Below, in pieces: positions 1-56,492 of a DNA stretch of 56,492 bases (the stretch's first letter is position 1; each line of letters starts with the position of its first letter). The stretch is from positions 1-56,492 of the IMG/VR virus record IMGVR_UViG_3300023284_000467. One strand, written 5' to 3'. A program made the position numbers and the translations under genes. Below the pieces are notes generated by a model, which worked only from the letters and a program-made list of their open reading frames with translations, did no database searches and had not been told where the DNA came from. This DNA comes from a virus.

Positions 1-144
1 ATCCATCTGAATCAATCCGTGATAACCACTGAATATCTCCCCATTGTCAGACATATCATCGATCAACCTCCGTAAATTCAACTCGCTCATCGGTCCCGGC
101 CAAGGTCCACCTATTGTCAAACGTGCCCAAAACCTATCGGACAT
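1..144 (-). CDS. hypothetical protein, partial at left edge
   Basis: An open frame starts at an ATG at 144, behind a strong AGGAGGAACA ribosome-binding site, and runs 48 codons without a stop off the left end of the window. The visible part begins MSDRFWARLTIGG and matches no family I recognise. Its start overlaps the last 11 bases of the HNH gene at 134-580, the same tight packing seen through the rest of the operon, so it is probably the next gene of the ubiquitin-like operon. Only the N-terminal 48 residues can be judged. Confidence 0.6.
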   Translation of the reverse strand, partial: MSDRFWARLTIGGPWPGPMSELNLRRLIDDMSDNGEIFSGYHGLIQMD

Positions 145-580
145 TGTTCCTCCTGGACCAGTTTCTTGACTGGACGTTGTGACATGCCCGACATTGACGA
201 AATCCAGCTTCGGTGATAATCAAATTATTGCCATCATACCGATGACCCTGTGGGCAATGGGTTTTACGATGGTTCTTCCCACTCCACCCATCCCCACGAT
301 GCAGATTCTCTGTCAAACTAACAATTTCCAGATGCTCCGGATTGACACACAGCCGTACCTTACACAGATGGTCGATCGTGAGCCCTTTCGGAATCTCTGC
401 GACATTCAATTCGTACGAGAACCGATGCGCTAGAATGGTCATATGCTGATGCGGAAAGAAATGGCCGTATCCAGTATTTTTATCAATCGTTCCGGTCCAC
501 ATCCAGCAGTTATCCATTTTTCGCACTCTGTTCCAGAACGACGTCACCACATATTCAAACGATGAGAAGGGTCTTGGCAT
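134..580 (-). CDS. HNH homing-type endonuclease (copy 1)
   Basis: This 148-residue protein has an N-terminal CWMWTG...GYGHF segment and a core HNH motif (GLTIDHLCKVRLCVNPEHLEIV). A C-terminal zinc-ribbon-like segment (CPQGH...CRACH) follows. The layout is typical of free-standing phage HNH endonucleases, which nick or cut DNA and spread by homing. It is clearly related to the HNH protein at 3373-3843: both share CW-WTG, IDHLCKVR-CV-P-H and a C-x-x-GH segment. Its start lies inside the 3' end of the E1-like gene (26-base overlap). It probably rides in the operon as a selfish gene and need not take part in the ubiquitin-like pathway. An upstream GGAGGGAG lies somewhat far from the ATG, so an internal start is possible. 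Confidence 0.85.
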   Translation of the reverse strand: MPRPFSSFEYVVTSFWNRVRKMDNCWMWTGTIDKNTGYGHFFPHQHMTILAHRFSYELNVAEIPKGLTIDHLCKVRLCVNPEHLEIVSLTENLHRGDGWSGKNHRKTHCPQGHRYDGNNLIITEAGFRQCRACHNVQSRNWSRRNNVR

Positions 581-1226
581 CGAAGACTATCTCCCTCCTT
601 ATTTCACCATCCTTGAGGAACTTAGCGACTGCCCTAGCAACGAACGCCCCAACGAAGAACGACGTATATATAACTGCCCTCGCAGTGCACGGGAGTTCAA
701 CCGCTTCCTCGTCCGAATACAGCGTGGTCTCGTAAAACGTCAGATCATCGGGATCGCATGGCCGGATGCTGTACAGACGTATGAACTCTCCACCCATACG
801 ACCATCAATCAGCAGTTGCACCTGCGGCTTATACCTCACACTCTCGAATATTTTCTTCCGGCCCTCCATGTTGTCGATGGCAGACACCACGATGCCTCTC
901 GGAACATCTCCGTTCCACTTCCAATTCATCGGATGCACCTTAGCCTCTGAAAACTGCTCTACCATGTTCTGAAATGCATCTACTTTCTGACGGCCAACCG
1001 AATCCATCGGGTAGATTTGATTTGGCAAATTATGTGTCTCTACCCTGTCATCATCGATAACAGTGATTTTCTGAATCCCCAGCTTGCCCAGCGCCAATCC
1101 AACCGGCGATCCAATGCCACCAGCACCCACAATCGTCACCGGACACATCTTTTCCATCGGATTAAAGATATCAGTCTGACGCGAATACAAATCCTCTCGC
1201 TTCCAATCATGCTTCTCCTCCATCAT
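555..1226 (-). CDS. ThiF/E1-like activating enzyme
   Basis: This 223-residue protein has the ThiF/MoeB/E1 Rossmann fold. The nucleotide-binding loop VGAGGIGSPVG sits at about residues 33-43, preceded by the family's YSRQ. An acidic turn IDDDRVETHNLPNQ at 57-70 and AIDNMEGRKK at 117-126 follow. C180 in ELPCT is the best candidate for the thioester-forming cysteine. Family members adenylate the C-terminal glycine of a ubiquitin-like protein and pass it on as a thioester. The gene begins ATGATG and overlaps the JAB stop by four bases (ATGA). It is shorter than eukaryotic E1s and lacks a separate Ufd domain, as is usual for bacterial E1-like proteins. Its partners are the Ubl at 3840-4142 and the E2-like protein at 2067-3380. 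The fold is certain; E1 rather than thiamine or molybdopterin use is inferred from the neighbours. Confidence 0.9.
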   Translation of the reverse strand: MMEEKHDWKREDLYSRQTDIFNPMEKMCPVTIVGAGGIGSPVGLALGKLGIQKITVIDDDRVETHNLPNQIYPMDSVGRQKVDAFQNMVEQFSEAKVHPMNWKWNGDVPRGIVVSAIDNMEGRKKIFESVRYKPQVQLLIDGRMGGEFIRLYSIRPCDPDDLTFYETTLYSDEEAVELPCTARAVIYTSFFVGAFVARAVAKFLKDGEIRREIVFDAKTLLIV

Positions 1227-2080
1227 TTTCCCCCCTTTGAAGCCATACCCAGATAACGTCGTAACCAGGACGGTTCCTTGCTAACTTCATCCTCGTCCTT
1301 GGACTCCAGTCGCTTCGTCTCAGTCGTCGCGGCCGTTTCATCCGTTTCATCGAAATACTTTTTCTGGATTCTCTCTCTCTCAACCATGTCATCCCACTCT
1401 GCAGTAGTGATGGTCTTTTTCGGCTTCAAATAATCAGGCAACTGAATCGGCTCCTCACCAGGAAACAGTGCGGCCTGTCCTTGGTTTGTTGCCTCATCGA
1501 TCCGATCACCAACATAATCCCTGTACAGATCACTACCTTTTGTCGGTGCAAATGTGGAGAAGACAGAGCGTCTCCCAAACCGCTCACTAACTTTTTCAGC
1601 AACCTCCTTTCGCAACTCATCTACGAAAGGGTCATCGGCATCCTCCACGACCTCCAGCGTGAGACTATCAATCGTCAAACGAAACGGCTTAAAAACATCC
1701 AACCGCATCCTGTAATTCCCTTCCTTGTTCACTACGATAGACACATACCAGGGCGCTGTCAGACCAAACTTGTCACACGTTCCATGGTCTGTCCCGCTCC
1801 AATACGCTTTCATGTTGGCGTGACTGTGCCACCATAATTTCAGCTCAGACGGATCTTTCTTTTCATCCATCATCTGCATGATCAACTTGGCTACCGAGCT
1901 CTCATCCAACTCGGTATGTGTCCCGCTTACGTCCTGCTCGAACAGCAAAATATCGTGGATTGTGAACTCTGACTTCCCATTCGTCCTAACTATCCCAAGT
2001 CCACCGATCTCACCGCTCACTAACTTTGGGTACGTGAACAGCTTCTTAAACGCGACTCTCGTGATCTTAATCGGTTCCAT
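1223..2080 (-). CDS. JAMM/JAB-domain metallopeptidase
   Basis: The N-terminal half of this 285-residue protein carries a complete JAMM zinc-protease motif. E24 lies in GEIGGLG, H85 and H87 in WWHSHAN, and S95 and D98 in the spaced SGTD, giving H-x-H-x7-S-x2-D. JAB peptidases cleave after the terminal glycine of ubiquitin-like proteins, either to mature the precursor or to remove it from targets. The C-terminal 130 residues are charged, unlike any domain I know, and end in KGGK. I chose the ATG at 2080 because AAGGGGG lies just upstream. The start overlaps the 3' end of the E2-like gene by 14 bases. The nearby Ubl ends in GGIR, so removal of the last two residues is a likely job. Confidence 0.92.
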   Translation of the reverse strand: MEPIKITRVAFKKLFTYPKLVSGEIGGLGIVRTNGKSEFTIHDILLFEQDVSGTHTELDESSVAKLIMQMMDEKKDPSELKLWWHSHANMKAYWSGTDHGTCDKFGLTAPWYVSIVVNKEGNYRMRLDVFKPFRLTIDSLTLEVVEDADDPFVDELRKEVAEKVSERFGRRSVFSTFAPTKGSDLYRDYVGDRIDEATNQGQAALFPGEEPIQLPDYLKPKKTITTAEWDDMVERERIQKKYFDETDETAATTETKRLESKDEDEVSKEPSWLRRYLGMASKGGK

Positions 2081-3380
2081 CAGCATCCCCCTTCTTAATT
2101 TTATCATCCTTCCATAGCGGTATATGCTCCGCGCCCCACATATCATCCGGATTGTACGTCTGTAGATACGCCAACACGGTCTGCAACACAGCCCCAAACT
2201 CATAGTTACTAATCATCTTGATCACGCCACTTTGGATATTCCCCCAACAGGGCGTGTTCATTTTAACGTGCGGATGATCGATCGTCTCATACCCTCTCTT
2301 CTTTGCATTAGTCATGTTCCTGATCGCCACTTTACTATCTAACCCGATCTGAATCTCGAACGATCCAACCTTCCATTTCTGATCGATCAGCAACTCCGTC
2401 GTCAACGCCTTGATCCCGGCTGGATCAACAGCCAGACCAACTATCTCTTGCATCTCACAGATCTTATCGAACTCGCGTCTCGCCTTCGTATCAAAATCAC
2501 CGTTACGACTCGCCAGTCCACCGATCTGCAACTCCAAACTATCAATTTCACGAATCGCTTCAGTCAAACTCTTTGTGAGGTTGTCTCTCTCTATGACCAA
2601 TCCTTTCAGATCATTCTCAGCTCGTTTCATATCGCCCTGCGACCGGCTTTTCACCAACTGTACATACTGCTCTCTATAACGTTGTAGCCTGTGCCTCTTC
2701 TGCGACTCGAACTGCTCCTCCCACTTCTGTTCATTCAATGCCAGCGGCAGCGCTCGGTCAAAAATCCTGAGCAACACTGAAAACGACCAGAGGTTCTGTC
2801 GCTGCGTTACGGGAACAAGCAAAGCAATCAGATTAGGCATAACCTCCGCAATCCCGATTCCTTTATCATCAAACACGATGGCACCAGCACCAGCGGGACT
2901 AATCACATTTGAATGCGCTCCCATCGGATAGCGGGCTATATCAGCCGTCTGCCCATCACCAACATCAAAACTCAACGCATCAATGTGGCCACCCTGGTTG
3001 CTTCCAACGAGATTCCCATACGGGATCACTGTCACTCTGCCTTTCGCAGCCTCCGATCGCTGCGGTGACATATGACGTTGGACGTAGAACCACAGGTTAC
3101 AACGCTCCCCAAACGACTCCAGGAATTCGATCAGTGAGCTATTTGAAGTCCGAGGACCAAAATCACGATCAACTTCTACTCTCTGTGCCAACGCCCCTTT
3201 TTCCCTCTCAGCTTCAGGCGCAGCCACAGCAGCATCCAACATCTTCAACACTTCCTCCACCAAATGCTGATCACTCATCGGATAGCTAATCGCCGTACCA
3301 GCCCTGATAAACATGATCCGCCTTCGGCTTAGCTCACTGTCGAACCTGGGATCTAACTCGATTTGTCGCCAATCAGCCAT
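2067..3380 (-). CDS. multidomain protein with C-terminal E2 (UBC)-like domain
   Basis: This 437-residue protein starts at the ATG at 3380, behind GAGGAAG. Residues 1-210 form a domain I do not recognise. Residues 220-310 are a charged, heptad-like coiled coil. Residues 325-425 resemble an E2 ubiquitin-conjugating fold: a strand pair KWKVGSFEIQIG, then HPHV at 369-372, the putative catalytic cysteine C378 in TPCWGNI, a helix, and YNPDDMWG at 409-416. These match in order the HPNI, active-site Cys and PNPDDPL landmarks of E2 enzymes. E2s take activated Ubl from E1 and transfer it to targets. The gene overlaps the HNH gene upstream and the JAB gene downstream. The role is inferred from landmarks and context; a structure search would settle it. 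Confidence 0.75.
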   Translation of the reverse strand: MADWRQIELDPRFDSELSRRRIMFIRAGTAISYPMSDQHLVEEVLKMLDAAVAAPEAEREKGALAQRVEVDRDFGPRTSNSSLIEFLESFGERCNLWFYVQRHMSPQRSEAAKGRVTVIPYGNLVGSNQGGHIDALSFDVGDGQTADIARYPMGAHSNVISPAGAGAIVFDDKGIGIAEVMPNLIALLVPVTQRQNLWSFSVLLRIFDRALPLALNEQKWEEQFESQKRHRLQRYREQYVQLVKSRSQGDMKRAENDLKGLVIERDNLTKSLTEAIREIDSLELQIGGLASRNGDFDTKARREFDKICEMQEIVGLAVDPAGIKALTTELLIDQKWKVGSFEIQIGLDSKVAIRNMTNAKKRGYETIDHPHVKMNTPCWGNIQSGVIKMISNYEFGAVLQTVLAYLQTYNPDDMWGAEHIPLWKDDKIKKGDADGTD

Positions 3381-3843
3381 TGATTTGCTTCTTCCTCTGT
3401 TTTCTCTCTCGGTCACGGCGGGCATAACAGACTTTGCAGCGTCGATGCATATGGTCGTCTTTATCTTTATGCAGATACAGGTTCTCACCAGACAACGGGT
3501 GACCCCATATGCACTGGGTCTTGGCAACGTTGATGGCTGCATTTGTTTCAGCCCGCATCAAATTTTCCCTCGGCGTGACAACTTCCATGTGATCGGGCTT
3601 GACGCATCTTCGGACTTTACACAGATGATCAATTTGCCGACCAGCCGGTATTTCACCCCTGAACAAACGATATGAGGAGGTATGGGCATGACAACTATGA
3701 CCTTCGTACCAAAAATCCCCGTATCCATTCGGTGCGATGAATCCGGTCCACAGCCAACAGCCGTTGCGAAATTCGATGAACCGGAAGAACCGTTCATAGA
3801 CATTTTCTACAACCATCCTTCCGGTTATCTGATCCCTCTTCAT
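3373..3843 (-). CDS. HNH homing-type endonuclease (copy 2)
   Basis: This 156-residue HNH protein is a relative of the one at 134-580. It has CWLWTGFI...GYGDFW, the core IDHLCKVRRCVKPDHMEVV at about residues 90-108, and a C-terminal cysteine-rich segment (CIWGH...CKVC) followed by a lysine/arginine-rich tail. It sits between the ubiquitin-like gene and the E2-like gene and shares an ATGA with the former. It interrupts an otherwise coherent pathway operon, as free-standing homing endonucleases often do. No intron boundaries are visible around it, since both neighbours look full length. Confidence 0.87.
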   Translation of the reverse strand: MKRDQITGRMVVENVYERFFRFIEFRNGCWLWTGFIAPNGYGDFWYEGHSCHAHTSSYRLFRGEIPAGRQIDHLCKVRRCVKPDHMEVVTPRENLMRAETNAAINVAKTQCIWGHPLSGENLYLHKDKDDHMHRRCKVCYARRDRERKQRKKQING

Positions 3844-4142
3844 CGAATTCCGCCGCGTACTTTTGGCAGGGCAACCAGCGTATCGCCATCCTGCACAGGG
3901 TCTTGCAGGTTAGCGGGCTGACCATTTTTCCGAACCTCCAAACCTTGCGACACGTTAGCTCTCGTTAGAACCTCCTGGACGGTCGCACCTTCCACAACCG
4001 CAACCTCTGTCGGAGTCGCCCCTAACTCAGCAACCCTGACAAACAGTTGACGCCCGACAGCTTCCGTTTCTTCAACGGGAGTAACGTCGATTGGCTCCTC
4101 CTCATTTACTGCCACTGGGTCTCTATGCTCATCCCTTTCCAT
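3840..4142 (-). CDS. ubiquitin-like (beta-grasp) protein ending in GGIR
   Basis: This 100-residue protein has an acidic N-terminal tail of about 30 residues followed by a beta-grasp domain of the ThiS/MoaD/ubiquitin class. The order is strand RQLFVRVAEL, strand TEVAVVEGATVQEVL leading into a helix, strand EVRKNG, and DGDTLVALPKV before the C-terminus. The protein ends RGGIR, with the diglycine at 97-98. Ubiquitin-like modifiers are activated at an exposed terminal GG, so two residues would have to be trimmed, and a JAB peptidase is encoded two genes downstream. The start has an ideal AAAGGAGG site. Without the neighbours this could pass for a sulfur carrier; with E1, E2-like and JAB in one operon, a protein modifier is more likely. 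Confidence 0.85.
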   Translation of the reverse strand: MERDEHRDPVAVNEEEPIDVTPVEETEAVGRQLFVRVAELGATPTEVAVVEGATVQEVLTRANVSQGLEVRKNGQPANLQDPVQDGDTLVALPKVRGGIR

Positions 4143-4153
4143 AAAACCTCCTT

Positions 4154-4384
4154 TCAGGCTTTTTCTTTCGAGATGACTCTCTCAACACTCCAACCATTCA
4201 GACACAACTTACCAATCTGGGCATAAAACTTCGTCAGGGCTGGCCCTAGATTCTTGTACTTCCCAATTCGCTCGGTCCCTGATCGAATTTCGAACGCCAC
4301 CAAATCTCCTCGGTCTTGTTCAGAGTTAAGACTAACATCAGTCTTCTTACCTCCGTTTCGCATTGCGACCTTAAACATTTCCAT
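4154..4384 (-). CDS. small hypothetical protein between clamp and Ubl
   Basis: This 76-residue basic protein matches no family I recognise. It has a predicted beta-rich N-terminal half (FKVAMRN, DVSLNS, LVAFEIRSG) and a helical segment GPALTKFYAQIGKLCLNG. It starts behind AAGGTGAAAG and overlaps the last 14 bases of the clamp gene, so it is probably translated by coupling. Its constant packing between clamp and Ubl suggests a role in the same operon, as an adaptor or substrate, but nothing in the sequence shows which. Confidence 0.75.
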   Translation of the reverse strand: MEMFKVAMRNGGKKTDVSLNSEQDRGDLVAFEIRSGTERIGKYKNLGPALTKFYAQIGKLCLNGWSVERVISKEKA

Positions 4385-5828
4385 CTTTCACCTTCTTCTG
4401 CGGCAACTGATATACCGCTGTTTTGTCATATGAGCTAAGTCTATTTGTCCTTAGCTTTCCTGTCCTCCTCCATCTTCCGTCTAGCAACTCGAGCTTGATC
4501 ATATCCAGGTCCAGCGCAACCCACCAAACTAAGAATCTCTCCGCTCCTTTTTCAATAACATCACCGGAAATCAGAGACTTTGCACTAACAGCATTTCCAG
4601 TCTCTCTCTGGACAGCAATGCTCTCACTTCCAATCAGTGCAAACTCTTTCATCTCCGATACCGCTCTATCATCGAACACCGTCATTGCTGCTGGCATTAG
4701 ATACTGCTTTCGATCAACTCCACCCTCATTGGATCGAAACAAGATCGGACCCAGATCATTAGCGAATCGCACCGTGACAGCATTCATCCCAGCGAAATAC
4801 TTTGACGCGCATAGCATGTAATAAATCGGAAGCCCGAACGACCCTCGACCTTCAATCGGATCAGCCACCCTCATCTTCTTCGTCTGTGGCTGAAAATTCT
4901 TCCCCTCCATCATCCCAGCCAATGCCCAAACTCCTTCTTCTTCCAATGTGAACCGGAGCCATCTAGCACCATCTGACAATGCCATATCTACCAACTTCTC
5001 CAACCGCTGCCCGTTGATCATGAACTCCAAGCCACCTAGCTGCATCAACCTCCAATCGGGAATTTCGACCACCGCTTCCTGACTTGTAAACACACCGTAT
5101 GCTCCTCCACATTCAATCTGTATGGTCCGATCATTTACGAGATTCACTTTCAAATCATCTCCGAACGCCGCAATCACTTTCATCAACCAAATAGCTCCAG
5201 CATGAATTCTGGCTCTAACTAATGCTCCATCTGCTCTTGGACCGACGAGCCCGAGCTTGTGAATCATCAACTGGTGACTATCACAGGCGCAAACTTCATC
5301 TCGCAACGTGTCCAGGTAAAAGAAGTTGTGCGGTCTATCCGACGCTCTCAGCATCATCGACGCCATCTCCGTAAGAGACACCATGAGTTCTCGCTTATCT
5401 CCAACCACAGTCCCCGCATCCACCAGCGATATCATCGCTGTCCCAACCTGACGCTCAATCAGCACCGTCAGTGCCAGATCATACTGTCTGCCAGACTGTC
5501 GTACCCAACCAGTTGCAGCACTGACACCACCACTGCTCTGCAAATGCATCGTACAATTCGCGTCAGTAAGGAGTCGAGCTACTTTGTCAGCGATCTCTGC
5601 ATTGACCGCGTACACATGTCTATCAGCCGGAGCAGTCGGTTCAGAATGCAACAAGAACCAGAACGCGCCTAAGTCTCGTTTCGACTGAACATCTACAGCA
5701 GCAGTGACCTGGTTTTGACGAAATACGATCGACCGTTCATTAGATCCCGCCGTTTCGCCCACGCGACTGAAGGCGCGACCAACCTTAAAAACATTTTTCA
5801 ATTCAGTTCCTGATACAGTGAATTCCAT
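4371..5828 (-). CDS. DnaN-like sliding clamp (DNA polymerase III beta-like)
   Basis: This 485-residue protein shows several DnaN landmarks. The N-terminus is MEFTVSGTELKNVFKVGRA. The mid-protein segment DEVCACDSHQLMIHKL resembles the ATDGHRLA segment of beta clamps. Near residue 375 there is AVTVRFANDLGPILFRS...YLMPA, resembling the last-domain strand and the VVMPMRL ending. Beta clamps encircle DNA and tether polymerases, ligases and repair factors. It is longer than the usual 360-380 residues, with extra sequence after the MP segment. It is the first gene after a strong promoter (5849-5885) and heads the ubiquitin-like operon. No polymerase is encoded in the window, so it may recruit host or distant phage enzymes. 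Overall similarity is low, so the call is probable, not certain. Confidence 0.65.
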   Translation of the reverse strand: MEFTVSGTELKNVFKVGRAFSRVGETAGSNERSIVFRQNQVTAAVDVQSKRDLGAFWFLLHSEPTAPADRHVYAVNAEIADKVARLLTDANCTMHLQSSGGVSAATGWVRQSGRQYDLALTVLIERQVGTAMISLVDAGTVVGDKRELMVSLTEMASMMLRASDRPHNFFYLDTLRDEVCACDSHQLMIHKLGLVGPRADGALVRARIHAGAIWLMKVIAAFGDDLKVNLVNDRTIQIECGGAYGVFTSQEAVVEIPDWRLMQLGGLEFMINGQRLEKLVDMALSDGARWLRFTLEEEGVWALAGMMEGKNFQPQTKKMRVADPIEGRGSFGLPIYYMLCASKYFAGMNAVTVRFANDLGPILFRSNEGGVDRKQYLMPAAMTVFDDRAVSEMKEFALIGSESIAVQRETGNAVSAKSLISGDVIEKGAERFLVWWVALDLDMIKLELLDGRWRRTGKLRTNRLSSYDKTAVYQLPQKKVKDGNV

Positions 5829-5848
5829 TTCACGACCTTATAATCGAA

Positions 5849-5885
5849 TCCTAACATATACACCAACGTTGTCAAGTATTTTCGA
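5849..5885 (-). promoter_or_regulatory. early promoter, copy 1 (drives clamp-Ubl operon)
   Basis: Read on the minus strand: TCGAAAATAC, then a perfect -35 TTGACA (5871-5876), a 16-base spacer, and an extended -10 TGT-TAGGAT (5849-5857). It lies 20 bases before the clamp ATG. The same arrangement occurs at 7910-7948, 9672-9711 and 12501-12539, with conserved bases upstream of the -35 that a housekeeping sigma factor does not need. That suggests an additional bound regulator. Confidence 0.8.
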
Positions 5886-5900
5886 CTAGAAATCCACACA

Positions 5901-6473
5901 CTATGCAATTTCTTCACTTTTCTGAAACAGACTCAACTCATCTTCTGCCGACACGCCTGTCTTCCAGCCATCAGTGTCCTTCCATCTCAAACGATACTGT
6001 CGATCACCCAGATACTCGTCCACGAACACTGTCTTGTTGCGCTTCTTGTCGAACACGATGTCGCTCTCAGCGAACAGCCCCTTCTCCTTCGTACGTACTA
6101 CGTGAGCGCGAAGCTGATTCATGAGTTCAGTAACTTCAAAAGCCGTAAGCTCTACCTCCACATCACACCACCCACAGAACTCCTTCAAGTTCGTCTCTAA
6201 CTCATCGAAATCGACCATATCTCCAGCTGTCAGCGACGGAATCTGACTCCACAAACTATCGACCATCTCCTCATCTTCGATCTCGTAGCCCTCATCCTTA
6301 CCTTCTCGCTCCTTATCAAGATCATCCATCGCGTCCTGGACGAGCCTCTCCATCGCCATGTGAATAGCGAGTGCATCATCGTGCAAATCTTTGTAACGTT
6401 TCAGTACATCGGTACACACGATTATAAGTTGACCCGCATCTCTGAACATTGCCTTTCTACTCTTTACTCCCAT
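5901..6473 (-). CDS. hypothetical acidic protein
   Basis: This 190-residue protein matches no family I recognise. The N-terminal half is helical and strongly acidic (DDLDKEREGKDEGYEIEDEE). The C-terminal part, KNKTVFVDEYLGDRQYRLRW...GWKTGVSAEDE, looks like a small beta domain. I chose the ATG at 6473 because a clean GGAGG lies upstream; a longer frame to 6578 would overlap the next gene by almost 100 bases and has no such site. It is the last gene of the transcript that begins at the promoter near 7948. Confidence 0.75.
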   Translation of the reverse strand: MGVKSRKAMFRDAGQLIIVCTDVLKRYKDLHDDALAIHMAMERLVQDAMDDLDKEREGKDEGYEIEDEEMVDSLWSQIPSLTAGDMVDFDELETNLKEFCGWCDVEVELTAFEVTELMNQLRAHVVRTKEKGLFAESDIVFDKKRNKTVFVDEYLGDRQYRLRWKDTDGWKTGVSAEDELSLFQKSEEIA

Positions 6474-6481
6474 AATACCTC

Positions 6482-6712
6482 CTATCCGTAAGCGAATTTT
6501 CCCTTCGGCTGTACAGGCTTGATGCTTACTATCGATATCACACGCTTCATTGTCGCGGCAGAACCGCAGTCCATACAAATCTTCTTCTCTTCGGCTTTCC
6601 AGCCAGCTCTATGTCCTGGATTCCGCTCAGTCCAAACCCGCGTCTTGTTGCACCTGTAATAGGTCTTCCCGCACACATCGCAATAACGATTAAAGATTTT
6701 CTTACGCACCAT
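6482..6712 (-). CDS. small zinc-ribbon protein
   Basis: This 76-residue protein has two CxxC pairs, YCDVCGK at about residues 10-16 and ICMDCG at about 45-50, spaced as in a zinc ribbon. The regions between and after are basic (KTRVWTERNPGHRAGWK), consistent with nucleic-acid binding. The start lies behind GGAGGTCAA. It overlaps the preceding gene by 11 bases and belongs to the early cluster of small metal-binding proteins. The function is unknown. Confidence 0.8.
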   Translation of the reverse strand: MVRKKIFNRYCDVCGKTYYRCNKTRVWTERNPGHRAGWKAEEKKICMDCGSAATMKRVISIVSIKPVQPKGKFAYG

Positions 6713-7055
6713 TTGACCTCCTACCTCTAGGTCTGCCTATACGCCTGCGTGTTCGCTTTAGATCACCATGCACTCTACGTTCATGCATCGATCTTCCTGC
6801 AGTGTTTCTAAACGGTCCCGCTCCACACCGCTTACGCTTGCAGTAGAACGCCTTATCACCTGGTCTAAGCGCACTACGGCGAGTCACCGGATCGAGCTCA
6901 GCCTTACCATCTTCCTTGGAACCACTCTTTGCTCGCGTCGATCTCTCAGCTTGCAGGACATGCTCTTGATCACCGACCTTGAACTCTATGGGCATCCCAC
7001 GACGCAAATTGAGCAGATCAATCTTGCTCAGCAGTAATAGACTTATTGGTCTCAT
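6702..7055 (-). CDS. C2H2-like zinc-finger protein
   Basis: This 117-residue basic protein has a C-x4-C-x13-H-x4-H element (CKRKRC...MHERRVH) at about residues 73-96, followed by a very arginine-rich tail (RTRRRIGRPRGRRS). A C2H2 finger with an AT-hook-like GRPRGR tail suggests DNA binding. The ATG at 7055 has AAGGAGAGGAAG in front and overlaps the 3' end of the SWIM/RarA-like gene by 38 bases. An internal ATG at 6995 has only a weak site, so I keep the longer form with some doubt. Confidence 0.7.
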   Translation of the reverse strand: MRPISLLLLSKIDLLNLRRGMPIEFKVGDQEHVLQAERSTRAKSGSKEDGKAELDPVTRRSALRPGDKAFYCKRKRCGAGPFRNTAGRSMHERRVHGDLKRTRRRIGRPRGRRSNGA

Positions 7056-7860
7056 CTTCCTCTCCTTTTCCGACTAAATCTGGATACTCTGCTCTCAACT
7101 TCTTCATGTACGAGCCTTCTTTGTCGAGATACACCTTGCGAAAATCATAGAACAAACGCCAGTCAGTCCTGCCGAGCTCTTTCCCTCGGGCGGTGTGAGC
7201 ATCGACAGCATACTCAGGCACGGGTGGTCTCCATCCATGCTTTACTCTCAACTGTGTCAACACCTTGAGATCATCAACCTCTGTACTCTTCTTAGCACGT
7301 GAGAGCACCATGACGGCATGCACCAGCGGATCAGGATCGACAAAGAATCGTGACATCCACTTGCAAAAATCCCACCCCTGCGCCAACGATATTGCCGTCC
7401 GAACTGCCTCTGGATCTGCGAACCCAACATCCTCTGACGCCTGAATCACTACCCGCTTCCAGGTGTACCCTGGTGCAATCGTCGATGCCTCCATAGCCCA
7501 GAACACCGCCATTTCCTCATTCCCTAGACGGACTTCCTTGTGCATCGCCGAAATGACTTCATCCAGTCTGTACCCATTCTTCGTCACCGCTCTCGGCTTC
7601 TTGGCTCTGTGCTGTGCCTCAGTGATCACCACTCCTTCTTTATGTCGCTCCTTGTAGCTGAGCGACATCATCACTGCCTTGATGTGTTTACAAAACGTCC
7701 CTCGCTGACCTGCATAGCAATCACAGGTCAACCCACCCTGCTCACCATAATCAATCACCGTGTAGTCCATATCCTTGCGCGACTGAGACGGGACGACATA
7801 CTTATTAGGATCGTCGGTCGTCTCAACCTGGATCGTCTCTATCGGCTTTGCTTGTGCCAT
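7018..7860 (-). CDS. SWIM zinc finger fused to RarA/MgsA C-terminal-like domain
   Basis: This 280-residue protein has two recognisable parts. Residues 46-59 form a SWIM zinc finger (CDC...FCKH, CxCx8CxH). From about residue 96 it resembles the C-terminal region of RarA/MgsA/WRNIP1: AMHKEVR...VFWAMEA, KRVVIQASEDVGFADPEAV, then WRPPVPEYAVDAH. In RarA that region oligomerises and binds partners at stalled forks; here the AAA+ ATPase core with Walker motifs is absent. The start has TAGGAGGAATT and follows the promoter at 7910-7948 after a leader of about 45 bases. A role at replication forks is inferred. The SWIM motif is certain and the RarA match is strong in the ASEDVG segment. Confidence 0.82.
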   Translation of the reverse strand: MAQAKPIETIQVETTDDPNKYVVPSQSRKDMDYTVIDYGEQGGLTCDCYAGQRGTFCKHIKAVMMSLSYKERHKEGVVITEAQHRAKKPRAVTKNGYRLDEVISAMHKEVRLGNEEMAVFWAMEASTIAPGYTWKRVVIQASEDVGFADPEAVRTAISLAQGWDFCKWMSRFFVDPDPLVHAVMVLSRAKKSTEVDDLKVLTQLRVKHGWRPPVPEYAVDAHTARGKELGRTDWRLFYDFRKVYLDKEGSYMKKLRAEYPDLVGKGEEDETNKSITAEQD

Positions 7861-7909
7861 AATTCCTCCTAACTACAAATATCAGCTCGAAAATTTCTCC
7901 ATTGAAAGA

Positions 7910-7948
7910 GGTATAACAGATACAACATTGTTGTCAAGGATTTTCGAT
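7910..7948 (-). promoter_or_regulatory. early promoter, copy 2
   Basis: Minus-strand ATCGAAAATCC, -35 TTGACA (7932-7937), 16-base spacer, extended -10 TGT-TATACC (7910-7918). It drives the SWIM/RarA-like gene and the three genes after it. It differs from copy 1 by one base in the upstream block. Confidence 0.8.
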
Positions 7949-7973
7949 GGTATTTTATCCTTCCCAAATAGGC

Positions 7974-8171
7974 TCACCATGGCGTTACAGTCATCGGATG
8001 CTTCTCAGGAACCTGCACTCGGAGTTCAGGTGGTCCAACATGAAAAAGTAAGAGCATGTATGAGTTTCTCGACCTTCGAGCTGATCTTAGCAGCCACATT
8101 CGGTCATCCCGTGTGATTATGGAGGCCGGAGATTTCTCATTCAACCCAATGAACTTTTCTCGATAGCTCAT
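7974..8171 (-). CDS. small hypothetical protein after DNA ligase
   Basis: This 65-residue frame begins MSYREKFIGLNEKSP at an ATG overlapping the ligase stop (TAATG), with AGAGG just upstream. It is basic, has no recognisable domain, and ends 26 bases before the promoter at 7910-7948. Its 3' half contains one of three dispersed palindrome-like repeats (8010-8029), so part of the frame may be a regulatory sequence that happens to be open. Translational coupling to the ligase is the main support. Confidence 0.5.
   Translation of the reverse strand: MSYREKFIGLNEKSPASIITRDDRMWLLRSARRSRNSYMLLLFHVGPPELRVQVPEKHPMTVTPW
8010..8029. repeat. dispersed palindrome (copy 1, one mismatch)
   Basis: AACCTGCACTC-G-GAGTTCA on the plus strand, the same 19-base unit as at 12791 and 13769 but with one base breaking the palindrome. 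It lies within the small frame at 7974-8171. Confidence 0.5.
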
Positions 8172-9115
8172 TACCTCTGATCCTCCAGAATGCAGTCTGT
8201 CTGCAGCTTGTCGTCTCTCCACTGTATGAAGCTCGCATGTCTCAATGCGCCTCCTGGCATCACGCCGTAGCACTTCACTTCCGCAACTTTTCCAACATGC
8301 TGCTCCAGATCAACTTTGTTGCCCCACTTCACTCCCTGGCCTACAGTCTTGACCTTCTCCTTTTTCGGATCGTAGTACCCATAGGTCAGTGCAGCCTCAC
8401 AGCCTTTGAACTCCTTGTTACCCGTCAAATAGCTCGGCTTGTCAGTGATCCCTGTCACTACGACGTCTACTGTCATCGTCACCTTCACCTTGAGCCAGTC
8501 ATGCGATCTGGTCGAGGTATAAGGAGCATCCGTCGCTTTGAGCATGATCCCTTCTCCGCCTTTATCCTCACACCAGAAATCCCACATCGCTTGCTTGTCT
8601 TTCCAGGCTGGAATCAACGTTACTCTCGGGTGGAAGTGGAGGCCAGCAAAGATTCGCTCTAACGCTGCCCGCCTCACCGCCCATGAATGACACCGCATAT
8701 TCCCGCCCTCTTCCATCAACAGATCAAAGACGACCACTAACTTTTCAGCCCCAGCACTCGAGCGACTATTCTTGACAGTCTTTCCACCCGTATTGGTTCC
8801 ATCTCCGGAAAATACTTCGCAGTCAAAGATCCCGCTCTCAAGCGGCCACTTCACATCAGCCAACCACTCGTGCCCTTTGTCATCAGAAATATCACGACCC
8901 GTCCTGCTGTAGCAGCCGACAGTCTTACCGCCCTTGACGTGCAACTGGAGACGACAGCCATCCAGCTTCGGCTCCGCGACAAAGCGGTCATCGGTCATTA
9001 CCTGATCGTCTTCTGGCAGGTGCGCTGCCATCGGCTTGATGAATTCCATCGGCTCCCTCCTTAACCAATTCTGATTCGCTTCAACAGCATCTGGATCTTC
9101 GGTGATCACCTTCAC
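8171..9115 (-). CDS. ATP-dependent DNA ligase
   Basis: This 314-residue protein has the nucleotidyltransferase motifs of ATP-dependent DNA ligases. Motif I is EPKLDGCR with K50 as the AMP-accepting lysine; motif III is FDCEVFS, IIIa VVFDLL, IV GEGIMLKA and V DWLKVK. An OB-fold-like C-terminus follows. It seals nicks during replication or repair. Two starts compete. The GTG at 9115 has AGGGAGAAGTAG in front and directly follows the upstream stop. The ATG at 9049 has an ideal GGAGGGAGCCG. I keep the GTG because the extra N-terminal peptide VITEDPDAVEANQNWL is closely matched at the C-terminus of the portal fusion protein (49798-49845). Confidence 0.93.
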   Translation of the reverse strand: MKVITEDPDAVEANQNWLRREPMEFIKPMAAHLPEDDQVMTDDRFVAEPKLDGCRLQLHVKGGKTVGCYSRTGRDISDDKGHEWLADVKWPLESGIFDCEVFSGDGTNTGGKTVKNSRSSAGAEKLVVVFDLLMEEGGNMRCHSWAVRRAALERIFAGLHFHPRVTLIPAWKDKQAMWDFWCEDKGGEGIMLKATDAPYTSTRSHDWLKVKVTMTVDVVVTGITDKPSYLTGNKEFKGCEAALTYGYYDPKKEKVKTVGQGVKWGNKVDLEQHVGKVAEVKCYGVMPGGALRHASFIQWRDDKLQTDCILEDQR

Positions 9116-9223
9116 CTACTTCTCCCTAGTCACTCCACGACACAGGTCGCAGATCATCCTTCGGATTTCGTCGAGAAACATCAGTCTCCGTCCACATCGC
9201 TTGCACAGGATGTAATTAGCCAT
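9116..9223 (-). CDS. 35-residue zinc-ribbon microprotein
   Basis: This very short gene has ATG at 9223, AAGGAGCAGATAG upstream, and a TAG at 9116-9118. The product starts MANYILCKRCGRR and has two CxxC pairs (CKRC and CDLC) 16 residues apart, a minimal zinc ribbon. It overlaps the preceding gene by eight bases and the ligase GTG follows its stop at once. Coupling on both sides and the paired cysteines make it convincing despite its size. Confidence 0.75.
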   Translation of the reverse strand: MANYILCKRCGRRLMFLDEIRRMICDLCRGVTREK

Positions 9224-9665
9224 CTATCTGCTCCTTCTTGGATGCCCTTTTCGATAATACCGCTTCACGCAAGTCGCGAGCTCTGGCATCTTGGGTGTAA
9301 TGCAGGAACGGCCCCTTGCCCATTCGATCCGACGTAAAAGAAATACCTTTTGAGGCGAGGTATTGAGTCTCTGCACGAGATAGGTCCGTTGGCCCCTTGA
9401 CTGTCTCTGTTATTGGTTTCCCCTTTGCCTTCGCGATTAGCTCGTCTAATTTCTCCTGCTCCTTAAGTGTCATTGACAACACCTCCTGATGCTGATCTGA
9501 ATAGCATTCACAATCGGGATTCAAGCAGCTGTAGCACTCGGTACAGTTTCGATGCCATTTCAACTTGATGTGAGTATAAGGTGTCAGCTTCTGATCCTTG
9601 TGAAGACCTGCACAACCGTCGTTGCTCTTAATGAATTCGTGTTGGTTTTGTTTTTTTGTTTCCAT
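9216..9665 (-). CDS. cysteine-rich small protein
   Basis: From the ATG at 9665 the product has 149 residues. The first half holds a dense cluster of potential metal ligands (CAGLH, WHRNCTECYSC, DCECYS). The second half is basic and helical. The -10 of the upstream promoter ends about seven bases before this ATG, so the message would be leaderless. An internal ATG at 9473 has CAGGAGG in front and would give an 85-residue product (MTLKEQEKLDELI) without the cysteines. Both forms may be made. The first bases after the ATG closely match those after the promoter at 12501-12539. The function is unknown. Confidence 0.7.
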   Translation of the reverse strand: METKKQNQHEFIKSNDGCAGLHKDQKLTPYTHIKLKWHRNCTECYSCLNPDCECYSDQHQEVLSMTLKEQEKLDELIAKAKGKPITETVKGPTDLSRAETQYLASKGISFTSDRMGKGPFLHYTQDARARDLREAVLSKRASKKEQIDG

Positions 9666-9671
9666 ATAATA

Positions 9672-9711
9672 AACGTAACACATTTACAAAGTGTTGTCAA
9701 GTATTTTCGAT
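9672..9711 (-). promoter_or_regulatory. early promoter, copy 3
   Basis: Minus-strand ATCGAAAATAC, -35 TTGACA (9695-9700), 17-base spacer, extended -10 TGT-TACGTT (9672-9680). The predicted transcription start falls on or next to the ATG at 9665, implying a leaderless or nearly leaderless message. Confidence 0.78.
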
Positions 9712-9735
9712 CGCAAATTACATTTCATTTGCATT

Positions 9736-10044
9736 TCATTTCTTCGACAAGTGCTGTCTCGGCGTCTCCATGTGCGAGTTCGGCATCCCTGCATCCAACT
9801 GAGAATCCGTCAATAGGTTCTTCCCAACATCTAGCCAATACCTCAGCTCCTCCTTGGCCTCGGCAAGTTCCACCAATTCCAACCGCGCCAATCTAGCCTC
9901 CAATATGGAAATCGTGTTGCGCTGTTTCTCCTCATTGGCTTCCGAAGCAGTGAGTTGGGATTCAAGGTCAATCAACTTTGCCCTGCCAGGATGACAGCAA
10001 GAGGCGCTGTGCCAAATCTGACAGAAATCACAATGGCCACTCAT
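9736..10044 (-). CDS. zinc-motif plus coiled-coil protein
   Basis: This 102-residue protein begins MSGHCDFCQIWHSASCCH, a compact cluster of cysteine and histidine ligands. A long charged heptad pattern (LIDLESQLTASEANEEKQ, then ISILEARLARLELVELAEA) predicts a coiled coil. The ATG at 10044 has GAGGGGCAAGCG upstream and shares ATGA with the preceding gene. It looks like a dimeric metal-binding adaptor; no function can be read from it. Confidence 0.75.
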   Translation of the reverse strand: MSGHCDFCQIWHSASCCHPGRAKLIDLESQLTASEANEEKQRNTISILEARLARLELVELAEAKEELRYWLDVGKNLLTDSQLDAGMPNSHMETPRQHLSKK

Positions 10045-10358
10045 CGCTTGCCCCTCACTGCCTGAAGTACCGCCTCGTAGGAACCTTGAACATCTATGAA
10101 GCACTCAGGCTCACCAAACCCGACGGTCGTCTCATTCTCAACTAGCTCAACACCATCTGGGGTTCGTTTGGACCCGGTCATAGATACTGGTCGTACGCAG
10201 CGAATGGAGTCACGTCTAATAGCAACTGGACGACCTCTGCTATCACGCCACTCTAACATTTCACAACCAGCGACCAATTCCGTGAGCTTCCTTATGAGCT
10301 CAGGCACCTGGCCCTCGAAGAACATCGCTCCCATACGGGTTTCATGAAATTCTGCCAT
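10041..10358 (-). CDS. hypothetical protein
   Basis: This 105-residue protein has no recognised domain. It mixes a helical N-terminus (PELIRKLTELVAGCEML) with beta-like segments (RPVAIRRDSIRCVRPV). The middle part resembles small phage proteins that give a residue-level read-out around strand-turn-strand units, but I would not name a family. The start has GGGAGGGATT, and the stop overlaps the next ATG. It belongs to a run of six small coupled genes between 9736 and 11119 transcribed from further right. Confidence 0.75.
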   Translation of the reverse strand: MAEFHETRMGAMFFEGQVPELIRKLTELVAGCEMLEWRDSRGRPVAIRRDSIRCVRPVSMTGSKRTPDGVELVENETTVGFGEPECFIDVQGSYEAVLQAVRGKR

Positions 10359-10369
10359 AATCCCTCCCC

Positions 10370-10540
10370 TTACAGGTGCCCGATCAGAAATCGAATCCGA
10401 TCTTCCAAGTACTCCGCTTCATCAGCCTTCATCACCTTGTTCCTCACCATGTCATCCACCTGACCTCTAATCCTAAGCTGAAGCACCTTAGCTTCATCGA
10501 CCGCTACACTCTCCAACTGGTTTCTTCTCACTTCGTCCAT
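10370..10540 (-). CDS. small helical hypothetical protein
   Basis: This 56-residue protein starts at the ATG at 10540 behind AAGGAGGATCAA. It is almost entirely helical and charged (VAVDEAKVLQLRIRGQVDDM...ADEAEYLEDRIRFLIGHL). A longer in-frame form to 10591 would overlap the preceding gene and lacks a ribosome-binding site. No family recognised. Confidence 0.72.
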   Translation of the reverse strand: MDEVRRNQLESVAVDEAKVLQLRIRGQVDDMVRNKVMKADEAEYLEDRIRFLIGHL

Positions 10541-10550
10541 TTGATCCTCC

Positions 10551-10793
10551 TTACCGCACTCGCATTGCACCCCTGACATCGTGTTCTGCATCAGCTTCTG
10601 GAAAACTCAACTTGTCCAACCACCGTAATTCCCTTTCGCTAAGCCTCGTATCCAACACCTTCTTTCTCCTTCTCAGGAAGGCGAGGGTCGCAACGGGGCT
10701 TGACGAAAAAGACTTGCCTCCGTCCCATGAGTAACACTCCAACGTCGTCACAGTCACCTTTCCATTCACAACAACTCTTACTTGCTTGATCAT
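10551..10793 (-). CDS. small hypothetical protein
   Basis: This 80-residue protein opens with a beta-rich stretch (IKQVRVVVNGKVTVTTLECYSWDGG) followed by a basic helical part (LAFLRRRKKVLDTRLSERELRWLDKL). The ATG lies behind AGGAGACATAG and overlaps the stop of the preceding gene by four bases. No family recognised. Confidence 0.72.
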   Translation of the reverse strand: MIKQVRVVVNGKVTVTTLECYSWDGGKSFSSSPVATLAFLRRRKKVLDTRLSERELRWLDKLSFPEADAEHDVRGAMRVR

Positions 10794-11119
10794 CTATGTC
10801 TCCTGACCTTCTTCGTTACGAACTTTGTCTTTCCTGCAGCCACTCTCTCCTTTAATCGAGCAACATCCACCAAGTAGTATGCCTTGGTCTTTCGCCCGAA
10901 CACCGGCACCATCTTTCCACTCTCCATGGCACGGTACTTATCTGCCGTCACCTTCAACTTGATCTGGCAGTTCATCTTCCTGTACCAGTAAAGCCCCTTC
11001 TCCGCTCTCCGGTTGTTAGCGATTCTTAGTAGGATCGGATTCTTCGGCTCTGTCATCAACGCCTGCTCTGCTGCGACCAACTCGTTGTCGATCTCTTCGA
11101 TTGGTCTTAATTTCTGCAT
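10790..11119 (-). CDS. hypothetical basic protein
   Basis: This 109-residue protein is rich in lysine and arginine and ends KFVTKKVRRHR. The segment QIKLKVTADKYRAMESGKMV with GRKTKAYYLVDVARLKERV could form a small mixed alpha/beta domain that binds nucleic acid. Its start has AGAAGGAGCGGTAG. It follows the SprT-like protease gene closely and precedes another small coupled gene. No family recognised. Confidence 0.73.
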   Translation of the reverse strand: MQKLRPIEEIDNELVAAEQALMTEPKNPILLRIANNRRAEKGLYWYRKMNCQIKLKVTADKYRAMESGKMVPVFGRKTKAYYLVDVARLKERVAAGKTKFVTKKVRRHR

Positions 11120-11134
11120 CTACCGCTCCTTCTC

Positions 11135-11698
11135 CTACGCCCTTAGCAACCAATTCTGTGGAACGAAGTAACAACGACCATCATCTATATTCACTCTCGC
11201 TCTGCATCCAGAATACGCTGAGATGACTATCCCTTTCTGATGACCGAACCGAGGCGAGCTCCACATCACCTGATCTCCACGACGGAATCCGCCACTCACT
11301 GTCGTCACGTTCTTGATCGACCTGTGATGGATCTTGTCAGTCAGTCCCTCTTTCTTCGCATAGTTCCACAGGGTCCAGTACTCCTTGTCCCACTCATACG
11401 ATCTCACTTCGCCTCTCCACGCATGGATAACTTCCTTGAGACACCTGTAAAACGGCTGCTCATGGCGGAAGCTCTTATATCTCAACCAACAGAGAACATG
11501 CGCAAACTCATGCAGTGTTGCGCCCTCAATCCCATGCCAGTCATTCACACTAATCGTCAGCCACAACACTCCATTCGTGCGGTGGCACCAACTTGTGCGA
11601 CCCGTCCCTCTTTGGACTCTAGGAACATCGATCTTGAACTCAGCCGACAGGAGTTCGACCATCTTGTGAACCTCAAGCATTCCTAATGGTGTTGCCAT
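11135..11698 (-). CDS. SprT-like HExxH metalloprotease
   Basis: This 187-residue protein has a gluzincin-type active site HEFAH at residues 63-67 in the context GIEGATLHEFAHVL. A helix with further histidines (RHEQPFYRCLKEVIHAW) follows, as in SprT/SPRTN-like proteins. The C-terminal 50 residues (GFRRGDQVMW...VNIDDGRCYFVPQNWLLRA) look like a small SH3/KOW-type barrel. SprT-like proteases are linked to cleaving proteins trapped on DNA. The ATG at 11698 is chosen for its GAGGGAGGCGTG site; a longer frame to 11953 lies over the preceding gene. Sharing an early region with a clamp, ligase and Ubl system is suggestive, but a substrate cannot be inferred. Confidence 0.8.
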   Translation of the reverse strand: MATPLGMLEVHKMVELLSAEFKIDVPRVQRGTGRTSWCHRTNGVLWLTISVNDWHGIEGATLHEFAHVLCWLRYKSFRHEQPFYRCLKEVIHAWRGEVRSYEWDKEYWTLWNYAKKEGLTDKIHHRSIKNVTTVSGGFRRGDQVMWSSPRFGHQKGIVISAYSGCRARVNIDDGRCYFVPQNWLLRA

Positions 11699-11717
11699 CA
11701 CGCCTCCCTCTTGCATT

Positions 11718-12125
11718 TCATTTGGCCTTCCGAATCGACAGTCCCTCATCTCGCATGCACCGTAACTCGTAGCCTTTCTGGACGCACGCTGGGCAGATAT
11801 AGTAAGGAGCATCGATCCCGTTCTCCACCCGCTTTGCTTCATGACCATCAAACAACTTTCCGCACTTGTCACAGAGCTCCAGGGGAAAAGAAGCTGAAGA
11901 ACCCACAATGCACCCCACTCTCTTGAATGCCACGCAGGAGCTCGCGCATGCACTTACTCGTACGTGGTGAGTCTGCCGGTGGTGGGACTGGCTACCCTGT
12001 TTTATGCCTTTTTGCCTCTGTGTGGCCTCCTGGCTGCGGGTCGGTCCCGCTTTAGATACGCCAGGCACACGGCTTCCACCGCTTGTTAGGCTACTCGTTT
12101 TAAGGTGCATTCTGGGTTCTTTCAT
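11718..12125 (-). CDS. zinc-ribbon protein with unusual N-terminal half
   Basis: The C-terminal 50 residues of this 135-residue frame contain a clear zinc ribbon (LCDKCGKLFDGHE...YYICPACVQKGYEL). The first 80 residues are low in hydrophobics, rich in Ser, Gln, Arg and His, and do not look like a folded domain. The DNA for that half folds into a strong stem-loop structure (11976-12082). The ATG at 12125 has TAGGAGGAAAGATTTTA upstream, acceptable but widely spaced. A shorter protein from a GTG near 11910, with the first half acting as structured leader RNA, is a real alternative. Confidence 0.65.
   Translation of the reverse strand: MKEPRMHLKTSSLTSGGSRVPGVSKAGPTRSQEATQRQKGIKQGSQSHHRQTHHVRVSACASSCVAFKRVGCIVGSSASFPLELCDKCGKLFDGHEAKRVENGIDAPYYICPACVQKGYELRCMRDEGLSIRKAK
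11976..12082 (-). ncRNA. candidate structured RNA element
   Basis: On the minus strand, GTGTG and CCTGGC (12060-12070) pair with GCCAGG and CACAC (12020-12035). They enclose an inner hairpin GCGGG-ACCGA-CCCGC. An outer pairing GCGGTGG (12076-12082) with CCACC-GGC (11976-11982) could close the whole into a multi-branched fold. The nested GC-rich pairs are well above what I see in nearby coding sequence. It lies inside the first half of the frame at 11718-12125, whose encoded peptide looks unstructured there. I do not recognise an RNA family; it could be a leader element or simply structured coding sequence. Confidence 0.4.
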
Positions 12126-12139
12126 TAAAATCTTTCCTC

Positions 12140-12457
12140 CTAATTGACCTTTATATTGATGAACAACTTAGCAAACTCATTCTTCCCAGCCTCCAGCTCC
12201 TCCACCAACTTCTCCTGGTGAAATTCTTCGGCAAATTTGTCAATCTCACCTGACCTTACAGCGTTGGCTAACACTCCCAACTGCTCAGTCACCATCGCCT
12301 TGGTATGGGTGCAACCTCTTACCTGGCCAGAAAAAATCCAACCCTTACAGTTGCAGCTAATTGACCCATCATTCCAGATCACCGTCTCATACACCGTGCT
12401 AGATGACTTCGACGGATTCTCCTTGATGATCTTCTTCTCTCTCTTTATTTTTTCCAT
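12140..12457 (-). CDS. small SWIM zinc-finger protein
   Basis: This 105-residue protein has a lysine-rich N-terminus and a SWIM finger at about residues 35-51 (CNCKGWIF...CTHT, CxCx11CxH). A helical C-terminal half follows (LVEELEAGKNEFAKLF). It is the second SWIM protein of the early region; the other is fused to a RarA-like domain at 7018-7860. I chose the ATG at 12457 for its TAAGGAGGATAGC site. Twelve in-frame codons further upstream begin right after the promoter's -10 and would be leaderless. It is the first gene of the early transcript. Confidence 0.8.
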   Translation of the reverse strand: MEKIKREKKIIKENPSKSSSTVYETVIWNDGSISCNCKGWIFSGQVRGCTHTKAMVTEQLGVLANAVRSGEIDKFAEEFHQEKLVEELEAGKNEFAKLFINIKVN

Positions 12458-12500
12458 GCTATCCTCCTTAGAATTTTGTTTTTTTGTGTCCATTAAGATA

Positions 12501-12539
12501 AGAGTAACATTTACATAATGGTTGTCAAGTATTTTCGAT
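12501..12539 (-). promoter_or_regulatory. early promoter, copy 4 (start of the early region)
   Basis: Minus-strand ATCGAAAATAC, -35 TTGACA (12523-12528), 16-base spacer, extended -10 TGT-TACTCT (12501-12509). The first transcribed bases (ATGGACACAAAAAAACAAAA) nearly match those after the copy at 9672-9711. It opens the early region next to the repeat-rich control region. Confidence 0.8.
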
Positions 12540-12582
12540 GATATATTTCATTTCATTGCATTTCTTTCAGAGCCTGGCTGTC

Positions 12583-12719
12583 AGCAACCACCGTGCCCAA
12601 TCAGTTTCTTAACAATTTCATTGATTTGGCACGCGGCGTGAATAGCATCCACCGTGCCAATCTAGACTCTTCAAAAATTTCATTGATTTAGCACGCCGCG
12701 TGATAGCAAACGTCGTGCC
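12583..12719. repeat. 61-bp tandem repeats in control region
   Basis: The 15-base core AGCAaCCaCCGTGCC recurs at 12583-12597, 12644-12658 and 12705-12719, exactly 61 bases apart, with a further copy at 12935-12949. Between cores lies a second conserved block, AATTTCATTGATTT followed by GCACGCGGCGTG-like sequence (12628-12640 and 12690-12702). The two blocks contain GGCACG and CGTGCC in opposite orientation, so each unit can form an inverted pair. The region from 12540 to 12985 holds no convincing gene apart from these repeats. It may be an operator array or a replication origin. Confidence 0.75.
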
Positions 12720-12790
12720 CAAATCATTTCCAACAAAGATCTACATAGTCCCGTAACAGGCCCATACATGACACGGCACACCCAACATGG

Positions 12791-12810
12791 AAACCTGCAC
12801 TCGGAGTGCA
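12791..12810. repeat. dispersed palindrome AACCTGCACTC-S-GAGTGCA (copy 2)
   Basis: The perfect palindrome TGCACTC-G-GAGTGCA, preceded by AACC, occurs here. A perfect copy with a C centre is at 13769-13788, and a copy with one mismatch is at 8010-8029. All three have the same orientation on the plus strand. Two lie in or next to non-coding DNA. They look like protein-binding sites. Confidence 0.6.
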
Positions 12811-12985
12811 CTTCAACCACGTAACCTATGGAAATATTTAGAAAACTAGACTTGATACAGACGCTGTAGCTGAACTGGCGGCAACCCGTGTGTGTTTATA
12901 TATCGCCGGGAGCAGCTAACTTCTTGAAATCATTAGCAAACGTCGTGCCCTGGTGTCAATAGTCAAGACGTGAGACTATGGACGG

Positions 12986-13321
12986 ATGCGCTACCTCATT
13001 CTTTGCCTAATGGCGATATTCTTCCTCACCGCTAACCACCCAGTCGGAGAACCCAAACTTGAGCAGTCGCAAATCTGGAAAACATGCTGTGAACACAACG
13101 ATTGTTTCGTCCAGCAGGTACAGATCCTCACCATAGACACCAGCGAAGCAACCCTGCTAGTCGACGGCTACAGCACATCCGTTCCCAGTGACCGCATCTC
13201 ACCGGCTCCTACTTCCAACTGGTGGGTCTGCTATTTCGACAGAAATGGCGATCTAACACCAAAGAACATCCGCTGTATCCTCTATCCAGACCAAATGCGT
13301 CTAGGCGCTAGACAGCCGTAA
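12986..13321 (+). CDS. secreted cysteine-containing protein
   Basis: This is the only convincing plus-strand gene. The 111-residue product starts with a signal peptide (MRYLILCLMAIFFLTA). The mature domain contains CCEHNDCFV near residue 34 and a later WWVCYF...IRCIL, so two disulfides are likely. Small exported proteins with a CC-x3-DC segment occur in phages and alphaproteobacteria, but I know no function for them. The ribosome-binding site (TATGGACGG) is weak. It faces the lysis genes tail to tail. A role in the host envelope, such as superinfection exclusion, is conceivable but unsupported. Confidence 0.8.
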   Translation: MRYLILCLMAIFFLTANHPVGEPKLEQSQIWKTCCEHNDCFVQQVQILTIDTSEATLLVDGYSTSVPSDRISPAPTSNWWVCYFDRNGDLTPKNIRCILYPDQMRLGARQP

Positions 13322-13343
13322 AGACCCTACACGGCCTTTTCTT
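13315..13343 (+). terminator. weak intrinsic terminator after the plus-strand gene
   Basis: GCCGT (13315-13319), an 11-base loop, ACGGC (13331-13335), then CTTTTCTT. The stem has only five pairs and begins inside the last codons of the plus-strand gene, so efficiency would be modest. Confidence 0.4.
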
Positions 13344-13368
13344 GTAATAATGAGGAATAGTAACCGAG

Positions 13369-13405
13369 GACGCCCAAAGCTGCCAGCATGGGCAGCCCAG
13401 GCGTC
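13369..13405. other. strong two-part hairpin between convergent genes
   Basis: GACGCC (13369-13374) pairs with GGCGTC (13400-13405), and inside it GCTGCC pairs with GGCAGC around a six-base loop. It lies between the plus-strand secreted-protein gene and the stop of the lipoprotein gene. It has no T-run on either side, so a Rho-independent terminator is not clear. It may block transcripts from both sides or mark an RNA 3' end. Confidence 0.5.
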
Positions 13406-13435
13406 TCAGTGGCGGGATCTAGGCGGAGAGTAGCC

Positions 13436-13753
13436 TTACGGTACGAGCGGTATCTTCAACGTCGCATCTAGCAGATCCTTGAGCTGCTGCTCAATCTTCG
13501 CAGTAACTCCCTGCTCCGACTTGGTCGTATAGTTGATTACGATACTCCCTGGCCCTATACACATCTTCTTTCCCGCAGCATCATCAATGTCCATATACTC
13601 CCCACCCTCTGCCTGCGGCATCGCATCAACAATGACGTACACGTTCTTGTTCAGGTGGATGTTCGGTGACCCGGGCGACATCATCCCTTGGCCACACCCA
13701 CCCAAACCTCCTAAAAAGAGACACAAAAATACCCTAACGGCCAATATATTCAT
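13436..13753 (-). CDS. lipoprotein, possible outer-membrane spanin component
   Basis: This 105-residue protein starts at the ATG at 13753 behind GGGGAG. It has a lipoprotein signal peptide ending LGGC near residue 20. The mature part is small and mixed, ending in a helix (TAKIEQQLKDLLDATLK). It follows the amidase and a single-pass membrane protein, so a lysis role such as an o-spanin is plausible. It lacks the proline-rich body typical of many o-spanins. The lipobox is clear; the lysis role is inferred from position. One dispersed palindrome (13769-13788) lies just upstream. Confidence 0.75.
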   Translation of the reverse strand: MNILAVRVFLCLFLGGLGGCGQGMMSPGSPNIHLNKNVYVIVDAMPQAEGGEYMDIDDAAGKKMCIGPGSIVINYTTKSEQGVTAKIEQQLKDLLDATLKIPLVP

Positions 13754-13768
13754 TTTAACTCCCCACCA

Positions 13769-13788
13769 GAACCTGCACTCCGAGTGCA
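13769..13788. repeat. dispersed palindrome (copy 3)
   Basis: AACCTGCACTC-C-GAGTGCA on the plus strand, a perfect TGCACTC/GAGTGCA palindrome, in the short gap before the lipoprotein ATG. It could serve as an operator there. Confidence 0.55.
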
Positions 13789-13797
13789 GCATGGTAA

Positions 13798-14046
13798 TCA
13801 AGCGGCATCAAGCTTCTTCTCGACTCGCTGCAGGGTGTCCTTCATGGCCTCGAACCTCGCATCATCGAGTGCCTCATGCCCACTGCTCCAAGTGAACAAT
13901 TTTCCAATCGATCCATTCGTCTTTGCCAACTCATGTCGGACACCATTGCTCGATCGAAGCACTAAGGCGAGAACCACTACAATCACTCCCTGAACAGACG
14001 TTATGATAATCGGCCACCAACTAGTTACCGACTGAATCTCCGACAT
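13798..14046 (-). CDS. single-pass membrane protein, holin-like candidate
   Basis: This 82-residue protein starts at the ATG at 14046 (AAGGGGGAAGGCA upstream). It has one N-terminal membrane segment (WWPIIITSVQGVIVVVLALVL, residues 9-29) and a charged helical tail (EAMKDTLQRVEKKLDAA). Small proteins of this shape next to endolysins act as holins or as inner-membrane spanins. It overlaps the amidase stop, so translation is coupled. Position and topology support a lysis role but do not separate the two options. Confidence 0.75.
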   Translation of the reverse strand: MSEIQSVTSWWPIIITSVQGVIVVVLALVLRSSNGVRHELAKTNGSIGKLFTWSSGHEALDDARFEAMKDTLQRVEKKLDAA

Positions 14047-14602
14047 TGCCTTCCCCCTTGAGGTAGTCTTCGACGCCATCAGCGATACATCGAGCAATCT
14101 CGAGCTGCAAACCCTGGACTAGCATGAGCCAGGACTTTTCTGTGTCGATGAACGCAAGTTCAACAAGCACAGCAGGCATGGCCGTCCTTCTTAGAACAGC
14201 AAAATTCGCTTCTTTGATCCCTCGAAATTTTCTACCGGGGAAATGCTTTGGAACTTGGTCAGCAATCGCCTGGGCGAGCCTTCGACCCTTGACACTACCA
14301 GGATAAATCCAAATCTCACTACCATGAGCTTCCGGATCATCGGCCCCATCGGGGTCACGATCCGCGTTCGTATGAATCGACACAAATACTGAACCTGACC
14401 ATATGTTCGCCAACTGCGCCCGCCTGTTCAGAGCCAACGCATAGTCACCTGAGCGCGTAATTAACTGCACATGGCCTCGACGTTTAAATTCTACAGAAAG
14501 CTTCTTCGATACAGCGAGACATATATCCTTCTCGAGCAGATCGCCAAACACAGCTCCAGTATCAACACCACCATGACCCGGATCAATGACGACCCTAGCC
14601 AT
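14021..14602 (-). CDS. N-acetylmuramoyl-L-alanine amidase (endolysin)
   Basis: This 193-residue protein is an Amidase_3 enzyme, a zinc hydrolase that cuts the bond between muramic acid and the peptide stem. The motifs are complete: IDPGHGG with H10, E24, SIHTNA with H77, and the catalytic E148 in VLVELAFI. It has no signal peptide, so release would depend on a holin, for which the next gene is a candidate. Its start overlaps the stop of the upstream gene by one base. This is the endolysin of the lysis cassette. Confidence 0.95.
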   Translation of the reverse strand: MARVVIDPGHGGVDTGAVFGDLLEKDICLAVSKKLSVEFKRRGHVQLITRSGDYALALNRRAQLANIWSGSVFVSIHTNADRDPDGADDPEAHGSEIWIYPGSVKGRRLAQAIADQVPKHFPGRKFRGIKEANFAVLRRTAMPAVLVELAFIDTEKSWLMLVQGLQLEIARCIADGVEDYLKGEGNVGDSVGN

Positions 14603-14919
14603 TACGGAGCCTTCCTCGGCTTGATATTGAACTCGATATCAGTCAGCGAAGTCGTTACGTCCCCACCGGCACCTGTGATCTCCACTTCACCCCTGAACGG
14701 TCCTGGTGAGAGCTCACCAGCTAAAAACTGATACGTAGCTTTGCCAGTAGTCGGCACTGCATCAATCGTCATCGTCTTTTCGACAGCAAGCGCGGTCTTA
14801 ATCTTGTATCTAAGCTTGACGGTTGATCCTGTTAGATTAATAACCACACCAGTCACATCATCAGTCGCAGTGATTTCAAGAACGGAGCCAGTATCATTTT
14901 CAACAAATTGTACAGCCAT
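14602..14919 (-). CDS. beta-sandwich virion protein (BppU N-terminal-like)
   Basis: This 105-residue protein has the pattern of small immunoglobulin-like phage domains: DTGSVLEITATDD-TGVVINLTGSTVKLRYKI, then KTMTID, and GKATYQFLAGELSPGPFRGEVEIT. Similar units begin baseplate upper proteins or occur as stand-alone virion proteins. It closes the structural block just before the endolysin, with TGATG coupling to the frame upstream. Confidence 0.75.
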   Translation of the reverse strand: MAVQFVENDTGSVLEITATDDVTGVVINLTGSTVKLRYKIKTALAVEKTMTIDAVPTTGKATYQFLAGELSPGPFRGEVEITGAGGDVTTSLTDIEFNIKPRKAP

Positions 14920-15128
14920 CAGAACTTCCCCGTATGACTCTGTTTCTGTCCATATTTGAGGGTCTTACTTTGAGTCTGTGCAAAATTCAGCGAATAGCCT
15001 CGTAGCACATTAAACCCAAAGCTGAGTGGACGCAACACCGTAAATCTCACAGTGACCTTGAGCGCTTCGAACACCTTGCCCCAGATCTGGTCGTGTAGGA
15101 ACCATTTTGCTGCTATAGTCGGCAACAA
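14919..15128 (-). CDS. small hypothetical protein, start uncertain
   Basis: This 69-codon frame fills the gap between two structural genes. It lies in the same frame as the upstream adhesin, directly after its TGA, and its only early start codons are two TTG triplets close to a GAGGTG. The product is basic and moderately hydrophobic (EALKVTVRFTVLRPLSFGFNVL). Its stop overlaps the next ATG (TGATG). It could be a coupled small protein or the result of TGA read-through on the adhesin. Confidence 0.4.
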   Translation of the reverse strand: MLPTIAAKWFLHDQIWGKVFEALKVTVRFTVLRPLSFGFNVLRGYSLNFAQTQSKTLKYGQKQSHTGKF

Positions 15129-16190
15129 TCACCTCAAATAAGGAATAATCCCCGAACCACCGATCATATCACGGATCGCCGTTGCGGCGGCCAAGCTTCT
15201 CTCGGCGTATTTAACCGTTGCTATGTCCAGATACAGGTAAGCCAGGACCAATGAGCCTCTGGTATAGACATTGCACGAAATTCTGTTACAGGTGACGGCA
15301 TCTTTTTCTTCTGTATCTGTACCCCATCCGCCGTCGTCGTCGTTTTCATCATGGAAAATATCGAGGGTAGCACTGTCCGACCACAAAAGATGTAGGGTTG
15401 CCCCATCTACGCTCAGGCAGATTATGGTGTTCCCGTTTATTGCGCTGGTTCCGGCAGCGGTGACCCCGGCGTCTGTGGTGATTGTTGGGTCTGCCCCGCT
15501 GTCGAATTTCGCTATAGAAATTCTCGCGTTGAAATCTCCGTATGGCACACGGACTTTTGTCGCCCCCGAAACATAGGACACCCCGTGATTGTGGGGTAAC
15601 TTTAATCCGAACGCGCCAGTCGCATCAATGACTTGGTCCGCCGTGTCCAAAACATTTGTGGAACTAAGGGAACGGTGGAGGAAATCGTCAAGCGTATCAT
15701 TGAAATAAAAAAAGTGCATTCGATCCGATAGGCCCAAGACGATTACGATTCCCGAATAATCGTTAGTAGATGCCGCTCCGTCCACCTGAACATTTGTTGT
15801 CCAACCAGCCCCCTCTTCCCTCGCATAAAAGATTGCACCGTCACCTCCATCTTGACCCGCATAGCCGATTATAACATCTCCGTCTGACCTAACAGCAATT
15901 GAACACGCCTCAACGCCAGCAAGAGGTGCATTCGTTACAACCACTTCATTCTTAGTCGTAAACGTATCCGTCCCGGGATCGAAAACATGGTAGCGAACAA
16001 TGCCACCCGCACCTTGGGTGGCGATGTGGATATCCCCACTGTCCTCAAAGCACCACATGGAAACGACAAGCTCACCCGTCAAAGAGAAATCAACGTCCGC
16101 CCAATTTCCATCAACGGCTGGGTCACTAGTCGCCTTCATTGCAACTATGGCAGTAAGACATGGATGCCGCATGATCGTATAAGTAGCCAC
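15129..16190 (-). CDS. adhesin-like repeat protein, paralogue 1
   Basis: This 353-residue protein is the shortest of three tandem paralogues (15129-19539). Shared elements in order are VAMKATSDP, SLWCFED-GDIHIA, DGDVIIGYAGQDG-DAIFYAR, LSDRMHFFY, HRSLSS-N-LDT, YVSGATKV-R-PY and LHLLWSD. The repeated strand units, each with a polar turn, suggest a beta-propeller like those in sialidases. I infer a surface-exposed tail fibre or receptor-binding part. Its C-terminus differs from the other two and lacks the NYY-GPF ending. Confidence 0.75.
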   Translation of the reverse strand: MATYTIMRHPCLTAIVAMKATSDPAVDGNWADVDFSLTGELVVSMWCFEDSGDIHIATQGAGGIVRYHVFDPGTDTFTTKNEVVVTNAPLAGVEACSIAVRSDGDVIIGYAGQDGGDGAIFYAREEGAGWTTNVQVDGAASTNDYSGIVIVLGLSDRMHFFYFNDTLDDFLHRSLSSTNVLDTADQVIDATGAFGLKLPHNHGVSYVSGATKVRVPYGDFNARISIAKFDSGADPTITTDAGVTAAGTSAINGNTIICLSVDGATLHLLWSDSATLDIFHDENDDDGGWGTDTEEKDAVTCNRISCNVYTRGSLVLAYLYLDIATVKYAERSLAAATAIRDMIGGSGIIPYLR

Positions 16191-16192
16191 GA

Positions 16193-17281
16193 TTAAATCT
16201 CGAACGGTCCCACGTAATAGTTTTGGTCCGGAAACTCTACCAGTGAGAGTTTACCAATAGAACCGCCAGCTAGAGGATACTCACAATATTTAGCTGTAGT
16301 CCCGTCTAGAAACAGAAACGCCAGAACCTTCGCCCCCCTCGTATAGACGTTGCAGCTGATACGGTTGATGGTTGCTGCGTCAATTATTTCCTCGTCTGTT
16401 CCCCATCCTGCGTCATCGGCGTTTTCATCGTGAAAAACATCCGTGTCGGTAATATCAGAAAAAAGCAAGTGAATCGTGGTTCCATCAACGGCTAAGCACA
16501 TCACGGGTGTTCCATTGTTAACCTTAACGTCAAGCGCAGAGACTACCGTATCTGTAGTAAGCGTGGGATCAGCTCCGCTGTCTAGCTTCGCGATAGAAAT
16601 TGAGCCGTCAGCATCTACATAAGGAATACGAACCTTTGTTGCTCCTGAGACGTAAGACACTGCCTGCCCGAACGGATGGTTCGTGTTCACAACAATAGTG
16701 GTGTCTATCGCCTGGTCAACAGTGTCCAAAGAATTGCTGGAGCTTAGTGAACGGTGGTATGCCGTAGCCGCTGAACCGCTGTCCTCATTATAAAAGAAGT
16801 GCATCCTGTCCGACACTCCAAGAATAACGACCGCACCAGTAAAATGTTCTGCGCTCCCCCCGTCAACACGTATATTCGTAGTCCAGGTGGTCACTTCACG
16901 GCGAGCATAAAACACGGCGTCGTCATTCGCATCATCTCCAGTATAAAGAATTATTCTGTCCCCGTCTGACCTCTCAGAAATCGAAACTCCGACTCCCTCT
17001 GCAAGATTTGGTTTATTTGTGACCACAAAGTCCGGTGCGAAAAAAAACCGTCCTACCCCAACATCAAATATATGGTTGTAGATTTTTCCGTCCGCATCCA
17101 CTGATGCTATCCTAATATCACCGCCAGTAGTCTCAAAACACCACAAGCTAACAGTGTCTCGACCATTATTCGTAGTATAATCAACCTGACTCCAATTCGC
17201 GTCAACATTAGGATCAGCTGTAGCCTTCATTGCTACAATGAACCTGGACTTATATAGCATTATTGCGTAAGTATCAGCCAT
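16193..17281 (-). CDS. adhesin-like repeat protein, paralogue 2
   Basis: This 362-residue protein is very similar in layout to 15129-16190, with AMKATADPNVDANW, DRIILYTGDDANDDAVFYARR, VSDRMHFFY and YVSGATKVRIPY. It ends FPDQNYYVGPFEI, a tail shared with the large paralogue upstream. Two bases separate it from each neighbour. It probably arose by duplication of the adhesin domain. Divergence between copies is even along the length, as in an old duplication. Confidence 0.77.
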   Translation of the reverse strand: MADTYAIMLYKSRFIVAMKATADPNVDANWSQVDYTTNNGRDTVSLWCFETTGGDIRIASVDADGKIYNHIFDVGVGRFFFAPDFVVTNKPNLAEGVGVSISERSDGDRIILYTGDDANDDAVFYARREVTTWTTNIRVDGGSAEHFTGAVVILGVSDRMHFFYNEDSGSAATAYHRSLSSSNSLDTVDQAIDTTIVVNTNHPFGQAVSYVSGATKVRIPYVDADGSISIAKLDSGADPTLTTDTVVSALDVKVNNGTPVMCLAVDGTTIHLLFSDITDTDVFHDENADDAGWGTDEEIIDAATINRISCNVYTRGAKVLAFLFLDGTTAKYCEYPLAGGSIGKLSLVEFPDQNYYVGPFEI

Positions 17282-17283
17282 AA

Positions 17284-19539
17284 TTATAGTTGGAATGGTC
17301 CGCAGTAATAGTTCTGGGTCGGAAATTCCGTAACACTCAGTTTATCGAGTCCTACCGGAACCTCACTGTACTTCATTGTCCCTCCGTCAGAATAGACAAT
17401 CCCCATAACATCACCGTCACCCCGATCGAAAATCGCGCAGGACAATCGGTCGGTTGTTGTGTGGCCGGTTTGGACATCGTTAATATTTAGCGCGGTTCGC
17501 CAAAAAGCTTCGCTCTCAACCCTCCTAGAAATCCAAGTTTCAAACGTGAGCCTGTCACTCCATACAACATAAGCGGTTGTGCCGTTCGTCGCCATACACG
17601 CTACCGCAGTCCCATTTTGAATCCTAGAATCCGAATTGGAGAGCGAAGCGTCGCTAATTAGAGTGGGATCTGCTCCGCTATCAAGCCTAGTAAAAGTCGT
17701 CGTGGATGTATCTCGATAGCAACAAAACACTTTCGTTGCGCCTGAAACATAGGAAATGCCTCGTACAAACAAGTGTGCTTGGCCTATAAAGGCTGTTGAA
17801 TCTATTTGTGCTTGTGTGTCCAGTGAGTTACCGCTGCTTAAAGACCTGTGGTAAACACGCGAGACGCTAAAAATCGCGTGTTCTTTATAAAAGAAGTGCA
17901 TTCGGTCTGATGCGCCTCGAACAACAGCAGCACCCTGAAAATCATTGGCGCTCCCTCCGTCAACACGCACGTCAGTGGTCCAGGAGCCTTCTTTTCTAGC
18001 GTAGTATACGGCGTCGTCACTAGCATCAGCGCCGGTGTACAAAATTATTATGTCACCGTCGGATCTCAGTGCTATAGAACATCCTTCGGATGCACTAACT
18101 GGATTATTAGTGACTACGGTCTCATCTTTGGTCGTCCAGGTATCTGTACCTGGATCAAAAAGATGGTAAGCAACACGACCATTCAGTTGCTGGGTAGCTA
18201 TATGGATGTCTTGGCCATCCTCAATGCACCAAAGACTTTGAATAGTATCTGTCCCTGTGATTGTAACCGAATCGTCCTGGTTGCTCCAATTGTTGTCTAA
18301 TAGAGGGTCACTGCTTGCCTTCATCGCAACAATTTTTAAGAGGTCTGCGGTCAAAGCAAACGTATAACTTGCACCGCCGATAAAAAATGGGCCGACGTAA
18401 TAATTGGCGGGGACCCAGGTGGCGTCACTCAACGCGGTAAAATCAACTGGTAACACGAATTGAATGACCTCATAGCTAACTATAGAGGTTGTGATGGTCG
18501 CTACCCGCATCCGATATCGAACCAGGTTAGACGCCGAGAAGTCTGCGGCACTCTGAATATCATCGATCTGGTTGCCGTCAATACTGTCATTCCGCCCGAC
18601 TGAGAACGGGTGACTCGCATGGTCTAGGCAGTTAATTATTGACCGTGCTTCATCGATGGTCGTTATACTGTCGGTTACTGACGCGCTGGTAAGGGCCACC
18701 GCTGCCTCCCTTTGCACGTCCCACTCCGTCCCTTGACATTCGACCACAGCAATACTGTGGGTTGAGGTGGCATTTTGGCCAGAAGGTGAAGCGTCTCCCC
18801 GTCTGACTCGGACTGTGGTAGAATTCTGGAGATCCGCTTGCCAGGCTCCATCCCGCATGTCGTCAGCACCTTCAGATGTTTCGTAGCTGTGTACCAAGAA
18901 GGTTTTTGTTTCAACGGTAGTTCCGATCGTATCTGTCCCAGAAGTAGCCGAGCTAGACGTAACATCAATCTCCCTGTGATCAACGATAAATTCAGTCGAG
19001 CTGCATTTGATTACATAGAGTGTTCCGTTGCAGTCTCCCACACTAGCTCGCCGAGAAAGAGTGACCGAAGTCGTTGATCCACCGTTATATCTAACTTGTA
19101 CAGCCGCATCGTTCCAATCATCGTCACTGGATTGGGGTGAAGTATACTGATAGGAGTAAATCATGAACGCGGTAGATTGCGTGGTTACGTTGTTAATTGT
19201 TTGATTAAAGGAGGCGGTCCCGTCAGTTAATCCAGTGACGGTTCTCTTCTCGATGGTTATTGACGTGTCCCATTCGACGATAAATATTTGGAATATAGAA
19301 GCGTCCGTATCAGCTCTGGCTGACGCGGATACCCGTACAGCAGCTGTCCCCGAATTATCGATGATCTCAACTTCACCAAGTCGATCTTGGTGTTGGTCGG
19401 TGATTGTGCCAGTATTCCTGACGGACCAGAAGGGTGTGCATTGGGCGTGAGCTTGTCCCTTAGAAAGATTTACGGCGGTGCCTTCAGTAGCAGCAGTAAT
19501 CGAAACTTCTTTGTATTCAACGGATTTTACGACGGCCAT
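17284..19539 (-). CDS. large adhesin with N-terminal beta domains, paralogue 3
   Basis: This 751-residue protein has an N-terminal half (residues 1-385) of repeated beta units. Each carries VEC/IKC-type strands and short TTIDEA or TTVETKTF segments, and the half ends in NYYVGPFFIGG. The C-terminal half is the propeller-like domain of the two downstream paralogues (KIVAMKASSDPLLDNNW...IIILYTGADASDDAVYYARK) and ends FPTQNYYCGPFQL. The NYY-GPF tag closes each half, so it looks like a domain-end motif. It probably attaches the adhesin to the tail, while the shorter paralogues supply extra binding domains. Confidence 0.78.
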   Translation of the reverse strand: MAVVKSVEYKEVSITAATEGTAVNLSKGQAHAQCTPFWSVRNTGTITDQHQDRLGEVEIIDNSGTAAVRVSASARADTDASIFQIFIVEWDTSITIEKRTVTGLTDGTASFNQTINNVTTQSTAFMIYSYQYTSPQSSDDDWNDAAVQVRYNGGSTTSVTLSRRASVGDCNGTLYVIKCSSTEFIVDHREIDVTSSSATSGTDTIGTTVETKTFLVHSYETSEGADDMRDGAWQADLQNSTTVRVRRGDASPSGQNATSTHSIAVVECQGTEWDVQREAAVALTSASVTDSITTIDEARSIINCLDHASHPFSVGRNDSIDGNQIDDIQSAADFSASNLVRYRMRVATITTSIVSYEVIQFVLPVDFTALSDATWVPANYYVGPFFIGGASYTFALTADLLKIVAMKASSDPLLDNNWSNQDDSVTITGTDTIQSLWCIEDGQDIHIATQQLNGRVAYHLFDPGTDTWTTKDETVVTNNPVSASEGCSIALRSDGDIIILYTGADASDDAVYYARKEGSWTTDVRVDGGSANDFQGAAVVRGASDRMHFFYKEHAIFSVSRVYHRSLSSGNSLDTQAQIDSTAFIGQAHLFVRGISYVSGATKVFCCYRDTSTTTFTRLDSGADPTLISDASLSNSDSRIQNGTAVACMATNGTTAYVVWSDRLTFETWISRRVESEAFWRTALNINDVQTGHTTTDRLSCAIFDRGDGDVMGIVYSDGGTMKYSEVPVGLDKLSVTEFPTQNYYCGPFQL

Positions 19540-19546
19540 TTTGCAT

Positions 19547-19864
19547 CTAAGGAACTAGATCTTGGCCGGTAACCCCTGCAACGTCGTCCCAAACTGCAAC
19601 AATTCGGGCTTCTATTACTGAGTCGATTGAGGTAGCGTCTATAGTAACATCAGCCGCAACTGCCAGAGAAAATGGCAAAATCCATTCATGGGGTCGAGTC
19701 AACACTCTTGTCGCTAGATTCCCTCGTCTTGACCATTGAATATCCGTTAGTGAAGTCTTCGCTTCCCCTTGAACATCGGTAGCGACCTTGGCGATAGCGA
19801 TTTTTATCTTGCTCCGAAAATCGCTTGTTTCAGAAAAGTTGAATGATTCCAAGAAAGACGCCAT
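19547..19864 (-). CDS. hypothetical virion protein
   Basis: This 105-residue protein has a helical N-terminus (FLESFNFSETSDFRSKIKIAIAKVATDVQ) and a beta-rich C-terminal part. It stands between two structural genes with its own start behind a purine-rich site. No family recognised; a tail accessory role is inferred from position alone. Confidence 0.7.
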   Translation of the reverse strand: MASFLESFNFSETSDFRSKIKIAIAKVATDVQGEAKTSLTDIQWSRRGNLATRVLTRPHEWILPFSLAVAADVTIDATSIDSVIEARIVAVWDDVAGVTGQDLVP

Positions 19865-19875
19865 AATCTCTCCTT

Positions 19876-20439
19876 CTAGCTTTCAATCACGTAGTGACTG
19901 ACCAGAACTCTCAATCTTCCACCTGTTGGAACTTCATTCGTAATTCGCAGGTCTGCATCGTCGGCACCCACACCGACAATACCGGCCCCATTACCCCTTA
20001 CAATTCCAGACCCAGCGGCAATACCAGCATGAGACAGGACAACTCCGTCGACCGTATTACCATCGGTTGGTTCAGTGGGAACAGCAGTGGTACCGAACCC
20101 AATTCGAACTCCGACGTCAACTGAAACTGCATTGTCAATCGTAGCCTCGATCATCGTGACGACGATTTTATTCCCTGTGGCGATGGTAATTATCGGGTCA
20201 TCTGTTTGCGCCGTCGTTGCGACGTATTCCCGCGAAACAACGTTCGGGTGGCCGCCAATGACCCAAGGAATCCCGTGACGGTTTGCATACCAATCAGTTC
20301 TATCATTGGCAGCTACGGCGGTTGGACTTGCACCATGCGCGAGTGCCTTTTGACCAACCTTAACAGGGTTGTCTCCATCGGCGGCATCATGCGCTCTGGT
20401 GCCGTGGGTCTGTTGACCTTGGCCGGTTACATCAGCCAT
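19876..20439 (-). CDS. hypothetical virion protein
   Basis: This 187-residue protein starts with a polar segment (MADVTGQGQQTHGTRAHD) that continues KALAHGASPTAVAANDRTDWYANRHGIPWVIGGHP. The rest is beta-rich (IITIATGNKIVVTMIEATI, VDVGVRIGFGTTAVPTE). The N-terminal part resembles that of other phage structural proteins that decorate tail fibres. No enzymatic motif is visible. Confidence 0.72.
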   Translation of the reverse strand: MADVTGQGQQTHGTRAHDAADGDNPVKVGQKALAHGASPTAVAANDRTDWYANRHGIPWVIGGHPNVVSREYVATTAQTDDPIITIATGNKIVVTMIEATIDNAVSVDVGVRIGFGTTAVPTEPTDGNTVDGVVLSHAGIAAGSGIVRGNGAGIVGVGADDADLRITNEVPTGGRLRVLVSHYVIES

Positions 20440-20444
20440 TCAAC

Positions 20445-22052
20445 TTAGTCCTCGTAGTACATCGTTACATAGAAGTCTGCCGACTCACTTGTGTCCATGT
20501 TTTGAACAAGAACTTCAAAGCCATCGAAGCCCGCAGTACCCGCCCATATTTTCTCGTTATAATCTCTCTGAGGTGGGCGATATTGCAGAGGCTCGCCGGA
20601 GCGACCAAACAGAGTCGTGATCCTTGTCTTAACATCGTTATCCACGATGTTGATCGAAGCCTTGAAAGGCACAGAAGCCGACACATCAACACCAGCAAGG
20701 CGAAAAGTGTCAGCTCCAAAATCCACAGTACGAAATTCAGTTGTGGATTCCACGCCAGCCGCGAGAGTAACCGCGCTACTTCCTGCCTCATCTCTTGCCG
20801 GTGTGCTTGGAGAACCGGCTCCCGCATTTGGATCTGTTACATGCAAGCGGCCAAGTGAATCGGTTGTCAATGGAATGTACTGCCCATCGGCCGCAAGACC
20901 CACTGGCGTGTCATCCCGGACAGCAAGGGCGAGAACTCCAACGTCCCCCGAAGTGTGCGCGCCAGATTCCGCTTTGCCCAAGTTGGTCGCACCTGTTAGC
21001 GGAACAACACTAGTAACATCCACATCACCAATGTCGATGCCGCTGTTAGGATCATCTAATTTCCAAAGGCCAGATTGACTAGATGGAACAACATCGTCTG
21101 TTGCAACGGTTACTCTGAGACTGTCCGCCGTTCTCACGCCAGTATTTGTTTCAAGGGGGTTCGCTCCCGTTCCACGTAACTGAACGTGCATCGCCTTGTT
21201 GGGTGTGATTCTTACTGGCGATACGTTGCCCTCAGTCGCTACGACTGGTCCAGTGTCATCCATCATACCACCGATTGCATTGGCCTCTTTGAAAAGTTCG
21301 TTGGCGGTGTGCGCTGCGATGGAAAGGAAATCACCAGTGCCAGCATTTGCAGTCACGGTTCCAGAGACTGCCACGGTGTCATCTGTTGATACAGTAACCC
21401 GCAGCGTATCAACCCCGCTCGTGCCAGCGTCCAGATCTAACGGGTTGGCACCAGTGCCGCGCAGCGTTGTATGCATAGCTTTTTGCGCGGTGATCCTCAC
21501 TGGGGAAACGTTGCCTTCAGTTGCGACAACCACGGAAGCGTCGTCCATCATGCCGCCGAAAGCACCTGCCTCTTTGAAAACTTCGTTGGCAGTATGTCCA
21601 ATGACGGTAAGAAAATCGCCAGTACCTGCGTCCGCCGTTACGGTTCCGGTGATTGTTACCGTCGCGGTAGCTGTAGCAATGTCGATGGGCAATGCGGTGC
21701 CGCCAGTGAAGACTAGCAAGTCTCCGGTTTCATCTGTGAGCGTCACCCGCACAGCACCCTCACGGGACAGCCAAGCATCAACAACGTCGCCATCCGCACT
21801 AACGGGAGTTGGTACGGCATCGCTCGCTCGGCCTCCAATCGTTACCGGATCGTTTGCAATGGGGACATCCCCGGCGGTGCCACCTGCAATGTCGATGGGA
21901 TTTAAGGCTTGCGCCGCAATATCGACATTGACAGTCACACTCGATGCGCCGATATCGACTTGTAAAAATCCACCCGAATCAACTGCCGCTTGCTGTGAAG
22001 TCGTTGTTGGATCAACGATCTTCATCGCTTGTACTACTCGTTCGTCAGCCAT
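20445..22052 (-). CDS. repetitive virion protein
   Basis: This 535-residue protein contains two long internal repeats, each with ANE-FKEA-A-GGMMDD-VVATEGNVSPVRIT followed by KAMH--LRGTGANPL. They sit within alternating DIGG/VTV beta units typical of phage carrier proteins. The C-terminal 130 residues (SVPFKASINIVDNDVKTRI...GFDGFEVLVQNMDTSESADFYV) match the C-terminal domain of the protein at 22608-23171. A tail-fibre or whisker role is likely; no catalytic residue is visible. Confidence 0.77.
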   Translation of the reverse strand: MADERVVQAMKIVDPTTTSQQAAVDSGGFLQVDIGASSVTVNVDIAAQALNPIDIAGGTAGDVPIANDPVTIGGRASDAVPTPVSADGDVVDAWLSREGAVRVTLTDETGDLLVFTGGTALPIDIATATATVTITGTVTADAGTGDFLTVIGHTANEVFKEAGAFGGMMDDASVVVATEGNVSPVRITAQKAMHTTLRGTGANPLDLDAGTSGVDTLRVTVSTDDTVAVSGTVTANAGTGDFLSIAAHTANELFKEANAIGGMMDDTGPVVATEGNVSPVRITPNKAMHVQLRGTGANPLETNTGVRTADSLRVTVATDDVVPSSQSGLWKLDDPNSGIDIGDVDVTSVVPLTGATNLGKAESGAHTSGDVGVLALAVRDDTPVGLAADGQYIPLTTDSLGRLHVTDPNAGAGSPSTPARDEAGSSAVTLAAGVESTTEFRTVDFGADTFRLAGVDVSASVPFKASINIVDNDVKTRITTLFGRSGEPLQYRPPQRDYNEKIWAGTAGFDGFEVLVQNMDTSESADFYVTMYYED

Positions 22053-22055
22053 GGT

Positions 22056-22280
22056 TTAGCCCTCCTTGAGTTTTCCGTGAGCCTGTTCCAGGCTCGCAAG
22101 TGATTTTTTGTATCCAGCAATCGCATCCTTCGCTGCATTCATGTTTTCAAGGTGCCTTTGTTTACGGTCTTCCATCTCCATGATATCGAGTTTGTTTTTC
22201 TCAATCGCTTGTTCCTGTGTGACGATCTGGAATCTCAACCGTTGCTGTTCAAGCTGGTAATTTGGCATAACATCTGCCAT
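22056..22280 (-). CDS. small coiled-coil protein
   Basis: This 74-residue protein is nearly all coiled coil (LEQQRLRFQIVTQEQAIEKNK, MEDRKQRHLENMNAAKDAIAGYKKSL). Its layout resembles that of the 55-residue protein at 23937-24104: both start MAD and are followed by a charged heptad region. The two may bracket the fibre genes as assembly chaperones. It shares one base with the stop of the upstream gene. Confidence 0.75.
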   Translation of the reverse strand: MADVMPNYQLEQQRLRFQIVTQEQAIEKNKLDIMEMEDRKQRHLENMNAAKDAIAGYKKSLASLEQAHGKLKEG

Positions 22281-22618
22281 TATTTTTTGTCCTTCTCGCT
22301 TTCCTTTGATTTCGGAAACAACTCTCCGGTACTGTAGTTAACATCGATTTCATCCGGTAGTTTATAGCGTTGCTGGAAGCCGAACCAAAGGGCGTTCACT
22401 CCCCGAATCATCAAGTCGTATTCGTTTTTCTTGTATTGAAGGCAGAGTTTGGCCAGCTTCGCTTGCTCTAATTCCGTGGGGTTTAAGATGGCGAGCGGAA
22501 CTATTCTGGGTTCGGACTTCGAATCAGTTGATTCTTTACCGTTCCCAGAGTGTTCCTTCTTGTTCTCTGCGACTTTCGCAGGCACGCGTTTGACCATGTT
22601 TGGGGTCTTATACTTCAT
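22280..22618 (-). CDS. hypothetical protein with charged termini
   Basis: This 112-residue protein has a basic, lysine-rich N-terminus, a helical core (NPTELEQAKLAKLCLQYKKN, then DLMIRGVNALWFGFQQRY) and a lysine/serine tail (KSKESEKDKK). It overlaps both neighbours by 1-11 bases. The core pattern looks like a virion-associated helper protein. No family recognised. Confidence 0.7.
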   Translation of the reverse strand: MKYKTPNMVKRVPAKVAENKKEHSGNGKESTDSKSEPRIVPLAILNPTELEQAKLAKLCLQYKKNEYDLMIRGVNALWFGFQQRYKLPDEIDVNYSTGELFPKSKESEKDKK

Positions 22619-23171
22619 CGAAAAAGAAGGCTCCGTAGAGATCCGCTGGCTGACTGGTATCCAAGTTTACCACTATTGCCCGAAACCCGTCAAACCCCGC
22701 CCCAGCGTTTTGAGCTTGCTGGACAAATTCCCTGGCTGGCGTTTTCCAATTCCACTTCCTATCTGCTGAGAATGCTGTCACTTTATTAGTCGCGACCCCA
22801 TTCAAGACGGTTTGGATTGTGGCCTTGAAAGGGACGGAGCTGCTAATCACGGCCCCGAGCAATTTCCCAGTAAGACCGGACCCAATTTGATCGCTGTCCA
22901 GGTTGGCAGAAGATCCGGCTGCAATAGTTGTGGCTGTGACATAAGTGACCTTGGGAGACTTTGTCTCAATCAGTCGGGCAAGTAAAGCGTATTCTGAACC
23001 GGCTGGATCTACATTTAAAACCTCAGCAAGCGCCGCAATAACAGCACCCGCGATTTGCATCCGCTCGCGGTGTACGATGTCACTACCACCAGCACCACCG
23101 CCAGTTACTCTCTCGGAGTCTAGCTTTTTACCCGACCCATCAGGCGGAACTTGTACGAAATCGTTTGACAC
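22608..23171 (-). CDS. virion protein sharing a C-terminal domain with 20445-22052
   Basis: This 187-residue protein starts at a GTG behind GAAGGAACAAG. The N-terminus is polar and contains a helix (MQIAGAVIAALAEVLNVDP). The C-terminal 90 residues (SVPFKATIQTVLNGVATNKV...GFDGFRAIVVNLDTSQPADLYGAFFF) match the end of the larger protein downstream. The domain is therefore a module used at least twice in this phage, probably for trimerising or attaching fibres. Confidence 0.75.
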   Translation of the reverse strand: MSNDFVQVPPDGSGKKLDSERVTGGGAGGSDIVHRERMQIAGAVIAALAEVLNVDPAGSEYALLARLIETKSPKVTYVTATTIAAGSSANLDSDQIGSGLTGKLLGAVISSSVPFKATIQTVLNGVATNKVTAFSADRKWNWKTPAREFVQQAQNAGAGFDGFRAIVVNLDTSQPADLYGAFFFDEV

Positions 23172-23184
23172 CTTGTTCCTTCAA

Positions 23185-23337
23185 CTAGCCCCGAAAGAGG
23201 AGACTATAAAGTTGCTTAACAGAAAACCGTAGAACAAATCCAACGACCTTGAAAGCCGCTACTATTGTTCGGTGCCAATAGTTTAGATTCCAATAATTCG
23301 TGTTCCAGTAATCATCTCGCCAATAATTACCAGGCAT
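23185..23337 (-). CDS. 50-residue Tyr/Trp-repeat microprotein
   Basis: This frame begins one base after the stop of the preceding gene. The product starts MPGNYWRDDYWNTNYW, with four NYW/DYW units in 21 residues, and then a hydrophobic basic tail (TIVAAFKVVGFVLRFSVKQL) that could form a membrane helix. Phage fibre regions often carry tiny proteins with spaced YW units; their role is not known to me. There is no strong ribosome-binding site, so translation would rely on coupling. Confidence 0.62.
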   Translation of the reverse strand: MPGNYWRDDYWNTNYWNLNYWHRTIVAAFKVVGFVLRFSVKQLYSLLFRG

Positions 23338-23338
23338 T

Positions 23339-23953
23339 CTAACTACTCGGTGTCAGCGTAATCGACGTCCGGTTATTGCTTGTGTCAACTACCGCAACAA
23401 TACGGGTTGCAACTCCATCGGACGACTTAAAAGTCAAACCATTTCCGCTGGTCTCTCCAGCAACAGCAGCCAGAACTATACTCATCGCCTGCTGAAAAGT
23501 AATCGACGTCTGTGTTTCAACAATTTCCGCCATTACAGCCGCAGCAGCAGCAGAAGCATCTCCAGAGGCGATCGTTGCGGACGACGATTGAGCGATGACA
23601 ACCTGCGTGAACGCCGTCGTCTGGACGGGGTCAATAATAGCCTGGACAGCGTCTACGGCAACCAGATTGCCACCAGACACGGTGCATTGAACGAAAGATG
23701 GTCCAGCCCTGGCCGCAAACGCGACCTTCGCATTCTGGAGTGTCAGGGTGATTCCAACCTGGACTCCACCACCAAGAGCTTCCTTGCCTCCAGCCGAAAC
23801 CAGAATCAGTTGGCTCATATTTCGGGGCTTCTTCTCGATGTCTCGGAGCGTATCGTACAGATCCTGAATGGTCAGGACAACACTCGGCGCAGCAACGGTG
23901 ATGATCCTTGGCGCCACCGTGAAATCAACAGTAATATCAGTTCGGACCGCCAT
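23339..23953 (-). CDS. virion or baseplate-associated protein
   Basis: This 204-residue protein begins with a strand-rich part (ITVDFTVAPRIITVAAPSVVLTIQDLYDTLRDIE). Alternating beta segments with Gly and Ser turns follow, then a helical alanine-rich stretch (ASGDASAAAAAVMAEIVE). The VVLTIQDLYDTLRDIE opening is common in phage proteins of unknown role next to tail fibres. No catalytic motif seen. Confidence 0.73.
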   Translation of the reverse strand: MAVRTDITVDFTVAPRIITVAAPSVVLTIQDLYDTLRDIEKKPRNMSQLILVSAGGKEALGGGVQVGITLTLQNAKVAFAARAGPSFVQCTVSGGNLVAVDAVQAIIDPVQTTAFTQVVIAQSSSATIASGDASAAAAAVMAEIVETQTSITFQQAMSIVLAAVAGETSGNGLTFKSSDGVATRIVAVVDTSNNRTSITLTPSS

Positions 23954-24104
23954 TTTTCTTAGCCTCCGCGACGGCTATATGCTTTTCGTATTCAGCCCTT
24001 CGTCTCTTCAGCTCAGTGATAGCCTTTTCATACGTTTCGATATCTCCTGAGATCGCGATCACGCCCCTTCGGAGGGCATTTATGTCATAACCAGGATCAG
24101 CCAT
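23937..24104 (-). CDS. 55-residue coiled-coil microprotein
   Basis: ATG at 24104 overlaps the stop of the large upstream gene (TAATG), and the TGA is at 23937-23939, overlapping the next gene by 17 bases. The product starts MADPGYDINALRRG and continues as a charged coiled coil (IETYEKAITELKRRRAEYEK). Coupling at both ends supports it. It resembles the 74-residue protein at 22056-22280 in shape. Confidence 0.72.
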   Translation of the reverse strand: MADPGYDINALRRGVIAISGDIETYEKAITELKRRRAEYEKHIAVAEAKKNGGPN

Positions 24105-27100
24105 TAAGTGATAATCGTGTCGGTCGTGCGAATGGCTGCGATCGACCTCCCTGTCGAAATCACCGAGCTATCCTGCGTGAACGGTAAAATAGACGTTGCA
24201 GCAGTCCTTCGGACATCCGCTCTGATATCAATATCAGTCGAGTACGTGATGGTCGTAGTCTCAGAAGTCGCGTCTGCAACCCTCTCAATCAGCGGAACAA
24301 AGGCACTGTCCAGCCCATAATTCTCAACCAGCGTATTGATATTGTACGAATCACCATCCCACTCACTCACACCAGAAAGCTGTTCGGTATCGAGTTCCGT
24401 TGCACTCACGACGACCGTTACGCGGACAAATTCATCTTGCGTAATGTTCCGAACATAATCGCCAACCTCAATCGCCGGAGCCGTGGTGAACGTCCCGGTC
24501 GTATCATGCAGTCGGGTGTTGCTAGAATTGCCTCCATCCGCCGTTCCGGTCTTGGCAGCATCTAGCGTGAAAGTCGCTGATGAGAACGAAGCATAACGGT
24601 AGCGATGTTCTTCACCACTGCTACTTATGATACGAATCTTGGTGCTAGCAATAGACGGGTTGTCAGACGGGATCGAAGCATCAACCACAACAGTCGTATC
24701 CCCCTTGTTGTTTCCAGCAGCCAGCGTGAACTGGGTCTTGTTGATCACCAACGCGGTACGCCTCATGATCGAGACGGTGTCTCCTGATATCAGATTCGTA
24801 AGCTCGACTGTCTGTTTGTTTGGCGGGTTCCTAGTTACACCGTTGTCATCGATCGTGGAATACGCTTGCGCTTCACCAGCCGCCATTTCAGCCGGGGTCG
24901 GAGCCAGACCAGGAGCCATGAAAAACTTCGAGGCTCCAGGAAATGTACCGAACGGTGCAGATGTGATCGGCGCAACCGTTCTTACTGACGCAATCGTAGC
25001 TGTCACAAAATCCTGAATCCCAATCGTGTCATATGTTGGATTCGTGCTGTAGACAGTGGTTACTCGGAACCGAACCATATACAGAGCCTGCGACGATTGG
25101 ACAGTCCCATCACTGATGCCCCTGGTCTGCCAATCAACCGGCGGATAAAAATCAACATTCACTGCTCCAACAGCATTCGTAAAATCCGACGTTCCATCTG
25201 AGAAGCCAGGAGCAGTCTCCAAATCCACCCAGGCCGCACCATCCCAATATTCCCAAGCACCTACTCCACCGACACCCTGGATGCCTCCAGTGTTATCCAG
25301 GGTGATTCGAGCGAACGGCTTCTTTGCAGCCATGATGAAATAATCACCTGTGGCCTCAGTCGCCGGAAAAGGCAGCACGTCGCCAACACCAGCCGACAGT
25401 GCATCAGCAGATTCATCGACAACGCCAAGCGGCGAAGCATCGACCTGAAATACGAACGAATCCGTATCCATTACCTGGGTCGGGTCGGGACTGTCAGACA
25501 CGACATTCGTGCCAAAAGTTCCTCTGACACTTCTTACGATCAAATCTCCAGTCGCGCCATCATCATGGTCAGCAACAATTACACCCACAGCATCGGTGGT
25601 CTGATCGTAGACCCTACGACCTTCAGCGAAGTTTCCACCAGCCTGCCCTGTGTATTCGATCTGCAACTCAGAGCCTATATAAAAACGGCCTTCCTGACCA
25701 TCCGTCGATGCGGTCGCCGTCTCAGCACGTCGAGCCAGATATTTTGCCCGTTCATAAGCTAACGCCATGGTCTTTGACGAAGCGTTGCTCAAATCAATGC
25801 TGTACGGATCAGCAGTACCATTTTCGTTGATGTCGCGGGTAAACTGTCCATGCGCGAACGTTATATCGGTATCCGAGGACGGCCCAACGTTTGTCGGCCC
25901 ACCAGCCACATCGAAATTCTTTCGTGATCCAGCCGACGTGGTCAATGCAACAACAACATCATTATCGACCAAATCAGCAACAGGATCACCGATCAGATAA
26001 TAGTCGGCATTTCCAGTGGCTCCAGCAGGAGTTATAATGGCCGTATCAGCGACCCGAGCTTTCAACTGTAATTCCCCACCAACCCAGCAGGTATCAAGAA
26101 TCGGCTCGGTTGTCAGATTACCGACAACAGACAGTCTGATTCTCACGTAGTACAAATTCGTCGGTGCAGTCGCCGGTTGGTTCGTGATATTCGTTCTTGC
26201 CCAATCAGAAGGAGGTGTAAACGTGATCAGACCACGGCCTAACGTGTCAAAGGCACCATTACCTCCATCGGTATCATCTGTCACTGTCAGGGTTTGCCAG
26301 GTCGTCCCATCGAAGTACTCCCACACCTGCGTACTGGTTGTACCATTGTGGACAGTGCCGACATCAATCATCAACAGCCTGAAAATGTTATCTTTTCCGA
26401 AATACAAAGCATCGCTCGCCGCAGCCGGATCTTCGTACACATTGACATCCCCAGTCGCCGTACTGTTCGCATCTGTGGTGTCATCACTAAACACTCCGCC
26501 GTTGTCTTGAACAACAGCATCCATGTTACCTGCACCAACCGCACCGACGACATACAGCAGCTCCTCATCGACAAGCGTGGTGCCAGTATCGCCGTTATCC
26601 CACACCAAATTTCTCGTTCCGGTCGTGTTATCCAGATCATCACCAGTCGACAACGGGACAACGGTGTTTCCACCAGCGGTCGCCAAGCCAGTCGCTATGA
26701 AATGCGAGTACGTCTTCGAGTACTGGCGAGCGAACACTGTTGCCACAGCGGTCACCGGAGAGCTGTTTGGCAACGGACCAAAAACACTATCAGCCTCCTT
26801 AACTTTCACCAGAATGTCTAACTGGCCATCATTCCACCAGTCAGCAGTCCCCTTGGTCGCCACAACAAGATTTTCTTCGTTGATCAAATCAGGATCTTCC
26901 TGCGAAATATAATTATGCGTGTCAGTCTCGACAGTACCAATCGTAGTAATTCCGACCCAAGCACTCTCGCCGCCCCTAGACGCTGCTCCGTGACGATTAT
27001 GGTCAGCGAAGGCTCCTGCTCCAACACCACTCATAAAAATCTGACTCATGGTCGGCTCAGTACTATAAATCGTGGTGACCCGGAACCGTACCCAGTACAA

Positions 27101-27988
27101 CTGAGCGCCGCTGTCTACGCTATCAGTTACCCAATCGGTCGGAACCGTAAACGTGATCGCATCAGTATCCGCAAGCACGGCATTTCCAAATCCTCCACCA
27201 GTAGCGGTTGCATCTGATACACCCGCCAGGGTTCCCCATACACCTCCGCCCTGGCTGTACTCATACGCGGTTACACCACCAACTCCTTGAACCCCGCCAA
27301 GCCTATCGCAAATAATCTTGCTGAACTTCAAGGAAAAACCAAGATAAAACGCATCATTAGCAGCCGAAGTCGCCGGAAAGCAGATGATATCTCCATCACC
27401 CACGCTGTTGCTGGAAGCTGTCTGGTCCACAAATCCAGCCGGAGAGGCATCTTCTTGCTCAGCTTGGGCAACCGCATCTCCGTTGGCCGCAGCTCCAATC
27501 GAATAGCTTTCAGTACCGTTATCGAATTCATCACCAGTCGAGAGAGGGTCAACCGGCCGAATAAAGATCAGATTACGGTCTGTGTTGAAGTCCAGGATCG
27601 TGCCGGTATCAGTGGTCGTTGCACCCAGAATCGTCCGCCCAATATCAGCATCGTTAAACTCGGTAGTCTGAGCGTAACCGATCACCAGAATATGCTCAGT
27701 CGTTCCATCAATCCACTTATCGCTGAACAGTGATCCACCTGTAAGGTGTTCAACGGTCGTGTCATCAATGAACCACTGGTTGATAAACCTATAAATATCA
27801 GGCGTATCAGCTCTGATCGGCACCAGATCATCCATCTGGGACGGATCATCGAACAGCTTTTGAAGCTCAGAATACAGCTCATTCATAGTTCTGGTCCCTG
27901 TCGAGGAGCCAGTCCAGACAACCCGTTTCTGGTTATTCTCAGCAGCGTAGAAAATCGTGAAATCACCGCCCAAAATTGTGCTTGACAT
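24104..27988 (-). CDS. very large repetitive tail-fibre or adhesin protein
   Basis: This 1294-residue protein carries three copies of a unit of about 170 residues. Each unit runs from a PFARI-LDNTGGIQGVGGV-like strand through WEYWDG-AWV-L, DGT--F---G, FTPP-DW and ALYWVRFRVTTVYST-P. The same unit occurs twice in the next gene to the right. Between copies lie beta-rich linkers and a helical segment (KTMALAYERAKYLARRAE). The C-terminal 200 residues differ and are threonine-rich. Its size, beta content and place in the fibre block point to an exposed fibre; no enzyme motif is visible. The start has AAGGAGACTAACG. Confidence 0.8.
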   Translation of the reverse strand: MSSTILGGDFTIFYAAENNQKRVVWTGSSTGTRTMNELYSELQKLFDDPSQMDDLVPIRADTPDIYRFINQWFIDDTTVEHLTGGSLFSDKWIDGTTEHILVIGYAQTTEFNDADIGRTILGATTTDTGTILDFNTDRNLIFIRPVDPLSTGDEFDNGTESYSIGAAANGDAVAQAEQEDASPAGFVDQTASSNSVGDGDIICFPATSAANDAFYLGFSLKFSKIICDRLGGVQGVGGVTAYEYSQGGGVWGTLAGVSDATATGGGFGNAVLADTDAITFTVPTDWVTDSVDSGAQLYWVRFRVTTIYSTEPTMSQIFMSGVGAGAFADHNRHGAASRGGESAWVGITTIGTVETDTHNYISQEDPDLINEENLVVATKGTADWWNDGQLDILVKVKEADSVFGPLPNSSPVTAVATVFARQYSKTYSHFIATGLATAGGNTVVPLSTGDDLDNTTGTRNLVWDNGDTGTTLVDEELLYVVGAVGAGNMDAVVQDNGGVFSDDTTDANSTATGDVNVYEDPAAASDALYFGKDNIFRLLMIDVGTVHNGTTSTQVWEYFDGTTWQTLTVTDDTDGGNGAFDTLGRGLITFTPPSDWARTNITNQPATAPTNLYYVRIRLSVVGNLTTEPILDTCWVGGELQLKARVADTAIITPAGATGNADYYLIGDPVADLVDNDVVVALTTSAGSRKNFDVAGGPTNVGPSSDTDITFAHGQFTRDINENGTADPYSIDLSNASSKTMALAYERAKYLARRAETATASTDGQEGRFYIGSELQIEYTGQAGGNFAEGRRVYDQTTDAVGVIVADHDDGATGDLIVRSVRGTFGTNVVSDSPDPTQVMDTDSFVFQVDASPLGVVDESADALSAGVGDVLPFPATEATGDYFIMAAKKPFARITLDNTGGIQGVGGVGAWEYWDGAAWVDLETAPGFSDGTSDFTNAVGAVNVDFYPPVDWQTRGISDGTVQSSQALYMVRFRVTTVYSTNPTYDTIGIQDFVTATIASVRTVAPITSAPFGTFPGASKFFMAPGLAPTPAEMAAGEAQAYSTIDDNGVTRNPPNKQTVELTNLISGDTVSIMRRTALVINKTQFTLAAGNNKGDTTVVVDASIPSDNPSIASTKIRIISSSGEEHRYRYASFSSATFTLDAAKTGTADGGNSSNTRLHDTTGTFTTAPAIEVGDYVRNITQDEFVRVTVVVSATELDTEQLSGVSEWDGDSYNINTLVENYGLDSAFVPLIERVADATSETTTITYSTDIDIRADVRRTAATSILPFTQDSSVISTGRSIAAIRTTDTIIT

Positions 27989-28040
27989 CGTTAGTCTCCT
28001 TTTCGAATCTGTTTATTGTATCCCCAATCACCCTATTTGT

Positions 28041-30599
28041 CTACGAACTATTAACAGTGTCTACTATCATGGTAACTGTCGTCGTTAAGCCGCCAGACGT
28101 AATCGTCTGAGGCGAATTGACCGGCAAATACTGAGTCTGTGCGCCGATAAATCCCTGATCGTACACCGGATTGGTCGTGTACACTGTGGTGATACGTGCG
28201 CGAATATAATACAAATTCTCTGAGCCGTTCAAAATCATGCGGCTCCAATCAGTCGGAATCGTATAGTCTAGCGTCTGCCCATCAGCTACAGCAGCCGTAA
28301 ATCCACTCGTGCCATCAGTTACTTCCGTCAGCACGGACCAAGCAGTTCCATTCCAGTATTCCCAGACTACAACACCACCTGAACCAGCCGTACCATTCGC
28401 GTTATCAAAAACAACCTTACCGAAGGGATCGCTGTTCCCGATCGCCACATAATCACCAACCTCCTCGCTGGTTGGAAACACTGTCCAGTTAGCATCTGTA
28501 GCATCATTCGCTTCATCGGTCTGATCATCAAACGTTGCCGGACCTGTTACGTCAACCTGCCATACCTGCCCAAAAGTCGGACTATTCGCTTCCGGTCCAG
28601 ATCCTTTTCGAACTCGCACACTGACGGCAGTGTCAGAGACGAATGCAAACGATTCAGTTGCTATGCCATTAGCAAGCGTAGCCCTATTCATCAGTTGTGC
28701 GCCAGTATCGTCCCGAAAGATGCCAACAAACGCATTTCGGACAGCTACGCCAGCTACGTCTTTCACAGTCACCTGGAGCGTTACAGTATTCTGAACAACA
28801 ACAGTCGAGCTGTTTACGTTGTCAATCGTCGGCGTGTCACCACCCTCCAGGACATTGATCGTTACAGTATCACCGCTACCAAAATCGACACGAACATCAT
28901 TCGTGTTGTTTGAAAACTTAATGTTTCGGAAATTGTACGTGACGTTTCCGCTGCCCTTGAGCAGAATGCCCTTCAAGCAATTCTGTACAGTCAGATCTCG
29001 GACTGTATCTGTAGTCGGATCAGCACCGCCTAAATCGATAGCTGCGTGTTTAGTGGCAACGACGCTGTCGGTGATAACGCACTTCTTGAGAAAAGCACCA
29101 TTCCGAACGCGAATCGATCCCATCTGACTGAAAACACAACGGATAGCCTCGATACTAGACACTTCCAGTCGTACATCCCCAGCCATTTTCACTGATCCTT
29201 CATCAGCAGACGGTGTCGTGCCAGCAGAGGTAAACGACGAAATCCTAAAACGAATCCAGTATTGTGTCCTACTGTTGACAGCTCGCGTCACCCAATCATC
29301 GGGGATTGAATACGTGACCGCCTGTACACCTAGAGTCGACAGATCACTCGTTCCATCCGTGACATCAGTCAGAGACGACCAACCCGCAGCCGTCGAATAT
29401 TCCCATGTCCCCGTCCACACTCCACCCTTCGCGGTTCCAAGATCAATGGTTATTTCGTAGAATCGTTCGAGGTTCCCGAAATAACAAGCATCATTTACCG
29501 CCTCTGTACCGGGCATCATTGGCGTGTCAGTTGCGCCAGGGTCGTTAAAATCTGTCGTGTCATCCGTGAATGACGGAGCCGAATTATCTTCAACGACAAA
29601 ATCGCGAACAAAATCATCATAGAGAGCAGCAGGGCCAATGAAATTACAGCCCATAAAATCAACGTCGATATTTGCATCAAGACAGTCAAAACGGAAGGGA
29701 ACAGCACCAGCCGATAAGAAAGTGTTTCCTCCACTACCTTCCTTTGTTGGACCGCTACCACTTGGAGTTCCAAAATTAGCGAGAGTGGTTTGTCCTGAGT
29801 TGCCGACGAAAGCAACCTTATAAAAAGTTCCGGCTACACTCTGCGCTTCAAAAACCCAAGTCTCTCCTGCGTCCTCAAAGAAACTGTCTGCCGCCGCTGT
29901 ATTGCCGATTATCAATCCAGTGAGCAGATAAAAAACTCCGACTACATTTTTGAAACAACCGTAGGCAGTACCGGATGCCTCATCTGCCGTGGCGATCTCC
30001 GTAGAGTTCCCCCTGGCCCCTGTCGTGCCGCCAGTAACAGTAATGATACCGCCATCGATTGCCGTATGCTTTATAATGTCGAGAAAAAATGTGGATTGAC
30101 CAGACCCGGAAAGCATATCGCCGCCGAATCCAATACTGTCATAGCTAGTAACCGCTTTTACTCCGGACGGAATTGTACCCGATTCAAAATCAAATGGACG
30201 ACGGGTATCGATACAGACAATTCCGAAACCCTTAATAAAGACGCGCCGAGTGTCACCACCGCCAACCGACCATTCGCCAAAGTTCGTATCGCTGCTAAGA
30301 TTATCATCAGCAATACGAATCCGATAGCCGTCGTTTACTTCGGTGTTAAATTGGTCGAGGGTTAAAAACCAGACGTAGATATGACGGTACTCGCTATTGA
30401 AATTGTTACCGGAATTAAAATAGCCAGCGGCGCCGACACCTGCGGCCTTGGCTTGGTACTTGTTTGAGTTTGAGCCTTCGATAAAAAACGTAGAATCAAG
30501 CGCGCCAGTTGTGCCAAGAACGGTGTTATCGGCAGCCTGGTCCGTTGCGGATTCTGCATCCTCTATAGTGGTATGATCGTCGGCCAGGGTTACAGCCAT
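28041..30599 (-). CDS. large tail-fibre protein with possible beta-helix core
   Basis: This 852-residue protein shares the WEYWDG/WEYS-type unit with the protein at 24104-27988 (two copies, near residues 390-460 and 740-820). The central part, with short turns such as VRNGAFLKKCVITDSVV, LTVQNCLKGILLKGSGNVTY and NFRNIKFSNNTNDVRV, has the spacing of a right-handed parallel beta-helix, as in tail-spike depolymerases. I cannot assign catalytic residues. A carbohydrate-facing fibre or spike is the best guess. Confidence 0.78.
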   Translation of the reverse strand: MAVTLADDHTTIEDAESATDQAADNTVLGTTGALDSTFFIEGSNSNKYQAKAAGVGAAGYFNSGNNFNSEYRHIYVWFLTLDQFNTEVNDGYRIRIADDNLSSDTNFGEWSVGGGDTRRVFIKGFGIVCIDTRRPFDFESGTIPSGVKAVTSYDSIGFGGDMLSGSGQSTFFLDIIKHTAIDGGIITVTGGTTGARGNSTEIATADEASGTAYGCFKNVVGVFYLLTGLIIGNTAAADSFFEDAGETWVFEAQSVAGTFYKVAFVGNSGQTTLANFGTPSGSGPTKEGSGGNTFLSAGAVPFRFDCLDANIDVDFMGCNFIGPAALYDDFVRDFVVEDNSAPSFTDDTTDFNDPGATDTPMMPGTEAVNDACYFGNLERFYEITIDLGTAKGGVWTGTWEYSTAAGWSSLTDVTDGTSDLSTLGVQAVTYSIPDDWVTRAVNSRTQYWIRFRISSFTSAGTTPSADEGSVKMAGDVRLEVSSIEAIRCVFSQMGSIRVRNGAFLKKCVITDSVVATKHAAIDLGGADPTTDTVRDLTVQNCLKGILLKGSGNVTYNFRNIKFSNNTNDVRVDFGSGDTVTINVLEGGDTPTIDNVNSSTVVVQNTVTLQVTVKDVAGVAVRNAFVGIFRDDTGAQLMNRATLANGIATESFAFVSDTAVSVRVRKGSGPEANSPTFGQVWQVDVTGPATFDDQTDEANDATDANWTVFPTSEEVGDYVAIGNSDPFGKVVFDNANGTAGSGGVVVWEYWNGTAWSVLTEVTDGTSGFTAAVADGQTLDYTIPTDWSRMILNGSENLYYIRARITTVYTTNPVYDQGFIGAQTQYLPVNSPQTITSGGLTTTVTMIVDTVNSS

Positions 30600-30617
30600 C
30601 AGTCGTTTCCATTTCTC

Positions 30618-30818
30618 CTATCCAACGTTCAGCAGCAACTTCCTTGCCGACCCACCAGGCCCTAACCCAGCAAACGGTATACCACTATAGCAGTCGAGAG
30701 CATGTTGCTTATCGTCACCGTCTACAGATCCGTCAGCTTCGAAAAGAGTAACCGAATTGGACCCCGCTGAGTCCATGCTCATCATGGACATTCTTTTGTG
30801 TCTCGTATCAACAGCCAT
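30618..30818 (-). CDS. small hypothetical virion-associated protein
   Basis: This 66-residue protein begins MAVDTRHKRMSMMSMDSAG and ends GPGGSARKLLLNVG. The start-region pattern of a short VDTRxKR followed by small residues is seen in small phage proteins near fibres. It shares one base with the stop of the gene upstream. The function is unknown. Confidence 0.72.
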   Translation of the reverse strand: MAVDTRHKRMSMMSMDSAGSNSVTLFEADGSVDGDDKQHALDCYSGIPFAGLGPGGSARKLLLNVG

Positions 30819-31723
30819 TATGGACCTGTCTCAATCTCCTGCTTGATAGCAGTAGTCGCATCATCGGATACGGTTGCCTTAGCATCCACAGTCGTTTCGT
30901 TATCAGCCATAAGCTGCCAAAGGGTAGCAGTCTGCGTTTTACGGTTACGCAGAACCTTGTACAGCCAGCCGAGTATTTGCCGCGTGGTCGGTGCCAACGG
31001 AGGTGCCTCTTGCCCTGGAAGCGTTACAGTGTCTACGTTCGCCACGTCGAGGACTTCCGTATTAATGCTAGCTTTCTGCGTGGCACCGAAATCAATATTG
31101 TCTTGAGTTTCAACGTTTACATCGAGTCTGGAACCACTGACTGTAGCAGCCACATCAACATGGTGAGTCAGATTTACGTCAGGTACTCCCGTTACCGCAG
31201 GCGCAGGGATCACTCCGTCGCCTTGATGCGTTACGTTCACATCTGGAACACCTGTAATGGCAGGTACTGGGATCGCCCCGCCACCTTGATGAGTAACATC
31301 CACTTCCGGTACTCCGGCCACTGTCGGGGTAGCAGCCGCCGTCCCGAGCCAAGATCCAACATCAACTCGCCCGCTGGCATCGAATCCCGTTGCCGCTGCG
31401 CCGTAAATTGCATCATAAACCGCTTCCTCTATAACCCACCAACGAATCCAAATCGGCAAAGCATTTGCGGGTTGGTGAACATTTAAAATTAACTCTCCCA
31501 CAGTAGCGGTATCGGTTGCATCCAACGTGGTGTTATACCAACCGTCACTATCATGGGTTGCATTACCCGTCGCATTTTTTTGAGCAAAGGCTCCACCGTC
31601 TTTTGAAAGACGCATATCTGCCTGGGCAAGAGTGAGTGCGGTTTCTTCTGTTACTCCATCAGCAATATCAAGCATTGGCCCAAATAAAATCACCTGCGAA
31701 GTGCTTTGTCTCAAAAAAGGCAT
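30818..31723 (-). CDS. tail protein with GVPDVNVTH repeats
   Basis: This 301-residue protein has an N-terminal beta domain (VILFGPMLDIADGVTEETAL...DMRLSKDGGAFA...GWYNTTLDATDT). Four imperfect repeats of V-GVP-V-VTHQG-G-IP-PA follow. The C-terminal part (REILGWLYKVLRNRK-like) has a helix of the type that packs in fibre trimers. Similar layouts are common in phage tail accessory proteins. No catalytic residues seen. Confidence 0.78.
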   Translation of the reverse strand: MPFLRQSTSQVILFGPMLDIADGVTEETALTLAQADMRLSKDGGAFAQKNATGNATHDSDGWYNTTLDATDTATVGELILNVHQPANALPIWIRWWVIEEAVYDAIYGAAATGFDASGRVDVGSWLGTAAATPTVAGVPEVDVTHQGGGAIPVPAITGVPDVNVTHQGDGVIPAPAVTGVPDVNLTHHVDVAATVSGSRLDVNVETQDNIDFGATQKASINTEVLDVANVDTVTLPGQEAPPLAPTTRQILGWLYKVLRNRKTQTATLWQLMADNETTVDAKATVSDDATTAIKQEIETGP

Positions 31724-31732
31724 CAGTTCTCC

Positions 31733-32918
31733 TTACATAACCGCCTGTCGTCGATGGCGATACGATTGCACTATTGGGATAATTGCACCACCCAAATCGC
31801 CCGCCTCAAAAACATCCCATTCTTTAGTCGCCTGTTCACAGAAAAGTCCACACCGTAAATTCCCAGTAAGATCCGTATCCGTCGTGGTTACTCGGGACAC
31901 TGCATCCCAAAACACCTCCAAGTTAGATCCGTCAGCCTCTAATCTTATCAACTGACCAGTGGTATCGCCCCCCCCCAGTAGCCGCACTGTTTAATACTGA
32001 GGTGCCAGGATTTCTTTTTATTATCTCCCAGAGGTTGCCTGAATTATTGTGCATTCCTCCATATACAGAAGTGGAAAACGCCTGCCTGCAACCAGTCCCA
32101 ACTCTTGCCGCTGTTCCTTGATCGTTCCACACCAGAGCCTCGGAATAATGATCGTCGGTAGCTAAATTAGTAGTTGCTTGTGCGGCGTTTATACCTCCTC
32201 CTGTCGAACGCGCTCGATTGGTAACGATGTCTATATCGCCGTCTTGTTCGGTCCATGATAAGTCTGGTCCCAGTATATCGCTATCACCCGTATTGAAACT
32301 TTCATTAATAACCGTGGCAGGATTCAAGAAACCGTCTTTCCTATATGGAAATGGCAGGATCGCGCTTGAATTTTCGCCTAACCGAAAGTTTCTCAGAACA
32401 CCACCAGTATATTTGCGAAGCGCAATAAATTGGGCATCAGCCTCTTTCACCGGAAGTCTATCAATTTCAACCTTATGTTTTCGATAATCGACTTGAAACA
32501 CCTCACGGACGTTTCTGAAAACCTGATGCGCCAAATCAAACCGTTCTTTCCAAATCATCCCGCCCAGATAAATCGGTATTCCTTTTTTGAATCCTCCACG
32601 TAAAGGCTTCCATCTCTTCTGACCAGTAGGGTCGCCATGTGAGATTAATAATTCGGCAATCACTTCTCTTAGACTAGTCGATTCAACCGCATTATTAGGA
32701 AGACCGAGGAATGAACTTACGCGGGATCTCGTTTGCTTCATCGCGCTGGCCAGATCATCTCCCAACTCAAGACCATCTGGAATCGTTTGTCTGCTTGAGA
32801 ATACAGCAAAACCAAACCCATCTTCCCGCCCACAGCGTAAATCGATACACCCAGTCGCTCCAGGTACAGCCCAAAAATTCCCCATCCAAGTCCACGGAGT
32901 CAAATAATAAAAAGGCAT
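31733..32918 (-). pseudogene. lectin-like tail protein, split by a G9 tract
   Basis: The first frame runs from 32918 and would stop at 31932 (328 residues). The sequence continues in the next frame to 31733, and the two halves join naturally at a run of nine G (31968-31976, coding strand). With eight G the protein would read ...SAATGGGDTTGQLIRLEADG... and end after FEAGDLGG, the usual close of a concanavalin-like lectin fold. The full product would be about 394 residues. The first 200 residues form a separate N-terminal domain. The shift may be a sequencing error, phase variation or programmed slippage. Confidence 0.7.
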
Positions 32919-33632
32919 TTAATCTTCTTCAGTATAACTCACGGCAACGCTAACGGTTATCGCCCCGCTCAAATTCAATGTGAGATCGGTGTTCGCCGTT
33001 CCTTCCCAAAGCATCGTCCCGTTGTTCGGAGTTGTGACACCTTCACGATCCTGAAATTTCCATAGCGGACTTTTCTGCGTACCAGCCGCGCCATCTGTGA
33101 ACTTGGAGTTCACTGTGCCGTGCGCCTGCAATTCATACGAGAACACCCGCAGTTTCTTAGCCGATACAGCAGCAATAATCTGATTGTCCCCGCTGGTCGA
33201 TACTTCCTTAGCTTCTCGTTTCGTAATTAACTGTCCCACGGATGACCCTCCTGTTCCGGCGGCTTGGACGACGTTGGTTCCATCGGCATAAAGGATCGAA
33301 GTATCCCCATTGACCAAAGCAATGCCGTTGCCTGACGGATGTTTGACCGTGATTGTAAAACCGCCCGTGGCCGTGTGATCGACCACATAAAACTTTTTAT
33401 TTGTTGCAGGGACAATCAGATCAATGTTTGCCGTTTGCGTTCCGGTCATTCTGAAAAATGCGTTGTCCAAAGCCTCCGCATCAGTCAACGTTATGTCTAC
33501 TCCCGCAACAGTCTTTGATAAAAGATCCGTTACCGCCCCATCTATCTTATCAAAAGCGGCGTTAGCAGTAACCTCCTTCTGCGATTGTGAGGAAACTATA
33601 TGAGCGATTTCGAGGTTCGGACTTGTAGCCAT
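32919..33632 (-). CDS. DUF2793-like virion protein
   Basis: This 237-residue protein begins TSPNLEIAHIVSSQSQKEVTANAAFDKIDGAV, the signature of DUF2793-type phage and gene-transfer-agent structural proteins (QxQKExTxNxAxxxLD). A beta-rich body follows, with a C-terminal segment SPLWKFQDREGVTTPNNGTMLWEG and beta strands to the end. It directly follows the tail-tip J-like gene. It is probably part of the tail tip or first fibre segment. Confidence 0.8.
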   Translation of the reverse strand: MATSPNLEIAHIVSSQSQKEVTANAAFDKIDGAVTDLLSKTVAGVDITLTDAEALDNAFFRMTGTQTANIDLIVPATNKKFYVVDHTATGGFTITVKHPSGNGIALVNGDTSILYADGTNVVQAAGTGGSSVGQLITKREAKEVSTSGDNQIIAAVSAKKLRVFSYELQAHGTVNSKFTDGAAGTQKSPLWKFQDREGVTTPNNGTMLWEGTANTDLTLNLSGAITVSVAVSYTEED

Positions 33633-33635
33633 AAT

Positions 33636-36600
33636 TTATCCCGTGAAATCTGTTTCAAACCCCCTGCCAACATCGGCACTGATCTGGAATATCTTAACAT
33701 GAACCGAGGATTGAGGGGAACCGAAATCCGTTGTCTGTTGAGCCGAAGTGTAAACTACCGATTCGCTGGTGCTTGTTAAGATTCGCAAGACAGTCCCGTT
33801 GTCAAATACGTCGATGGAATAGGATTCAGTGTCTTCGCCCAAGGGAACGTCAACCAGATCCCTCCACTCTGGACCAATGCGGCCGCGCCTGATCCAGGCA
33901 AAAGTAATATCATCCGTCGCTGGAACATTTCTTGTAGCCGTGACATGAACAACGCTTAAAGGTTTGAGACTCGCACCCGTGTCTGTAAAGGCAATCTGAT
34001 CGGCATCTACAAGCCTCAATCCAATAGTTGGCGCTTTGAAAGTGCGAGCAACATTGATTTCAGTTAATGCATTCGGTACTCGTTCGACAGAAGTGCCTTG
34101 CAATAAAACAAAACAATCATTCGTTATATGGGTGCCAATGTGTTGCTCGGTCCCTCGTCGCGCTCTCAAGAAACCCGACAAATCATAATCACCATCGCCG
34201 GTCAAAGTAGCCGTCTTGAATTGCAAGATTTCTTTTCCGATAACGCAAGCATTCGACCCGTTCAAGACTTGCAACTCTGTTGCGCTACTCAATACCCCAC
34301 CGACTAGACGGACAGTAACCGTGCTAACTTCATCGAATATGGTTGTCAGCCCAGAAGCTAAAACTGTTGTGGCATGACCAAGCGGCGTCGTGTTTACAAC
34401 TGGTGTTATCTCAACGAAAGACTCACCCCCATCAGGTGATCGAAACAATATACATCCAGGCCAATTCGCGGTATAGCCTCTAGCAGCCATATAGAAGCCC
34501 GCTCCATCGTCTGAATCTCTCAACAGAGGAAGATCAAGCAATATAGCTCGCGTTGAACCGATAAGAGCTGGCGGAGTTTCTGTCGGATCTGCCACACCAC
34601 CTGTAGCGACTGAAACAAACGCCGCTGCCGATTCATCAACTCCCCGTACACTCAAAACCCCAGGCTCACCAAAAGCCGTTTCTCCAATACGAATCACAAA
34701 AGTAGCTGAAGCGGTGGTGACAGTTATAACATCAGCTGGGTCTAGGAAAAGATAACGCCGCGACAATTTGATTTCTCTCAAGTGCCGAGTCAACCATGAC
34801 TCGTAGAGCAAAACGTCTGCGATCTGTCGCGCCTCATTGTCTGTCATCGAAATCGCAAGCTCAATCGAGTTTACTAGATCAGATTTTGTTATCAGTCGCG
34901 TCGCTCGTTGCATCCCCTGTTGATGATCTGACCCACTGTTCGCGTAGCCGACTTCTACGGATCTGGGCAATTCTTTCTCGTTAGTTCGTCTCGATGTAAC
35001 TAAATCTGGAATCTCTGCGCTCGGCTCTCGCGCTGAGAGTTGAGTTTCAGGAATCGTCTCAATGGAAGACCCGCCACGTTTCACGAATTTGATTTTACCA
35101 TCTGACTCTACACCATCGAAGCTGAAAGCAATTTGCAACGGCGAGAGGGCTTGTCTTGAGGTCGCTTCCCTTGCCACGGAATAACCGCCTACGTTGGTCG
35201 ATGCAAGTGCAGTTACATCTATATCAGAAGCTGTGAGGCCCGCATTTACGCAGAGATTTGAAACGATAGTGGACAGCGTGATCGGCGTGCTACTCAGATC
35301 CTTCGTGACAAAATTTATTGTGCCAAGAACTGTCGGTGGTGAATCACCGCCCCAGATAACGAGAGAACCCGAAAGGTGAAACATTTTATTGAGAGCCTGA
35401 TTAGCCTGCAAAGCTGTCACTGAAAAATCAGCGTCATTTATAATCTCGGTAGTGATTGCGGTGTTAGCTGTGTTGTCAATCTCTATTTTAAAGACGCTTA
35501 ATTTAGTCGCTGAAACTCCTTGTGTTACATAAATGAGGGTATCGCTTTTCACGTCCATGTTACCAAGTGCCGAAGCACTCACAGCCGAGATATCAATAGT
35601 CGCATCGGTCGCAAGATCAGTTTTTCTCACTCGGAACAGTCGACCACCAGATCCTTTATCCAAGATCCAAAACCAATTTGCCGAGATTCCAATATCAACT
35701 GCATTGCCATTCGCCGCACCTGTTCCAATGCGACTACCTTCAGACGTGTATTGTTGGATGGCCGATCCAAAAAGAAAGATTGCGTCGCCGCCTCTTTGGG
35801 CAAACACAAAAGCATCAGCAACGCCAGAAAACTTAGTCCAAGTCTGAGTGTCCCAATGCCCAACCCAACTCTCTGTTCCGCTGCCATAGCCGAGCATAAA
35901 TCCGTGGTGATCCATGTGACTTTTAAATGGCATACGTGCGTCGGCGGCGGGCGATGTTGTCCCTGCCGGTTTTGTCCCCGGCAATGGTGGAATCTTCGAT
36001 ATATCAACAAGGGTTGATCCGATCAGTCGCATCATCTTAAATGTGGTTGACGTATAGAATCCACCAATCATAGGGTCTTCCATCAAGCAAACCACTTCGC
36101 CGTTCCCATCGAGGAATGGGCCTTGAATCCGCTCGTAAGTAACTCCGTCACTAATTGGTACGGTGATTGATGCAATCTCCGAAGTTGTTTCTGTCCCGGC
36201 AAAAACTACCTCAAAGGAAAAATTCGGAATCCTGTTACCGAAATTCGCCAGTTGAAAATCATCAAAGACCACATAACACAGGCCACGATATGCTGGCACG
36301 TTGCCCACTCCCTTGTCAGCTTCGATCAACGGCTCAGGCTTTGCTGTTTGCGTGCCAGGATAGATTTTCATTGCCCCGAGACTACCCGGAGTTAAACCAA
36401 AAAGGGCTTCTTTAATTGCTGCTTCCTGATCTATTTCTACACTGAGTTGAATTTGGCTGGCGAGTTGTTCATCAACAGTTGCATCATCGGCAGAATCATA
36501 AATCAATTTCGTATCGCCCCAAACTTTACGAATACCAATGATCGGCCCTTCGCAAATACCAACAGCACAATCGATTGAATTAGTATAGGTGACGGTTGTT

Positions 36601-36923
36601 TGTGAGGATTGACCGCCCTTGCCGCCAGTATTCACTTTCGCTTCTCTTCTTGTCTCTTTAATCGGTGGCGCCCAAATAACATTTCCAGCAAGTCGAACCG
36701 TACCAAACACTAAGGCAACAGGAAGACCATAGGCCGATGATTGAACATCAAGGTCGCGCAAACGTGGCCCTTCAACCACTGGCCCTTTTTCTGGAAACAC
36801 AGCCGCACCAACGCCACCACCAACTAAAAAACCGAGCTGTGCGCCTAACATTGGCTGACCAAAAGGCAATCCAATAATTGCGCCGACTACGCCGCCAAAC
36901 ACCGCAAGTCCTGTTCTAGCCAT
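33636..36923 (-). CDS. tail-tip/baseplate hub protein (J-like)
   Basis: This 1095-residue protein starts with a glycine-rich hydrophobic segment (VFGGVVGAIIGLPFG...GGGVGAAVFP). It then shows YGLPVALVFGTVRLAGNVIWAPPIKE, followed by YTNSIDCAVGICEGPIIGIRKVWGDTKLIYD, landmarks of large siphovirus tail-tip proteins (Phage-tail_3 and host-specificity J types). Domains in the last third (VRGVDESAAAF, PPALIGSTRAILLDLPLLRDSDD, FLRARRGTEQHIGTHI) fit the hub and fibronectin-like parts. It overlaps the NlpC/P60 gene by eight bases, the order seen in gene-transfer-agent and related phage tail modules. Confidence 0.88.
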   Translation of the reverse strand: MARTGLAVFGGVVGAIIGLPFGQPMLGAQLGFLVGGGVGAAVFPEKGPVVEGPRLRDLDVQSSAYGLPVALVFGTVRLAGNVIWAPPIKETRREAKVNTGGKGGQSSQTTVTYTNSIDCAVGICEGPIIGIRKVWGDTKLIYDSADDATVDEQLASQIQLSVEIDQEAAIKEALFGLTPGSLGAMKIYPGTQTAKPEPLIEADKGVGNVPAYRGLCYVVFDDFQLANFGNRIPNFSFEVVFAGTETTSEIASITVPISDGVTYERIQGPFLDGNGEVVCLMEDPMIGGFYTSTTFKMMRLIGSTLVDISKIPPLPGTKPAGTTSPAADARMPFKSHMDHHGFMLGYGSGTESWVGHWDTQTWTKFSGVADAFVFAQRGGDAIFLFGSAIQQYTSEGSRIGTGAANGNAVDIGISANWFWILDKGSGGRLFRVRKTDLATDATIDISAVSASALGNMDVKSDTLIYVTQGVSATKLSVFKIEIDNTANTAITTEIINDADFSVTALQANQALNKMFHLSGSLVIWGGDSPPTVLGTINFVTKDLSSTPITLSTIVSNLCVNAGLTASDIDVTALASTNVGGYSVAREATSRQALSPLQIAFSFDGVESDGKIKFVKRGGSSIETIPETQLSAREPSAEIPDLVTSRRTNEKELPRSVEVGYANSGSDHQQGMQRATRLITKSDLVNSIELAISMTDNEARQIADVLLYESWLTRHLREIKLSRRYLFLDPADVITVTTASATFVIRIGETAFGEPGVLSVRGVDESAAAFVSVATGGVADPTETPPALIGSTRAILLDLPLLRDSDDGAGFYMAARGYTANWPGCILFRSPDGGESFVEITPVVNTTPLGHATTVLASGLTTIFDEVSTVTVRLVGGVLSSATELQVLNGSNACVIGKEILQFKTATLTGDGDYDLSGFLRARRGTEQHIGTHITNDCFVLLQGTSVERVPNALTEINVARTFKAPTIGLRLVDADQIAFTDTGASLKPLSVVHVTATRNVPATDDITFAWIRRGRIGPEWRDLVDVPLGEDTESYSIDVFDNGTVLRILTSTSESVVYTSAQQTTDFGSPQSSVHVKIFQISADVGRGFETDFTG

Positions 36924-37359
36924 CGCTCAAGCCTTTATATCGATATACACCAACGATACGCTGCCGCCACATATTACTTAGTCTATGCTCGACGCAGCGA
37001 CCCATCTGCTCCTCTCTTTTTCTTGGCGCAATTCTTTCATTTATGTGAATGATCGTATCGTCTTCTGTCAGCAAGGCGAGATGTTGAGGAAGAGAGAATC
37101 TTAAATATAAAATATCCCCTGGCTTCATCTCTTTTGGATCGACCGTTATCATCTGCTCATCGAGTAATTGTTTCATCATGCCTGGCAACGGGTCACGGTT
37201 ATATGTCTGATAATCCCAGTCGGTAAGATTGAGCGCATGGGCCACACCGATAATTAAGCCGACGCAATCGGCTCCCCTGCCTTTGATCCGTCCTTGATGG
37301 TGAAACGGAGTATCAATCCAAGTCCGCGCTTCTTTAATTACATCTTTAACCGTCGCCAT
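36916..37359 (-). CDS. NlpC/P60 tail-tip peptidase
   Basis: This 147-residue protein has the NlpC/P60 core: FHHQGRIKGRGADCVGLI with catalytic C32, then GDILYLRF--PQHLALLTEDD with H93 and a third residue following. Such tail-associated peptidases cut peptide stems in the cell wall during DNA injection. It sits between the DUF2163 gene and the J-like gene, the standard position in this module. Confidence 0.92.
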   Translation of the reverse strand: MATVKDVIKEARTWIDTPFHHQGRIKGRGADCVGLIIGVAHALNLTDWDYQTYNRDPLPGMMKQLLDEQMITVDPKEMKPGDILYLRFSLPQHLALLTEDDTIIHINERIAPRKREEQMGRCVEHRLSNMWRQRIVGVYRYKGLSDG

Positions 37360-37361
37360 CT

Positions 37362-38639
37362 TTATCTCGAATCTGGGTATCTGAATAGATGATCCTGTCC
37401 AGGTACGTGAGGTTCACCGCGAAAGTTAAACACGTTGTCAAATTTAGTTTTACAGGTGGTCAACTTCTTATCGCATCCCGCATGAACTTCATAAGTATCC
37501 CCGCTAACAACCGTGAACGGCATCGCCGTATAAAGTTCAAATGCCCCTGTTGAAAGCGTATAGTCTTTGACCTCGATACCGATGCCGATATTATTTCCAG
37601 TCGTGAAAGTCAGAAGCCCGAACGTCCAGAAATCATCTGCCTCTGTTCGGCTTGTGTCAGCAAAGTTTGAACTATCTGTAACGCCCGTTAGCGTTCCGGT
37701 TAAAGTCAGGGCCTGAATAGTCGTCCAAACAACTGAACCATCAGCCGTTGTATTTCCAATGGTCAAATCCCAAGAAGGTTCGCTGCCACCTGAGGTTCCA
37801 GCCGTTGTGCATTTAAAATGCCTGCCGTTCTCCGTCGTTGGTCTCACCACCGACCCGGCCCCCGCATCGCCTGTCGGCCTCACGGTGAAAGCTGTTGTCG
37901 CTGTCCACACCGGAGGCTCAAGACGGACCGAGCATTCTGTATCTCGGAGTTCCACTCTGCAAGTAACTGAATAGCGGTTTACTCTTCTTTGCTGTAAAAA
38001 ATCTGCCATGCCTCGGAGTTCGGCAACAAAACTATCCCGTTTCGTTGAGATCTCCCCCAGGTTTCCTTTTCTAAGAATCATCTCACCGTCTGCCAGCACG
38101 TTATAATTAAACAAAGCAATCTCGATTTCTGCGAAATCATATCTTCCTGCGTCGATATCACTGTCAGTGATTGTCGTGGAGTCCAAAGTTCCAAGCACGT
38201 CGAGATTATCAACTGAGAGATCCCCCGCGCTTTTTATTTCCGTCGCTTCGTAAGAAAGAGCTGCTTTATAAGTTACCTTTCCTATAACCACGTCTGAAGA
38301 GTTCGAGGTAAATCCAAGAATTTTCTCGGCCACGCCGCCAGAAATATAAGCCGTATCGCCCGTTGTGTTCCTGTCGATTTCAAAAGTTGTCGTAGTCAAC
38401 ACCGTGATCTTAAATTCCAAATTATTTACTTCTGTCATTCCCACCACATCAACGATTCTCACGGGATCATTAGTGGAATAACCATGCGCCCATCGAGTCG
38501 TCACAACCCCAGGATTGGCTTGCGTGATGTTATTGATCTTGGGCTGATGCTGGCGCAATGTGATCTTCCACCGCTGAGCAACCGTGGTTGATTCCAGGGC
38601 AAGGTGAGTTTTAAGATTTGCGCCTATGGTTTTACTCAT
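37362..38639 (-). CDS. DUF2163/BR0599-type tail assembly protein
   Basis: This 425-residue protein begins MSKTIGANLKTHLALESTTVAQRWKITLR. It contains CRVELRDTECSV in the middle and ends HAGCDKKLTTCKTKFDNVFNFRGEPHVPGQDHLFRYP. The paired cysteines with NFRGEPHVPG are the C-terminal signature of this family, found in gene-transfer agents and siphoviruses next to DUF2460 and NlpC/P60 proteins. An insert near residues 30-110 (VTTRWAHGYSTNDPVRI) makes it longer than usual. It is part of the tail tip. Confidence 0.87.
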   Translation of the reverse strand: MSKTIGANLKTHLALESTTVAQRWKITLRQHQPKINNITQANPGVVTTRWAHGYSTNDPVRIVDVVGMTEVNNLEFKITVLTTTTFEIDRNTTGDTAYISGGVAEKILGFTSNSSDVVIGKVTYKAALSYEATEIKSAGDLSVDNLDVLGTLDSTTITDSDIDAGRYDFAEIEIALFNYNVLADGEMILRKGNLGEISTKRDSFVAELRGMADFLQQRRVNRYSVTCRVELRDTECSVRLEPPVWTATTAFTVRPTGDAGAGSVVRPTTENGRHFKCTTAGTSGGSEPSWDLTIGNTTADGSVVWTTIQALTLTGTLTGVTDSSNFADTSRTEADDFWTFGLLTFTTGNNIGIGIEVKDYTLSTGAFELYTAMPFTVVSGDTYEVHAGCDKKLTTCKTKFDNVFNFRGEPHVPGQDHLFRYPDSR

Positions 38640-39265
38640 AACCGAATTTCTCTCACTGGCATTGCGGGTAAATTCCTTGCCTGGAATGCTGTCAACGATA
38701 TTTCAAGGTTGTCCATATCGAAGCGAACCGGAACATCGTATTCATAGCCAGCTTTGACAACTACACCAACCCCAGGGGCAACCGAAAAAGTAATCGTTCC
38801 CAAGTTATTATCAATCGTAAAGCCAGCCCCTTGCACAACGTCATCAAGGGTAACGATGACGGTTCCAGAAACCAATTTTTTTATCGTCTTAACTTGCGTC
38901 AAGCTTCCAGTGATATAGTTCTTCACCACTTGAAAGACGGTCTTAGCTGCGTCACCTGTTCCAAGGGTTTGATCGCTACCCCCGACTGTGGCTTGAGGCG
39001 ACACGCTTTTAAAATCTGTGAAATCTTTAAACCGGAATCCATGAGTCTTACCCTGCATCGCATTGAAAAATAAAAGCAACGTGTTCATGTCAGCTTCAGT
39101 TTTGATGCCTTGCGATACGTCCCACCGTCTTAAAGGTTCAGCCCAATTTGCATTTCTTTGCTCGAAGCCGCTGCTCAATATGATAACGGAAGTGTCAAAG
39201 ATCGGACCGCCTGAAGATCCGAAAGCGATAGCCGAGGGAAATCTTGGTGTCTCGATGAAGCTCAC
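38636..39265 (-). CDS. DUF2460 tail protein
   Basis: This 209-residue protein has FIETPRFPSAIAFGSSGGPIFDTSV, SGFEQRNANWAEPLRRWDVSQGIKT and LLLFFNAMQGKTHGFRFKDFTD, the DUF2460 landmarks. Members form the distal tail ring in gene-transfer-agent-like tails. It overlaps the tape-measure end by four bases and the DUF2163 gene by four. Order and spacing are standard. Confidence 0.92.
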   Translation of the reverse strand: MSFIETPRFPSAIAFGSSGGPIFDTSVIILSSGFEQRNANWAEPLRRWDVSQGIKTEADMNTLLLFFNAMQGKTHGFRFKDFTDFKSVSPQATVGGSDQTLGTGDAAKTVFQVVKNYITGSLTQVKTIKKLVSGTVIVTLDDVVQGAGFTIDNNLGTITFSVAPGVGVVVKAGYEYDVPVRFDMDNLEISLTAFQARNLPAMPVREIRL

Positions 39266-42200
39266 AGATTGCGCCTCGCCCTGTCTATGGTCCTTGCCAT
39301 TTGCGCTGTGATCTGAGCTTCAGACCTTTGAAAACCCCCGACATCAGGTGTCGTTACATTAAAATTGACAGTGACCGTACCAGACTCTCCTGCGGGTGTC
39401 ACCGTTTCACCTCTGTGCAAAATAGTCGGGAATTCATCAGACTTCAGACCCGCAATCCCTCCTAATTGCATTCTCCGCGCATTCGCGAAGGCATTCAATG
39501 GAACCATTCGACTCGGGAAATCAGTCTTACCGACAACTCCACCCTTTTTGGCAAAAAACGATGGGATAAATTGTACTAGAGTGTCAAGAATTCCACCACC
39601 CCCACCACCACCTCCACCCTTAAACAGATTCGCTAAAAAATCACCAAGACCAGTTGTCGCGGAACTCAAACCCTTAAGAAATCCACCAAAACCCCCAGTC
39701 GCCTGTGTCGAAGCAGCAGCGGTGCCTTCGAGACTCGCGGACGCTGCAGCTGAAGACTGACCGAGCTTTTCAACTGGGTCCTTGACCCATCCTCTCAGCC
39801 GCTGCCTTCAAATCAACAGCAGCCATTTTCAGCTGCGAAGCCGCATTCATCAGGCCCTGTCCAGCGGTGGTAACAGTCTGAGACGAGGTCTGTACGGCAA
39901 CCTTGGAAGCTTCAGCGGTAGCCTGAACGACATCCTGCGAAGCAACAATCTTTTCAGCATTCCTTCAGTTTATCAGCAGCAGCCGCTAACTTTTCAGCTT
40001 GGTTGCCAGGTTCATCTGGCTTGGTCTTAACACCGAACACCTTGTTCAAGGTGTCCCTAAAACTTCCAGCCTTAGCCACTCCCGCTGTTTTGTTCTTGGC
40101 TTCCAGAGCAGCCTGAGCAACATCGGTCAGCTTCTTCTCAAGTGCATCCAGAACCCCGGTGATCGCCCGTTCCTGGAATTTCAACAATATCGAATCAGCA
40201 AGATTACTAAATGCAGACTGGAGACTAGTCGTTCCACGGATCACACCATCGACCGAAGTTCGGATCGCAGACTTTACATCCTCAAATGCTCCGGATACGA
40301 CCTTGGCGGTATCGACCGACTGCTTTTTCCATTCCTTTAGTTGCTCGACCAATCGCGTCATTGCAGCTTCAGCTTTCGGCGTACCGATTTCAGCTAAGTC
40401 GTCCAACGCATTCTCGATCGCCCGAGTAGCAGCTCCAGCGCCATCAAAATCCTTTCCCAGCACCTTTGCTAATCGACTAGACTTCTCCAGTTCAGCACTA
40501 AGTTCCTTCAGGACATCAGCGGTCGTCCGTACAGCAACGCTCGTCTTTTTGGCTGCCTTCGCCGCAGCCTCGTCTCTTTTCTTTTTGGCTGCCGCCCTTC
40601 GATCAGACCGTTCCGCGATCTGCTTTAGTACCTCGTCTATCTCCTCCTGAGTCTCAATATCATCTTCGAGATCCTCTGTTTCTTCTCGTCGCTCAGCGAA
40701 TTGACGGCTTGATTCCGCCATGAGCTTCAATCTTTCTTCAGCTAGAACTTTCAGGCGTTTCTCAAGCATTTCAATTTTCGCCCGTTTCTCAGCCTCCGCT
40801 TCCAACAGCGGAATCATCGGATTCAGAGCCGCAACCCGCTGTCTTTCCAGCTCAATGTTCAGCCTGATTCGTTCCGTATTAATTTCAGCCAAACCAACCT
40901 TAAGCTGCGCCTTACTAAAATCTTCAAGCGCCAGACCAGCTTCTCGCGCAGACTTTTTCGTCTCATCGAACGCACCGGAAGATTTGAGCAACAACGCTGC
41001 CAAAGCAACCAATCCGATGAAAAGCGCACCAGCAGGCGTAAACAACAGAGCCAACGCACCGATCAAAACGGTCAGACCCTTGATAGCTAACAAGATTGGG
41101 CCGATAGCAGCGAGTACGGTTGCGAAAACCGCTATGTTCTTCTGGATACTAGGCGGGAGCTCAGCAAATGCCTGAGCCAGCTTTCTGATCACCTCTGCGA
41201 CCTTCCTCACAGCCGGAGCCAATGTCCTGCCAAAACTTATGCTTGCACCTTCAACAGCTGACTTAAGCTTAACGAGAGCACCTTGGATGCCAGCAAACTG
41301 CACCTTCTCCACTTCAGCAGCTGTTCCACCAGAATTTCTCAACTCCTCCGTAAACTCTTTTAATGCATCTTGCCCTACGGAAAGCAGGGCAGCCATGACT
41401 CTACCACCCTGGTCACCAAAGATCCGAAACAGCTTACCAACAGCTACTGCGCCACCACCTGCATCCTCCATAGCATCCTGCAGTTGACCCAGAATGTCCT
41501 GCAGCGGTCGCATCTTGCCAGTAGCATCAGTGGTACTAATACCCAACTCATCCAGTCTTTCAGCCTGCTGCTTAGTCGGACCTAACAGAACAGAGATCGT
41601 TCTTGCTAAACCAGCACCAGCCCTAGAACCCTGGAGACCCTTATCTCCTAATCGACCAAGAGCCGCAGCTACCTCTTCAAATTCCAGCCCTGCCGCTGCC
41701 GCGACCGGAGACACCAACTTCAGTGATTCATTCAATGTGCTAAGCGTCGTATTCGAACTAATGAAGGTCTTAGCTAGAACATCGTTGACCCGTCCTATCT
41801 CCTCAACATCCAGACTAAATCCACGAAGAACTTTCGATGCAACATCAGCTGCCTCCTCCAGCGTGACAGCACCAGCACCAGCCAACTGTAAGACACCAGG
41901 CAGTGCTTTCATCGCCTCAGTAGCGTCGAAACCCGCAACAGCCAGACTTGTCATGGCCGTCGCTGCCTGCTTAGCTGTGAACTGAGTTGTACGACCCAAT
42001 TCCAACGCCAGATCAGTCATTTCCTTAAACCGTTCACCAGTCGCCTGTGTAACAGCTTGGACACGTCTCATCTGGAAGTCGAAACTGGCAAACTGCTTTA
42101 CTGCAAGACCACCAACCAGAGCTAAAGGTGCACTCAAGCGAAGCGTCAGCGTCTTACCTAGCGCACCTACCCGATCGCCGAATGACCTCAAGCTCTGATT

Positions 42201-42275
42201 CGCCGATCTCAGAGCGCGATTCAGGCCACTCGTGTTACCAGTTAATTTTACTCTTGCTTCTCCAACAACAGCCAT
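39262..42275 (-). CDS. tape measure protein, broken into three frames
   Basis: The first frame (39954-42275, 773 residues) is a classic tape measure: GNTSGLNRALRSANQSLRSFG, DFQMRRVQAVTQATGE, TTQFTAKQAATAMTSLAVAGFDATEAM, and hydrophobic helices IGPILLAIKGLTVLIGALALLF. It stops after DKLKEC, but the coding sequence continues in the second frame (about 39965-39770, EKIVASQDVVQATAEAS) and the third frame (about 39785-39262, to RTIDRARRNL). The last part holds the usual tape-measure end, with VGKTDFPSRMVPLNAFANARR and GGIAGLKSDEFPTILHRGE. Each break equals one extra G, at 39962-39963 and 39786-39788. A protein of about 1003 residues is expected. Confidence 0.85.
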
Positions 42276-42282
42276 GATTTAC

Positions 42283-43028
42283 CTATGCAGCTTCCGTACG
42301 AAGATCCTTACCACCGAACATTGCGTTCATATTCACAACCCTCGTCAACAATATAGACGCAGCCTCGGATGCTTTCCGCACCGGAGCCTTCGTCGGCATG
42401 AAATCTTCGGCAGTAAAAGGCTTGCGATTTCTAGGTCTATGAGCGTTAGCAAACACCGATGCAACTATCCCCGATCTCTGATAGCGCCTGTCCTCATCGG
42501 CTTGCCAACGCCTAACTAAGGCGTGATATTCAATCGGCGTGAGCGACCAGAATTCGTCCTCCGACAGGTTTAAATCGTACCTGCCGATGGACCAGATTTC
42601 GAGCCAGTCGACTCCTTCATTGGAAAAGGGTCTTGGACCGGCCCATCCCCCTTTTCCGGAGCAGGAGTCTGTGCGTTGAAAGCTTCTGCAATTTTATCAC
42701 TGATAGCTTCTATGTTTGTGAAGTTCATCCATTCACCAACCTCAATCAAGGTTGGCGGATTCTTTTCGTGTTGGACGGCACCCCAAATCAAAGCACGCAT
42801 GTCGCTTACCCCTAGCTGCGCCGTTCCGACCACAACGTCGTTGTTGCAGGAGAGACATTTTACAGTCGTCTCACTACCCCCGATGATGGCTGTGATCGGA
42901 GTCCACCGTCCACGAAAGCTTGATACGGCCTTTTCTGCTAATGAAAGGCCATTAAAATCGAACTTCAGCTCCAGCTTTCGCTCGCCGATATCTATCTCTA
43001 CAAGCCGAACAGCACTCGCTTTGGCCAT
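42283..43028 (-). CDS. tail assembly chaperone GT (frameshifted product)
   Basis: This long chaperone form shares its first 135 residues with the short form (42570-43028) and shifts -1 into a second frame that has no start of its own. The second part is 113 residues: VDWLEIWSIGRYDLNLSEDEFWSLTPIEYHALVRRW, then AHRPRNRKPFTAEDFMP, the usual landmarks of the C-terminal part of G/GT chaperones. The total is about 248 residues. The protein binds the tape measure and tail tube subunits during tail assembly and is absent from virions. It lies directly before the tape-measure gene, as expected. Confidence 0.82.
42570..43028 (-). CDS. tail assembly chaperone G (short form)
   Basis: This 152-residue protein begins MAKASAVRLVEIDIGERKLELKFDFNGLSLAEKAV. 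It contains CLSCNNDVVVG and ALIWGAVQHEKNPPTLIEVGEW, matching short chaperones that precede tape-measure genes. The last 20 residues (MKESTGSKSGPSAGTI) are read only when the ribosome does not slip. Two possible slippery sites lie near its end. G and GT act in a fixed ratio in related phages. Confidence 0.85.
   Translation of the reverse strand: MAKASAVRLVEIDIGERKLELKFDFNGLSLAEKAVSSFRGRWTPITAIIGGSETTVKCLSCNNDVVVGTAQLGVSDMRALIWGAVQHEKNPPTLIEVGEWMNFTNIEAISDKIAEAFNAQTPAPEKGDGPVQDPFPMKESTGSKSGPSAGTI
42624..42654 (-). promoter_or_regulatory. -1 frameshift site(s) for G/GT
   Basis: Two in-frame X-XXY-YYZ heptamers lie in the overlap of the two chaperone frames: A-AAG-GGG (42648-42654) and C-CCT-TTT (42624-42630). 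A -1 slip at either joins the short form to the long form without a stop in between. I could not evaluate a downstream stem or pseudoknot reliably, so I cannot say which site is used. Confidence 0.7.
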
Positions 43029-43038
43029 CAGTCACCTA

Positions 43039-43479
43039 TTATCCGGTCAGAGTTGGCTGACCAGTCAACTTAATCGTCACATCCATCGTCAACTGGGCAG
43101 CGACTGGAGCCGATGGACTTACGTTCGTAACATATCCAGAAATGCTCCAGGTCGTAGCCGGAGTATCGGTGAACACAAGCTGAAAATTCCGATTTGTACG
43201 ATTCTCAAAGTCATTGATCAAACCAGCCGTCGAGCTTTGAGTTGTATTTGTCGGCAGGAAGTTCACCGAAAATGTGATTTCACCAGACCGGAGAATGGTC
43301 GGTAACGATTCCTCCCAGGAAGCCGCCGAATCCATGTTTGTAATATCCACCAGATCAGAGGTCAAACCCGGACCCGTAATATCCAACACCTCGGCGATGG
43401 TCGTAAAGACTTCCGGAGTCGCAGCATCACCGATTTTGAGTAAAGTTCCAATACCAGCAGTTGCAGCACTCGCAGCCAT
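43039..43479 (-). CDS. major tail (tube) protein
   Basis: This 146-residue protein resembles small siphovirus tube proteins. It has the opening TLLKIGD---PEVFTTIAEVLDITGPGLTSDLVDITNMDS, then ESLPTILRSGEITFSVNFLPTN, and NFQLVFTDTPATTWSISGYVTNVSPS near the end. The order DITN, WEE and SGEI-F-VNF matches the TTP_1-type fold. It precedes the G/GT genes, as usual. The start is behind a purine-rich AAGGAGGTACT site. Confidence 0.85.
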   Translation of the reverse strand: MAASAATAGIGTLLKIGDAATPEVFTTIAEVLDITGPGLTSDLVDITNMDSAASWEESLPTILRSGEITFSVNFLPTNTTQSSTAGLINDFENRTNRNFQLVFTDTPATTWSISGYVTNVSPSAPVAAQLTMDVTIKLTGQPTLTG

Positions 43480-43494
43480 AATAGTACCTCCTTA

Positions 43495-43860
43495 TCAGAA
43501 TCCTACAGGAAGACGGATGACCGCGAAGGTTAACCCCACAGCCGACCCGGAAAAGTACAGATTTCCATCAGTTTGAATCCATCCTGTCAGTTCAAACGGA
43601 CCAAACATTGCAAAACCATTCGCATCAACTGAGTAAGCAGCTATATTCCCAGTTCTTCCAAATGTATCATTGACGCTGGTAAACGTCGCGGTCAATGCTC
43701 CACCAGTCGTATTACGACCAAGGACAATCTCTCTGCCAGTCAACGACGTTTCTTCATTATTCACGGTATCAGCAGCGAGAAAAGTCAAATCAGCAGTGTT
43801 GCCAGTATACACTCCATAAGCGCCTAGAAGAACCTGCGCAGTGTGAATCTGTCTTGCCAT
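43495..43860 (-). CDS. hypothetical virion protein
   Basis: This 121-residue protein is beta-rich with many Thr and Gly residues (TSLTGREIVLGRNTTGGALTATFTSVNDTFGRTGNIAAYS). It has neither a catalytic motif nor a known family that I can name. It lies between the tail tube gene and a small zinc-finger gene. It may be a decoration or tail-accessory protein; the 90-residue protein at 45187-45459 has a similar composition. Confidence 0.72.
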   Translation of the reverse strand: MARQIHTAQVLLGAYGVYTGNTADLTFLAADTVNNEETSLTGREIVLGRNTTGGALTATFTSVNDTFGRTGNIAAYSVDANGFAMFGPFELTGWIQTDGNLYFSGSAVGLTFAVIRLPVGF

Positions 43861-43863
43861 TTG

Positions 43864-44073
43864 TTATCCCTCCTTGTAGCCAATTACCTTACCGAACCGA
43901 GTCTTAATCGGAATCATCGGACGAGGCTTCGGTGGAGGTTTCGGCATGTGACAAATCTCCCAGTGGTTCACAGCCTGTGCTGGCTCGACCGTATCGAAAT
44001 TACACTCTTCAGCATCACAGACGTACATATCGTAGCTTTTCCATTTCTGAACCTTAAAACCCGGAATTTCCAT
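43864..44073 (-). CDS. small zinc-finger-like protein
   Basis: This 69-residue protein has a YVCDAEECNFDTVEPAQAVNHWEICHMP segment, with C-x4-C and two downstream histidines as in a C2H2 finger. A proline-rich KPPPKPRPMIPIKTRFGKVIGY follows. Such small fingers occur in phage head-tail regions. I start at the ATG at 44073, which overlaps the preceding stop (TGATG); a GTG three bases upstream is possible. Confidence 0.75.
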   Translation of the reverse strand: MEIPGFKVQKWKSYDMYVCDAEECNFDTVEPAQAVNHWEICHMPKPPPKPRPMIPIKTRFGKVIGYKEG

Positions 44074-44465
44074 CACGCCACCGCCTTTACGACATCAAAA
44101 TTAACCACCAGCCGGGATCTCTTGTTCTCATCATCTCCCATATCAAACGGACTCTGTCGCGGCATGATCATCAGGTAAAACGCATCCGTGATCGAGGTAT
44201 TCTTGATCGCCCCCAATGTCTTCCAAATACTGTTGATTTTATTACGGGCCGCCACATAGCTGGGATCTCTGGCTATCACTTGAAACATCGGCCTTTCATA
44301 CGCCTGTAGCGGTGAACTATGCGTGTACATCGGTGCCTGACCACCAGTCTCATACAGAGTAACGACAGTATCCGGCGTCGGTGGCATCTGAGACAGAAAC
44401 AAATCTGTCCCTGTGGTCCCAAGACCAGCGCCAACCAGTATAATCGCTATGTCATCCAACAGCAT
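44073..44465 (-). CDS. tail terminator-type protein
   Basis: This 130-residue protein shows MLLDDIAIILVGAGLGTTGTDLFLSQMP, then VTLYETGGQAPMYTHSSPLQAYERPMFQVIARDPSYVAARNKINSIWKTLGAI, and VVNFDVVKAV at the end. This is the layout of phage tail-terminator or minor tail proteins that cap the tube. It lies between the HK97 gp10-like gene and the tube gene, the expected place. Confidence 0.8.
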   Translation of the reverse strand: MLLDDIAIILVGAGLGTTGTDLFLSQMPPTPDTVVTLYETGGQAPMYTHSSPLQAYERPMFQVIARDPSYVAARNKINSIWKTLGAIKNTSITDAFYLMIMPRQSPFDMGDDENKRSRLVVNFDVVKAVA

Positions 44466-44863
44466 TAGCTAACTCCGCGAAGCACGATCTTGTCAGCAAC
44501 CCTACGTTCGAAATCGGCCATCGCACGATTGAACGGATCTTCCAAGTACTTTGCTTTCGTCGGCGGACTGTGCGAGATCCCCAAGTTCTCATGCACTGCC
44601 AATGCATACGGAGCTGCCGGTCCACCGTAACCAGCCTCAACAGTAACCGCTCCTCCAAATGCTATGACCGTGGGCAATACGACACCACTAGCTCTCAAAG
44701 CACCAGTCTTGACAGGAACCTCCAGCTTAGATTCTCCTATGATCTCTTCGGCCTCTTCAGTCAGAGCGCGCGCCAGTGCAGTTGGAGCATTTCGACCGAC
44801 TCTCCTCAGAGCATCCTGCACTAAAGGCAACCCGGTCACAGTCATTCTAAATGCTACTGCCAT
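44465..44863 (-). CDS. HK97 gp10-like head-tail protein
   Basis: This 132-residue protein has VPVKTGALRASGVVLPTV, then AGYGGPAAPYALAVHE, then THSPPTKAKYLEDPFNRA-type sequence. These are the landmarks of HK97 gp10-like neck proteins. It overlaps both neighbours by one base and sits in the standard connector order. Confidence 0.9.
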   Translation of the reverse strand: MAVAFRMTVTGLPLVQDALRRVGRNAPTALARALTEEAEEIIGESKLEVPVKTGALRASGVVLPTVIAFGGAVTVEAGYGGPAAPYALAVHENLGISHSPPTKAKYLEDPFNRAMADFERRVADKIVLRGVS

Positions 44864-45186
44864 TAGACAAATAACACCGTATGGTGCGCTCCTATTTCAT
44901 CTGGAAAGCTCGACACCGCCAATATCGGCGGAGTCAACGGAACGCTCCCAACTGGCAATGTGAGCCGATCTTCGGGATCGAACATATCAGCCGTAGCCAG
45001 ATAAACAGTCTTCGTTGACACCCGCTCCTCGCCTTTTGAATCTCTCACCATCTTCACCTTGCCGACAACCCTTGCCGTAATCGACTGCGCCGTACCATAT
45101 GTCGCTTCGTTGTACGCATTGCGACTGGCAAATGGCTCAATCGTTACAGTCTCCGTCATGAAATCAAGAAAATCTGTTACGCCCAT
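44863..45186 (-). CDS. head-tail stopper/adaptor
   Basis: This 107-residue protein starts FLDFMTETVTIEPFASRNAYNEATYGTAQSITARVVGKV, with strands and a conserved basic middle (RDSKGEERVSTKTVYLA). It ends PPILAVSSFPDEIGAHHTVLFV. This matches small head-closure proteins (SPP1 gp16 / HK97 gp9 type) that join head and tail. The order portal, capsid, connector, stopper, gp10, terminator is the normal one. Confidence 0.82.
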   Translation of the reverse strand: MGVTDFLDFMTETVTIEPFASRNAYNEATYGTAQSITARVVGKVKMVRDSKGEERVSTKTVYLATADMFDPEDRLTLPVGSVPLTPPILAVSSFPDEIGAHHTVLFV

Positions 45187-45459
45187 CTATCTCCAAGCAA
45201 CGACACGAACCGTCGCCGTTTCTGCGGCATCACAGATCAGGCCCATTCCTTCAGTGGGGGAAGCCGTGTACTTAATTGTCTCGTTTGCAGCTAGATCGAA
45301 GTCAGTAAGAACAGCAACAGTACTCTTAAACGTAATATGAACCGGATTCGTTCCATCGTTGGTTACATGAACCTCCGTCGCTGCAAACAGAAAAGACAAA
45401 ACAGAATTTACCGCTGTAGCTGAAACCGTAGAAGCGAATTCATCCGCCGCTCTTGCCAT
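45187..45459 (-). CDS. small beta-rich virion protein
   Basis: This 90-residue protein is mostly strand and has no charged motifs (TATAVNSVLSFLFAATEVHVTN, then PVHITFKSTVAVLTDFDLAANETIKY, and TATVRVVAW). It follows the connector gene and precedes the stopper. The pattern fits a head-decoration or minor neck protein, but no family is recognised. Its 121-residue neighbour at 43495 has a similar composition. Confidence 0.72.
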   Translation of the reverse strand: MARAADEFASTVSATAVNSVLSFLFAATEVHVTNDGTNPVHITFKSTVAVLTDFDLAANETIKYTASPTEGMGLICDAAETATVRVVAWR

Positions 45460-46118
45460 TAAACAACCCTCCTCCAGCGTTCTAGCAGCGCAAGCGATCG
45501 TGGCGGCAATCGCGTAAATCCTTCAGCAGCAGCTGTTACGGTTCCATACGTAATCGCCAAATCACCAACTCTCTTGCTCTTGATCGGTCCCGTTGTTGCC
45601 GTCTGACCCCGGACCAGCCACATATCTTTGACCATCTCGATAGCAGCCCTCTCAACGTCAAACGGCAGTGTCGGAGTTGCATCATCACTCAACTCATACC
45701 CTGCCGTGTACGCTACCGTGAACTTCGGGAGTTCGCTATTTGCTATGGTGTACCCAGTCAAATTCCATCCTGTTGCGGCAGTCCAACTCCAACCTGCTTC
45801 TCTTAACAGCAGCCCAGCTTCTGGATTCTCAATCGTAAAATCGGTGATCGTGTCGCCATTTCTAATCACAGACGACACAGCGGTGACCGGAGTCCTGCTC
45901 AGCATCAGATAGATCGAACCGAACCCGGCTACTGTCTCCTTATAGACTTCTTCAGCAAATGGGCGCTCGCAATAACGAACGATAGCTGCACTCGACTGAT
46001 CAATCAGCCGACGGATCAGGTCATCATCAACGTTTGAGTTTGCTATCCCCAGCTCGATCTTGACCCTTGTCAAACTGACTAGCCTTGTCTCTGTCGCTGG
46101 GGTCGTTACTGTCAGCAT
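45459..46118 (-). CDS. head-tail connector protein (gp6/YqbG-like)
   Basis: This 219-residue protein opens with RLVSLTRVKIELGIANSNVDDDLIRRLIDQSSAAIVRYCERPFAEEVY, the classic start of phage connector proteins of the gp6/YqbG class. It ends GFTRLPPRSLALLERWRRV. These proteins form the ring below the portal. Its start (ATG at 46118, GAGGGTGAAAG upstream) lies inside the preceding gene, with a 92-base overlap. Both proteins look genuine. Confidence 0.88.
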   Translation of the reverse strand: MLTVTTPATETRLVSLTRVKIELGIANSNVDDDLIRRLIDQSSAAIVRYCERPFAEEVYKETVAGFGSIYLMLSRTPVTAVSSVIRNGDTITDFTIENPEAGLLLREAGWSWTAATGWNLTGYTIANSELPKFTVAYTAGYELSDDATPTLPFDVERAAIEMVKDMWLVRGQTATTGPIKSKRVGDLAITYGTVTAAAEGFTRLPPRSLALLERWRRVV

Positions 46119-46314
46119 CTTTCACCCTCGGAGCTCCCTTGACCATCTTATCGACCACCGGCGCACTTAACGCCTTTTCAACGACCGGCGCTATCAATTC
46201 AGCCACGCCGTGTTGGAGCAAACTGTCTATTGTCCTTTTATCGAACGACGCCCGCTCCCCAGGATGGTATCCCTGATACGGTTTCAAGAACCGAACAACG
46301 ATCGTAGGCTCCAT
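46027..46314 (-). CDS. small head-associated protein overlapping the connector gene
   Basis: This 95-residue protein begins TIVVRFLKPYQGYHPGERASFDKRTIDSLLQHGVAELI, a pattern common in short phage head-region proteins. Its C-terminal third is very charged (KDADSNDPSDRDKASQFDKGQDRAGDSKLKR). It overlaps the connector gene by 92 bases, an unusually long overlap for this genome. Both frames have good starts. No function is known to me. Confidence 0.78.
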   Translation of the reverse strand: MEPTIVVRFLKPYQGYHPGERASFDKRTIDSLLQHGVAELIAPVVEKALSAPVVDKMVKGAPRVKDADSNDPSDRDKASQFDKGQDRAGDSKLKR

Positions 46315-46320
46315 GCGTCA

Positions 46321-46794
46321 CTACGCTGCCGGTAACTGATCAGCACCACCGAACACAAAGACAGCAGCGATATCTACCGTATCGGTTGCGCCCCTGCTCA
46401 AATCGGAAGTCGACTGAAGCCTGAGATAACGATTGGCAGCCTGAATATCCACATCCATCTCGATCACACCGTTAAACGTCTCAGCCGATGGCGCAGTCCG
46501 TACAATCGTAGCAGGCAAGAAGTCACCAGTCTCCGCTTCGTGATAGTCCGCGAAGGTCGAGTCATCTGCGCTGTCCTGCATGTTCGCTGTGATCGTCAGC
46601 GTTTCCGCCGTGTCAAGCGTCGCACTGAAGCAAATAATGACCTTGAGGCTGTGGTAACTGCTCGTGAAACTCTGACGGTCAATCGATGGCCCATCGATCT
46701 CCGTGTTATCATTACCAGCAGCCGCTGTGATCAGTTCCGGAATCCTGGCGAGTCCGCCTTTAATCATCGCACCAATATCTAGCTGTACACCCAT
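46321..46794 (-). CDS. hypothetical virion protein
   Basis: This 157-residue protein has segments ITANMQDSADDSTFADYHEAETGDF and DVDIQAANRYLRLQSTSDLSRGATDTVDIAAVFVFGGADQL. This is the typical pattern of a beta-sandwich protein encoded just after capsid genes in many phages. It may decorate the capsid or link head parts. The family's role is not established to my knowledge. Confidence 0.8.
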   Translation of the reverse strand: MGVQLDIGAMIKGGLARIPELITAAAGNDNTEIDGPSIDRQSFTSSYHSLKVIICFSATLDTAETLTITANMQDSADDSTFADYHEAETGDFLPATIVRTAPSAETFNGVIEMDVDIQAANRYLRLQSTSDLSRGATDTVDIAAVFVFGGADQLPAA

Positions 46795-46851
46795 GTACGT
46801 TTCCTCCCTTCGAAACTCCTATTCACGATCGAACCACTAGCCCATCAAGGC

Positions 46852-48027
46852 TTACGGAATCCAATCAACATCGATCAACACGGCCACGGACGGACTATGC
46901 CGCATAACAAAATCATGCTGTGCGATCGCCCTGACCACTGTCTGGTCAAGCGAGAACGCTGCAACGACATTCGTTCCATCGTGATACGCTGCCTCACCGG
47001 AAGCATCTAGTACCAACGAGGTGAAATCGCCGATGACGGCGTCAGCGAAATCGACCAGATAAATCTCCGACTCGAGCGTGTCAGTCACTGCCAGATTGAT
47101 CGGAATCTGCGTGGTCGAACCAAACGGCCATCCCCAGAACGTGCCACGTTGCACCATCTCGTCGCGGAACGCATAGTTGCCATTTCCGTCCCGAATCGTA
47201 GCTAGAAACATTTCTGTTCTCGGTGCCCAAAGCCAACCAGGCCGGAGCATACGAACATCGTTGTTTCTGAGCTGCAGAACCAGCGCGGCCAGATCACCCG
47301 TCACATTTGACAGGTTGACGGTTGCGTTCACATTCAACAGGTTTGCAGCCGGTGCCCAAAAACGAAGTCCCTTCGGTGTGTCGGCAGTCCCATCATCTCT
47401 GATGAAAGCCAGATCCTGCCGCTGGGCCATTGCCGCTACAAGGTCATCTCTGACAATGTTGTCTGCGCCAACGGTGGGCATCCTTAGCAGATCATTGGAG
47501 ATCGGAACCAAGGCAGCGAGCTTCTTGAACGTCAACACCACCTGGCCGAATGTCGGCTCTGTCTTGGTGATGTTCACATTCTCACCCACGTACGCAGCAG
47601 CAGCTCCACCGGAAATCGTCGGCAATCGCAGCGTTCCAGTATCCATCGGTATCGTCACCGGATTCATCCTCCGGACCACCGATTGCGGTCTGAGCAATTC
47701 GATGATTTCCGAAGCCAGCGCCTCGGGAACCAAGAAGCCACCAGCGGTAGCATCTCCGGCAGCCAGAGCTTTCGCTACGTTGCTATCCTTCCACTGCTTC
47801 TCCGCCCAGGCTGCAGCTCGTTGCGGATCTCCTTTACCAGCCGCTAGTGCGCGGATGATCCGGGCGCAGGTTTGACCCTTGGGTGCTTCTTCTTCTTTGT
47901 GTGGCACATTCCCGATCAGATTCTGCATCCACTGGGTCTGCTGACTCGATTGCTGCTTAAGAGGCTCGATCTGTGTACCAACAACCTCTTTGATCAAATC
48001 GTAGAGCTTATCTCTCGTTAGCTCCAT
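46852..48027 (-). CDS. major capsid protein (HK97 fold)
   Basis: This 391-residue protein has an N-terminal helical delta-like region (residues 1-100). The HK97-fold body follows, with GDATAGGFLVPEALASEIIELLRPQSVVRRM near 91-121, LTFKKLAALVPISNDLLR, GWLWAPRTEMFLATIRDGNGNYAF and VYLVDF-like IYLVDFADAVIGDFTSL. This is the phage capsid family. The upstream prohead protease would remove the N-terminal region during maturation. It is preceded by a GGGAGGGAG site. Confidence 0.93.
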   Translation of the reverse strand: MELTRDKLYDLIKEVVGTQIEPLKQQSSQQTQWMQNLIGNVPHKEEEAPKGQTCARIIRALAAGKGDPQRAAAWAEKQWKDSNVAKALAAGDATAGGFLVPEALASEIIELLRPQSVVRRMNPVTIPMDTGTLRLPTISGGAAAAYVGENVNITKTEPTFGQVVLTFKKLAALVPISNDLLRMPTVGADNIVRDDLVAAMAQRQDLAFIRDDGTADTPKGLRFWAPAANLLNVNATVNLSNVTGDLAALVLQLRNNDVRMLRPGWLWAPRTEMFLATIRDGNGNYAFRDEMVQRGTFWGWPFGSTTQIPINLAVTDTLESEIYLVDFADAVIGDFTSLVLDASGEAAYHDGTNVVAAFSLDQTVVRAIAQHDFVMRHSPSVAVLIDVDWIP

Positions 48028-48058
48028 TTTGCTCCCTCCCTCTCTTGTTAATACTCAA

Positions 48059-49489
48059 TCAGAATATCTTGCCAGTCGCCATCGTAAGCTCTTTTTTTAC
48101 AACGTCAGACAGCGTTTCCTTCAGTACGTTTATGTCCACGTCGAACGTCTCTTCCTTTTCAACAATCGGATCATCCTCCAGCAGCACCAGAACCTCATCC
48201 CCGTCTGGTTCATTTATTTCCTGCACTTCAAGTTCAGGTTTCGCTACTACTGGCTCCTGTATGGTCTCTTGTTCGGGTTCGGCCTCACGCTCTGCTTCTG
48301 CCAGAATCTCTTGAAGCGCAGTAATCGCTTTCCCGAGACGCTCACGGTTCTTCTTGGACAACACCTGGCCGGATTTCTCTACTTCCTCAATCTCACAAAG
48401 CGCACCACCGGAGGCTTCTATCACCGAGAAATGTCCATTTTCACCAGGAATTACAAAATTCTTACGACGGGAGCAACTCTCGAAATCAGACAGCGGTCGC
48501 TGGCGTAATTCAATGAAATCACCGTCTTCAGTGATCACATCGGTCTCAGCCTGCGACCACTCCAGCACCTGCTCCATCGTCCACTTACTGATCGGGAAGT
48601 ACAGACATTCGATCTCGAAAAGCTCCTCTTCCAGTGCTTCGATCTGTTCTTCAGCCTTCACTACCACTTCAGGCTCTGGGACTTTTTCAGGCTCTAGCTC
48701 GGGTTTCTTTTCAACGACTTCCTCAACCTCTTCCTCCACTTTCATACCAACGCTGATAATCTTCTTCCCATTCAACAAAAGCACCATGTTTTCTATGTCT
48801 TTGCGGGGAAGCCAGATTCCACCACCATCTTCATCAAGCACCTTCTGACACCACTCCAGATACGGCCCCGTGTTGATCCCAGCAGATCTAGCTTCTATCA
48901 ATGCTTCAGGGTTGGACGGAACCGGCACAATCGAATACTCCAGCAATTCTTGTTTGCTGAAGTCGACTCCTTTGCGCTCCTCGTTAAACACCCACTCCTT
49001 CGGCTGAAATCCAACAGACGTGGCATTCAAGAATCCACCCTTCAACATCTGATGAACCATATGCGACTTTTCGTTCATCTCTTGAGGCATGAACTCAGCG
49101 GTACTGATCAGCTTACTGCTCTTGTCCGGCCCAGCGGCCTTAACCTCCACGATTTTATGCTGGATGCTACGAGCAACGGGTGGTTCATGGTAATTGTGCG
49201 CCCACAAAACAACGGGATTCTTCTTGAAATTCTTCAGATCCCAGCCCTGCGGATCAATCGTGTCACGGTCCCGATCAACCGCTGCAGTCGAGATCGTAAA
49301 TCGAAGAATGCGGCTGGCATCAACTCCAGAGGCTTTAAAATCATCCGACAATTCGGAAGGCTCGATCTCCTCGATCGATTCCGTCTCACCGCACGGCAAG
49401 ACAACATCCTTCGAAGCTTCATTCGTGCGGGCTTGTTCACGCCAATTCTCGATGGGCATAAAAGAAACATTTACATTTTTTCTTTTCAT
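48059..49489 (-). CDS. prohead protease with long acidic extension
   Basis: This 476-residue protein starts at the ATG at 49489 (GGTGAGGAT upstream). Residues 50-200 form the U35/S78 prohead protease: LRFTISTAAVDRDRDTIDPQGWDLKNF, LWAHNYHEPPVA with the catalytic His, GGFLNATSVGF with the catalytic Ser, and YSIVPVPSNPEAL. The remaining 270 residues are very acidic and Pro/Glu-rich (EEEVEEVVEKKPELEPEKV) with a helical segment SKKNRERLGKAITALQEILAEA, which may act as scaffold. It cleaves itself and the capsid protein. No separate scaffold gene is visible. Confidence 0.88.
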   Translation of the reverse strand: MKRKNVNVSFMPIENWREQARTNEASKDVVLPCGETESIEEIEPSELSDDFKASGVDASRILRFTISTAAVDRDRDTIDPQGWDLKNFKKNPVVLWAHNYHEPPVARSIQHKIVEVKAAGPDKSSKLISTAEFMPQEMNEKSHMVHQMLKGGFLNATSVGFQPKEWVFNEERKGVDFSKQELLEYSIVPVPSNPEALIEARSAGINTGPYLEWCQKVLDEDGGGIWLPRKDIENMVLLLNGKKIISVGMKVEEEVEEVVEKKPELEPEKVPEPEVVVKAEEQIEALEEELFEIECLYFPISKWTMEQVLEWSQAETDVITEDGDFIELRQRPLSDFESCSRRKNFVIPGENGHFSVIEASGGALCEIEEVEKSGQVLSKKNRERLGKAITALQEILAEAEREAEPEQETIQEPVVAKPELEVQEINEPDGDEVLVLLEDDPIVEKEETFDVDINVLKETLSDVVKKELTMATGKIF

Positions 49490-49498
49490 ATCCTCACC

Positions 49499-49533
49499 AA
49501 AAAAAAGCCCCACACTGGATGCAGTGCAGGGCT
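49499..49533 (-). terminator. strong intrinsic terminator upstream of the prohead protease
   Basis: On the minus strand, AGCCC and CACTG (49519-49533) pair with CAGTG and GGGCT (49506-49516) around a CATC loop, followed by eight T (49499-49506). It lies ten bases before the protease ATG and directly after the small gene at 49568-49759. It would stop most transcription from the terminase-portal block. Confidence 0.8.
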
Positions 49534-49567
49534 TCGCTAAGTTGCGGTTGGCCGGACGACAGATTTT

Positions 49568-49759
49568 CTACAATGCTATACGCTTTTCTGTTCTGTTGTC
49601 AAACGCTTTCTGGGCACCAACCTCAACCGAGGATTCCAGGTGCTCCCTGGTATCAACAGACTTAAGTCGGCCATTGAAAAAATTCAACGTAATCTGGCCG
49701 GTTCTACCCCCTGTCATAAACTTTGTCAAGAGTTCTTTAACAAAATCGGGTAGAATCAT
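49568..49759 (-). CDS. small protein after the portal fusion
   Basis: This 63-residue protein begins MILPDFVKELLTKFMTGGRTGQITLNFFNGRLKSV, a pattern found in short phage proteins between portal and protease genes. It shares ATGA with the end of the portal gene. It is basic in the middle; the function is unknown. Its 3' end contains the candidate promoter at 49575-49602. Confidence 0.75.
   Translation of the reverse strand: MILPDFVKELLTKFMTGGRTGQITLNFFNGRLKSVDTREHLESSVEVGAQKAFDNRTEKRIAL
49575..49602 (-). promoter_or_regulatory. candidate promoter before the terminator
   Basis: TTGACA (49597-49602), 16-base spacer, TATAGC (49575-49580) on the minus strand. It lies inside the 3' end of the small gene at 49568-49759. 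The predicted start is near 49568, about 35 bases before the terminator hairpin. This promoter would make a short RNA or an attenuated message for the protease and capsid genes. Confidence 0.5.
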
Positions 49760-52700
49760 TCGCCCTCAACCGGATCGCGCTTCGCTCGCAGGATCTGAAG
49801 CCACTCTTGATTCTCTTCGACTGAATCTGGATCTTCTGTTATCACTGCAACATCCTGCTTCGTTACCCCTACCGCGTCACGCCTAGCTCGTCTCGTACTC
49901 AAAACCCTGGCCTTGAACTGCGTCTTATCGCCCAATATCACGTACTCACCCTCCCTAACGACACCAAATCCGGTCTTATACCAGCCCATAATATTTTCAG
50001 CCGGAACTTCCATCTCATAAACAAACGAACCGAAATCTCTTGCCACTTTCAACTTATCAGAGTAACTGGTCGCTGTCCCATTCTTCGCCTGGATAAACGG
50101 ATCTTGGACCAGCAACTTTGAATACTGAGAATCCCGTGGCGCTGCTGTGCCCTCGAACATCCCACGCTTCAACTTAATTTTTTTAATCTTACGAGTCTGC
50201 AATATTCGTTGCGTCACCTCATACCGAGCCTGCACCCACCGCTTTTGGATATTTATCCAATCCTGAATGTTAGCATTACTTAGTCTTCCAACAACAGGCA
50301 GACCCTGAGTCGTCCCCTGAAATTTACCCGCTTTATCTACGAGCCTCGTCAACGAAACACGCAGCGAGGCTCTGAGCCGCTCAGTCTCAATCAGTTCTCC
50401 GCCCCTCCAAAGTTGCCCGCCCCACAACTCCTGGGTCGCAGCTCGTATGGTGAATCCCATGTCTCCGCTCGGCGAACCATTCCAAGCCCTGGCATTTCTG
50501 AACACCGCAGCCGAACTATTTCGATCCGTGCCCCTCCAAATTTCAGCCATACGCAACATCGAATTGTTCGGATCTTCAGCCCGCGTCACATTTAAGGCGA
50601 TATCATCAATCTTGTCCTGTAATCGCCAGAATTGATCCTCGGTCAGACTCTTTTTCTTACTAGCCTCGGCCCATTTCTTTATCTCGTCTTTATCAAAATT
50701 GTCATCCACGTTCGTTCGAACAGCCCGATCAACACCAAATCTCCCGCCGCCAGTATCTGCTGTGATCTGCACTAGTCGCATGGCGCAACGACACATTGGA
50801 TGCAAAGGCGGATGATCTATGCCTTGAGAAAACGCTACATTTATCGGTGCTTCTTCACCATCTAACGTGAGACAATTCGGATCGGCTCGATCATCCGGCG
50901 TAGTGATCCATTTCTTGCCAGAATTCAACGGGATCAGACGGTCATCTTTAGCTTGCTTCCACAGCTCCATCTGACCACCATTCGCCGCAGCAATCATTTC
51001 CGTCCGAGCGATCGTCGTAGCTCGATCGCTGATCTTTTTACGAACAAATCCACGCATCAATCTATCTTGTCTGACACCAGTTATCCCACGGCCAGTGAGC
51101 GTTTCTCTTAGTCGCAGTCCTTGAGCTACCTGGGCCTGATTCAACCCGATCATTCCTCTGATCCGGCGAGCTGTTACATCAGGTGTCCCTCCTTGAACAA
51201 ACGATCGTTCCACAACCTCCGCAATCCCGCGCCTTGTTTCCGCCGTCACATCCCTAACCAATCTAGCTGTATTGTCCTGTATCCATTCTACGGATCTCGG
51301 GTTGACAACATCAAAAGCGAAAGTTACTTCCTGTTTGCTAACTGAGTCATCAATGGACAATTCTTCAACTTCCGGCGCGGACTCAAAAAGGACATCAATC
51401 GCACCTTCACCAGCCGCTGTAAAAGCTGCTTGCAGAACATTCTCCGCATCACCCATCTTTTCTTCAAACCCATCCACCGGGATAGCCTCTATCGCTATTT
51501 GCAGAGTCCCTGTCCCACTAAACGCATTTTCAAATGCTTGGACATCCATATCCAGGCGAGCTTGTCGAACAGCAACGAGAAACACATTCTCCATTCGACG
51601 CTGTAACTTGTTCGCTACTACATGAGTCAACTCATATGATTCATCATCGACCAGATCGAGATCGACCGGCAGCTCCTGCTTAACTTGACCATTCACCTTA
51701 ACGTTCCCATTCTTACTCTCGAGCGACTCCAGCATTGGATCAGGCGCCCTTGGCCCAATCGCCAGTCCCTCGAACTTCGTAGGCACCAGATTCATCGGAA
51801 CCATGTGAACATCACCAGCATCATTCTCCATCGGCTTGTGGCCTTGTAGCCGTCGCCACTCATCAGCACTCAAACTCCAAGGCGCTGCTTTCGCAGCATT
51901 CAACTGGTGCGCCTTATCCTCGGCAATCGGCGAAACGAAACTTAAAATCAATCTCTCATCGTATTCAGGCACAAGTCTCGTCTGCATGACCGATCGCAAA
52001 AACTCCAGTCTTGGCAGGAGCACCCATCTGGAAAATAAGAAATCAGCCGCATCAATCGTTGCACGGTTACTACTAGTCAGGATTCCAATCAGCTCCGGCG
52101 GTACACCGAACACCTGAACAATGGTGTCCCTTTCATGCTTCCGCAATTCGATCAACTGCATGTTGCGGAACTCTTGCGAAATCACCTGCACGTCGAGTTT
52201 CCGGTTCACAAAATGCGGCTTGAACGATCGCCAGAAACCCTGATGCTTGTTCAACCAGTCCTGCTCCATTCGCGCAGTTTCATCCTTCTGCAGACCATCC
52301 GCCGAAATAATCAGGTCCGGCCTCGCCTTATTGTAAAACCACGCCTTCGTATGCTTCGCCGCATATTCATCCGTCTCTAACTCATCTGCCAGTGAGCGTG
52401 CGGTTCCACTACCGCGGCCATACGGATTTTCTGGATTCGGATCACAAAACCATAGAATCTCCGTGTCGGGAATCTCGCCGCGCCATGAACGAAAGTTCAG
52501 AACAAAACTTCGTCGCTGCGGTGTTGGCGTCTCCGTTACCCAGCTCGGCGGTACAGGCCAAATCGCAACGGGAATACCGAACGCATTACGTTCCTTGATC
52601 CAGAACGCTTCGCCCACAAGATCTATATAAACCTGCGTGAGTTTCCGGGCGGACAGCCCATCTATAAACGGATTAGCACTATGCAGCAGATTCAGCAGCG

Positions 52701-53079
52701 GGTGCTCAACAACCTCTTCTAATTCCCCGTCATGTCTTTTTTCAGCCAGCAATCGCTCCCTGGTAACAATATCAGCGCGTTGCAATACCTGATTACGCTC
52801 CGGCTTACCATTCTTTCTGACAATAAACAGTTGCCACTGCACTGAAGCAATCGAATTCGCAACTTTGGTCGTCACCGCACGAAGCCAAGGCATCGTCGAA
52901 TACGCCTGCAGAAAATCTTTTGTGCCTCTATTCGGCGGTTCTCCAGTCGTACGACCAAGCGAAATGCCAGACAGCATACCGAATGCCGCTGAAGACGCAT
53001 CGCTACTAAATACACCGACCAGCGCCTTCCCTGCTAACGCCAGCCTTTGTCTAAACGAGAGCGATTCTACTTCGGCCAT
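49756..53079 (-). CDS. portal-MuF-ADP-ribosyltransferase fusion protein
   Basis: This 1107-residue protein combines three parts. Residues 1-440 are a phage portal (QAYSTMPWLRAVTTKVANSIASVQW, GRGSGTARSLADELETDEYAAKHTKAWFYNKARPDLII, FGVPPELIG). About 600-770 are a MuF minor-head domain (IARTEMIAAANGGQMELWKQ, then HPPLHPMCRCAM). From about 965 it resembles R-S-E-type ADP-ribosyltransferases: R972 in LKRGM, TSYS at 1004-1007, and ExE at 1043-1045 in REGEYVI. MuF proteins are packaged in the head, so the ART part may be injected and modify host proteins. The C-terminal peptide VITEDPDSVEENQEWL recurs at the start of the DNA ligase. Confidence 0.88.
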   Translation of the reverse strand: MAEVESLSFRQRLALAGKALVGVFSSDASSAAFGMLSGISLGRTTGEPPNRGTKDFLQAYSTMPWLRAVTTKVANSIASVQWQLFIVRKNGKPERNQVLQRADIVTRERLLAEKRHDGELEEVVEHPLLNLLHSANPFIDGLSARKLTQVYIDLVGEAFWIKERNAFGIPVAIWPVPPSWVTETPTPQRRSFVLNFRSWRGEIPDTEILWFCDPNPENPYGRGSGTARSLADELETDEYAAKHTKAWFYNKARPDLIISADGLQKDETARMEQDWLNKHQGFWRSFKPHFVNRKLDVQVISQEFRNMQLIELRKHERDTIVQVFGVPPELIGILTSSNRATIDAADFLFSRWVLLPRLEFLRSVMQTRLVPEYDERLILSFVSPIAEDKAHQLNAAKAAPWSLSADEWRRLQGHKPMENDAGDVHMVPMNLVPTKFEGLAIGPRAPDPMLESLESKNGNVKVNGQVKQELPVDLDLVDDESYELTHVVANKLQRRMENVFLVAVRQARLDMDVQAFENAFSGTGTLQIAIEAIPVDGFEEKMGDAENVLQAAFTAAGEGAIDVLFESAPEVEELSIDDSVSKQEVTFAFDVVNPRSVEWIQDNTARLVRDVTAETRRGIAEVVERSFVQGGTPDVTARRIRGMIGLNQAQVAQGLRLRETLTGRGITGVRQDRLMRGFVRKKISDRATTIARTEMIAAANGGQMELWKQAKDDRLIPLNSGKKWITTPDDRADPNCLTLDGEEAPINVAFSQGIDHPPLHPMCRCAMRLVQITADTGGGRFGVDRAVRTNVDDNFDKDEIKKWAEASKKKSLTEDQFWRLQDKIDDIALNVTRAEDPNNSMLRMAEIWRGTDRNSSAAVFRNARAWNGSPSGDMGFTIRAATQELWGGQLWRGGELIETERLRASLRVSLTRLVDKAGKFQGTTQGLPVVGRLSNANIQDWINIQKRWVQARYEVTQRILQTRKIKKIKLKRGMFEGTAAPRDSQYSKLLVQDPFIQAKNGTATSYSDKLKVARDFGSFVYEMEVPAENIMGWYKTGFGVVREGEYVILGDKTQFKARVLSTRRARRDAVGVTKQDVAVITEDPDSVEENQEWLQILRAKRDPVEGE

Positions 53080-53112
53080 TCTAAATACGCTACTCCAATC
53101 AACATCTTTTGT

Positions 53113-54951
53113 CTACCAAGTTTCTGCCGACGGCAACACACTCTCTCCGAATCGCGAATCGACACACTGTATCACTACCCCTGCAACAGCATCAGTCACA
53201 CCCTTATCTCCACCGGACGGATGATCAACCTTGCACTTCAATCGATCAAGCTCCAGTCTAACAGCCTCGTCCATAAACGGCTTATACTGATACAAGTTCA
53301 ATCGATTCTCGTTGATCGCAGCTTTCAGCTCCAGATACGGTTTCATATCAGCATCAACAGACAACGTGTACGATTCTATCCCGCGTTTACGCATCTCTTG
53401 CTGACCTTCAGCCGACTGGTAGCTATCGAACGTGACCTGCTTCATTCGGAAGCCGTATTTCTGAAGCTGATACAGAATCCCGCGCACTCCCTCCAGATCG
53501 ATTTCTCCACCAATCGGTGGCACAATTCTTAGCATCAAATCTATATGGATCAGCGGCACTTGCTCCTCATACAATTCACCATCGGGGTTGCGCCGCTCGA
53601 TCGCGATAACTCCGCCAAGACAACCTACGGCCAAACCGCACTCATCATTGCTAAGCGCGTAGTCAATATGTGCGTACCGCCACACCTCAGAAAACATCTT
53701 CGGATGCCATTTATCAGTCCTCTTATCAAGCTCAGCCAGACGCTCAGGCATCAGTTTGACCCCATCTTGGAGCGTCGTTTCCAGCGACGTAAACGGATGC
53801 TCCCTCAAACGATCAACGCAGTCATGCACACGAGTAAAATCCGTCAAAAACGGATTCATCGTCGACGTCGGCCTGCCAGCTATGTCTCTGATCGCAGCAT
53901 CAAGATCCTTCTCGAAGTCCCGCTTGAATTCAATCGGAACATCTACCACCTCGCCCTCAATCGTTGACTGTTCCTCATCACCAGTCAGCAACCGCGAGCG
54001 ACCATACATCCCGCCGATCTCAACTCGGAACGTCTCTCCAGAAAATACCTGATTCTTGGCATCCCACAGCGTATGAGACCTAGCAAAAATCTTGTCATCC
54101 GTCTTCGCTTCGACCTTCTTTTTCGCTGTAAAGTCGTCCGGATACTGAGACGATGACAACGCCAACACCTTACCCGGAATATACCCGCCCGCCATTAAAA
54201 ACCGGGACTTGATACGCCTACTGATCGTCTCATACAGTCGTTTCGGCGTATCGTACAGATCATTCACAGAACGGACCCGCGTCGAGCCTCGGATCACAGG
54301 CATGAAATTTATTTCATCAATACAACCCCCGTAAATATTCAAACCCAGAGCCGACGTATCGAGCGAGGCTAACGGGAGAACCTCTATGTTCTTGGGGAAT
54401 CTAAGCTCGATGATAATGTACGGATCGGGCTGGAACTGTTCCCTAAAATACGGCGACGCATCGATTCTGGCCTTGATCTCACCGAATACGACTTTCTTCG
54501 CCAGCGTCTTATTCACCGACTGGTTGACCAGATAAATTTTCGACCCCGGCATCATGCCATAAAACGCCTGCGGATCAGCGATACAACTCAGCCGATAAAT
54601 CATGTACGAGAACGCCAGGGACACGAACGTCGATTTTCCCCATCCGATAGCTCCGTCAATCACCCCTTCGACATAATCGCCCGTATCAAACAACTCGATC
54701 AAATCATCTCTGATCACGTCCCTGATGTTCTCAACATCTCCCAGGTAGTACGGATCTTCCAGAAACATCTTCATCGTCACAGGTTCCCGCTCGTATCCGA
54801 CCGGAGCCTGAATCTTTTTCAGCGTCTCACTATCACCTTGTTGCAGGAACTCCCCAACGATCTGTTCGGCAAGGTCACGAGCATCTTCGCTCGTAAGCTG
54901 GCTGATCATATGGTACAGTTCCTTCTGCTCGTCAGCGTCAAGAGATACCAT
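53113..54951 (-). CDS. terminase large subunit
   Basis: This 612-residue protein has the two-part terminase layout. The ATPase has Walker A GAIGWGKST at about 100-108 and Walker B YGGCIDE. The C-terminal RNase H-like nuclease has acidic residues in HIDYALSNDECGLAVG, VTFDSYQS and DKGVTDAVAG. It cuts and pumps DNA into the prohead through the portal encoded just downstream. I use the ATG at 54951; the longer frame to 54987 overlaps the upstream gene further. No small terminase subunit is recognised, so it may lie beyond the right end. Confidence 0.92.
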   Translation of the reverse strand: MVSLDADEQKELYHMISQLTSEDARDLAEQIVGEFLQQGDSETLKKIQAPVGYEREPVTMKMFLEDPYYLGDVENIRDVIRDDLIELFDTGDYVEGVIDGAIGWGKSTFVSLAFSYMIYRLSCIADPQAFYGMMPGSKIYLVNQSVNKTLAKKVVFGEIKARIDASPYFREQFQPDPYIIIELRFPKNIEVLPLASLDTSALGLNIYGGCIDEINFMPVIRGSTRVRSVNDLYDTPKRLYETISRRIKSRFLMAGGYIPGKVLALSSSQYPDDFTAKKKVEAKTDDKIFARSHTLWDAKNQVFSGETFRVEIGGMYGRSRLLTGDEEQSTIEGEVVDVPIEFKRDFEKDLDAAIRDIAGRPTSTMNPFLTDFTRVHDCVDRLREHPFTSLETTLQDGVKLMPERLAELDKRTDKWHPKMFSEVWRYAHIDYALSNDECGLAVGCLGGVIAIERRNPDGELYEEQVPLIHIDLMLRIVPPIGGEIDLEGVRGILYQLQKYGFRMKQVTFDSYQSAEGQQEMRKRGIESYTLSVDADMKPYLELKAAINENRLNLYQYKPFMDEAVRLELDRLKCKVDHPSGGDKGVTDAVAGVVIQCVDSRFGESVLPSAETW

Positions 54952-55327
54952 ACGTAATCCCAACACCCCCAGTAAACACTGCATCATCAGCCACGCCAGA
55001 TACCGTGGTCACCGATGTCGCGTCAGTGCCATTACTTGTACTTATTGTGATCGTGTCACCGACATCGATGATCGTCGGTTCAAAGATAATCGGCTGATAC
55101 TCCTGGTACGGCTGGACAGGCGTAAGCGGTGGATCAAATCTGATCACCGGATCGACTGGCGGCGGGTCAATCCAGATCTCCGAATCGACCATCGACTCCC
55201 CCACGATATCTGACAGTCCCTGAATCAATTCCCGATCCTTCTTCTGCGCAGGACTCTCCTCGGGCTGATGGGCCTCCTCCTCGATCCTTTTCAGAAAATC
55301 AAGCAACAACCACGGGTTCATTTTCAT
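54938..55327 (-). CDS. hypothetical proline-rich protein
   Basis: This 129-residue protein has a helical, charged N-terminus (MNPWLLLDFLKRIEEEAHQPEESPAQKKDRELIQ). A proline-rich middle (IDPPPVDPVIRFDPPLTPVQPYQ) and a beta C-terminus (IIDVGDTITISTSNGTDATSVTTVSG) follow. It starts behind GGAGGTTAA and overlaps the terminase by 14 bases. In this position a small terminase subunit would be expected, but no DNA-binding helix is visible. I leave the function open. Confidence 0.72.
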   Translation of the reverse strand: MKMNPWLLLDFLKRIEEEAHQPEESPAQKKDRELIQGLSDIVGESMVDSEIWIDPPPVDPVIRFDPPLTPVQPYQEYQPIIFEPTIIDVGDTITISTSNGTDATSVTTVSGVADDAVFTGGVGITYGIS

Positions 55328-55957
55328 TTAACCTCCTAACAACGGTAAAATCGTAGACAATCTATCATACCAGTCCATTTCTTCTTCACATATAACTTGA
55401 TGCACGGTTGTTCTCGACGGCAGAGCACCAGTCTCGCATCTGTACGTCGACTCCAAGAGATCAAAGCCCATTATATCAAGAAACTCCAAATCCGATTCCA
55501 CGATCCTACCATTAATCATCGAATTGACAACGATCGTATCGGTTCCATTCAGCGACTTCAATAACTCAAGCTCGTAAACAGTTCTCCCCATCAGATCACG
55601 TCCGACCAACGCGAACGGTCCCCTGATTCCGCCCCTCATATGATCTGGCATTTTGACATGTGGCTCCGCAATACCAGGCCAGTGAATCTTATGCAACTGA
55701 CTAGCACACTGGCGGTCGCTTTCCGTCAAACACTTTACGACGAGCGACAGATTCATTACAACCTGGTCATCTACTTGCGTCGCAGTCACCGTAGCTACGA
55801 TGATCATCTTCGGCACTGTACGAAACGTATTTGGGAATACCCACAGGAAAACAAGCCCCACCATCGTCAAACCAATCTTCAGGTTCGATAAATGGAGCAA
55901 CCATCCCTTTACTTTTTCGAATTTCGTCTGCGGTGGTGTCGACTTGCCATCCGCCAT
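55328..55957 (-). CDS. membrane protein of unknown function
   Basis: This 209-residue protein has one N-terminal membrane segment at about residues 27-46 (KIGLTMVGLVFLWVFPNTF). The domain behind it contains several cysteines (VVKCLTESDRQCASQLH, YRCETGALP, VICEEEMDW). The layout suggests an inner-membrane protein with a periplasmic part. It is one base from the next gene on each side. No family recognised. Confidence 0.72.
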   Translation of the reverse strand: MADGKSTPPQTKFEKVKGWLLHLSNLKIGLTMVGLVFLWVFPNTFRTVPKMIIVATVTATQVDDQVVMNLSLVVKCLTESDRQCASQLHKIHWPGIAEPHVKMPDHMRGGIRGPFALVGRDLMGRTVYELELLKSLNGTDTIVVNSMINGRIVESDLEFLDIMGFDLLESTYRCETGALPSRTTVHQVICEEEMDWYDRLSTILPLLGG

Positions 55958-56160
55958 CAGTTACACCTATACCTCGGATGCTGACAAGGCACCCGATGCG
56001 GGACAGAACCACACTGACCCCACGCATTACAGACGTTGACGTACACGACATCGTACGGATGCTGGAATCCAGTGACCCAACAACCACCAAACACTCTGGC
56101 AGCAATAATCAGAATCGCAATGCTCAACCCCACCGCGATCCAGATTTTCATCCAATTCAT
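55957..56160 (-). CDS. small membrane protein with cysteine-rich tail
   Basis: This protein of about 67 residues begins MNWMKIWIAVGLSIAILIIAARVFGGCWV. It has one membrane segment and a tail with cysteines (VNVCNAWGQCGSVPHRVPCQHPRYRCN). The start is uncertain among ATG 56160, ATG 56151 and an upstream TTG. The arrangement resembles a signal-anchored periplasmic peptide. Confidence 0.6.
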   Translation of the reverse strand: MNWMKIWIAVGLSIAILIIAARVFGGCWVTGFQHPYDVVYVNVCNAWGQCGSVPHRVPCQHPRYRCN

Positions 56161-56330
56161 CGGTGGAACCAACTACTCGAACCTCGCCCACACTGCAGAC
56201 AGGGCATGTACCGAACAGGATCTAACGCACCCTCCTTAAACCGATGCGGCAACCACCTCCTGACTATCGGGTTCCCGTACAGCAGGGTCCAAACCCAGTA
56301 CTTCGCGAAGCTTCTCCAGATCTCTGTCAT
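56157..56330 (-). CDS. small hypothetical protein
   Basis: This 57-residue frame starts at the ATG at 56330 behind AAGGAGTTACTT, the best ribosome-binding site in this corner. It has a hydrophobic aromatic first half (IWRSFAKYWVWTLLYGNPIVRRW) and a CLQCG pair near the end. It overlaps the upstream frame (56236-56492) by 95 bases, so one of the two may be spurious. The strong site argues for this one. Confidence 0.55.
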   Translation of the reverse strand: MTEIWRSFAKYWVWTLLYGNPIVRRWLPHRFKEGALDPVRYMPCLQCGRGSSSWFHR

Positions 56331-56492
56331 AAGTAACTCCTTGATAGGGTCCGCGAATACCCTGAGCCACTTCCCACACGTCCTTATAATCAGGATCTTG
56401 GTGCACCTTGTCAAGCCATTGAATCAACGTCACTGCAGCATCATGCTCGGTCGTCTCTAACTGGGTCAACTCTCCTAGCCTTTTTCTGAGCC
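56236..56492 (-). CDS. hypothetical protein, partial at right edge
   Basis: The frame is open from the window edge to a stop at 56236, so its true start may lie outside; a TTG at 56469 is the first inside. The visible part is helical and acidic (TTEHDAAVTLIQWLDKVHQDPDYKDVWEVAQGIRG, then DRDLEKLREVLGLDPAVRE). No family recognised. It overlaps the next gene by 95 bases. Confidence 0.55.
   Translation of the reverse strand, partial: LRKRLGELTQLETTEHDAAVTLIQWLDKVHQDPDYKDVWEVAQGIRGPYQGVTYDRDLEKLREVLGLDPAVREPDSQEVVAASV

What the first reader, a model, noticed from the sequence alone, without database searches (positions are those of the whole stretch)
555..4142. Complete ubiquitin-like conjugation and deconjugation gene set on a phage
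Seen: one overlapping operon encodes a beta-grasp protein ending GGIR, a protein with an E2-like C-terminal domain (HPHV, Cys in TPCWGNI, YNPDDMWG), a JAMM peptidase with E, H-S-H and S-x2-D all in place, and a ThiF/E1-like enzyme with VGAGGIG and a candidate catalytic Cys. Known: similar Ubl-E1-E2-JAB operons (for example Bil-type) occur in bacteria and some act against phages. Inference: here the phage itself owns the set, perhaps to mark host or phage proteins, protect virions, or counter a related host defence.
Basis: partly seen in the sequence, partly recalled or inferred. Interest (0 to 1): 0.95.

Follow-up and report, generated by a model that had tools for sequence, protein, structure and literature searches.

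The report
Phage-borne ubiquitin-like protein tagging system
This bacterial virus carries a complete set of genes that looks able to attach a small ubiquitin-like protein to other proteins and take it off again, and hundreds of other phages, including a cultured gut crAss-like phage, carry related sets next to their DNA-replication and recombination genes, which the papers we could search do not describe.

Summary
On the minus strand, 4142-555, overlapping genes encode a SAMP2/ThiS-like Ubl (…KVRGGIR), a protein with a C-terminal UBC-like domain (HPHV…C378), a JAMM peptidase (E24, H85, H87, S95, D98) and a ThiF-type E1 (C180). The contig is a tailed phage. Related sets occur in hundreds of IMG/VR contigs: JAMM adjoins E1 in 105 of 110 distinct testable loci, and the E2 cysteine is kept in 94 of 94 aligned sequences. 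Looser versions occur in crAss001, Flavobacterium phage Fpv3 and Dulem virus 41. Profiles made only from viral proteins select ubiquitin E2s, Rpn11, UBA5/MccB and SAMP2 from the PDB. Two relatives encode tandem, polyubiquitin-like Ubl precursors. Downstream genes are enriched for DnaB, Sak4, Erf and exonuclease VIII compared with other regions of the same contigs. Best explanation: a phage-owned, reversible Ubl-conjugation cascade (strong at sequence level) that probably acts on replication/recombination proteins (inferred). Sulfur-carrier cofactor synthesis is not supported. Defence or counter-defence remains possible. No paper in the held library describes it; key Bil papers were not held. 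I rate it a new variant of a known kind.

The parts
3840..4142 (-). Ubl: 100-aa beta-grasp protein (N-terminal extension, then a SAMP2/ThiS-like domain) ending PKVRGG-IR; two residues must be trimmed to expose the GG
   Evidence: Pfam ThiS E=6e-4, just below its cut-off; a viral Ubl profile best matches P. furiosus SAMP2 (5lda_B) E=1.3e-10; GG within 3 residues of the end in 73 of 104 distinct relatives, against 41 of 3442 other ORFs, with a seed bias
3373..3843 (-). HNH endonuclease gene between Ubl and E2, probably a mobile insertion
   Evidence: HNH_3 E=4.5e-11; phrog_826 E=1.6e-45
2067..3380 (-). E2-like protein, 437 aa: divergent N-terminal part, long coiled coil (about 217-290), C-terminal UBC-like domain (about 296-437) with HPHV (369-372) and candidate catalytic Cys C378
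   Evidence: AF2 of the UBC domain pLDDT 82.1, pTM 0.75; Foldseek top hits human UbcH7, prob 0.72-0.75, TM 0.48-0.49, E=0.17-0.19; viral E2 profile against the PDB: nearly all 63 hits are E2s, best UBE2D2 E=0.026; AF2 full length
1223..2086 (-). JAMM/MPN+ metallopeptidase (Rpn11-like deubiquitinase), about 285 aa; E24, H85, H87, S95, D98
   Evidence: Prok-JAB E=5e-4, below cut-off; viral JAMM profile best matches an archaeal Rpn11-like protein (6fjv) E=1.7e-10, then Rpn11 and CSN5; catalytic residues invariant
555..1226 (-). E1/ThiF-like Ubl-activating enzyme, 223 aa: R16, GxGGIG, D58/D60, N66, K81, D118, candidate catalytic Cys C180 (PCTAR)
   Evidence: Pfam ThiF E=4.4e-18; PDB profile best matches UBA5 and MccB E about 2e-13, then ThiF; residue conservation across 129 distinct relatives
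134..580 (-). second HNH endonuclease gene, overlapping the end of E1
   Evidence: HNH_3 E=1.4e-9; phrog_826 E=5.4e-43

Best explanation
The phage encodes a self-contained, reversible ubiquitin-like conjugation cascade. The JAMM peptidase trims the Ubl precursor (GG|IR; in relatives, between tandem Ubl units). The E1 adenylates the exposed GG and carries it as a thioester on C180. The E2 takes it on C378 and transfers it to amino groups of target proteins. The JAMM later removes it. The coiled coil of the E2, or a Cys-rich tail in some relatives, probably supplies target or partner binding. The most likely targets are proteins of phage or host DNA replication and recombination during early infection. 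Shown at sequence or model level: presence, gene order, catalytic residues, the GG tail and family relationships. Inferred: the chemistry, the order of steps and the targets. I hold the conjugation reading at about 0.85 and the replication/recombination targets at about 0.5; the figure below is for the whole statement.
For: Complete catalytic set in the window and in relatives. Profiles built only from viral sequences select the expected conjugation families from the whole PDB: E2s, Rpn11/CSN5, UBA5/MccB/ThiF/E1 and SAMP2. The UBC-like fold is modelled with good confidence and human UbcH7 is the top match. At least 378 IMG/VR contigs encode the E1 and 323 the JAMM (34, 50). JAMM adjoins E1 in 105 of 110 testable distinct loci, E2 is directly upstream of JAMM in 68 of 90, and Ubl is upstream of E2 in 69 of 71. 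Tandem Ubl genes in L088 and L086, each unit ending KVKGG or AVKGG (87, 89, 108), which need a processing peptidase. Downstream neighbours include many DnaB, primase, Sak4, Erf, ExoVIII, RusA and UDG genes, unlike other regions of the same contigs. The same surroundings occur in crAss001, cr106_1, Dulem virus 41 and Fpv3.
Against: No biochemistry. The E2 similarity is remote: PDB-profile E=0.026, Foldseek E=0.17, no Pfam hit. Neighbourhood is indirect evidence for targets, the loci are not independent, and early genes cluster anyway. In the window itself the near neighbours are mostly unknown; a RarA/MgsA-C-like protein and an ATP-dependent DNA ligase lie 3-5 kb upstream of the Ubl gene. 22 of 90 testable loci lacked an adjacent E2 by this profile; many of these are crAss-like HSH-type loci, where calling the upstream protein an E2 rests only on position and a CxG motif.
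Confidence: 0.55

Rival explanations
1. Conflict module: the Ubl is conjugated to competing phages' or host-defence proteins (superinfection exclusion or counter-defence), or the JAMM strips host Bil-type tags from phage proteins.
For: Bacterial Ubl-E2-JAB-E1 (Bil) operons are anti-phage systems that modify phage proteins (own knowledge; a one-line mention in PMC12660748). Borg elements carry many JAMM deSAMPylases interpreted as countering host tagging (PMC12660748). The sporadic, diverse distribution fits.
Against: A pure counter-measure would need only the JAMM; here E1, E2 and Ubl are kept with intact catalytic residues. The commonest downstream neighbours are replication and recombination genes. 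PADLOC gave only generic E1-E2 matches for E1 and nothing convincing for the other three.
Confidence: 0.25
2. Sulfur carrier: the Ubl is thiocarboxylated and serves tRNA or cofactor thiolation, like ThiS, MoaD, TtuB or Urm1.
For: The Ubl is in the ThiS/SAMP2/TtuB family, and SAMP2-like proteins can do both jobs (own knowledge).
Against: No cofactor-synthesis or tRNA-thiolation family among the 25 commonest neighbour families. An E2-like protein with an invariant Cys is not part of those pathways. Tandem Ubl precursors have no obvious role in sulfur transfer.
Confidence: 0.08
3. The E2-like domain is a non-catalytic scaffold (RWD-like), and the E1 with the JAMM does E2-independent, SAMP-like conjugation.
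For: Archaeal SAMPylation is E1-dependent without a known E2 (own knowledge). 22 of 90 testable loci lack an adjacent E2 hit. The E2 match is weak.
Against: The Cys is present in 94 of 94 aligned rows and sits on the E2 catalytic Cys in the profile alignment; most of the remaining loci carry a large upstream protein, many with their own CxG motif.
Confidence: 0.1

Closest known systems
Bacterial Bil (BilABCD, ISG15-like) and Iyer 2006 type 6d/6e Ubl-E2-JAB-E1 operons (PMC1779556)
   Same: Same four activities in one operon; some bacterial operons also have polyUbl genes (row 6e)
   Different: Borne by phages; E2 and Ubl do not match the curated Pfam E2/Ubl families; Ubl closest to SAMP2; next to replication/recombination genes
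Archaeal SAMP2 - UbaA - JAMM1 (SAMPylation)
   Same: The Ubl's best PDB match is SAMP2; ThiF-type E1; JAMM deconjugase
   Different: SAMPylation has no known E2 (own knowledge); here an E2-like protein is part of the operon
PRTRC (ParB-related, ThiF-related) cassette of plasmids
   Same: ThiF and JAB proteins in one mobile operon; the window E1 matches PRTRC_ThiF below its cut-off (39 against 144.75 bits)
   Different: No PRTRC E2, Ubl or other PRTRC family matched
Eukaryotic ubiquitin E2 (UBE2D, UBE2L3), Rpn11/CSN5, UBA5
   Same: Best PDB matches of the viral E2, JAMM and E1 profiles
   Different: Remote similarity; HPH instead of HPN; single-domain E1; no separate E3 seen
crAss001 gp76-gp79, cr106_1, Flavobacterium Fpv3, Dulem virus 41
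   Same: Order Ubl-like/large protein/JAMM/ThiF beside primase, UDG, exonuclease and resolvase genes
   Different: Annotated only as thiamine biosynthesis, metalloprotease or hypothetical; Ubl-like part ends KSG with a C-terminal extension (crAss001) or lies beside an HNH gene (cr106_1); the large upstream protein has HSH followed by CxG

Membership tests
Ubiquitin-activating (E1/ThiF) enzyme | Nucleotide-binding GxGGIG, adenylation Arg, Asp and Lys residues, and a catalytic Cys | tested here: met
   (Cys in 126/126 relatives)
Ubiquitin-conjugating (E2/UBC) enzyme | HPx motif followed by a catalytic Cys aligning with the E2 active site | tested here: met
   (Cys 94/94; aligned with HPN and Cys of UBE2D2). 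HPH rather than HPN
Ubiquitin-conjugating (E2/UBC) enzyme | UBC fold | tested here: inconclusive
   AF2 pLDDT 82.1 with E2s the top Foldseek matches, but TM 0.48-0.49 and E=0.17-0.19
JAMM/MPN+ deubiquitinase | E, H-x-H and S-x2-D metal-binding/catalytic residues in an MPN domain | tested here: met
Conjugatable Ubl | Beta-grasp family with GG at or near the C terminus | tested here: met
   fold not modelled here, family by sequence profile
Bil (BilABCD) | Ubl + E2 + DUB + E1 in one operon | tested here: met
Bil (BilABCD) | Sequence membership of the Bil protein families | not tested
   No Bil-specific profile was identified in the libraries; PADLOC gave only generic E1-E2 matches for E1
Bil (BilABCD) | Anti-phage activity by tagging virions | not testable with these tools
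   Needs experiment
PRTRC cassette | E2-like and Ubl proteins of the PRTRC families (Prok-E2_D, Prok_Ub) | tested here: not met
   No such Pfam hit at E<=1 or NCBIfam hit at E<=0.1
ThiS/MoaD sulfur-carrier pathway | Cofactor-synthesis partner genes nearby | tested here: not met
   None among the 25 commonest families of 142 downstream neighbours
SAMPylation | SAMP-like Ubl with JAMM and E1 | tested here: met
SAMPylation | No dedicated E2 | tested here: not met
   An E2-like gene is present

The most novel reading that the evidence does not exclude
Tailed phages have their own lineage of ubiquitin-like signalling, with tandem Ubl precursors, an E2 carrying a coiled coil or Cys-rich RING-like tail, an Rpn11-like deconjugase and, in the two relatives L006 and L089, a ClpC-like unfoldase, used to control viral DNA replication and recombination, or to feed tagged proteins to an unfoldase: a viral counterpart of the ubiquitin system.
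Probability: 0.25. Interest if true: 0.95.

Novelty: new variant of a known kind. Interest (0 to 1): 0.85.

Why it matters
Ubl conjugation in bacteria is known as host immunity or as a function of mobile elements. A complete E1-E2-Ubl-DUB set owned by hundreds of phages would mean that phages use ubiquitin-like protein modification for their own cycle. The E2/Rpn11/SAMP2-like sequences and the tandem Ubl genes bear on how ubiquitin signalling arose. The idea can be tested now: crAss001 has been grown on a Bacteroides intestinalis isolate.

Tried and rejected
Single-protein viral scans with the window E2 and JAMM found no close relatives, and tblastn of the E2 in phage records found none; relatives came only through E1 and JAMM alignments (34, 50). 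The A2 and A3 alignments were too divergent for collection scans (46-48). The genome-contig scan found 2 relatives among 5 pattern matches, but its single pattern would match only 7 of 69 independently fetched viral JAMMs, so 'virus-specific' is suggested, not proven; L165 (Deltaproteobacteria MAG, 6.3 kb) carries the full set and may be a misbinned viral contig. Sulfur-carrier cofactor role: rejected as main reading, see rivals. PRTRC membership: rejected. ClpP was sought in 7 contigs including the window's: none. The full-length E2 model has low confidence outside the coiled coil and UBC. phmmer of the 485-aa neighbour (4371-5828) against the PDB gave nothing useful; my guess of a sliding-clamp-like protein is unsupported. 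A search of genomes around L165 failed on the handle format and was not repeated.

Full report
1. Observation. The window is an IMG/VR virus record of 56,492 bp, linear, with tape measure protein, major head protein, head protease and a GTA-like tail protein. On the minus strand six genes overlap: Ubl 4142-3840, HNH 3843-3373, E2-like 3380-2067, JAMM 2086-1223, E1 1226-555, HNH 580-134, overlapping by 4-26 nt.

2. Parts. E1: ThiF E=4.4e-18; its key residues, including C180 in PCTAR, are conserved (the Cys in 126/126 relatives with a letter there). JAMM: E24, H85, H87, S95, D98, invariant in relatives. Ubl: ThiS family, ending GG plus two residues. E2: no Pfam hit; the C-terminal domain has HPHV and C378. 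A profile built from 37 viral domains finds 63 PDB sequences at E<=10, nearly all E2s, best UBE2D2 E=0.026, with HPH and Cys aligned on HPN and Cys. AF2 gives a UBC-like model (pLDDT 82.1, pTM 0.75); the two top Foldseek matches are human UbcH7, and a bacterial E2 (8tz0) is rank 11. These are weak individually but agree. Profiles of the other parts select Rpn11/CSN5, UBA5/MccB/ThiF and SAMP2.

3. Relatives. tblastn of E1 and JAMM in phage records found crAss-like phages and Dulem virus 41, and of E1 also Flavobacterium phages, with the order Ubl-like/large protein/JAMM/ThiF near primase, UDG, exonuclease and resolvase genes (sequences). In IMG/VR at least 378 contigs encode the E1 and 323 the JAMM; the best 80 of each were read. 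Among 110 distinct testable loci JAMM adjoins E1 in 105; E2 is directly upstream of JAMM in 68 of 90; Ubl is upstream of E2 in 69 of 71. In 97 loci all four profiles hit. GG lies within three residues of the end in 73 of 104 distinct Ubls, against 41 of 3442 other ORFs; Ubl seeds were chosen partly by GG tails, so this is biased. L088 and L086 encode two Ubl units in tandem, each ending KVKGG or AVKGG. L024, L038 and L044 E2s end in long Cys-rich tails without a Pfam match.

4. Neighbourhood. Of 142 ORFs downstream of E1, 11 matched DnaB, 11 a primase family, 10 Sak4, 7 Erf and 7 exonuclease VIII; UDG and RusA also occur. In 131 ORFs from other regions of the same contigs no family exceeded two members and none of these was in the list shown. 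Taking at most one each in the control, p is 0.004-0.04 per family for DnaB, Sak4, Erf and exonuclease VIII. Loci are not independent, the families can overlap, and early genes cluster, so this supports an early, DNA-metabolism setting rather than proving targets. L006 and L089 have a ClpC-like AAA+ protein soon after E1; no ClpP was found in the contigs checked.

5. Mechanism. Best reading: JAMM matures the Ubl, E1 activates it, E2 conjugates it, JAMM removes it. Catalytic residues and gene order are shown; chemistry and targets are inferred. Sulfur-carrier function lacks partner genes and does not explain E2 and tandem Ubls. Counter-defence or exclusion remains the main rival.

6. Known or new. 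Iyer 2006 described bacterial Ubl-E2-JAB-E1 operons and, in phages, a tail-assembly Ubl with JAB (PMC1779556). Borgs carry deSAMPylases (PMC12660748). The crAss-like phage paper and the jumbo-phage overview do not mention such a set, and phrase searches found no paper. The main Bil papers are not held, and preprints and most subscription journals could not be searched, so novelty is provisional. Not filed as Bil, PRTRC or SAMPylation; it works like all of them in part.

7. Limits. The genome scan was insensitive, so viral exclusivity is not shown. The HSH-type E2s of crAss-like phages are assigned by position and motif only.

Noticed in passing
L088:4236-4649, L086:7639-8049: Tandem Ubl genes with two units each ending KVKGG or AVKGG, like a polyubiquitin precursor
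   Followed up: partly
L024:1238-2437, L038:2897-4216, L044:4123-5175: E2-like proteins with long Cys-rich, CxxC-repeat (RING- or treble-clef-like) tails; no Pfam match
   Followed up: partly
L006:6956-9475, L089:7818-10349: ClpC-like AAA+ protein (Clp_N, AAA_2, ClpB_D2-small domains in L006) soon after E1; no ClpP found in these contigs
   Followed up: partly
L002:1877-3080 (cr106_1): HNH endonuclease gene between the Ubl and a small gene resembling the C-terminal extension of the crAss001 Ubl gp79, parallel to the HNH gene beside the window Ubl
   Followed up: no
L095:5938-7771: Two JAMM genes in tandem after E1
   Followed up: no
L096:4097-6720: Rearranged order E1-Ubl-E2-JAMM
   Followed up: no
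window 7018-7860: Protein with SWIM zinc finger and MgsA/RarA C-terminal domain
   Followed up: no
window 8171-9115: ATP-dependent DNA ligase
   Followed up: no
L165 (6,277 bp): Short contig of a Deltaproteobacteria MAG with the full Ubl-E2-JAMM-E1 set; may be viral
   Followed up: no
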